A stretch of 33,004 bases of DNA from an uncultured Treponema sp. (GTDB taxonomy: Bacteria; Spirochaetota; Spirochaetia; Treponematales; Treponemataceae). The notes beneath the pieces were generated by a model. That model made no database searches. It saw only the letters and a list, made by a program, of their open reading frames with translations, and was not told where the DNA came from. Shown piece after piece: positions 1-33,004 of the stretch. The DNA lies in NCBI GenBank assembly GCA_946537975.1, contig CAMNGG010000339.1, positions 1-33,004 on the forward strand. Reading direction: 5' to 3'. The translations under genes were made by a program, and so were the position numbers. Positions within the stretch are counted from its first letter, which is position 1; each line of letters opens with the position of its first letter.

Positions 1-565
1 AAAGAGGAGTAGTTCCGTCTGCCCCAACCTTTAGAAGACCATCTTCACTAGATAGAACAGCCTTGAGAGGCTCTTTCTTTTCAAACTCTACAAGAAAGTC
101 TTCCGCGGGACTGCCATTCATACTGAAGGCAGCGTGTGTTCCAATTGCAAAGCGGAAAGGCTTGCTACCCGGATTTTTTACAATAAGCTTCCAGTTAATA
201 CCCTTATCGGTAAGAGCATATTCTGCCTTCAGACTAAAGTCATAAGGAAAACGGTAAAGAGTCTCTTCACTCTGAGTAAGTTCAAAAAGCGCTGAGTCCG
301 CAGTGTGAGACAGACAATTCCATTCCAGATCACGGGCAAAACCATGGTTACGGGTGTACTCGCACTTTTTACCCTCAATCATATAATAGCCGCCATAGCA
401 GCCAGCTACAAAAGGAAAGAGAATCGGAGCATGGTTACCCCACACACTCTTGTCGCCCTGCCAGATGATATCTTTGCCATCGCTTTTGCGGATAAGTTTC
501 TGGATTTCGGCACCTTTTGTGCTGAGTTCTGCGGTGAAAAAGTTGTTTTCTAGTGTTATAAACAT
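1..565 (-). CDS. Aldose 1-epimerase family protein (LacX/galactose-mutarotase-like), partial
   Basis: This gene is not in the ORF track because it runs off the left edge. I translated the minus strand from the ATG at 565, which has a GAAGG ribosome binding site just upstream; 188 codons are inside the window. The protein begins MFITLENNFFTAELSTKGAE and contains GAEIQKL, an APILFPF segment, TRNHGFARD and a GTHAAF segment. These match the sugar-binding beta-sandwich of the LacX-type aldose 1-epimerase family, where NHGFAR and GTHPAF-like motifs carry substrate-binding histidines. The family interconverts anomers of hexoses or hexose phosphates in the cytosol. The C-terminal third lies outside the window. 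It is 30 bases downstream of the dehydratase gene and could be co-transcribed with it. GC is clearly higher than in the polysaccharide block, which suggests chromosomal backbone. The exact sugar cannot be told. Confidence 0.82.
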   Translation of the reverse strand, partial: MFITLENNFFTAELSTKGAEIQKLIRKSDGKDIIWQGDKSVWGNHAPILFPFVAGCYGGYYMIEGKKCEYTRNHGFARDLEWNCLSHTADSALFELTQSEETLYRFPYDFSLKAEYALTDKGINWKLIVKNPGSKPFRFAIGTHAAFSMNGSPAEDFLVEFEKKEPLKAVLSSEDGLLKVGADGTTPL

Positions 566-595
566 TTGATACCTTCTTTCATATATGAAATTATA

Positions 596-1801
596 TTACA
601 TCCTACCATCCAAAAACTTTCCAGTTTCCTTGTGATTGAAATTTGGAATCATATAATTAAAGAGGTCAATGAGTTCTCCTCGGCTCCATTCACCTTTTTG
701 TTTACAGGCTGCAATTGTTTTACAGAAGTAATCAAGTTTAGCTTCATCAAAGTCTACAGGATTTTTGATGATTCCCAAAGACTCAAACTTATCCATTACC
801 AAAGTTTCTTTATCTGTGTAGAACTCTTCAAAATCTTTTTCGCCTGTGGTGTCACTCTTGAAGAAGTATACAGGATACTGATGTTTTGCTTTAAGTTCGT
901 TTACACGAGTGCGAGCCTCGTCCTCTGTTGTACACTGTACTGGTTCGTAGCCGAGGTTGCGAAGATACTTTTCTGCAATGCTTGAGAAAGTAACAAGGTT
1001 CAAATCGTGGTCAAGCTTTGGGAAGAAGACATCTCGGTTTTCACCTAAGAGGCAAGACATAACACAAAGCTGGCCGGCTTCTTTTGGAGTTACAAAATAA
1101 CGACGCACGTCATTAGGGGCCGACAAAGGCTGATTTTTGTCCAGGCGGCGATTAAAACCGTAAAGAAGAGAGCCGTCACTAAAGGCAACATTAGCAAAAC
1201 GGGCAGTAGATACAGGCATTTCTACAGAACGGCGGTTCAAAAAGAACTCCATAATGCGCTTGCTGGCACCCATCATATTTACAGGGTTAGCGGCCTTGTC
1301 GGTTGATACACAAAAATATTTTTTAGCCCCGCAATCTTTAGCCATAAGCATAGTGCTGTCGGTGTTGAAGATGTTGGTGTCTATCATGCGCATAAGAGTG
1401 TAAGGGTCTTTCTCGCTGCGCACATGCTTAAGGGCAGAAGTATTGAAAACATAATCATATCCGCCAATACGTTTTTTCTGCTCGTTGATAAAGGCCCTAA
1501 AAATCTCGCTGCCACAGTCCAGAGCAAAGGTTGCAAACTCACCGTCGCCATAACCAACGGAAGAGCGGATATCGCGCACCAGCTCAACCATGTTATTTTC
1601 GCTGATATCAACGACATGGAGCACTTTAGGATCACGGGCAAAAAGCTCGCGGCAGATAGCAGATCCAATGGTACCCGCCCCACCGATTACAAGAAAACGT
1701 GAATTACGAATTGTTTCACTAAGAAACGCCTCGTTCACAGAAATGTCTTTTTCAAACAGCGGCGCAGTACGGCCGATTAATGGTAGAATGTTGTCTTGCA
1801 T
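596..1801 (-). CDS. NAD-dependent nucleotide-sugar 4,6-dehydratase, CapD/PglF-like
   Basis: 401 residues. It is an extended short-chain dehydrogenase with a Rossmann motif GGAGTIG at residues 40-46, STDKA at 166-170 and MMGASKR at 176-182. In this polysaccharide-biosynthesis dehydratase family (FlaA1, PglF, CapD, WbpM) the usual YxxxK catalytic tyrosine is replaced by Met, as seen here. The family converts UDP-GlcNAc to a UDP-4-keto-6-deoxy sugar. It lacks the N-terminal membrane domain of PglF/WbpM and has a longer C-terminus than soluble FlaA1/PseB. The ATG at 1801 has an AAGGAAA ribosome binding site. It could work with the DegT aminotransferase (26392-27510) and the PglD-like acetyltransferase (8732-9244) on a 4-amino sugar; this link is inference. 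It lies beyond the toxin-antitoxin island and is visibly more GC-rich than the operon. Product stereochemistry is uncertain. Confidence 0.8.
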   Translation of the reverse strand: MQDNILPLIGRTAPLFEKDISVNEAFLSETIRNSRFLVIGGAGTIGSAICRELFARDPKVLHVVDISENNMVELVRDIRSSVGYGDGEFATFALDCGSEIFRAFINEQKKRIGGYDYVFNTSALKHVRSEKDPYTLMRMIDTNIFNTDSTMLMAKDCGAKKYFCVSTDKAANPVNMMGASKRIMEFFLNRRSVEMPVSTARFANVAFSDGSLLYGFNRRLDKNQPLSAPNDVRRYFVTPKEAGQLCVMSCLLGENRDVFFPKLDHDLNLVTFSSIAEKYLRNLGYEPVQCTTEDEARTRVNELKAKHQYPVYFFKSDTTGEKDFEEFYTDKETLVMDKFESLGIIKNPVDFDEAKLDYFCKTIAACKQKGEWSRGELIDLFNYMIPNFNHKETGKFLDGRM

Positions 1802-1834
1802 TTGCTAGTTTCCTTTTTAGTCAATATATTTATA

Positions 1835-2257
1835 TTACACAGTAGGAATTTCATCCAGTCTGAATGAATCCAGAATATCTTTTATTATTTTAGGCGCCAG
1901 GTCTGCCTTTTTAATTTTCTTTGCTATTTCCTTGAGTTTTTCATCTGTAATTCTGCCTTTATCTTCTGGCTTGAATTTGTTTACAAAATCATCTTCTGTA
2001 AAAGAAGATTCTATTTCATCAAGACATAAAAGGCAGTCTTCATCAAAACAGGATGTTTCGGCCTTAAATTCAACCCACGTTGAATCCTTATTATTTTTGT
2101 ATTTTTCTATCTCTGTTGTTGAGGTACACAAATATGCATTTCTAGGATTTTCAGAAAAATTAAGTCTCCCTAAAAAAACAAACCACCGGCATTTTGCTTC
2201 TTTGCCGGTGGAGGTATATGGAACTGTAACTTTTAAAACGTCCCCTACTTTATGCAT
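1835..2257 (-). CDS. Putative PemK/MazF-like toxin paired with Panacea antitoxin
   Basis: 140 residues from the ATG at 2257. The track begins six bases earlier at a TTG (2263). I prefer the ATG because AGGGA lies 8 bases upstream and the protein then starts MHKVGDVLKVTVPYTST. The opening GDVLKVTVPYT followed by a basic strand and WFVFLGR resembles the first strands of the PemK/MazF (SH3-like barrel) endoribonuclease fold, though the match is distant. The C-terminal third is lysine-rich and helical (ITDEKLKEIAKKIKKAD), unlike a minimal MazF of about 110 residues. The start overlaps the end of the antitoxin gene by 8 bases, so translation is probably coupled. Position and size fit the toxin of a type II pair, but the toxin family is inferred and no catalytic residue can be assigned with confidence. 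Confidence 0.5.
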   Translation of the reverse strand: MHKVGDVLKVTVPYTSTGKEAKCRWFVFLGRLNFSENPRNAYLCTSTTEIEKYKNNKDSTWVEFKAETSCFDEDCLLCLDEIESSFTEDDFVNKFKPEDKGRITDEKLKEIAKKIKKADLAPKIIKDILDSFRLDEIPTV

Positions 2258-2828
2258 TAGCAAAATCCCTGTATTTAATAAAATTCAATTCAGGGATTGT
2301 CATCTCTGCTTCAGATTTTGAGTCTAATCCAATAAATTCATCTGCATAATTCATTTTAGAATTCGGCTTACGATTATAAGCTATTTTCCATGCAAGAATT
2401 TCTTCATGAGTAATTTCTGCAGCCTGTTTACCTGAAATATTCTTTTTAATCACATTAGAAAGAATATCATCCAGAATCTTCTTTTCTGAAGGGGCAATAT
2501 AATCCAGGTCTGGTTCTTTTACAGAAACATAATATCTTGTTGCTCTCACAGAACCATTTTTATCTTTGTATTTCTTGTCTTTTGTTTTAAAACTTTCATA
2601 TAAAGACAAGTCTCCTTTATACAATTCTTCAGGAACAGGTCCTAAATCACGAGCAGTATACGTAAATTCAACACAAGGTCTTCCGTTCTGCTTTAATGCA
2701 CGAAAATCCAGAAGCGCTAAAACCTTAAACAAAAGGGTTTGGGTTATATAGCGTTCTTTTGCAGAATAGTAAGAACTTGCAATATATGAGACAACATTAT
2801 CAATTATTTCTTTACGATATGCTTTCAT
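2250..2828 (-). CDS. Panacea-domain (SocA/DUF4065-type) antitoxin
   Basis: 192 residues. The N-terminal half shows the DUF4065/Panacea signature: helices ending in TQTLLFKVLALLDFRAL, a glycine-rich step, then FTYTARDLGPVPEELY, equivalent to the family pattern where a LLY-type helix precedes the GPVP(E/R)-Y motif. A second family-like element, THEEILAWKIAY, follows at about residues 140-152. Panacea is a known promiscuous antitoxin domain that directly neutralises unrelated toxins encoded beside it. The next gene overlaps by 8 bases and is a small putative toxin, as expected. The ATG at 2828 lies only about five bases from the predicted transcription start and has no Shine-Dalgarno sequence, so the message may be nearly leaderless. 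Its promoter contains a palindrome in the spacer, suggesting autoregulation. Confidence 0.75.
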   Translation of the reverse strand: MKAYRKEIIDNVVSYIASSYYSAKERYITQTLLFKVLALLDFRALKQNGRPCVEFTYTARDLGPVPEELYKGDLSLYESFKTKDKKYKDKNGSVRATRYYVSVKEPDLDYIAPSEKKILDDILSNVIKKNISGKQAAEITHEEILAWKIAYNRKPNSKMNYADEFIGLDSKSEAEMTIPELNFIKYRDFANA

Positions 2829-2839
2829 TTTGGTATTTA

Positions 2840-2868
2840 ATTATAGCTAATAAATTAGCTTAATGCAA
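2840..2868 (-). promoter_or_regulatory. Promoter with palindromic operator for the Panacea antitoxin-toxin pair
   Basis: On the minus strand TTGCAT (2868-2863) and a perfect TATAAT (2845-2840) are separated by exactly 17 bases. The spacer is almost filled by the perfect inverted repeat AGCTAATTTATTAGCT (2860-2845). A repressor bound there would block RNA polymerase, the classical arrangement for conditional autoregulation of toxin-antitoxin operons. The predicted start site, about 2833, is five bases from the ATG. Confidence 0.65.
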
Positions 2869-2938
2869 TTAAAACTTATCAGTAGGTAGATTAGTCTCTT
2901 CTATAAGAGCTTACATCATTCTAAACTCCAAAATACTA

Positions 2939-3772
2939 TTAATGCACTTTAACTGTCAAAATTTCTTCATCATCTTTGAGCATATCGTCGATTCCACCCA
3001 TCCTACCAGGGCCAACCATCATTCTTTCTTGAATCCCATCAGGAATCTTTACATCTTCTTCATATTTAAAACCATATTTCAGAAGTTCAAAAGCTCTATT
3101 TGTATATGCAAATCCACCATAAACTTCCTTCAAAAGTCCTACAGAACGAAAATCATCAATAAAGTCCAAATCATCTTTAATGGTATTTGTTCCCGTTATT
3201 TGAATATGACTAATAAATCGGCAAATATCCTCTTCTGTTAGTTCAGAAATACATTTACATAATTTAAAGAATTTATCTCTAGTAATATAATCATTCAATG
3301 CTGCTCTTGTAAGATTAGCATAGTAAACTGATTTTTGCTTAGTTCCGGCATCATCCAATAATTTTACCAAACGCTTTGCACCTTCCCGCAAATGCTCAGG
3401 ATTCCCAGGATAATCGGCATCTTGGTTTGGTGTAGCTTCAGCTAATAACACAGAGAGTTCTTTCTTATTTTTGTTTACAAGTATAGACTTCTCTTTATCA
3501 TAATCATATACATGAAAAAGGTATGTTTCAAAGTTTTCCCAATATATTTCATCTCGTATTCTTGAAGGAAAAGTTCTTATTTCTTCAAATAACTTCATTA
3601 CAGAAACAGGATCTTTCGTAAATACGCCAATTGCATTATCGATAAATGATTTTTTCTCATTTATTAATACTTTGGATTTAAGTAAATTCGTTAACGATTT
3701 CATTAATTTGATATAATGTCTCTCTAATAATACACTAGAATATAAATATTGTTTTTTTTCTTTATTATTCAT
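2939..3772 (-). CDS. Hypothetical protein with possible C-terminal winged-helix region
   Basis: 277 residues; I do not recognise the family. The N-terminal 100 residues are charged and helical (VLLERHYIKLMKSLTNLLKSK). The middle has a helical stretch around EHLREGAKRLVKLLDDAG. The segment from LTEEDICRFISHI to GFAYTNRAFELLKYG looks like a small helix-turn-helix/winged-helix end in which GGFAYTNRAFELL would be the wing and last helix. No signal peptide or membrane segment is seen. The ATG at 3772 lacks a clear ribosome binding site. It has its own promoter, overlapping the divergent DUF3606 promoter, so it is probably not in the Panacea operon although it lies just upstream. A regulatory or stress/defence role would fit the toxin-antitoxin neighbourhood, but that is a guess. 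Confidence 0.6.
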   Translation of the reverse strand: MNNKEKKQYLYSSVLLERHYIKLMKSLTNLLKSKVLINEKKSFIDNAIGVFTKDPVSVMKLFEEIRTFPSRIRDEIYWENFETYLFHVYDYDKEKSILVNKNKKELSVLLAEATPNQDADYPGNPEHLREGAKRLVKLLDDAGTKQKSVYYANLTRAALNDYITRDKFFKLCKCISELTEEDICRFISHIQITGTNTIKDDLDFIDDFRSVGLLKEVYGGFAYTNRAFELLKYGFKYEEDVKIPDGIQERMMVGPGRMGGIDDMLKDDEEILTVKVH

Positions 3773-3789
3773 CTATTTAAATACAATAT

Positions 3790-3819
3790 ATAATACTCGA
3801 AAAAAGTTGTCATTTTCAA
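3790..3819 (-). promoter_or_regulatory. Promoter for the 2939-3772 gene (divergent)
   Basis: TTGAAA (3819-3814), an 18-base spacer and TATTAT (3795-3790) on the minus strand, about 18 bases before the ATG at 3772. The -35 half overlaps the plus-strand promoter, so the two genes may compete for polymerase. Confidence 0.4.
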
Positions 3820-3836
3820 TCTTTCATCATTATATT
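3807..3836 (+). promoter_or_regulatory. Promoter for the DUF3606 gene
   Basis: TTGTCA (3807-3812), 18 bases, TATATT (3831-3836). Transcription would start close to the GGAG ribosome binding site, giving a very short leader of about 13 bases before the ATG at 3856. Confidence 0.4.
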
Positions 3837-3855
3837 TTATACTGGAGATGAACAA

Positions 3856-4056
3856 ATGTCAGATGATTTTACTAAAAAACGACCACAGGATGCTACTAAA
3901 ATCAATTTAGGACAACAATGGGAAATTGATTATTGGACAAGAACTTTGAATACGTCAGAATTTAAACTTAAACTTGCAGTTCAAAAAGTTGGTAATTCTG
4001 TTTCGGCTGTAAAAGAATTCCTTCGAACCCATGTATGTAATAACTTATATAATTAA
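3856..4056 (+). CDS. DUF3606 family small protein
   Basis: 66 residues, the only plus-strand gene I accept in the window. It begins MSDDFTKKRPQDATKINL, then has EIDYWTRTLNTS and a C-terminal LKLAVQKVGNSVSAVKEFL. This is the DUF3606 pattern: MSDD(K/T)xxxGPQDxxxI, a bulky YWT motif, then a helix with VGxSVxxVxxxL that resembles a small helix-turn-helix. GGAG lies 8 bases before the ATG. The family's function is unknown. It is best known from proteobacteria and often occurs on mobile or accessory DNA, which fits its place among toxin-antitoxin genes here. Length is normal for the family, and the final HVCNNLYN tail is not conserved as far as I know. Confidence 0.75.
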   Translation: MSDDFTKKRPQDATKINLGQQWEIDYWTRTLNTSEFKLKLAVQKVGNSVSAVKEFLRTHVCNNLYN

Positions 4057-4066
4057 ACAACTGGCT

Positions 4067-4159
4067 TTATGCTTTTTGTGAACCTCTCTGCCCTATAAGC
4101 TCAAAACCATTGGCTTTTAGTACAGAAATAATTTGTTTTGCAGATAACCGTACGGGCAT
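4067..4159 (-). pseudogene. hicA: Truncated HicA toxin remnant
   Basis: This ORF is too short for the track. Minus-strand translation from the ATG at 4159 gives 30 residues: MPVRLSAKQIISVLKANGFE, then LIGQRGSQKA and TAA. It aligns by eye with the HicA N-terminus (MPRLSGKEVIKALEKAGFExxRQRGSH). HicA is normally about 60-80 residues, and its catalytic histidine sits in the GSH motif. Here that position is Gln (GSQ) and the protein ends three residues later, so the mRNase would be inactive. It follows the hicB stop codon directly. The remnant indicates a decayed HicBA module that keeps its antitoxin. Confidence 0.75.
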
Positions 4160-4360
4160 TTATACGACCATCTGTAATACTTTTGATTTTTCAGGAACAA
4201 GAAAGTCTGAAGGTTCAAAAAACAATTCAGCCGCTTCTTTGAAATTTTTAAAAGCCTCTTCCTGAGTTGCACCACAAGAATTGATTCCTGGCAATTCTGG
4301 ACAATAAGCTGCCCAAGAATCAACAACATCATCATATTCCAATACAACACGTAAAGTCAT
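4160..4360 (-). CDS. hicB: HicB family antitoxin, short form
   Basis: 66 residues. The sequence VVLEYDDVVDSWAAYCPELPGINSCGATQEEAFKNFKEAAELFFE is the HicB partial RNase-H-like fold with its hallmark YxPELPGxxSxGxTxEEAxxNxxEA. In intact systems HicB binds and blocks the HicA mRNA interferase. The ATG at 4360 has a CAGG ribosome binding site 7 bases upstream. There is no C-terminal DNA-binding domain, as in other short HicB proteins. Its partner downstream is truncated, so this is an orphan antitoxin that may protect against a related toxin elsewhere or be drifting. It lies 15 bases after a small membrane-protein gene and could share its transcript. Confidence 0.8.
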   Translation of the reverse strand: MTLRVVLEYDDVVDSWAAYCPELPGINSCGATQEEAFKNFKEAAELFFEPSDFLVPEKSKVLQMVV

Positions 4361-4375
4361 TTTTAAACCTGCTGT

Positions 4376-4657
4376 TTATTTTTTAGTAAAATCAAAATGT
4401 CGGAATACCAGGAAAATATTTATACCCAATAAAAGGCGCCTTTTGTTGTAAGGCCGAAGATGCTTTTTAGCCATAAGAGACTTAAATTTTGGCTTAAGCC
4501 AGAAATACAAAATGAAAAATACGATTAGCAGCGCAAACAGAAAAATATAAAAGATGGAAGGATTAAATGAGAAATCAATAAAAATCTGCAAGGCCGAATT
4601 AAGCAGACTAAAAAAATATAAGCCGGCAAGGGCTTGAATAATAAGCTTATGCTTCAT
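4376..4657 (-). CDS. Small two-helix membrane protein, hypothetical
   Basis: 93 residues. Two hydrophobic segments are visible, LIIQALAGLYFFSLLNSALQIF near the N-terminus and the segment from IFYIFLFALLIVFFILYFWL. They are followed by a strongly basic stretch (KPKFKSLMAKKHLRPYNKRR) that should stay in the cytoplasm. The ATG at 4657 has an AGGAG ribosome binding site. I do not recognise the family. It stands between the phosphoglycosyl transferase and hicB, at the boundary of the polysaccharide operon and the toxin-antitoxin island, and could belong to either. Confidence 0.6.
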   Translation of the reverse strand: MKHKLIIQALAGLYFFSLLNSALQIFIDFSFNPSIFYIFLFALLIVFFILYFWLKPKFKSLMAKKHLRPYNKRRLLLGINIFLVFRHFDFTKK

Positions 4658-4774
4658 AACTCACTCCTAATCCCCTACCGGCTATAATTTTATACTATAA
4701 ATTGATTATTGTCTACTTTTTATAATCTCTGCAATTTTCTTTACATCCTGAATCTTGCCTAATTTTCCTCGATA

Positions 4775-5440
4775 TTAAATATATGGTTCCAATTCAGAAG
4801 GAATCGACGGTAAATCCTTAAAAGCCGTTCTCCATTTTTTAGAAGCTGGATGAAGTACAGCTTCAGCGGTCATGAAAATAAGTTTGAAGTACAAAAAGAT
4901 ATTTTTATGCTCAATATACCAGCATTCAAGTTGTCCCTTATATGGCTGAATAATATTCTGGTGGAAAGCATCTGGATCTTCCATAGATGATAAAATATTT
5001 TCTTCATCACGGAAGGCAATAGATGCCAATCCCGTAAGGCCAGGTCGTGCATACTTAAACTTATCTCTACACCACTCTGGATAAGCCATATAATGAGCTT
5101 TTACAGTTGGACGATATCCAACAACACTCATCTGTCCAATAAAAATATTAATAAGTTGAGGAAGCTCATTTATTTTTGTTTTACGTAAGAATTTTCCCAT
5201 AGGTAAAATACGAGGATCATTTGTTGTAGTATATAAACCCCCTGCCATATTGGGACTGTTACGAAGCATAGTCGCAAACTTTAATACCTTAAATTCTTTT
5301 CCACCTTTACCAATACGTGTTTGACCATAAAAAATATCATGTTCACCAGTAAGTTTAAGTCCTATCATAATAGGAATCATGAATGGTAATAAAACTATAA
5401 TAGCTATTCCGGAAAAGAGGATATCAAAGAAACGTGTCAT
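4775..5440 (-). CDS. Sugar transferase (monotopic phosphoglycosyl transferase), PglC/WcaJ-C-terminal-like
   Basis: 221 residues. It begins with the re-entrant membrane helix typical of the small monotopic class (FFDILFSGIAIIVLLPFMIP). It then has a KFATM strand, a TNDPRILPMGKFLRKTKINELPQL stretch and SVVGYRP, followed by ARPGLTGLASI. These are the bacterial sugar transferase (Bac_transf) motifs. The family moves a sugar phosphate from a UDP-sugar to undecaprenyl phosphate at the inner membrane face, starting each repeat unit. The catalytic Asp-Glu pair is shown as INELPQ preceded by a basic stretch; where other members have DE, this protein has NE. AGGAG precedes the ATG at 5440. It is the last gene of the continuous polysaccharide operon. 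The likely donor is a 6-deoxy-HexNAc, by analogy and by its SDR neighbour. Confidence 0.88.
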   Translation of the reverse strand: MTRFFDILFSGIAIIVLLPFMIPIMIGLKLTGEHDIFYGQTRIGKGGKEFKVLKFATMLRNSPNMAGGLYTTTNDPRILPMGKFLRKTKINELPQLINIFIGQMSVVGYRPTVKAHYMAYPEWCRDKFKYARPGLTGLASIAFRDEENILSSMEDPDAFHQNIIQPYKGQLECWYIEHKNIFLYFKLIFMTAEAVLHPASKKWRTAFKDLPSIPSELEPYI

Positions 5441-5460
5441 ATAATTCTCCTGTTAGTTTT

Positions 5461-6321
5461 TTACTTAAATGCGGCTACGCATTCTTTTATAGATGTTTCG
5501 AAATCAACCTTATTGTATTTTGAAACATCAGGTGATAAAGACATATCATATATTTTCGTTCCAAAAATTTTATTAATAACTCCAAATCTTTTACTAAGCA
5601 ATTTGATTAATGGATTAAAACATCGGATAAAAACTATTTTATGATTAAAATATCTTGCAGCAATTTTTATAATATCTACTGTAGAAACATATTCAGAATT
5701 CTGTGGATACAAAATTCCTGATTGTTTAGTTTCAATAACTAATTTCAAAAATTCACATAAATTATCCACGTAAATCATGCTACGTTTATTGTGAATTAAT
5801 GGACAAAAAGGACTCTTTTTTGCCACTTTTAAAAGTTGTGGAAAATTACCTTTACAACCAGGACCATAAACCATTGGTATTCTTAAAATTGTTACAATGA
5901 AATTATCATCCTGAAGTTTAAATAATTCCTGCTCTGCTTCTAATTTACTTTTTCCATAAAAGTTTTCAGGATTAGGTGTTGTAGAGGCTTCAATAATGAA
6001 ATCACTTCCAACTGATTTATCAGCGCCATAAACAATCATGCTGCTAAAAAAAACAAATTGTTTTACACCACATTCTTTCGCTTTCTTAGCTATCTCAACT
6101 GGCAAATCACGATTAACAGCATAATATTGTGATTCCATAGAGGGGTTTGTCGAAACATGTGCTATCCCCAAAGGGCATAACACCGTATCAAATTGTGAAA
6201 AATCGACAGATTTCCAAGCCTCTTTCCGACAATCGATTGAAAATGTTTGTATACCTTTATTTGTAATAAAATTATTAAATCTGTTACAAATGTATGAGTT
6301 TTTTCCAAGAATTGCTATCAT
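5461..6321 (-). CDS. NAD-dependent epimerase/dehydratase (SDR), WbpV-like
   Basis: 286 residues, an extended SDR fold. The N-terminal nucleotide-binding loop is degenerate (ILGKNSYICNRF instead of GxxGxxG). FFSSMIVYG is the usual Ser region and FYGKSKLEAE the YxxxK active site. Such enzymes next to fnl genes and a small phosphoglycosyl transferase are often 4-reductases or epimerases acting on UDP-4-keto-6-deoxy-GlcNAc, for example making UDP-QuiNAc, or on the lipid-linked sugar. Which one applies cannot be read from the sequence. Its ATG overlaps the stop of the preceding glycosyltransferase (ATGA), indicating translational coupling. It is 20 bases from the phosphoglycosyl transferase, so it plausibly makes that enzyme's donor. 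Confidence 0.75.
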   Translation of the reverse strand: MIAILGKNSYICNRFNNFITNKGIQTFSIDCRKEAWKSVDFSQFDTVLCPLGIAHVSTNPSMESQYYAVNRDLPVEIAKKAKECGVKQFVFFSSMIVYGADKSVGSDFIIEASTTPNPENFYGKSKLEAEQELFKLQDDNFIVTILRIPMVYGPGCKGNFPQLLKVAKKSPFCPLIHNKRSMIYVDNLCEFLKLVIETKQSGILYPQNSEYVSTVDIIKIAARYFNHKIVFIRCFNPLIKLLSKRFGVINKIFGTKIYDMSLSPDVSKYNKVDFETSIKECVAAFK

Positions 6322-7556
6322 TTTATATCCACAAAAAAGAATTTATCCATTTCATCCATAAGTTTCTTTTTATCAAATTTTTCTTCGAAATACTTTCTGG
6401 CTTTTTGTCCCATAAACTTGCTATCAAGATTCATCATATTCTTTATTCCTTCTGCCAATGCAATAGGATTTCCTATCGCACAACAAACACCACATTCAGC
6501 TTCTTCAATAACCCTCTTTGTCTCTCCAGATGCTGACGCTATAATTGCTTTTCCACAAGCCATATAAGATTGAAGTTTAGCAGGAATAGTATTCTCCCAT
6601 AACGGAGTTTTATTGAAACTAATAAAGCCAGCATCAACATTGCTAAGTATTGCAGGCACTTGTTCTGCAGATACCCTTGGAATCATGATAAACTTATCAC
6701 GAACATCTAACTCATCAATCTGTTTTTCAAATTCAGCTTGATAACGACCATCACCAACAATAATAAATCTCACAGCTTCATTTTGTAATAGTTTTGCAGT
6801 TTTTGGCAGAATATCCAACCCCTGTGCAGTACCAATATTACCAGTAAAGGCAATTTTATAGGAACTATCGGAACTATCAATGCAACTCACAGGTCGTGGA
6901 TTCATTGGTTTATAAAATTCTTCAGCATATTGTGGCCAATAATGAACTTTTCTTTTATCAACAGACTTTTTCCTATTGACTATTGCATTAACAAAACTTG
7001 GACTAGTTGTAAAAATTTCATCAGTATTACGATAAATTTTATCTACCATTCTATTTATAGGACCAATAATAAACTTGTTATGGATACCAGTCACAGTTTC
7101 AACATTTTCAGGCCATAAATCCTGGACATATAGAAATGTCGGCACATGATAACGTTTTCCATACCAAACTCCAATCAGAGCTTGTGTCATAGGGCTAACT
7201 TCAAATGTGAATACAAGGTCAGCATGAAGCTCGGCTGCTTCTCGACTCTTTACCCACTTCTTTCCTGAACTAATAAAACTGAAATAATTTGCAACCATTC
7301 CAAATGCATTTACTATTCTATTAGCACTATTACCTCGTGCAATTAAAGGAATTCTGATTATATTTACATTATTCCAATTTTCACGTGTTCTGTGCTTTTT
7401 ATCATATCCATCAAAATATTTACCCATTGGATAATTAGGGATTCCTGTAAGTACTGTAACTTTATAACCTCGTTTTACCCACTCACAAGCCATATCATTT
7501 ACACGAAAAGTTTCTGGATAAAAATATTGGGAAATTAATAAGATATTTTTACTCAA
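6318..7556 (-). CDS. wbuB: Glycosyltransferase family 4, WbuB-like (putative L-FucNAc transferase)
   Basis: 412 residues. It starts SKNILLISQYFYPETFRVND, the typical WbuB opening, with a TGIPNYPMGKYFDGY segment, VQDLWPENV, a FTGNIGTAQGLD acceptor-to-donor hinge and a donor-site region GKAIIASASGETKRVIEEAECG. The fold is GT-B. WbuB-type enzymes follow fnlABC in E. coli O26-like loci and are thought to add L-FucNAc, usually as the second sugar on the lipid carrier at the cytoplasmic face. The start appears to be TTG at 7556; no in-frame ATG lies nearby and the family begins here. It comes three bases after fnlC and overlaps the next gene by four. Donor assignment rests on gene order. Confidence 0.8.
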   Translation of the reverse strand: MSKNILLISQYFYPETFRVNDMACEWVKRGYKVTVLTGIPNYPMGKYFDGYDKKHRTRENWNNVNIIRIPLIARGNSANRIVNAFGMVANYFSFISSGKKWVKSREAAELHADLVFTFEVSPMTQALIGVWYGKRYHVPTFLYVQDLWPENVETVTGIHNKFIIGPINRMVDKIYRNTDEIFTTSPSFVNAIVNRKKSVDKRKVHYWPQYAEEFYKPMNPRPVSCIDSSDSSYKIAFTGNIGTAQGLDILPKTAKLLQNEAVRFIIVGDGRYQAEFEKQIDELDVRDKFIMIPRVSAEQVPAILSNVDAGFISFNKTPLWENTIPAKLQSYMACGKAIIASASGETKRVIEEAECGVCCAIGNPIALAEGIKNMMNLDSKFMGQKARKYFEEKFDKKKLMDEMDKFFFVDIK

Positions 7557-7559
7557 TTT

Positions 7560-8729
7560 TTATAAATCCTTTCTCCAAACCATTCGGTTTACAATACCAA
7601 CATAGCCCTGAATTATTTTTACTACCTTTGTACTGACATTTTCATCAGTGTAATCTGGAACTGGGATTCCATATTCTCCATTCTTTACTTGTTCTACAGC
7701 TGTATCAACAGATTGAAGCAGAGAAACTTCATCAATTCCTGCAAGTACAAAACAAGCTTTATCCAAAGCTTCAGGACGCTCTGTTGAGGTTCGGATACAA
7801 ACTGCTGGAAATGGATGCCCTACACTTGTGAAAAAACTTGACTCCTCAGGCAATGTTCCACTGTCAGAAACTACTGCAAATGCGTGCATTTGTAAGCAGT
7901 TATAGTCGTGGAATCCAAGAGGCTCATGTTGAATTACACGCTTATCAAGTTTGAATCCAGACGATTCAAGACGTTTGCGACTCCTTGGATGACAACTGTA
8001 AAGAATCGGCATATCATATTTTTCTGCCATTTTGTTAATTGCATTGAAAAGAGAAGTAAAGTTTTTTTCAGTATCAATATTCTCTTCTCTATGGGCAGAA
8101 AGAAGAATATATTTTCCTTTTTCAAGTCCAAGTTTTTTGTGTACATCACTGGCTTCAATTTTTGCAAGGTTTGCATGAAGGACTTCTGCCATAGGAGAAC
8201 CAGTAACATAAGTTCTCTCTTTTGGAAGTCCACAATCTGCAAGATAACGTCTCGCATGTTCTGAATATGCCATATTTACATCGCTGATAATATCAACAAT
8301 ACGGCGGTTTGTTTCTTCTGGAAGACATTCATCTTTACAGCGGTTTCCTGCTTCCATATGGAAGATTGGGATATGAAGACGTTTTGCCCCTATTACAGAA
8401 AGACAACTATTAGTATCTCCAAGTACAAGAACAGCATCTGGCTTAATCTCAACCATCAACTGGTAAGATTTTGCAATAATGTTTCCCATTGTTTCGCCAA
8501 GGTCTTTACCTACTGCATCCATATAGATTTCTGCATCATCAAGTTCAAGATCTTTGAAAAAAATACCATTCAAGTTGTAATCATAATTTTGCCCTGTATG
8601 AGCAAGCAAACAATCAAAATATTTTCTACAAGCCTTAATAACTGCAGAAAGTCTGATGATTTCAGGCCTTGTACCTACAATAATCAAAAGTTTTAATTTT
8701 CCATTATTCTTAAAATTTACATTTGCCAT
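7560..8729 (-). CDS. fnlC: UDP-N-acetylglucosamine 2-epimerase family, FnlC/CapG (UDP-L-FucNAc synthesis)
   Basis: 389 residues from ATG 8729; the track's start at 8741 is an upstream TTG. GGAGTT lies six bases before the ATG, so I chose it. The protein has IVGTRPEIIRL, AHTGQNYDYNLNGIFFKDL, HMEAGNRCKDECLPEETNRR and SAHREENID, all hallmark motifs of the non-hydrolysing UDP-GlcNAc 2-epimerase fold. A DSGTLPEESSF segment near the C-terminus contacts the uracil/diphosphate. FnlC/CapG/WbjD performs the last C-2 epimerisation that turns UDP-L-PneNAc into UDP-L-FucNAc in the cytosol. The fnlA and fnlB genes just upstream support this over a WecB (ManNAc) role. It starts two bases after the acetyltransferase stop codon. 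Confidence 0.9.
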   Translation of the reverse strand: MANVNFKNNGKLKLLIIVGTRPEIIRLSAVIKACRKYFDCLLAHTGQNYDYNLNGIFFKDLELDDAEIYMDAVGKDLGETMGNIIAKSYQLMVEIKPDAVLVLGDTNSCLSVIGAKRLHIPIFHMEAGNRCKDECLPEETNRRIVDIISDVNMAYSEHARRYLADCGLPKERTYVTGSPMAEVLHANLAKIEASDVHKKLGLEKGKYILLSAHREENIDTEKNFTSLFNAINKMAEKYDMPILYSCHPRSRKRLESSGFKLDKRVIQHEPLGFHDYNCLQMHAFAVVSDSGTLPEESSFFTSVGHPFPAVCIRTSTERPEALDKACFVLAGIDEVSLLQSVDTAVEQVKNGEYGIPVPDYTDENVSTKVVKIIQGYVGIVNRMVWRKDL

Positions 8730-8731
8730 AT

Positions 8732-9244
8732 TTAACTCCAAACAGGAAATTTTCTTGCTTCAACGACATTTCCTGCTTCAATTTTTGAACACTTTTCTAT
8801 TCTGTTTTCTGCCTTTACAATTGCACCAAGACATACATGAACACATTCTTCTATAATACAACCATGATCAACAATTGCACCACAATTAATTATGCAGCCT
8901 TTCTTAATCACACAATTTGTATTAATTACTGCATGAGGAAGAATGACACATCCATCTTCTATTTTAGATTTTGGACTGATATATGCAGTTGGATGAATGA
9001 TAGTAGGAACTCTATAGTTTTCATTAAGAAGTCTTTTTACCCATTCCAAACGCATCTTGTTATTCCCAAAAGCAGGATAAATCATACAATCTTTATAATT
9101 TACAAAGTCATTACATTTTCCAATGACATTCTTTGCAGTTGAATTGTCATCAAGAAAATGTATTTCTTCATATTCTCCGGATTGTTCAGCAATATCTGCA
9201 ACAGTCTGACCATACCCACCGGCACCAAGGATAATCAGTTTCAT
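8732..9244 (-). CDS. NeuD/PglD-family sugar O/N-acetyltransferase
   Basis: 170 residues. The N-terminal part is the Rossmann-like subdomain of this family (MKLIILGAGGYGQTVADIAE). Hexapeptide repeats of a left-handed beta-helix begin near residue 85 (IIHPTAYISPKSKIEDGC, VILPHAVINTNCVIKKGC). IVDHGCIIEECVHVCLGA holds the expected catalytic histidine of the PglD class (DH). It is about 30-40 residues shorter than typical PglD/NeuD, with fewer coils at the C-terminus. It sits inside the fnl cassette between fnlB and fnlC, overlapping fnlB by four bases (ATGA), where most fnl clusters have no gene. It may acetylate an amino sugar made by a DegT aminotransferase of the locus, or decorate the polymer. 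The exact substrate is unknown. Confidence 0.82.
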   Translation of the reverse strand: MKLIILGAGGYGQTVADIAEQSGEYEEIHFLDDNSTAKNVIGKCNDFVNYKDCMIYPAFGNNKMRLEWVKRLLNENYRVPTIIHPTAYISPKSKIEDGCVILPHAVINTNCVIKKGCIINCGAIVDHGCIIEECVHVCLGAIVKAENRIEKCSKIEAGNVVEARKFPVWS

Positions 9245-10443
9245 GATTTTACTTTTTCGCCAAAGGTATCAGGATGATTTTTATCAAACTGTTCATTTGC
9301 CCACATTACAGTAACAAGATTTTCAGTTTCAGAAAGATTGATAATGTTATGTGTATAACCAGGAAGCATGTGTACAGCCTGAATATTATCTCCACTTACC
9401 TCAAACTCAATTACTTCATCAGTCCCAATTTTTCGTTCCTGAATAAGTGCATGACCACTAACAACAATAAAGAATTCCCATTTTGTATTGTGCCAGTGTT
9501 CTCCTTTTGTAATTCCCGGCTTAGAAATATTTACACTGAACTGGCCACAATTTGCTGTTTTTAGCAGCTCAGTAAAACTTCCACGGTCATCACAGTTCAT
9601 TTTAAGTGGAAATGCAACTTTTTCTTTTGGAAGATATGAAAGATAAGTTGAATATAGTTTCTTTGAAAAAGAATTATTTGGAATCTCAGGCATAACTATA
9701 TTCTGAGGCTGATTTTTGAAAGATTCCAGAATATCAACAATCTCACCAAGAGTTACTTTATGGGTAACAGGAACATAGCAGTATTTTCCATCTGATTTCT
9801 CAACTGGATTCAATCCGTCATATTCACAATGATGTTCCTTTCCACTCAAAGCCGCCATCATTTCTTCCATCAAATCATCAATGTAAAGAAGTTCAAGCTC
9901 GGTATTACGATCATTTACCTGGATAGGTAAATCATTCGCAATATTATTGCAAAAGGTTGCTACAGCGCTATTGTAATTTGGACGACACCATTTACCAAAG
10001 AGATTTGGAAAGCGGTAAACAAGAACTTTTACCCCACTCTCTTTTCCATAATCAAAGAAGAGATTTTCTCCAGCAAGCTTTGATTTACCGTAATCAGATT
10101 CTCCGTAACGTCCTATCAAAGTTGCCTGAATAGAAGAAGAAAGCATCACAGGAGCTTTATTATTATGTTTTTTAAGCGTATCCAGAAGCGTTGAAGCGAA
10201 ACCAAAGTTTCCGCTCATAAACTCTGAAGTTTCTTTTGGACGGTTTACTCCGGCCAGATTGAAAACAAAATCTGCCTTGGAACAATAATCGTCAAGTTCT
10301 GCTTCTGTTGAATCAATATCATACTCAAAAATATTCTCAATAGAAAAGGAGCGAGTCTTATCTTTTCCATCGCGAATGTTCTTAAGATTCTCGCAGAGAT
10401 TACGGCCTACAAAACCTTTTGCGCCAGTTACAAGTATGTTCAT
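9241..10443 (-). CDS. fnlB: UDP-2-acetamido-2,6-dideoxy-hexulose reductase/epimerase, FnlB/CapF
   Basis: 400 residues from ATG 10443. The track's extra 13 residues (MLKQVQHDFIGII) come from the palindromic repeat upstream and are not coding; AGGGA precedes the real ATG. The N-terminal SDR domain starts NILVTGAKGFVG and carries YGKSKLAGE (YxxxK). The C-terminal cupin, from about residue 280, has GEHWHNTKWEFF with the metal-binding histidines and PGYTHNI. This two-domain layout is diagnostic of CapF/WbjC/FnlB: the cupin epimerises C-3 and the SDR domain reduces C-4 to give UDP-L-PneNAc from the FnlA product. Length matches S. aureus CapF (about 370) with a small insertion. It lies between fnlA and the acetyltransferase in the operon. 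Confidence 0.93.
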   Translation of the reverse strand: MNILVTGAKGFVGRNLCENLKNIRDGKDKTRSFSIENIFEYDIDSTEAELDDYCSKADFVFNLAGVNRPKETSEFMSGNFGFASTLLDTLKKHNNKAPVMLSSSIQATLIGRYGESDYGKSKLAGENLFFDYGKESGVKVLVYRFPNLFGKWCRPNYNSAVATFCNNIANDLPIQVNDRNTELELLYIDDLMEEMMAALSGKEHHCEYDGLNPVEKSDGKYCYVPVTHKVTLGEIVDILESFKNQPQNIVMPEIPNNSFSKKLYSTYLSYLPKEKVAFPLKMNCDDRGSFTELLKTANCGQFSVNISKPGITKGEHWHNTKWEFFIVVSGHALIQERKIGTDEVIEFEVSGDNIQAVHMLPGYTHNIINLSETENLVTVMWANEQFDKNHPDTFGEKVKS

Positions 10444-10458
10444 AATTATCCCTATAAA

Positions 10459-10517
10459 GTCATGCTGAACTTGTTTCAGCATCTAACATCTAGATTCCGA
10501 AACAAGTTCGGAATGAC
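10459..10517. repeat. Double palindromic REP-like element between fnlA and fnlB
   Basis: Two 26-base elements in inverted orientation, 10459-10484 and 10492-10517, are separated by 7 bases. Each is itself a hairpin: ATGCTGAA...TTCAGCAT in the first and ATTCCGAA...TTCGGAAT in the second, with the shared core GAACTTGTTTC. The two copies differ at four positions, and every change in one hairpin arm is compensated in the other arm. This is a dispersed palindromic repeat type seen in intergenic regions of many bacteria. It produces false N-terminal peptides such as MLKQVQHD in gene calls. Confidence 0.85.
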
Positions 10518-10523
10518 ATACTT

Positions 10524-11573
10524 TTATTTTCCGTTTTTCCAAGCTTCAAGAGCTTCGTTTACATAATCTGTTGTAAGAATCTTTTTAACAGTTCCATCAA
10601 CATCAAGACGGTTTGTATTATGACTAGTGTAAGCTTCATCAGCCATTGTATGAACATCACCTTTTACAACAAACTTATCATAGTTCAAATCACGACTGTC
10701 AGCGGCAACTCTGTAATAGCCGCCCATATCTTCACTACGCAAACGTTCCTCGCGAGTCATAAGAGTTTCATAAAGTTTTTCACCATGACGAGTACCAATA
10801 ATATTTGTTCCTGTATCTCCGAAGAGCTTCTGTACAGCTTTTGCCAAATCGCCAATTGTTGAGGCATCAGATTTCTGAATAAACAAATCACCTGGATTAG
10901 CATGTTCAAATGCAAATTTTACCAGATCAACAGCCTCATCAAGATTCATAAGGAAGCGTGTCATATTTGGATCTGTAATGGTAATAGGATTTCCAGCCTT
11001 AATCTGGTCAATGAACAAAGGAATTACCGAACCACGAGAGCACATTACATTACCATAACGAGTACATGCAATAACAGTATCACCACGCTCAGCTGCTACA
11101 CGTGCATTTGCATAGATAACGTGTTCCATCATAGCCTTACTTATTCCCATAGCGTTAATTGGATATGCAGCTTTATCTGTAGAAAGACAAACAATTCTTT
11201 TTACTTTTGCTTCAATTGCTGCATGAAGCATATTATCTGTTCCAATTACATTTGTACGAACAGCTTCCATCGGGAAGAATTCGCAAGATGGAACTTGTTT
11301 AAGTGCCGCTGCATGAAAAATGTAATCTACTCCAGGCATTGCATCTTTAATACTCTGTGGATTACGTACATCACCAATATAAAACTTTACTTTCTTTGCA
11401 AGGTCAGGATGCTTTGCCTGTAAATCATGACGCATGTCATCCTGTTTTTTTTCATCACGGCTGAAAATACGGATTTCGCCGATATCTGATTCTAAGAAAT
11501 GTTTAAGTACAGTGTTTCCGAAGGAACCTGTACCTCCTGTAATGAGCAATGTTGCTCCGTTAAATGTTGACAT
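10524..11573 (-). CDS. fnlA: UDP-GlcNAc C4,6-dehydratase/C5-epimerase, FnlA/CapE
   Basis: 349 residues. The Rossmann loop GGTGSFG is at 13-19, FSRDEKKQ at 37-44, AAALKQVP around 88-95, STDKA at 131-135 and MGISK at 142-146, where Met replaces the usual SDR tyrosine as in FlaA1/CapE. The C-terminal half keeps the family motifs RHGEKLYETL and DMGGYYRV. CapE/WbjB/FnlA dehydrates UDP-GlcNAc at C-4/C-6 and inverts C-5, the first step to UDP-L-FucNAc. Length and motifs match full-length family members. AGGAG lies seven bases before the ATG at 11573. fnlB follows after an 80-base gap filled by a palindromic repeat. Confidence 0.94.
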   Translation of the reverse strand: MSTFNGATLLITGGTGSFGNTVLKHFLESDIGEIRIFSRDEKKQDDMRHDLQAKHPDLAKKVKFYIGDVRNPQSIKDAMPGVDYIFHAAALKQVPSCEFFPMEAVRTNVIGTDNMLHAAIEAKVKRIVCLSTDKAAYPINAMGISKAMMEHVIYANARVAAERGDTVIACTRYGNVMCSRGSVIPLFIDQIKAGNPITITDPNMTRFLMNLDEAVDLVKFAFEHANPGDLFIQKSDASTIGDLAKAVQKLFGDTGTNIIGTRHGEKLYETLMTREERLRSEDMGGYYRVAADSRDLNYDKFVVKGDVHTMADEAYTSHNTNRLDVDGTVKKILTTDYVNEALEAWKNGK

Positions 11574-11601
11574 AATACTACTCCTGTTATATATAAGTTT
11601 A

Positions 11602-12522
11602 TCAAATACGAGTTCTATATAATAATTTCACAATTAATTTTGAAAGAAATGGGGGAAGAACTGATAAAGAGCAAAAAACTAAAGCGCGTATATTATAATT
11701 CAAATAGGGTTGTAGTAATTGCCTAACTTTTTTATTTTTCCCGAATTTAATTAAATATTTTGCAGTTGTAAAATCTCGTAAAAATGCAATTTTCTTAACA
11801 GTTTCTGGAAATCTACTTTCAATATTCCCATCAAGTTTTTTTAAATTATCAAGTGCGATACCATATTCAATTCCAATTCTTTCTTCAACTTGAAGTGTAG
11901 TCATTTTTTTATGTATTCGATAAATTACTAAAGGTTCTGACACATATAAAGAATTCCAATTATATGCAATTCTTGAAAATAATTCAAATTCCTCTGCATA
12001 TTGAAAATCAATATTAAAAAAATGATCTAATCCATTTAAAGCTTCTTTTCTTATCATAAAGGAACTTAGACAAAAACTATAATTTCCAACTAGTTCAGGA
12101 AAAGTTAATTTCTTTGTCAGCCCCTTTTTATCAAAAATATCAGTTTTACCTGATAGCATATTAAATCTCTTGAAATTTGTAAAAACCATTCCTATCGTTA
12201 AATCAGATTCTAAAAATTCAACTTGTTTTTTTAATTTATCAACTTCCCAAATATCATCACAATCAATAAAAGCAATATATTTTCCTTTTGAAAGTTTTAA
12301 GGCTTCATTTCGAGCAGCTCCTAATGATAAAAAATCTTTACTCTCATAATAATGTAATCTGTTATCAAATGTTTTTGCAATTTGTTCACTTGAATCTTCT
12401 GAAAAATTATTAAAAAAAATAATTTCAAAATCTTGATATGTTTGTTTTTTAATTGAATCTAAAGTATCAGCTAAGAATTCTGCACCATTATGACAATTAA
12501 TAATAATACTAACTGTAGACAT
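11602..12522 (-). CDS. Glycosyltransferase family 2
   Basis: 306 residues with the GT-A fold of family 2. It opens VSIIINCHNGAEFLADTLDSI, the usual nucleotide-binding strand. SLGAARNEALKLSKGKYIAFIDCDDIW around residues 66-92 contains the metal-binding DxD (DCD) motif. The segment FCLSSFMIRKEAL and a later AEEFELFSRIAYN carry the typical acceptor-side acidic residue (ED-like). Hydrophobic residues near the C-terminus (FCSLSVLPPFL) could touch the membrane. It adds one sugar of the repeat unit on the cytoplasmic side; donor and linkage are unknown. It starts one base after the wzy stop codon. Base composition is very AT-rich, like wzy and the next genes, suggesting this block was acquired together. 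Confidence 0.88.
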   Translation of the reverse strand: MSTVSIIINCHNGAEFLADTLDSIKKQTYQDFEIIFFNNFSEDSSEQIAKTFDNRLHYYESKDFLSLGAARNEALKLSKGKYIAFIDCDDIWEVDKLKKQVEFLESDLTIGMVFTNFKRFNMLSGKTDIFDKKGLTKKLTFPELVGNYSFCLSSFMIRKEALNGLDHFFNIDFQYAEEFELFSRIAYNWNSLYVSEPLVIYRIHKKMTTLQVEERIGIEYGIALDNLKKLDGNIESRFPETVKKIAFLRDFTTAKYLIKFGKNKKVRQLLQPYLNYNIRALVFCSLSVLPPFLSKLIVKLLYRTRI

Positions 12523-12523
12523 T

Positions 12524-13783
12524 TTATAACACTCCTTCGTTAGGCTTAGTCCAAGTAAATATACACATACATAAACAATATATTAATAGGCCAAACGATG
12601 TAACTAAATATGGATTACTATATGACGCAACCATTATTGCAAATAATGCTGCTAAAGAGCATAATTTCAAAGAAGACAAAGAAAACTTACTATTTTTTGT
12701 ACCATGAATTTGATAATATATCATAGAAAAGAAAGGATATAGAAAGCACAGTAATCCAATTATTCCGACTTTTGAAACAATATCATGAAAGACCATTTCA
12801 ACTCGTCCATCTCTTAATAAAATATGAGCGCCAGCGCCATTGCCAATAAAAATATGTTTATACATCAAATCTTTTAACATATATGTCATTTCAAGACGTA
12901 TATTATTACTTTCCGTTTCATTATTATGAAAAAATCTATTTATAAAAAAATTAATTATATCGCTATCTTGTTTTAATAAAATGATAAGTGAAAGTAAAAT
13001 CATTAATAAACTAATTATTAATATTTTTATAATTCTTTTTCTCGAATTCTTAGAAACCTTAGAATAATTCATAAGTACAAAAATAGAAGCTAAAACAACA
13101 CCTGCAATTATACCTCTTGAATAAGTCAAGAAAATTCCAATAAAATTAATAACTAATAATATAAAATTGAATAATTTCCCTTTATCAATATAAAAGCATA
13201 GAGAAAGAAAAAATGCAATTATTTGAAGTAATATACCTGAAAACATAATTCGCAAAGTATTTCCATCTTGATACATCATATTCATTAAATCAAAATACCT
13301 AACAAAATCCATTAATACAGAATGTAACGAAGGCTTTCTTATAGCTGCAAATAATAATAGAAAACTTAATAATGACAGTGTGGTTCCCAAAAAAACTAAT
13401 AATTTTATTAAAATATATAATTGTTTCTTTGTTTTTACAGAGAATAATAAACAAGGTAAAAAAATAAAATAAACATATCCTTTTAGAAATTCATTTGCAA
13501 TATCTAAATCTTGTTTAATAAAAACAGCTCTTACATATGAAAGGAAGAGTAATAATATATAAATAATTACACAAACAGAAAATTGGTTTATTATGACTTT
13601 CTTCTTTGTACATAATAAGATAAAGGTTGAGCCTAAAACCGATGCAAAGAGAATATAACGAAGATAATCCATTTCATTACCAGAAAGCAGACGTCCCAAA
13701 TGGAAAACACTATCTAGTATAAAAATACAAACAAAAAAGAAAGAAAGTTCGTATAATTTTATTGATTTCATTACTCTATTCAT
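12524..13783 (-). CDS. wzy: Wzy-type O-antigen/capsule polymerase
   Basis: 419 residues with about ten to twelve hydrophobic helices (for example FFFVCIFILDSVF, FVLLNYS-flanking segments and LLVINFIGIFLTY). It has the O-antigen ligase/polymerase family signature: TYSRGIIAGV before a helix, then a large periplasmic loop (HNNETESNNIRLEMTY, IFIGNGAGAHILL) and FHDIVSKVGIIGLLCFLYPF. Wzy joins lipid-linked repeat units in the periplasm. A WaaL ligase is the main alternative, but the position inside the gene cluster next to glycosyltransferases and with wzx favours polymerase. Sequence conservation in this family is low, so the assignment is by topology and motifs. The gene overlaps the preceding GT-B gene by eight bases. 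Composition is among the most AT-rich in the window. Confidence 0.8.
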   Translation of the reverse strand: MNRVMKSIKLYELSFFFVCIFILDSVFHLGRLLSGNEMDYLRYILFASVLGSTFILLCTKKKVIINQFSVCVIIYILLLFLSYVRAVFIKQDLDIANEFLKGYVYFIFLPCLLFSVKTKKQLYILIKLLVFLGTTLSLLSFLLLFAAIRKPSLHSVLMDFVRYFDLMNMMYQDGNTLRIMFSGILLQIIAFFLSLCFYIDKGKLFNFILLVINFIGIFLTYSRGIIAGVVLASIFVLMNYSKVSKNSRKRIIKILIISLLMILLSLIILLKQDSDIINFFINRFFHNNETESNNIRLEMTYMLKDLMYKHIFIGNGAGAHILLRDGRVEMVFHDIVSKVGIIGLLCFLYPFFSMIYYQIHGTKNSKFSLSSLKLCSLAALFAIMVASYSNPYLVTSFGLLIYCLCMCIFTWTKPNEGVL

Positions 13784-15029
13784 TTTTTAGTAAACTTAAA
13801 AATTTATCTTGTATTGCATGCTTATTGTGATTACTTAAGTACTTATCATATGCTTTATTAACAAACTCAATTCTTTTTACTTCAGAAGAAAGCAATATAT
13901 TTAATTGAGAATCAATATTTTCAGGATTTGTAACACAGCATGAAATATCTTTTAAGTAATCTATAGAACTTATATTGGCTGGTCCAATAGCTAAAATTGC
14001 TTTCTTTAGTGACATATATTCTGGAACTTTTGTTGATAGAGATAATCTTGTTTTTTCTATATTTTTTTGAGAAAAAGATTCTATAAAAACTAAAATATCA
14101 GCTTGATTTAGAATTATTTTTAGTTCCTCTTGGTTTAAGGAACCTTTATACTTGCTAACACCTTCAACCTCTATATTCTTGAGATTTTTTTTTGTTGGAA
14201 TATTATTTGTATATATTGAAAGGCAAGCATGCGTTTTATTCTCCATATTATAACGAGTTAAAGCATCAATTAACATCTTTATGGTTTTATCTCTACCGTA
14301 ATACAAGCTTCCAGCATAAACAAAGTTGATTGTATTCTTATCATTAAGAAGTTTTTTTTGATTTTTCAAAAATAACTCATCTGCCATATTTACAATTACA
14401 TAACTATTTATATTAAATAGTTTGTCATAACATTGTTTCATCATTGGTGAAACAACAAATAATTTATCAACTTTTTGAATTGCATTTCTTAACAATAACA
14501 GATTATGATTTCGACGTATTCTACCGAATAAAAAATCACTTTTTCTTGGTAAGATATAATCATCAGTAATATATATATATAATCGACAATTAAATTTATT
14601 TACTATATAATCACATATTTCATATGAAAAAAATGTATCACCAGCAACGAAAAAAACAATATTAGGATTAATTCTTTCTAACCAAATATCTAAACTTTTT
14701 GTCCACCAATGTTTATGCCAAATTAAATCTCTAACGCTACAGGTAAATGTATTACGAGGTAATTTTCGTGAAGTACTACAAGAGTCTTTTCTTTCTTCTT
14801 TTCTAACAAAGATTTCTCCACCTATCGTCTTTTTATAATATCCTTTTATTACGTTAACATCATTGATTCTAAAATATCTATAACCTTCAATCTCAGGTGT
14901 TTCAGATGAGAAATATAACTGATTTATTTCATCTTTAGGCAAAGAATCAAAAAAAGAATATAAAGTCTTTCCATTATTCTTTGTCCTACTTAGTACATTA
15001 TTACTTATTATTAATATTCTATCTTTCAT
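13776..15029 (-). CDS. Glycosyltransferase, GT-B fold (family 4-like)
   Basis: 417 residues. The N-terminal half has a Rossmann-like start (ILIISNNVLSRTKNNGKTLY) and an INPNIVFFVAGDTFFSYEI strand. The linker FVYAGSLYYGRDKTIKMLI marks the start of the donor domain, followed by IEVEGVSKYKGSLNQEEL, NQADILVFIES and LSTKVPEYMSLKKAILAIG, where the E-x7-E-like donor-site glutamate would lie. This is the common layout of GT4-type enzymes in polysaccharide loci. The sugar cannot be predicted. It lies between the broken acyltransferase and wzy, overlapping wzy by eight bases. Composition is very AT-rich. Confidence 0.78.
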   Translation of the reverse strand: MKDRILIISNNVLSRTKNNGKTLYSFFDSLPKDEINQLYFSSETPEIEGYRYFRINDVNVIKGYYKKTIGGEIFVRKEERKDSCSTSRKLPRNTFTCSVRDLIWHKHWWTKSLDIWLERINPNIVFFVAGDTFFSYEICDYIVNKFNCRLYIYITDDYILPRKSDFLFGRIRRNHNLLLLRNAIQKVDKLFVVSPMMKQCYDKLFNINSYVIVNMADELFLKNQKKLLNDKNTINFVYAGSLYYGRDKTIKMLIDALTRYNMENKTHACLSIYTNNIPTKKNLKNIEVEGVSKYKGSLNQEELKIILNQADILVFIESFSQKNIEKTRLSLSTKVPEYMSLKKAILAIGPANISSIDYLKDISCCVTNPENIDSQLNILLSSEVKRIEFVNKAYDKYLSNHNKHAIQDKFLSLLKNE

Positions 15030-15036
15030 AATTATA

Positions 15037-16023
15037 TTAGTTATTTTTATAAAATAAAGAGTTTTTAATTATTTCTTTTAAATCATAAATGAAGAAGGAT
15101 ATTGTAACGCTTATTATTAAAGTTACTAAATATATGTAAAGTGCATCAGATAATTTAATAATATTTTGAACAACTCCAATAATCATTGGATGTATTAAAT
15201 ATATTACCATACTTGAAAATCTCAGTCTTAATGCATGTCTATAATCAATTGAAAATATTGTTGGATTTTGAATAAAAACTTCAAAAATAATTATCATAAT
15301 TAATATATTAATATAAAATGAAGCAATATTTGGATTCCTTTTATGAATCAACCAGCGTATTATAAAATATACAAGCACAACTCCATATACAATCTTTTTT
15401 TTCATACTATATTTTAATGATACATTAAATTCTCGTACTAATATACCAAAGGAATTATATATAAAATTCTTATTAAAAATTCAGTGTAATAATTTCCATA
15501 ATGAGTTAGGCTTCTTAAATGAATTATATTATGAATATTTAATATAAAAATTTAATAATACACAAGATATAAAAATACAAATTTTTATATATTTATTATC
15601 CATTTTATAGAACACAAAAAAAAATAAAATTGAACATATAATAATTCCAAATAAATACCATAAATGCCCTAATGTGATATTTTCTAAAAAGAAATAACGC
15701 CAATTCATATATATATATCCAGCTTTATATTGAGCATATATCATTGTTGTATAATTTATAACATCACCTAATAATATAAGAAAAAACATTCTTTCTATAT
15801 GCTTTATTAGTTTATTTTTATCAGCATTTCTAAAAAAATAACCAGAAGTCATAGCAAAAAAAGGAACTGGAAACGACCATATAGTTTTTTGTAATGAAGA
15901 TTGTGAAAAGAAATTACAATGTATTGAAACAACAATAAGTGCCATTATAAATCTAACTATATCTATAGAAATATTTATATTTGATTTTTCGAAGTTTCTT
16001 TGAATTTTATTGTCTCCATCCAT
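15037..16023 (-). pseudogene. Acyltransferase 3 (OafA-like) with two in-frame stop codons
   Basis: The track lists two ORFs (15529-16023 and 15037-15405). They lie in the same frame and are separated only by a TAA at 15529-15531 and a TGA at 15481-15483. The 41 codons from 15528 to 15406, apart from the TGA, read as plausible protein (YNSFKKPNSLWKLLH, then IFNKNFIYNSFGILVREF). Together they make 328 codons, the normal size of a membrane O-acyltransferase. The N-terminal part has ISIDIVRFIMALIVVSIHCNF with the family's Arg and catalytic His, and VPFFAMTSGYFF. The C-terminal part has SSMVIYLIHPMIIG. OafA-type proteins acetylate sugars of the polymer. It is most likely a recently inactivated gene. 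AAGGAA precedes the ATG at 16023. Confidence 0.82.
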
Positions 16024-16444
16024 AGTTTATTTCCTTTAATTCTTTTTTATTCGATTCATCTTCTGTATGAATTCCCGGTATCACATCCATCAACATAGAT
16101 ATACCATCTCCAATCCCCTGAAAAGCCATCCATAATCCAGGTGCTACTGTAAGACGTTTATAATTATCCTTTGCAGATAACACCACATCCTCAAATTGTC
16201 CATATGTGGAGCTTCCTTCACGATCATCATAAATGACAAACCGAATAGCTCCCACAGGTACAACTATATTGAGTGTGTAGCGATTATGTCGTTTCCATCC
16301 TTTTATCGCCCCCTTCTCTATCTGAGAAAAATAAGCCTCACCAAAACCGCAAAAGCCTTCACTATTTGATTTTATTGCATGGAAAATATTACCTTTTGGA
16401 ACGGTAATCTGTTTTTCATCATGCAGAGTAACACCTTCAATCAT
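16007..16444 (-). CDS. RmlC-like nucleotide-sugar 3,5-epimerase family protein (cupin)
   Basis: 145 residues from ATG 16444. The track's start at 16483 lies inside rfbG and adds an out-of-frame peptide (MKLQIRNWSGQNS), whereas homologues as I recall them begin MIEGV, exactly at 16444, two bases after the rfbG stop. The jelly-roll has FGEAYFSQIEKGAIKGWKRH, YTLNIVVPVGAIRFVIYDDRE and a late APGLWMAFQGIGD strand, matching dTDP-4-dehydrorhamnose 3,5-epimerase relatives. With rfbF and rfbG directly upstream, the likely substrate is CDP-4-keto-6-deoxyglucose rather than a dTDP-sugar. It would change stereochemistry at C-3 and/or C-5. No reductase dedicated to the CDP-sugar is recognisable nearby. 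The stop overlaps the acyltransferase pseudogene start. Confidence 0.78.
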   Translation of the reverse strand: MIEGVTLHDEKQITVPKGNIFHAIKSNSEGFCGFGEAYFSQIEKGAIKGWKRHNRYTLNIVVPVGAIRFVIYDDREGSSTYGQFEDVVLSAKDNYKRLTVAPGLWMAFQGIGDGISMLMDVIPGIHTEDESNKKELKEINYGWRQ

Positions 16445-16445
16445 A

Positions 16446-17546
16446 CTATTTTGTCCACTCCAATTTCTGATCTGCAGCTTCATTCATATAGAATTCTATC
16501 TGCTTTTTAGTAAGTGCATACATATCTTCGCCAGACTTTTCATAATATGCCTTGTACCACTCTGCAATTACTTTTACACACTGTTCGTAATGTAAGGTTG
16601 AATGCCAGTGTAAATATGCTAAAGCCTTATCACAGTTAAGTTTGAGGAGTTTTGCCTCTTCAAAAGGAATGTTACCTGTAATTTTAGATGCTTTAGATTT
16701 ATCTATACCCCAGTTTTCTGCCAAATCTTGAGTAAGTTCAAATACAGTTTTTGTCTGCTCAGCACGTGGACCAAAGTTATAGGCTTCGCCATTTGAAGAT
16801 TTTCCTTCATATAAGTTCTGACCTAGTGTGAGATAACCGCTCAGTGGCTCAAGAACATGCTGCCATGGTCTGGTTGCATTAGGGCTACGGATTTCTACAG
16901 TCTCTCCTTTTGAAAAAGCTTTTACGCAATCTACAATAATACGATCTTTTGCCCAGTCTCCGCCACCAATTACGTTTCCTGCACGAGCAACACCAAACTT
17001 GATATTCTTCATATCTTTAATAAATGAATTCCAGTAACAACGGATTGTAAGTTCTGCTGCACCTTTTGAACCAGAATAAACATCCTTGCCACCCATTTCA
17101 TCTGTTTCACGGTAGCCCCAAATCCATTCAACATTGTTGTAGGCTTTATCACTAGTAATCAGAACGCAAGTACAATCCCAGGTAATATTTCGAATAGCTT
17201 CAAGGACACTAGCAGTACCAACAACATTAGTTGTGATTGTATCAAAAGGTTCTTTATAAGAAGTTGAAACAATTGCCTGTGCAGCAAGGTGGAAAATGAA
17301 ATCTGGTTTTACAGTTTGTACATATTCATTAAATTTTTCTTTGTCTCGAATATCACCAAATTCATTCTTGATTTTACTTCCTAATTCCAAAACTTCATAC
17401 ATTGCAGGTTCTGTTGGAACGCTAAGAGAATAACCAAAAACCTCTGCACCAAGCATTGTAAGCCAGGTAGAAAGCCAACTTCCCTTAAAGCCAGTATTTC
17501 CTGTAATCAGAACTTTTTTATTTTTATATACATTGTTGAATGCCAC
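16446..17546 (-). CDS. rfbG: CDP-glucose 4,6-dehydratase
   Basis: 366 residues. The start is GTG at 17546 with AAGGAG eight bases upstream. The Rossmann loop GNTGFKG is at 16-22, followed by SWLSTWL. HLAAQAIVSTSYKEP is at 86-100, TSDKAYNN at 131-138 and YSGSKGAAE (YxxxK) at 157-165; ATRPWQHVLEPLSGYL is a further RfbG hallmark. The enzyme removes water from CDP-glucose to give CDP-4-keto-6-deoxyglucose, the branch point for dideoxy and 6-deoxy hexoses such as paratose, abequose, tyvelose or ascarylose. rfbF directly upstream makes its substrate. The usual RfbH dehydrase for 3,6-dideoxy sugars is absent from the window; instead an RmlC-like epimerase follows. Confidence 0.93.
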   Translation of the reverse strand: MAFNNVYKNKKVLITGNTGFKGSWLSTWLTMLGAEVFGYSLSVPTEPAMYEVLELGSKIKNEFGDIRDKEKFNEYVQTVKPDFIFHLAAQAIVSTSYKEPFDTITTNVVGTASVLEAIRNITWDCTCVLITSDKAYNNVEWIWGYRETDEMGGKDVYSGSKGAAELTIRCYWNSFIKDMKNIKFGVARAGNVIGGGDWAKDRIIVDCVKAFSKGETVEIRSPNATRPWQHVLEPLSGYLTLGQNLYEGKSSNGEAYNFGPRAEQTKTVFELTQDLAENWGIDKSKASKITGNIPFEEAKLLKLNCDKALAYLHWHSTLHYEQCVKVIAEWYKAYYEKSGEDMYALTKKQIEFYMNEAADQKLEWTK

Positions 17547-17558
17547 TTTGTATTCTCC

Positions 17559-18332
17559 TTATTTCCACAATTTCCATGGAGCTTTATTTTCAGCCCAAAG
17601 AGCTTCAAGTTTCTGTTTATCGCGTAAAGTATCCATACACTGCCAGAAACCTGTATGCTTAAAGCAAACCATCTCGCCTGATTCTGCAATTTTTTCCATA
17701 GGCTCCTGTTCAAACATAACAGTTTCGTCTTTTACAAAATCAAGAACTTTTGGTTCAAGTACCATAAACCCACCGTTAATCCAGCCTACATCAAGAGAGC
17801 TTTTTTCGCGGAATGAAACTACCTTATCACCATCAAAATCAATATTGCCATATCGTCCACTTGGATGAATACTTGTTATAGTCGCAAGTTTTTTATGTTC
17901 TTTATGGAAAGCAAGAAGCTCTTTTATATTTACATCAGAAACACCATCGCCATAAGTCATAAAGAAAGGCTCGGTTCCTATATACTCGCGAACTTTTTTT
18001 AAGCGGCCACCAGTTCCAGCGTTAAGGCCAGTATCAACAACAGTCACCTTCCACTGCTCTGAATGCTTGTTATGAACAATCATCTCATTACCTTTTGTAA
18101 AGTCAAAAGTGATATCACTGGTGTGCAGGAAATAATTTGCGAACCATTCTTTTATAACTTCCTGCTTATATCCTGCACAAATGATAAATTCATTGATTCC
18201 ATAAAAAGAATACAACTTCATTATATGCCAGATAATTGGCATACCACCGATTTCAATCATTGGTTTAGGTTTGAACTGACTTTCCTCAGAAATACGTGTT
18301 CCAAAGCCACCTGCAAGAATTACTGCTTTCAT
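17559..18332 (-). CDS. rfbF: Glucose-1-phosphate cytidylyltransferase
   Basis: 257 residues, the standard length. It starts MKAVILAGGFGTRISEESQF with the nucleotidyltransferase signature GGFGTR, then KPKPMIEIGGMPIIWHIMK, where the Lys contacts phosphate. FFMTYGDGVSDVN has the metal-binding aspartate motif, and GWINGGFMVLEP is typical of RfbF. It forms CDP-glucose from CTP and glucose-1-phosphate in the cytosol. CGGAG lies eight bases before the ATG at 18332. It is followed after 12 bases by rfbG, which uses its product. A UTP- or dTTP-using relative is unlikely given the pairing. Confidence 0.94.
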   Translation of the reverse strand: MKAVILAGGFGTRISEESQFKPKPMIEIGGMPIIWHIMKLYSFYGINEFIICAGYKQEVIKEWFANYFLHTSDITFDFTKGNEMIVHNKHSEQWKVTVVDTGLNAGTGGRLKKVREYIGTEPFFMTYGDGVSDVNIKELLAFHKEHKKLATITSIHPSGRYGNIDFDGDKVVSFREKSSLDVGWINGGFMVLEPKVLDFVKDETVMFEQEPMEKIAESGEMVCFKHTGFWQCMDTLRDKQKLEALWAENKAPWKLWK

Positions 18333-18361
18333 AATAGAAACTCCGAAATTTATTATATTTA

Positions 18362-19618
18362 TTACTTATTTGAAGCGATAACTTCTGTATAGTCGTTTTT
18401 ATCTACTTTGTTTCTGAACCTGAATTTATTTATAAAGAGGTTCAAACAATGTTCCTGAACCTCACCCCAGGTTAGTACACAATCTGCAGATTTCTCTTTC
18501 TGAGCAAGCAAAGCTGGCATCATAGTATCTATATTATAATTATTATATACTGCCTCAAAACTTTGATGGCATTTTGATTTATATTCATCAAAATCCATTT
18601 TCAAAACAGAATCCAGATATTTCAATGCAGGGGTGCATTCTGATTCTACAGGTCCCAAAATAAATGGGTTATCAGCGAAGAAACCACAAGACTTATGCGC
18701 TAGCGTATTGAAAGCCGATGAAACTACAATCTTATATTGTAAAGCTGCATCAAGAATTGTTGTTCCCATACCAACAAATACCTTGCATTTTTTCATAAGC
18801 TCAATTAGTTCCGGATATGTTACCCAGCCCTGAACTGTAATATCCTTTTTAATATTTTCTTCAAGACCATAGATTTTTTCTTTTAATTTTGGTAAATCAT
18901 TACCCGCTGAAACAATCAGCATTTTCAATTCTGGATGGCTTTTCTTTAACATCGCAAAATCATCAACAAGCCCCATCAAATAACCCTTAAAAGGAAAATC
19001 TGCCCTTGTTGCTGTCATTATGAGATTTGAATCGAAACCTGATTTTATAATGTCTTCGCAATGTTCATTTCGTTCGCAAATCATTGGAAGACTCAGTATC
19101 GGCGGATTATACTCATTTCCATAACCATAATAATTTCGTACAGACTTTACATTAGTCTCTTCCATAGATACGATTGCATTATTATCATGAGCACGAAGAA
19201 CTATACGACGGAATTCCTTACGTGCATGTTTTCGTAAAAATGAAAAAGGAAGGCCCTCGCCCTTATAAAAAATTGCCGGATGAATATCATAAATCAAGTT
19301 TTGTACGGTAAAACCATACATTCGTTTTACACATTCAACATTGAGCCATTTTTCAAAAGTAAAGTTTACAACTTTAACATCAGAATCTTGCGCAACAACC
19401 TTATTCAATGCATTCTTCAAGAGTTTCAATTCAAAGTTGCCAATTACTTCAATTTGTACACCAAGTTCTTTCATTGCCTCAACAATTTCAGTATTCGAAG
19501 CACTAATACAAAATATTGAAACATTATAATTATGTAATCGAAGCCAACGGCACATACGCAACATAAGTGTATGTGAGCCACCAAATACACCAAGAGTATC
19601 ATTAAAAACTACTGTCAT
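18362..19618 (-). CDS. Glycosyltransferase, GT-B fold
   Basis: 418 residues from ATG 19618; the track starts seven codons earlier at a TTG. MTVVFNDTLGVFGGSHTLML resembles the glycine-rich first loop of GT-B enzymes. The centre has SLPMICERNE and SNLIMTATRADFPFKGYLMGLVDD, the interdomain start of the donor half with a basic KGY region that usually binds diphosphate. VQGWVTYPELIELMKKCKVFVGMGTTILDAALQYKIVV follows, where ILDAAL is the E/D-rich donor-site helix. No membrane segment is evident. It likely transfers one sugar of the repeat unit. It lies between ugd and rfbF, each with a short gap. The 74-base gap upstream to ugd shows no promoter I trust. Confidence 0.75.
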   Translation of the reverse strand: MTVVFNDTLGVFGGSHTLMLRMCRWLRLHNYNVSIFCISASNTEIVEAMKELGVQIEVIGNFELKLLKNALNKVVAQDSDVKVVNFTFEKWLNVECVKRMYGFTVQNLIYDIHPAIFYKGEGLPFSFLRKHARKEFRRIVLRAHDNNAIVSMEETNVKSVRNYYGYGNEYNPPILSLPMICERNEHCEDIIKSGFDSNLIMTATRADFPFKGYLMGLVDDFAMLKKSHPELKMLIVSAGNDLPKLKEKIYGLEENIKKDITVQGWVTYPELIELMKKCKVFVGMGTTILDAALQYKIVVSSAFNTLAHKSCGFFADNPFILGPVESECTPALKYLDSVLKMDFDEYKSKCHQSFEAVYNNYNIDTMMPALLAQKEKSADCVLTWGEVQEHCLNLFINKFRFRNKVDKNDYTEVIASNK

Positions 19619-19692
19619 TCTTTTACCCAAATATCTCAATCATATAAGTATTCTACACTGCCGATAAGTGACAAACATGCATCTTTTTATGG

Positions 19693-20886
19693 TTAATCCC
19701 TACCCATTAAGTCTCGAGTATAGATTTTTTCCGAAACATCAGCAAGTTCTTCTGATTTTCTGTTTGCAATAATTACATCACATTCAGACTTGAACTTGTT
19801 AAAATCTTTTTCAACAATTGAATTAAAAAAAGTATCTTCATGTAATGTTGGTTCATAAACAACAACTTCAATGCCTTTAGCTTTAATGCGCTTCATTACC
19901 CCCTGAATTGCACTTGCACGAAAATTATCACTGTTAGATTTCATTGTGAGTCTATAAATTCCCACTTTTACAGGATTCTGATTAATAATCATCTGTGCTA
20001 TATGGTCTTTTCTAGTTGTATTTGATTGAACAATTGCACTAATAAGATTCTGCGGCACATCATTGTAATTTGCAAGTAGTTGCTTTGTATCTTTCGGCAA
20101 ACAGTAACCACCGTAACCAAAACTCGGGTTATTATAGAAATCACCAATACGAGGATCAAGCGAAACTCCTTTTATAATCGATTTTGAATCAAGACCTTTA
20201 ACTTCAGCATAAGTATCCAACTCATTGAAGTAACTTACACGCAAAGCCAGATAAGTATTTGCAAAGAGCTTTACAGCTTCTGCTTCGGTAAATCCCATGT
20301 AAAGAGTTGGGATTTCTTTTTTTATAGCCCCTTCTTGCAAAAGTTTTGCAAATGTCTGAGCTGCATCCGCAAGCCGATTATCATTCAAATCTGTTCCAAC
20401 TACAATACGGCTTGGATAGAGATTATCATACAAAGCTTTGCTTTCTCGCAAGAATTCTGGTGCAAAGATAATATTCTTTGTATTATATTTCTCTCTTACA
20501 GATTTTGTATAACCAACAGGAACTGTTGATTTTATAATCATAATTGCATTTGGATTCACTTTCAAAACAAGTTCAATTACCTGTTCAACATACGTTGTAT
20601 CAAAGAAGTTTAATTTTGGATCATAGTTGGTAGGGGTCGCAATGATAATCAAATCTGCATCTTTATAGGCAGAAATTCCATCTGTCGTAGCAACAAGATT
20701 CAACTTCTTATTTGTCAGGAAATCTTCTATTTCTTTATCCTGTATTGGCGATTTCCTATTATTAATAAGATCAACTTTTTCTTGTATAACATCTACTGCA
20801 ACAACAATATTGTGTTGTGCTAGTAATGTTGCTAAAGAAAGGCCAACATAGCCAGTTCCTGCTACTGCAATTTTATTAACAATCAT
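19693..20886 (-). CDS. ugd: UDP-glucose 6-dehydrogenase
   Basis: 397 residues from ATG 20886, with AGGA seven bases upstream; the track begins two codons earlier at TTG. The NAD-binding GTGYVGLS is at 10-17 ([16 protein letters not shown]). KSTVPVGYT is at about 119-127 and [20 protein letters not shown] at 141-160. [12 protein letters not shown] contains the catalytic Cys262, with the lysine of [16 protein letters not shown] typical of the bacterial enzyme. It oxidises UDP-glucose twice to UDP-glucuronate in the cytosol. The UDP-GlcA 4-epimerase gene sits just upstream, 14 bases away, so the pair supplies UDP-galacturonate and makes the polymer acidic. Confidence 0.95.
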
Positions 20887-20900
20887 ACCCAAATCCTCTT

Positions 20901-21938
20901 CTATTTTTGATAATAGGTCTTATACCAGGCAGCAAATTTGCCAAGACCTTCTTCCAGTGTTGTTGAAGGCTTAAAGCCAAAATCATGTTCTAATTCTGTT
21001 ACGTCAGCATAAGTCTGGTATACATCGCCTGGTTGCATTGGAAGAAGTTCCTTCTTTCCTGGCTCAGAAATTACACCTTCCTTAATTAAGCAATTTTCCA
21101 ATATCTCAACAAACTTCATCAGACTAGAGGGCTTATTATTTCCAATGTTATAAACTTTATAAGGAGCGCCATCTTCTGTTTCAACTGGAGTTTTCTGCAT
21201 TACATTAACAATACCAGTTACAATATCATCAACAAAAGTAAAATCACGATACATATCACCCATATTGTATATCTGGATTGGTTCTCCCTTCACAAGCTTG
21301 TTTGTAAATTTGAAATATGCCATATCTGGACGTCCCATAGGACCATATACAGTAAAAAAGCGAAGACCGGTAGAAGGTATCTTGTAAAGTTTTGAATATG
21401 CATATGCAAACAGTTCGTTTGATTTCTTTGTTGCCGCATACAAAGAAACTGGATTATCAACCTTATCTTCTGTTGAATAAGGAACTTTTTTATTTGAGCC
21501 GTATACGCTAGAAGAAGATGCATAAACAAGATGTTCAATCGGATTATCAGAAGTCTCTGTAGCCCGACAGGCTTCCAGAATATTATAGAAACCAATCATA
21601 TTTGATTTTATATAACTATCTGGATTTGTAATTGAATACCGTACACCTGCCTGTGCAGCTAAATTAACAACAATAGAAGGTTTATAATTTTTAAATATAG
21701 AATCAACAATCTCTTTATTAGCTATATCACCTTTAATAAAGGAAAAATTTTTATTCAAAGATTTTAACAATACAAGACGCTCATCTTTTAATGAAACATC
21801 ATAATAATCAGTAATAGAATCAAGACCTATAATCTTTACTCCATCGACAGTTTCCAAAAGTCGTTTACATAAAAAGCTACCGATAAAACCAGCAACTCCT
21901 GTAACTAGAATTGTCTTATTTGAAAGTGTTATTTTCAT
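20901..21938 (-). CDS. UDP-glucuronate 4-epimerase
   Basis: 345 residues, an extended SDR. The Rossmann loop GVAGFIGS is at 14-21, with [14 protein letters not shown] and [11 protein letters not shown] (YxxxK) further on. [21 protein letters not shown] is highly characteristic of the UDP-GlcA 4-epimerase branch (Cap1J/LspL type), as is the early [14 protein letters not shown]. It interconverts UDP-GlcA and UDP-GalA. GGAG precedes the ATG at 21938. It is followed closely by ugd, giving a two-gene path from UDP-glucose to UDP-GalA. The 134-base gap upstream is AT-rich with no clear promoter, so it probably belongs to the same long transcript. Confidence 0.92.
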
Positions 21939-22072
21939 TTAGTACTCCATTGATAAAAAAGCTATTCTTCTTGATTTAATTGAAAGGTAATGCACATAAA
22001 ACTGAATATAGATCTTTTATTATGAGAATTATTTACAATATTTATCCCAAATTATCATTTTCATTTTTGTTT

Positions 22073-22978
22073 TTATGTATAATCACCTTTATAAAATTTT
22101 TCTACAGCTTCAGGGGATTTATCTAGTTTTCTCATATATGAATCATAATCTTTTGGCAAGTGGCCTATATCTAAGCATATTTTTCCTTTTTTATTTAATT
22201 CATAACATAAAACTTTACTTGTCGGACCGATTGCAAAACATAAAATTTCATCATTTGGTCTCTTATCTGCTAATAAAAATAATTCATCAAATTTATCAAA
22301 AGAATCTCGAGAAGGACACATTATTGTTTCAATATGCTCCGCCTCATCAAAAACATAATATTTTAAATTATTATAAGTCTCTTCACCCATAAACAAGCAT
22401 ATTTTTCTTCCCTTAAATAATAACTTTACTTTTCTAAACCAATCGTCTTGCTTGTTTTCATCGACAGTGAAATAATACTGATTAAAGTCTGTAGCCAAAT
22501 AAGTACGCTTTGGATTACAATTGTTCAAGAAAAAATCTCTAAATTTTTTACCATTCAAAGTAAAAAACTTATTGGAATAAGTATCTGAGTCCCAAATATT
22601 GTAATAAAAATATCTATAACCAATACCTATATAAACATCATCTCTTTCAGATGTTAAAGCCTCATATAATTTTTTAGCTAAAGTTACATCATAACGTTGA
22701 CTACATGTTTTTTTGTTTGGAACCTCATTTAACATTATATTAATCTCTGCATCACCAAACCTATAAAAGGTTTTTAGCTCATGTAAAAGACAATCTAAAG
22801 TATGTTCATTATCTAATATATGAAGTTTTTTTTCAGGTTTATCTTCTAATAGGTTTCCATATAAAATCAAGGATTTTGTATACTGAATATTATCCCATTG
22901 GAGACTTTCTATGTGTTGTTTAGAAAGTAGTTTCATATTATGTAAAAATATTCTAGCATTTTTAGTAAAATTCATCAT
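22073..22978 (-). CDS. GT-D fold glycosyltransferase (DUF1792/SP_1767 family)
   Basis: 301 residues from ATG 22978. The track begins at TTG 22999, but GGGG lies nine bases before this ATG; the next ATG (22975) is also possible. After about 85 residues of helical N-terminus comes TFYRFGDAEINIML, the family's RFGDGE-type motif with the DxE metal-binding residues. YIGIGYRYF, a central GRKICLFMGEETYNNL and VLCYELNKKGKICLDIGHL complete the GT-D pattern, where GxxG-like strands end in DIGH. The founding member glucosylates streptococcal surface glycoprotein glycans. In polysaccharide loci such proteins are taken as hexosyltransferases. The donor is unknown. It lies between the 3-amino sugar cassette and the UDP-GalA genes. 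Confidence 0.82.
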   Translation of the reverse strand: MMNFTKNARIFLHNMKLLSKQHIESLQWDNIQYTKSLILYGNLLEDKPEKKLHILDNEHTLDCLLHELKTFYRFGDAEINIMLNEVPNKKTCSQRYDVTLAKKLYEALTSERDDVYIGIGYRYFYYNIWDSDTYSNKFFTLNGKKFRDFFLNNCNPKRTYLATDFNQYYFTVDENKQDDWFRKVKLLFKGRKICLFMGEETYNNLKYYVFDEAEHIETIMCPSRDSFDKFDELFLLADKRPNDEILCFAIGPTSKVLCYELNKKGKICLDIGHLPKDYDSYMRKLDKSPEAVEKFYKGDYT

Positions 22979-23019
22979 ATTTATAATCCCCATATTCAAT
23001 AATTTTAGTAACGATTTCT

Positions 23020-24129
23020 TTAACTATTTGTATACTTATTAATTACTTCAATTACATATTTTACTTGCAAATCAGTTAGACAAGGACTCATTGGAAGACT
23101 CAATTCATGCTGATGGATTGCCTCTGCAACAGGCAAACAGATTTCATTCCAATTTTCATAACACTTCTGCTTATGTGGTGGAATTGGATAATGAATAAGA
23201 GTTCCAATCTCATGCTCTTTCAAATATTGCTGTAATTCATCACGTTTTTCGCAGAATATGGGGAAAACATGAAAAACATTGCTTTCATAACTTTTTTCTG
23301 TAGGCCATTTGATAAGAGGATTTTTTATTCCCTCATAATACATTTTTGCAATCTGTTTACGGCGATTATTATCCTCATCAAGATGTTTTAGTTTCACATC
23401 AAGTACAGCTGCAGCCATTTCATCAAGACGACTGTTTTCCCCTACATAATCAAATACATACTTTTTTGATGAACCGTAATTTCCTAACACACGAACAAGA
23501 TTTGCGATTTCTTCATTATCAGTTGTGATTGCTCCTGCATCTCCAAAAGCACCTAAATTTTTACCAGGATAAAAACTATGAGCAGCAACAGTTCCAAAAG
23601 AACCCGTTTTCTTACCTTTATACATACACCCATGAGCCTGTGCGTTATCTTCGAAAAGTTTTAATCCATATTTTTTGCAAATTTCATCAATTCTTTCATT
23701 ATAAAGACATCGACCATAAAGATGCACAAGTATTACAGCACGTGTTTTTGATGTAATTGCCTTTTCAATTTTTTCTGAATCGAGTTCCAGTGTATCTGCA
23801 TTCGGATCAAGTAACACTGGCTTCAGATTATTCTGAGAAATTGCAAGAATAGTTGCGATATAAGTATTTGCCTGAACGATAATTTCATCACCATCATTCC
23901 AATTATACAAGATTTTACATGCACGAATCATCAGTTCCAATGCTTGAAGTCCATTTGCAACACCAACACAGTATTTTGTTCCAATATAGCGTGCATAATC
24001 TTCTTCAAATTTTTTATTCTCGTTTCCCTGAAGATACCAACCACTATCTGTTACACGTAGGACAGCTTCGTGTAATTCTTCTTTGTATTTTTCTGTAATG
24101 TCTTTTAACGAAAGAAATGGAACTTGCAT
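23020..24129 (-). CDS. fdtB: DegT/DnrJ/EryC1 aminotransferase, FdtB/QdtB-like
   Basis: 369 residues, a fold-type I PLP enzyme. It begins MQVPFLSLKDITEKYKEEL, with SGWYLQGNENKKFEEDYARY as in FdtB/QdtB. The cofactor region has EDNAQAHG, and SFYPGKNLGAFGDAGA supplies the Schiff-base Lys190. Conserved HHP-like chemistry follows (LIHYPIPPHKQKCY). The family transfers an amino group to C-3 of a dTDP-3-keto-6-deoxyhexose. Genes for the ketoisomerase and the N-acyltransferase lie directly upstream, which supports this over a 4-aminotransferase role. Whether the product is the Fuc3N or Qui3N type depends on the isomerase stereochemistry, not readable here. GAGG precedes the ATG at 24129. Confidence 0.86.
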   Translation of the reverse strand: MQVPFLSLKDITEKYKEELHEAVLRVTDSGWYLQGNENKKFEEDYARYIGTKYCVGVANGLQALELMIRACKILYNWNDGDEIIVQANTYIATILAISQNNLKPVLLDPNADTLELDSEKIEKAITSKTRAVILVHLYGRCLYNERIDEICKKYGLKLFEDNAQAHGCMYKGKKTGSFGTVAAHSFYPGKNLGAFGDAGAITTDNEEIANLVRVLGNYGSSKKYVFDYVGENSRLDEMAAAVLDVKLKHLDEDNNRRKQIAKMYYEGIKNPLIKWPTEKSYESNVFHVFPIFCEKRDELQQYLKEHEIGTLIHYPIPPHKQKCYENWNEICLPVAEAIHQHELSLPMSPCLTDLQVKYVIEVINKYTNS

Positions 24130-24131
24130 TT

Positions 24132-24590
24132 TTATACCTCAATTTTTTTAATGAATCGTGCAGGATTGCCTAACCAAAGTTCACCAGCAGGAACATCTTT
24201 TGTCACAACACTTCCTGCACCTATCATTGCATTTTCACCTATTGTATGGCCACAAACAATGGTTGCATTAGCACCTATACTTGCGCCTTTTTTGATTATT
24301 GTCTTATAAAATTTTTCTGGATATTGCTTAGAGCGAGGATACAAATCATTTGTAAAAGTTACATTTGGACCAATAAAAACATTATCTTCAACTGTAACAC
24401 CATCCCAAAGTTGAACGCCACATTTTATAGTTACGTTATTCCCAATAACTACATCGTTCTCAACAAATACATTTGAACATATATTGCAATTATCCCCTAT
24501 TTTGGCCTTAGGAAGGACAACGCAGAACTGCCAGATGTTTGTATCTTTTCCAATAGTATTTGATTGTACGTCTGATAACTTATGAATCAT
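24132..24590 (-). CDS. fdtC: dTDP-3-amino-3,6-dideoxyhexose N-acyltransferase, FdtC/QdtC/WxcM-N-like
   Basis: 152 residues of left-handed beta-helix hexapeptide repeats ([55 protein letters not shown]). [21 protein letters not shown] is a characteristic loop of this subfamily carrying the catalytic-site Asn/Asp, and [10 protein letters not shown] ends the protein. It acylates the 3-amino group of the dTDP-sugar with an acyl-CoA, usually acetyl-CoA. It overlaps the ketoisomerase gene by four bases and is two bases from the aminotransferase gene, so the three are translated together. Length is typical of minimal WxcM-N-type enzymes. The acyl group (acetyl or other) cannot be determined from sequence. 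Confidence 0.85.
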
Positions 24591-24988
24591 TTTAAATCCA
24601 TCTTAAGAAAATCATCGTAGTCGCGAATATATTCGTTACTATCATAATGAGTTGAAGCAAGACACAATAACACCGAATCTGGTGAAAAATCATACATTTC
24701 TTTCCAAACAAGTTTTGGAAGATATACTCCCTGACGAGGTTTTGTAAGCTCAATAATCTGCTTTTCTTTACCATCTGTAACCATAACTTTAGATGTTCCA
24801 CTTACATTAATGAGCACAAACTCAGAATCACGATTTGCATGTTTGCCTCGAACTACATCACGATCAGAACCATAGATATAAAAAAGTCGTTTTATCTCAA
24901 ACGGTACATCCTGATTTCCTTCAACAATGACAAGTTTCCCCCTCTCATCACCTTTTTCTGTAAAATTCAAAAGTCTACAAAGTTCCAT
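24587..24988 (-). CDS. fdtA: dTDP-4-oxo-6-deoxyglucose 3,4-ketoisomerase, FdtA/QdtA-like
   Basis: 133 residues, a cupin of the WxcM-like family. [21 protein letters not shown] is the opening sheet. [24 protein letters not shown] contains the RGxHA active-site histidine, and [24 protein letters not shown] with YIRDYDDF forms the conserved C-terminal end. It shifts the keto group from C-4 to C-3 of dTDP-4-keto-6-deoxyglucose, giving the substrate for the aminotransferase. The C-4 outcome separates FdtA (galacto) from QdtA (gluco) and is uncertain. rmlA and rmlB, which make its substrate, are not in the window and must lie elsewhere. GAGG precedes the ATG at 24988. Confidence 0.87.
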
Positions 24989-25001
24989 ATATAATTCCTC
25001 A

Positions 25002-26387
25002 TTAAAAAATACTACGATGCTTCAAAACATCATATAAAACATACGCTGCAACAATTATAAACAAAATCCAACGTATATATTTAAAATCCATAAGAAAATA
25101 ACTTAACACAACAACTAACGAAACAAAAACTATTGATATTATAAAAAAAGAAAAATTATAATCAAATGATTCTTTTATCAGAAAACGTGCTGTAATGTAA
25201 TGAAACAAAAACAAAAGTATTTGAGAAATCATCGTTGCAATTACAGCCCCAAACGCTGAATAGATAGGTATTAACCACACATCCAAAATAATATTTATTA
25301 CAGCCACTAAAATCGTAGCTATTGGAATTATCTTTGTTCTTTCATAATAATATTCAAAATTAACTGGAAATTGATATAAAAACAAAAAAAAGAACGACAA
25401 TGCAAAAATAGGTATAATTTTTATGCCATTCCAATATGGCTCTGGTGCCATTATTTTAAATACATCAAATGATAACAAAATAAATCCAATAAATATTAAT
25501 GTCATTAACCGTAAATAACGTTTTGAATGAAACTGTATAGATTCTTTGTCATTAGATTTCTTAAAGTCATAATAAAACGGAACCCAAGCCCTATTTAACG
25601 AATCAATAATTACAGTTAGTACACTACACAAAGCAGCTGAGACACTATATATTCCCAAAACACTTTCATTCTGAAATCTCTGTAATAAAATTCTATCCGC
25701 TTGAGTAAAAACTAAATGCCCCAATCCATGCACAACCAACGGAATCGTTAATATTATGCAATATTTATTATACTTTGGTACCCAAAATACTTTTCCTTTT
25801 ACATATATTAAGAATAATATAATCAATCCTAAAAATAGAACAGGAATTAATTGACCAAAAATCTTACCATACACTTTATTATTTATATTTAGCACAAAAA
25901 CTAGTGACAACAACGAAGAACCTAATCCCGAAAAAACTGATATTAAACAAGACTTTCTAACTTCCTTATATTGATCAAGATATGAAACATAAAAAACATT
26001 TACATATCCAAAAAAAGAATTTATTATAAGTAGTATAACTAGTAATTGATTTATTCCAAATAACCTAACAAAAAAATCTCTAAAAAAAATAATTACACAA
26101 AAAGCAAACAAATAAGTAATAACAGAAATACTAAGTGTACTCGAAAGATATGCCGGCATTTCTTCTTTTGAAAAACGAATACGCGCTGTAGGTATAGAAC
26201 CGTATGTTTGTAAACTTAATATCACCATAAGAATTGATGACCAGGAATTATACAAAGCAATAGTTCCATAATTTTCAGGTGTTAATATTCGTGTGAATAT
26301 AGGTGTTGTAAAAAAAGCAACACCTTGCAGAGCAAACTTTCCTATCAACTGCCAGATTACAGATTTTGAAATTGACTCAGATGCCAT
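25002..26387 (-). CDS. wzx: Wzx-type polysaccharide flippase (MOP superfamily)
   Basis: 461 residues with about twelve to fourteen hydrophobic helices. The N-terminus, SISKSVIWQLIGKFALQGVAFFTTPIFTRILTPENYG, is the classic Wzx/polysaccharide-export opening with an R-x-L-(T/S)PE-x-YG motif. Other typical positions are FTQADRILLQRFQNESVLGIYSVS in the middle and LIPIYSAFGAVIATMIS near the end. It moves the undecaprenyl-linked repeat unit to the periplasm for Wzy. No ribosome binding site is obvious before the ATG at 26387; the start lies four bases after the upstream stop codon, so translation is likely coupled. Composition is AT-rich, as in most wzx genes. Confidence 0.92.
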   Translation of the reverse strand: MASESISKSVIWQLIGKFALQGVAFFTTPIFTRILTPENYGTIALYNSWSSILMVILSLQTYGSIPTARIRFSKEEMPAYLSSTLSISVITYLFAFCVIIFFRDFFVRLFGINQLLVILLIINSFFGYVNVFYVSYLDQYKEVRKSCLISVFSGLGSSLLSLVFVLNINNKVYGKIFGQLIPVLFLGLIILFLIYVKGKVFWVPKYNKYCIILTIPLVVHGLGHLVFTQADRILLQRFQNESVLGIYSVSAALCSVLTVIIDSLNRAWVPFYYDFKKSNDKESIQFHSKRYLRLMTLIFIGFILLSFDVFKIMAPEPYWNGIKIIPIFALSFFFLFLYQFPVNFEYYYERTKIIPIATILVAVINIILDVWLIPIYSAFGAVIATMISQILLFLFHYITARFLIKESFDYNFSFFIISIVFVSLVVVLSYFLMDFKYIRWILFIIVAAYVLYDVLKHRSIF

Positions 26388-26391
26388 TTTA

Positions 26392-27510
26392 TTATTTATT
26401 CAAAAATTCCTTAATTGTATTTGATACCATTACAACATCTTCATCTTTTAATTCATAATGAATTGGAAGGCAAAGGATTTCCTCGTAAATAGAATCTGTA
26501 ACAGGAAGGCTTGCTCCATAATCTTTATAAAGTGTAAAATGATGACATGGAATATAACTGATTCCTGATTCGATATCATGTTCCATCAAGAATGTCTTTA
26601 ATTCATTTCTCTTTCCATTCTTTACACGAATTACATACATAAATGGAGTAATTTCATCATAAGAAGCCGGCATACATTCAACACCATCTACCCCTTTTAG
26701 ATTTTTATCATACAAGTGACAAATTTCACGACGGCGAGCAATAAATGAATCTACTTTCTTTATCTGAGCAAGACCAATTGCAGCATTAATATTACTCATA
26801 TGATAACGATAGCCCTGACTTGGAACATCATACACCCAACTGCGTTTCTTCCAATCTTTTACATGCATTGTCTTACGGTCGATTCCAAGAAGACGCTTTT
26901 GTTTTGCAAGATCAGCAAAAGCTGAATCATCACTAATTACAGCACCACCTTCACCACAAGTCATAACTTTTATTGAATCAAATGAGAAACAAGTTATATC
27001 ACCGAAAGAGCCAATCTTCTTTCCGTTATAATATGAACCGAAAGCATGCGCTGCATCTTCAATAATACGAATTCCTTTTTCTTCTTTTATTTTAAGCAAA
27101 GAATCCATATCACAAGGACGACCTGCATAATGAACAGGAATAATTGCTTTTGTTTTTGAAGTTATCTTCTTTTTTACATCCTCTAAATCAAGAAGGAATG
27201 TATCAGGATTAACATCACAGAAAACAGGGGTTGCTCCGGTTTCAGAAACAGTTTGAGCAGTAGCAACAAAAGTAAAAGAAGGAAGAATTACTTCATCACC
27301 TTCTCCAATACCTAATGTTGTAAGCGCAAGATGAAGTGCCGAAGTTCCCGTATTTGTTGCAACAACATTTCTGTTTGTATTTAAATAATCAGCAATAGCT
27401 TTTTCAAATTCTTCTACTTTGTATGCAAGACCAAAGTAACCATATTCAAAAGCTTCTTTTACCTGGGCAAGTTCTTCTTCACCACAACATCCACGAGATA
27501 CTTTAATCAT
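26392..27510 (-). CDS. DegT/DnrJ/EryC1 aminotransferase (nucleotide-sugar 4-aminotransferase-like)
   Basis: 372 residues, a PLP-dependent sugar aminotransferase. TNTGTSALHLALTTLGIGEGDEVILPSFTFVATA is the standard opening. IIEDAAHAFGS holds the pyridine-nitrogen Asp, and CFSFDSIKVMTCGEGGA the Schiff-base Lys181 of the SFxxxKxxTxGEGG motif. It is a second, different DegT enzyme beside FdtB and is closer in style to 4-aminotransferases (WecE/PglE/VioA-like). A matching 4-ketosugar could come from the PglF-like dehydratase at 596-1801, and a PglD-like acetyltransferase is at 8732-9244; this pathway is inference. It is the first gene after the strong promoter at 27.7 kb, with AGAAGG before the ATG at 27510. 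Confidence 0.85.
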   Translation of the reverse strand: MIKVSRGCCGEEELAQVKEAFEYGYFGLAYKVEEFEKAIADYLNTNRNVVATNTGTSALHLALTTLGIGEGDEVILPSFTFVATAQTVSETGATPVFCDVNPDTFLLDLEDVKKKITSKTKAIIPVHYAGRPCDMDSLLKIKEEKGIRIIEDAAHAFGSYYNGKKIGSFGDITCFSFDSIKVMTCGEGGAVISDDSAFADLAKQKRLLGIDRKTMHVKDWKKRSWVYDVPSQGYRYHMSNINAAIGLAQIKKVDSFIARRREICHLYDKNLKGVDGVECMPASYDEITPFMYVIRVKNGKRNELKTFLMEHDIESGISYIPCHHFTLYKDYGASLPVTDSIYEEILCLPIHYELKDEDVVMVSNTIKEFLNK

Positions 27511-27698
27511 ATAGATTTACCTTCTAATAATACTGAAATGTATTAGATTTAAGAAATTTAAAATGTTAAAAACATAGACCACAGCGGACACCAATTCCGT
27601 TGAAAAACGAAGTGAGACATAAAAGGATGAGTGTTACGCATACTGCCGGAACAAGTTATACGTCTCAAGCATCTGCTGTAGGCTGCATTAATGCAGTA
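27511..27698 (-). promoter_or_regulatory. Structured 5' leader of the polysaccharide operon
   Basis: About 190 transcribed bases precede the first ATG. A perfect 14-base palindrome, CTGCATTAATGCAG (27683-27696), sits at the predicted start site. Downstream, TGAGACGTA (27667-27659) can pair with TATGTCTCA (27621-27613) as a nine-pair stem with one G-U. Its loop contains GGCAGTATGCGT (27647-27636), loosely like the ops signal for RfaH-type antitermination. Regulatory meaning is inferred. Otherwise the 27511-27802 gap holds only the promoter and a doubtful 36-codon plus-strand ORF. Confidence 0.4.
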
Positions 27699-27704
27699 TC
27701 ACAT

Positions 27705-27733
27705 ATTATAGGATATTTATACAGTAAAAACAA
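27705..27733 (-). promoter_or_regulatory. Main promoter of the polysaccharide operon
   Basis: TTGTTT (27733-27728), exactly 17 bases, then consensus TATAAT (27710-27705) on the minus strand. This is the best sigma-70-type promoter ahead of the long gene run and should start transcription near 27698. Confidence 0.7.
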
Positions 27734-27802
27734 TTAGTTATATAAGAAAAAGATGGAATTATTGATTTTAATGAAAAATGAACAAGAATCCTTATAAGAC
27801 CT

Positions 27803-28267
27803 TTATTTCGAAGACGTCGATTCCTCTGCTAAATCTATTCCAAATATTTTAGCTAATTGCTCTTTTAATTCTGAATCGACAAGGCCTTGTACCGATTTTT
27901 TTAGAGTTTCTGAATAACGTTCATCAGGCACAAATTTCTTAGCCGCATTGTTAATCAATTCAACAATAAAATGGAGTTCCTCAATCTTTTTTGTTTCAAT
28001 CTTCTCACGTATTAAGTCTGAAAAATCTGTTTTACGTTCTTCTATTAGATATTCAAGTTTTAAGAAATTCTGGCAGAAGATCTTTATTTGTTCTGGAATA
28101 ATAAACTTCAGTTCATATAACTTCTTTTCCATCTGAACCGAAAACTCTTTTTTCCAGCTTTTGCCTAATAAATTGAACAAATCTGTTAATTTTTCTGCAG
28201 GCAAATTAACAGCTGAAATCATTACTACTGATAAATTATAAAACAATACTTTTTTACTTTTAAACAT
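27803..28267 (-). CDS. Hypothetical protein, 154 residues
   Basis: I do not recognise this family. The first 25 residues (SKKVLFYNLSVVMISAVNLP) are hydrophobic enough to be a buried strand-helix pair but lack a clear signal cleavage site. The rest is predicted helical and charged (EKKLYELKFIIPEQIKIFCQNFL, LIREKIETKKIEELHFIVELI), ending in an acidic-serine tail. The ATG at 28267 overlaps no gene but follows an in-frame-coded 24-codon tail of the giant gene with TAA directly touching the ATG, so coupling to upstream translation is likely. It is probably the last gene of the same operon. No catalytic motif is seen; a small accessory or regulatory partner is possible. Confidence 0.55.
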   Translation of the reverse strand: MFKSKKVLFYNLSVVMISAVNLPAEKLTDLFNLLGKSWKKEFSVQMEKKLYELKFIIPEQIKIFCQNFLKLEYLIEERKTDFSDLIREKIETKKIEELHFIVELINNAAKKFVPDERYSETLKKSVQGLVDSELKEQLAKIFGIDLAEESTSSK

Positions 28268-28342
28268 TTATTCAGATTGCTTTAAGAATTTTCCAAATGC
28301 AGCAAAATCAGATGTTTCTAGCATTTCTTTTGCGACATAAAA
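28268..28342 (-). other. In-frame coding-like tail after the giant gene's stop codon
   Basis: After the TAA of the 1222-residue ORF, the same frame continues for 24 sense codons (FYVAKEMLETSDFAAFGKFL...KQSE) to a second TAA that abuts the next ATG (TAAATG). The peptide looks like real protein. It may be an original C-terminus cut off by a recent nonsense change, or a tiny ORF (MLETSDFAAFGKFLKQSE). It has no ribosome binding site. Confidence 0.35.
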
Positions 28343-31300
28343 TTATCTTTTCGTATAACTCAAATTTACCATTAAATGATAAAAAACGAGCCCATTCTCA
28401 TGAATAACTTTCAATATCTTTATTCCAGCATTTGGATAGTCCTGGCTTATGTCTTCATTTCTTACAATTAAATATTCAGCAGGATAATCAACTGCTAAAA
28501 TCTTTCTTTTTATTGTATTCCATTTTTTCAAAAATAATTTATCACTTTCTTGAAAGTAGATTAAATCAAATAAATACTTTCTGGAACTATCGTATTTGAA
28601 TAGCTTCAGAATATGTTTCTTCAAATCATTATAGTTTGACGTTTTAAAACGAATAGCTTCTAGTACAATTTTATAAGTCTGGAAACTTATTCTCATATCC
28701 GGCTCACCGCATGATTTCCCTGTTTCAGAGGCCCCACTTCTTCCCTGTACAGCTACATCGTATTTTAGTTTTTGCAGACGAGCTTTTAACAATATCTCAA
28801 CTAAATCTGTTATATTATCTTCATTTTCAGTTTGCAAGTTTGTAATAGTAACAATTTTATCCAAAATACTCTGCAAAACTTCATATAATTCATATAGAAT
28901 AAAATCACCTGCATTATTATGATGAACAGATACATTATCGGGAAGAACCTTAAAACGGTCATTATCTGGTAAGCAGACTATTTTTTCATACGTTGCTTGT
29001 AATGTTTTAATATTTTCAACAACATAAGTATACTTATTAGCAGCAGCTTGCTCCTCTGGCTTGAATTGCTTAGCCAGTCTTTTATACGCTAAACTGTCTT
29101 TCCCGTCTTCTGCAATATTATAAAATAATTCAAAAGCTTTATTTTCTTGCTTCTCTTTATTGTCTTTATTTTCTTGTTTCTCATTATGTTCTTCATCTTT
29201 TTCTTTTTGATCGTTTATGACCCTTTCAACATAATGTACGTCTGTTCTTAAAGATTCTGGTAAAGAATAAAAATACTCCAGTTTATTCTTTGCTCCTGTC
29301 TCATCAAGAATAACAAGTTTTGCATATTGCAAACGTTCATAAAAATATTCTGAACTATCTATGCTTTCAAGCATTTGTTCTATTTGTTCAAGTAAATCGC
29401 TGAAATCAGAATCTTTATTATCTATCTTTTCAAAACATGAAACATAGAGGAACATTGCCTTATATTCCTCATTATCAGGCTTTTCTTTAACTACCCCAAC
29501 AAGTTTATTGTACGCAGCTGTAATTTTATTATCTGCCATATCGAATAGAGACATATAGTATAGTTTTTGACAATCAAGATCTTTTATTGCATCTCTAAAC
29601 TCATAATTATTGTATGAATATGGAAAAGAATAATTTATAAGATCCTTACGTTTATTATCTCTATACATAAAGAACAATCTTAATGCTTCACAATTTATGG
29701 TAAAATCTGCAATAATTCCTTTCTCTGCCTTGTTTCTAACTTCTGCATCTAATTTATTAAAGAGAATGTGGCTTAAACTGTTTGATAAATGCGAGTTAAT
29801 AACCCGAACCGTGTTAGAATACAATTCCGGAATTGTAAAAGAGTTGTCCTGTATTTTGGTAAGATCCAGCTTAGAAAACTCATTTTCAAAGAATTTTCTA
29901 TCCTTCTCTTCCAGTAATTCATATAACTCAAACCAAATATTGTATGGAGCTTCTTTTAAAATTATTTCGAAAAGTTTTTCCTTGTGCTTGCTGTTAAAAT
30001 TTAAGATTGCTTTAGAAACATATGGAAAAATCTCATGATTAAAAGCAACTCTTGATTCGTATAAAGACGAAAATAAAAATATCTTCTTGTTTTTTACTCT
30101 TGAACTATTAGAAAAAGACTTTTTGAGAATATTATACAAAACATTTTCAAGCTGGTTGTGTAATTTTTTATTCACAAACCGTGATGAAAGGAAAGCATTT
30201 ACAAGAACTATGAGGTGGATGCGAATTTTTGCGGCATTATTTGTATTAAAATCATAATCTTCACTTGTTTTGGGCTTCCGATAATCAAAAAACTGTTCGC
30301 TAAAATTGCAAAATATATCAAATTTGTTTTTACTCTCTTCAAATAAATATGCAGCAAGCCGTACCCAGTCGAATTGCATTAGTTTTTGATATGCATCCAT
30401 TACACTTATTTGTGAGGTGACAGAAAGTGCTGATATATATTCCTCATACAAGCAAGAAGCTATATTTGACGTTTTTGCTTTATCATCCTTCCAAAAATCC
30501 AAGAGCGTAAAATAATATTCAAACGGCAATGTTTTAAATGAATTATCATATGCTCTAACAAATAATCCATAGTATTCAGCATAACCTTCAATAAACTGTT
30601 GTTTCTGACCTTTCTGCGTATATTTTCTACATTGTACGCGTAATTCGGAAATCAAAGTCTCTATAACCTCTTTTCGAGAATCCCTCTTATAGAAATCTTT
30701 GAGTTTAAGAAGATAAAGAAGAACAAAGGCCAATAATTGTGTATCAGAACTTGATTGCTTGAGAAATTGATTCAAAAAACTCTGAAATACAGATTCCAGC
30801 TGATTATTTAAACTTGAACTGAACTTGTTGTATCTTAAAGTGTCAGAAAAGCAACATTCCAGATATTCACATAAAAATACAACACCGGCAGGAGTAGAAT
30901 CGATTAATAACAACAATTTTTCTTGTGCCTGATTGCGTAAAAGAAATATTATTTCCAAAAATATGTAGGGAACATTACCAGATAAAAGAGCTTGCAAGGT
31001 CTTTTTGCATCTATAAGGATTGTTATCATTTACTATAGCAACTAAAAATTTTACATATATTTCTCTAATATCTGTTGCAAATATTTCCATGTGAGAAGTT
31101 TTATTTGCATAACACATTTGATACCAAAATTTTAAGGGATTTGAAAAATCAATAGAAAAATCACTTGTATCTAAATTATATATATCAATTTTTTCATGGA
31201 AAAACGAATAAGAGTCTAACAGAATCTTTGTAATCTCTGATTTTGCATCTTTGAATATTATATCTTTTTCGGATTTCAATATTAAGTCTGTAGTATTTAT

Positions 31301-32011
31301 AAATAGCAACGCATATTCTTCTGGTAATTCATTTAAAATATTTTTTATAGAAACAAATCTTACAAGCTTAATCCAATTAAGTAGCAATTGTTCATCGTTA
31401 TTATGATTTTTGTAAAGAATTATCAAAAGTTTTATAGGCAAAAAATTCGAAATTTTACCACTTAATTGCCATAACGTAAAATAGTAATTGTTTTGTTCTT
31501 CCCTGAAACTATACTTATTTAACAGCTCTTCCTTAGCTGAAAAGGAAGACTTAAAAATCTTAAAACTATTATAAATAGCATTAAAATCTTCTTTTGTTAT
31601 TACAAACTCTCTTGTATCTTCATATCCATATTTTTCGTGAAAGGCTTTTATATAAAGCAAAGAAGGTTCTACATTTCCTTTGTTTTTATATTCTTGTTCA
31701 GCATATTTAAGTACGACAGAAGGTAAATATACCTCTCCAAGTATTTCTCTTAGCCAAAATTTTTCGATAAATTCTTCATAGTTCAAGTTCGCATGATTAA
31801 CTTTATTGAATTCTCCAATATCCTTTTGAATTCCAGCAACTGTTACATCAAGCTTTGGTTTAGACTTAAGTAGAATTTGACATAAAAAATCGGAAATATT
31901 ATCTACCGTTTCAAGCAGGAAATAATCTTTATTTGGAGATTTTTCATGCGGTTCAGCAGAAAAGATTTTTCGAGAAACTTCATAAGCAGATTGTATTTCG
32001 TACCATTCCAT
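28343..32011 (-). CDS. Giant helical protein (1222 residues) with C-terminal PD-(D/E)XK-like domain
   Basis: Not assigned to a named family. Most of the protein (residues 1 to about 930) is helix-rich and repeat-like without a P-loop, signal peptide or membrane helix, as in an alpha-solenoid. A short linker of low complexity (DQKEKDEEHNEKQENKDNKE) precedes the last 260 residues. Near residue 1087 comes QGRSGASETGKSCGEPDMRIS, then YKIVLEAIRF. This GRSxxGxxxGExD...EA pattern resembles a PD-(D/E)XK nuclease core of anti-phage proteins. The third motif reads LEAIR rather than ExK, so activity is uncertain. KKHILKLFKYDSSRKYLFDLIYF follows, as in that group. AAGGA lies six bases before the ATG. A membrane-anchored protein is encoded upstream and a small protein downstream. 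A defence role is inference. Confidence 0.6.
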   Translation of the reverse strand: MEWYEIQSAYEVSRKIFSAEPHEKSPNKDYFLLETVDNISDFLCQILLKSKPKLDVTVAGIQKDIGEFNKVNHANLNYEEFIEKFWLREILGEVYLPSVVLKYAEQEYKNKGNVEPSLLYIKAFHEKYGYEDTREFVITKEDFNAIYNSFKIFKSSFSAKEELLNKYSFREEQNNYYFTLWQLSGKISNFLPIKLLIILYKNHNNDEQLLLNWIKLVRFVSIKNILNELPEEYALLFINTTDLILKSEKDIIFKDAKSEITKILLDSYSFFHEKIDIYNLDTSDFSIDFSNPLKFWYQMCYANKTSHMEIFATDIREIYVKFLVAIVNDNNPYRCKKTLQALLSGNVPYIFLEIIFLLRNQAQEKLLLLIDSTPAGVVFLCEYLECCFSDTLRYNKFSSSLNNQLESVFQSFLNQFLKQSSSDTQLLAFVLLYLLKLKDFYKRDSRKEVIETLISELRVQCRKYTQKGQKQQFIEGYAEYYGLFVRAYDNSFKTLPFEYYFTLLDFWKDDKAKTSNIASCLYEEYISALSVTSQISVMDAYQKLMQFDWVRLAAYLFEESKNKFDIFCNFSEQFFDYRKPKTSEDYDFNTNNAAKIRIHLIVLVNAFLSSRFVNKKLHNQLENVLYNILKKSFSNSSRVKNKKIFLFSSLYESRVAFNHEIFPYVSKAILNFNSKHKEKLFEIILKEAPYNIWFELYELLEEKDRKFFENEFSKLDLTKIQDNSFTIPELYSNTVRVINSHLSNSLSHILFNKLDAEVRNKAEKGIIADFTINCEALRLFFMYRDNKRKDLINYSFPYSYNNYEFRDAIKDLDCQKLYYMSLFDMADNKITAAYNKLVGVVKEKPDNEEYKAMFLYVSCFEKIDNKDSDFSDLLEQIEQMLESIDSSEYFYERLQYAKLVILDETGAKNKLEYFYSLPESLRTDVHYVERVINDQKEKDEEHNEKQENKDNKEKQENKAFELFYNIAEDGKDSLAYKRLAKQFKPEEQAAANKYTYVVENIKTLQATYEKIVCLPDNDRFKVLPDNVSVHHNNAGDFILYELYEVLQSILDKIVTITNLQTENEDNITDLVEILLKARLQKLKYDVAVQGRSGASETGKSCGEPDMRISFQTYKIVLEAIRFKTSNYNDLKKHILKLFKYDSSRKYLFDLIYFQESDKLFLKKWNTIKRKILAVDYPAEYLIVRNEDISQDYPNAGIKILKVIHENGLVFYHLMVNLSYTKR

Positions 32012-32030
32012 TCTTAATCCTTATTAACTA

Positions 32031-32060
32031 TACATAATATGTTATACCAATCGGTTTCAA
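32031..32060 (-). promoter_or_regulatory. Possible promoter of the giant gene
   Basis: TTGAAA (32060-32055) and TATGTA (32036-32031) with an 18-base spacer lie about 20 bases before the ATG at 32011. An overlapping TATTAT with a 15-base spacer is an alternative -10. The call is weak. Confidence 0.3.
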
Positions 32061-32166
32061 AAGCTAAAATTTCACCTAGTTTTTTTGTTAATTATGAATG
32101 ACAGTTTTGTTACTATATTTTCCAAATGATGTAAACACACTCAAATATTCCTGCCACTATATTCTC

Positions 32167-32856
32167 TTATTTTTCGTAGCGAATTATTGATTGCAATTGT
32201 TTCTTTTCTTCACTAAGCCTTTCAGGAAGTTTGGCAAGCATCTCTTTTACTTCGTCAACTTCTGTATGGTCAAAAAGAATCCCTTCTGAACAGGAATCTT
32301 TTATGTAATCAATATAATCATTAAACAACCATTCAGAATTACCCCAATTTGATTCTGACAATATATTTAATATTTTAAGAGATATTGATAATTTTATTCT
32401 TTGATTAGACTCATGATTGAATTTATATGACAAGAAATCATATCGTTGTTCCAGTAAATCTTGCTTTAATCTATCTTCTATAAATGCTGTTTTATCCAAA
32501 ATGATTTTTGAATTCTGTCGTAATAATTCATTAATTTTATTTTGATAATCTTGTTCAAGTTCATTCTTTATTTTGCTTAATTCTTCTTTATAATTCTTAT
32601 GATAGTTATAACCTGTAATTCCAAGAAATGCCAAAATCGCCGCAACTATTATTCCCAGAGTTGCCAGATATGTTGTATTAACTCTATCAAAGGAGTCTTT
32701 ACAAGCTTCTAATTTGGCATCTAAAATTTCATAATTATTCATTTCGCTTTTGTTTTCTGTTATGTGTAAACCTATAGCTTCCTCTGGACTGTTTTGTGAA
32801 AATACAGGTAACAAAAATATTGAATATAATAATATTAGCAAATGTAGTTTTTTCAA
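32167..32856 (-). CDS. Membrane-anchored coiled-coil protein with signal peptide, hypothetical
   Basis: 229 residues. The start is TTG at 32856: GAGG lies six bases upstream, and only this start gives the full signal peptide KKLHLLILLYSIFLLPVFSQ. After a short extracytoplasmic stretch comes one membrane helix (TYLATLGIIVAAILAFLGITGY, about residues 62-83). A charged coiled coil follows (YKEELSKIKNELEQDYQNKINELLRQ), then a helical C-terminal domain (KLSISLKILNILSESNWGNSEWLF) reminiscent of cytoplasmic domains of small membrane sensors. By topology the N-terminal loop is outside and the coiled coil inside. The function is unknown. It is 155 bases upstream of the giant protein gene, same strand, and may be its membrane partner. 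Confidence 0.6.
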   Translation of the reverse strand: MKKLHLLILLYSIFLLPVFSQNSPEEAIGLHITENKSEMNNYEILDAKLEACKDSFDRVNTTYLATLGIIVAAILAFLGITGYNYHKNYKEELSKIKNELEQDYQNKINELLRQNSKIILDKTAFIEDRLKQDLLEQRYDFLSYKFNHESNQRIKLSISLKILNILSESNWGNSEWLFNDYIDYIKDSCSEGILFDHTEVDEVKEMLAKLPERLSEEKKQLQSIIRYEK

Positions 32857-32882
32857 ATTTTCCTCTTTATCTACTGTAATCT

Positions 32883-32888
32883 ATTATA
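32883..32888 (-). promoter_or_regulatory. -10 element for the membrane-protein gene
   Basis: A consensus TATAAT on the minus strand lies 26 bases before the TTG start at 32856. No good -35 sequence is present at 16-18 bases; the region is simply AT-rich. Confidence 0.35.
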
Positions 32889-32922
32889 ACATAGTTTTAA
32901 AAGTAAATATAAAGAAAATCAT

Positions 32923-33004
32923 AACCACCCGTCAAACGGGTGGTTTGCTCTTAGCCTATAAGGCTAAGGGTCTCAAGCCGAGACTTAAGTCCCACGCTTT
33001 CACT
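32923..33004. mobile_element. Hairpin array resembling an IS200/IS605 element end or omega-RNA scaffold, partial
   Basis: Three perfect hairpins follow one another: AACCACCCGT/ACGGGTGGTT (32923-32945), CTTAGCC/GGCTAAG (32950-32968) and GTCTC/GAGAC (32970-32984). They are followed by ACTTAAGTCCCACGCTTTCA at the window edge. On the minus strand this reads as a structured tail of the kind found beside tnpB genes in IS200/IS605-family elements. I recall similar sequences but cannot verify it here, and any transposase gene would be outside the window. The first hairpin plus TTT could also serve as a terminator on the plus strand. Confidence 0.45.

Follow-up and report, generated by a model that had tools for sequence, protein, structure and literature searches.

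The window analysed here, which spans a whole contig of 33,004 bases from an assembly that is itself incomplete, carries on its minus strand three open reading frames that the original prediction had proposed as a possible undescribed system: a membrane coiled-coil protein (32167..32856, 229 aa, TTG start), a giant gene (28343..32011, 1222 aa) and a small ORF of 154 aa (27803..28267). All three are present at these positions. The 229-aa protein has a signal-like hydrophobic stretch at residues 1-19, a single membrane helix at about residues 60-80 and a coiled coil thereafter, in agreement with the signal peptide and membrane helix described for it, and the giant possesses the helical N-terminal part, the K/E/N linker and the GRSGASETGKSCGEPD...LEA stretch that had been noted in it. 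The prediction was right about an unrecognised, nuclease-like giant and wrong about the trio, and the more interesting result lies outside these coordinates, in what appears to be a reusable and undescribed effector domain present in four protein architectures.

A shared strand, adjacency in the window and a GC content lower than that of the rest (0.275-0.295 for the three ORFs vs 0.325) speak for a conserved three-gene system, in which a membrane coiled-coil sensor, a giant nuclease and a small partner would cooperate. We nevertheless regard such a system as highly improbable. Treponema genome G143 encodes a P-loop NTPase of the KAP family (1099 aa; Pfam E 4.8e-26), whose residues 955-1099 the 154-aa ORF matches with 75% identity over 145 residues; the window holds the tail of this NTPase only, and the ORF is therefore a remnant, corresponding to its C-terminal 145 residues, and not a third gene. 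The membrane protein has one clear homologue, a 183-aa protein of genome G514 (42% over 201 alignment columns, with a deletion of about 50 residues in the coiled coil), beside which no giant is found. Neither the membrane gene nor the small ORF adjoins the giants of the Treponema genomes G201 and G544, of Fibrobacter, Edwardsiella, Burkholderia, Salmonella, Citrobacter and Janthinobacterium, or of the viral contig L015. The giant thus occurs without either neighbour in every relative examined, an outcome that the original prediction had itself named as refuting; the expected conserved co-occurrence is missing throughout, and the idea of a membrane-linked sensor finds no support. The KAP gene of G143 and the membrane gene of G514 likewise adjoin glycosyltransferase genes, which suggests that the end of the polysaccharide locus is an insertion-prone site common to unrelated genes rather than the seat of a co-functioning set. 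The two other ORFs are unrelated neighbours of the giant, the membrane gene being independent and outside its system, and the KAP remnant is all that adjoins the window giant in the way of defence genes, none of them intact. An ORF upstream of the Edwardsiella giant, considered as a membrane partner, was rejected as an unrelated 241-aa plasmid protein. The Pfam and NCBIfam matches of the membrane protein (RNase_Y_N, SLATT_fungal and mycoplas_twoTM) were also discarded; they lie below all cut-offs and resemble coiled-coil and transmembrane composition.

The giant belongs to a single-gene family of about 1200-1270 aa (1201-1269 aa for the homologues compared at full length), with members in Treponema, Fibrobacter, Edwardsiella, Salmonella, Citrobacter, Burkholderia and Janthinobacterium and on the viral contig. 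Within the genus, the full-length relatives in G201 and G544 bring the count to three of 200 genomes, including that of the window. The proteobacterial branch (about 1250-1270 aa) was reached from a weak plasmid match (E 0.2); between branches the N-terminal parts are too diverged for BLAST, but the C-terminal 160 residues align throughout and the lengths agree. A search of E. coli with the Salmonella giant gave no match, and a viral match, L002, was spurious, lying on the strand opposite to a T4-like phage gene. Searches of Pfam, NCBIfam, PADLOC and PDB sequences with the giant proteins examined gave nothing significant, in support of the earlier reading of the giant as unrecognised.

Residues 1-990 (29042..32011, minus strand) are predicted by AlphaFold2, from six sequences, to form an almost all-alpha solenoid of about 55 helices (pLDDT 71, pTM 0.53), a putative sensor or scaffold. 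Foldseek matches this part to alpha-solenoids of a generic kind (Ski complex, Ctr9, importin-beta), which would indicate a binding scaffold and no more. The K/E/N low-complexity linker (residues 936-958, 29138..29206, minus strand) is an insertion in the window copy, corresponding to a gap in the aligned G201, G544 and proteobacterial homologues. The sole Walker-A-like string of the giant, GASETGKS at residues 1093-1100, is not conserved, the relatives having GRSASGQS, GKSSSGVN or GQSASGKG; a P-loop reading was therefore rejected. Together with the lack of any Pfam NTPase match, this upholds the earlier statement that the giant is devoid of a P-loop.

The C-terminal domain (residues 1063-1222, 28346..28825, minus strand) is not confined to the giants: a profile search found it at the end of three further kinds of protein. 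In P2-like prophages of E. coli and relatives, it forms the C-terminus of ORF333-type proteins, whose gene follows that of an AAA_15 ATPase, and the pair sits between the portal (gpQ) and replication (gpA) genes. The same pair is present in phage P2-EC5 (AM157364) as ORF555/ORF333, and ORF333 there has all the invariant residues of the domain. The ATPase matches the PADLOC models NsnB, HEC-03B, PDC-M55A and AriA; ORF333 has no PADLOC match at E 0.001, is annotated as hypothetical, and a search of the available literature by accession and ORF name found neither a description nor a published test of it. Rousset et al. (PMC9122126) validated several anti-phage systems from this gpA-gpQ slot, a hotspot close to the cos site. 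In another Spirochaetota family, the domain is the C-terminus of a 1068-aa LRR-Roc-COR GTPase (hhalign E 1.8e-18). In genome G231, it makes up most of a 226-aa protein whose gene follows that of a 574-aa coiled-coil membrane protein, next to a DUF6119 gene and a type IIG-like restriction-modification gene. Giants, ROCO fusion and 226-aa protein have no PADLOC match. Sequence comparison thus establishes the domain as homologous across four architectures; with profile matches in distant genomes at E 6e-26 and 4e-28, besides the hhalign value above, the C-terminal motif can hardly be due to chance. The two proteins of the G231 pair carry the motifs GIQLGDGNSM and GVQVGSSNSM, which by eye resemble the RHIM-like BASS3 amyloid signalling motifs (PMC8086366).

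In an alignment of 20 domain sequences (18 of them distinct) from the four architectures, 13 positions are invariant in 20/20, namely E1064, D1065, Q1089, G1093, S1095, G1102, E1103, D1105, E1118, A1119, H1133, K1136 and Y1140, and G1098 varies once. They include the signature Q1089-x3-G1093-x-S1095-x6-G1102-E1103-x-D1105 (28697..28747, minus strand), which ends in the predicted metal-binding Asp, and E1118 (28658..28660, minus strand), the predicted second metal ligand. Measured against the PD-(D/E)XK pattern, the motif II Asp (D1105) and the motif III Glu (E1118) are found in all 20 sequences, but the motif III lysine is not at its canonical place: E-x-K is replaced by E-A-hydrophobic, with I, V, F, L or M in every copy. 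A basic residue at E+3 is frequent and is missing in P2-EC5 ORF333, the ROCO fusion and the 226-aa protein. The invariant K1136 (28604..28606, minus strand), located in the helix that follows core strand three, is our candidate for a migrated catalytic lysine. Migration of the lysine to this helix is documented for several PD-(D/E)XK families (PMC1913061), and in the Toscana virus endonuclease (D113, E127, K145) the catalytic lysine lies within a helix, the D-E-K spacing being 14 and 18 residues there vs 13 and 18 in the giant (PMC6847833). Since K1136 is never lost and such migration has precedents, an active site that works with its lysine displaced seems more likely than a degenerate one, and the original label of "degenerate" is probably wrong given the invariance of E1064, D1105, E1118 and K1136 over 20 sequences and four architectures.

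The AlphaFold2 model of the domain (10 sequences, pLDDT 74.5, pTM 0.75) has the order helix, strand, strand, helix, strand, helix and three strands, its first core strand not being assigned. Its two best Foldseek matches in the PDB are McrC chains (6hz4_M and 7vsr_M, E 1.6e-3 and 6.7e-3), followed by, among others, several arenavirus cap-snatching endonucleases and, at rank 11, Avs4; every E value exceeds 0.001 and the TM score is at most 0.31. McrC has an acidic pair at the corresponding strand positions, and a non-significant hhalign alignment pairs D1105/E1118 with its D244/D257, which we take to be the catalytic residues. The giant's domain differs from McrC in lacking the ExK lysine, in its invariant next-helix lysine, and in having no significant sequence similarity to it and no McrB-like GTPase partner. 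The cap-snatching endonucleases and the families DUF506, DUF790 and DUF1626 share with the domain an acidic pair and a basic residue in the following helix; sequence searches detect no homology to them, and the presumed likeness concerns the active-site layout only. Comparison of the domain profile by hhalign with McrC, Mrr, YhcG and the Hsp90-type protein of the Salmonella island was not significant, no Pfam nuclease model matched, and the NCBIfam, PADLOC and PDB sequence searches returned nothing significant. The PD-(D/E)XK likeness suggested originally for the C-terminus is borne out in part: the order of the model and the top rank of McrC favour it, whereas the Foldseek E values are weak and the hhalign comparisons do not reach significance. 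Judging from the model, the fold of the C-terminus is most probably of the PD-(D/E)XK type, with the ExK motif altered.

The neighbourhoods of the giants, read locus by locus as individual cases, recurrently hold hsdS or OLD-, Lamassu- or restriction-type genes, in keeping with the defence-island setting first proposed. The giant starts 8 bp after hsdS in G544 and 58 bp after hsdS in Fibrobacter, where the operon reads hsdR-hsdM-yhcG-x-hsdS-giant. As these two giants are closely related (69% identity over the C-terminal domain), their placements may represent a single event. In Burkholderia, the giant lies 83 bp after an OLD-like ATPase-Toprim gene, and in Janthinobacterium an LmuA-like (Lamassu-type) NTPase is encoded upstream. 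The Salmonella giant is located in an integrase-bearing island with an ATP-binding protein, that of Edwardsiella is on a plasmid, and that of Citrobacter stands alone between chromosomal genes. An Acinetobacter plasmid copy consists of the C-terminal 225 residues only and lies beside an IS.

How the domain and the giant act could be understood otherwise. The tail might be a non-catalytic, PD-(D/E)XK-like nucleic-acid-binding module through which the giant guards or modulates restriction systems and cuts nothing, as the missing ExK lysine in all copies and the two giants directly following hsdS of type I restriction-modification loci could indicate. However, the majority of giants lie outside such operons, and E1064, D1105, E1118, H1133 and K1136 are strictly invariant over the four architectures, the pattern of a working active site; we find this reading unlikely. 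Somewhat less likely still is an enzyme of another fold whose resemblance to PD-(D/E)XK is superficial. It would account for the weak Foldseek statistics and the non-significant hhalign results, but not readily for the strand and helix order of the model, for acidic residues that open one core strand and lie inside the next, or for the PD-(D/E)XK enzymes that take the first two ranks, and several of those that follow, among the PDB matches. We give the same low credence to the view that the giant is mobile-element cargo with a non-defence role, for example in maintenance or competition between elements. Copies on plasmids, a viral contig, prophages and integrase-bearing islands agree with it; against it stand the experimental support for the P2 gpA-gpQ slot as an anti-phage hotspot (PMC9122126) and the several copies found beside restriction-modification, OLD or Lamassu-like genes.

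We favour, as rather probable, the reading of the giant as a stand-alone putative anti-phage sensor-nuclease with a reusable effector tail, a solo protein in which the solenoid senses and the tail cuts. The alpha-solenoid of about 1000 residues would sense or bind a component of the invader and restrain the C-terminal domain until a putative trigger frees it; the freed PD-(D/E)XK-type tail would then cut DNA or RNA, of the invader or of the cell. In the putative active site, D1105 and E1118 would be the metal ligands, acting with E1064 and the migrated lysine K1136. The tail is probably a previously undescribed DNA- or RNA-cutting module, and since it ends very different proteins, often beside known anti-virus genes, it is likely to be an interchangeable weapon of bacterial immunity. 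More tentatively, and at slightly less than an even chance, we propose that this undescribed nuclease effector, exchangeable and with its catalytic lysine migrated, is used by four or more kinds of bacterial immune sensor: the solo solenoid giants, the AAA_15-linked ORF333 proteins of P2 prophages, LRR-Roc-COR GTPases and small proteins that RHIM-like motifs would link to coiled-coil membrane proteins.

Should this be true, a single domain that Pfam, NCBIfam and PADLOC all lack would identify the effector in several defence candidates that cannot otherwise be read, cargo of the proven P2 anti-phage hotspot among them, and D1105, E1118, K1136 and their equivalents would be the precise residues to mutate. 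Among known systems, Avs/STAND proteins are, like the giant, large and repeat-rich with a terminal nuclease-like domain, and Avs4 appears among the fold matches; the giant differs from them in having no P-loop NTPase and no PADLOC match, and in carrying its nuclease-like domain at the C-terminus. The P2-EC5 pair shares with the giant the domain that ends ORF333, but there it is preceded by a short N-terminal part in place of the solenoid and the protein is paired with an AAA_15 ATPase. Finally, among the bacterial LRR-Roc-COR (ROCO) proteins, one from Spirochaetota shares the domain, the giant itself having neither GTPase nor LRR; if the above holds, it would be an instance of a ROCO protein with a nuclease-like effector at its end, the sort of connection by which these proteins could be linked to immunity.

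The predicted nuclease-like domain at the C-terminus of the 1222-residue giant is also the C-terminus of ORF333, which is paired with an AAA_15 ATPase in the gpA-gpQ slot of P2-like prophages (L044:3300-6002, L045:2819-5489 and L046:243-2913). A DNA search across 5426 E. coli genomes found this pair, which is annotated as hypothetical, in 8 of them. A Spirochaetota LRR-Roc-COR protein ends in the same domain (L055:7239-10445, plus strand), and at L054 (5345-7752, minus strand) two neighbouring genes, encoding a nuclease-like-domain protein and a coiled-coil membrane protein, have a common RHIM-like string (GIQLGDGNSM and GVQVGSSNSM). The membrane protein of this pair weakly resembles the ZorA coiled coil. 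On Acinetobacter plasmids, the copies of the giant consist of the C-terminal 225 residues only (L013:5600-6274 and L014:9001-9675); IS1008 adjoins them.

In the window, the 154-residue ORF at 27803-28267 is the surviving tail of a KAP NTPase, which we found intact (1099 residues) in a glycosyltransferase locus of a related Treponema (L036:8684-11983, minus strand). Upstream of the membrane gene lies a hairpin seen by eye, CCACCCGTTTGACGGGTGG (32924-32945), which looks terminator-like. Within the polysaccharide locus, GC content falls to 24-26% at 12001-16500, with higher flanks, and two minus-strand ORFs of 192 and 277 residues occupy 2250-3772, the first of which looks, by eye, like a putative Panacea/DUF4065-type antitoxin.
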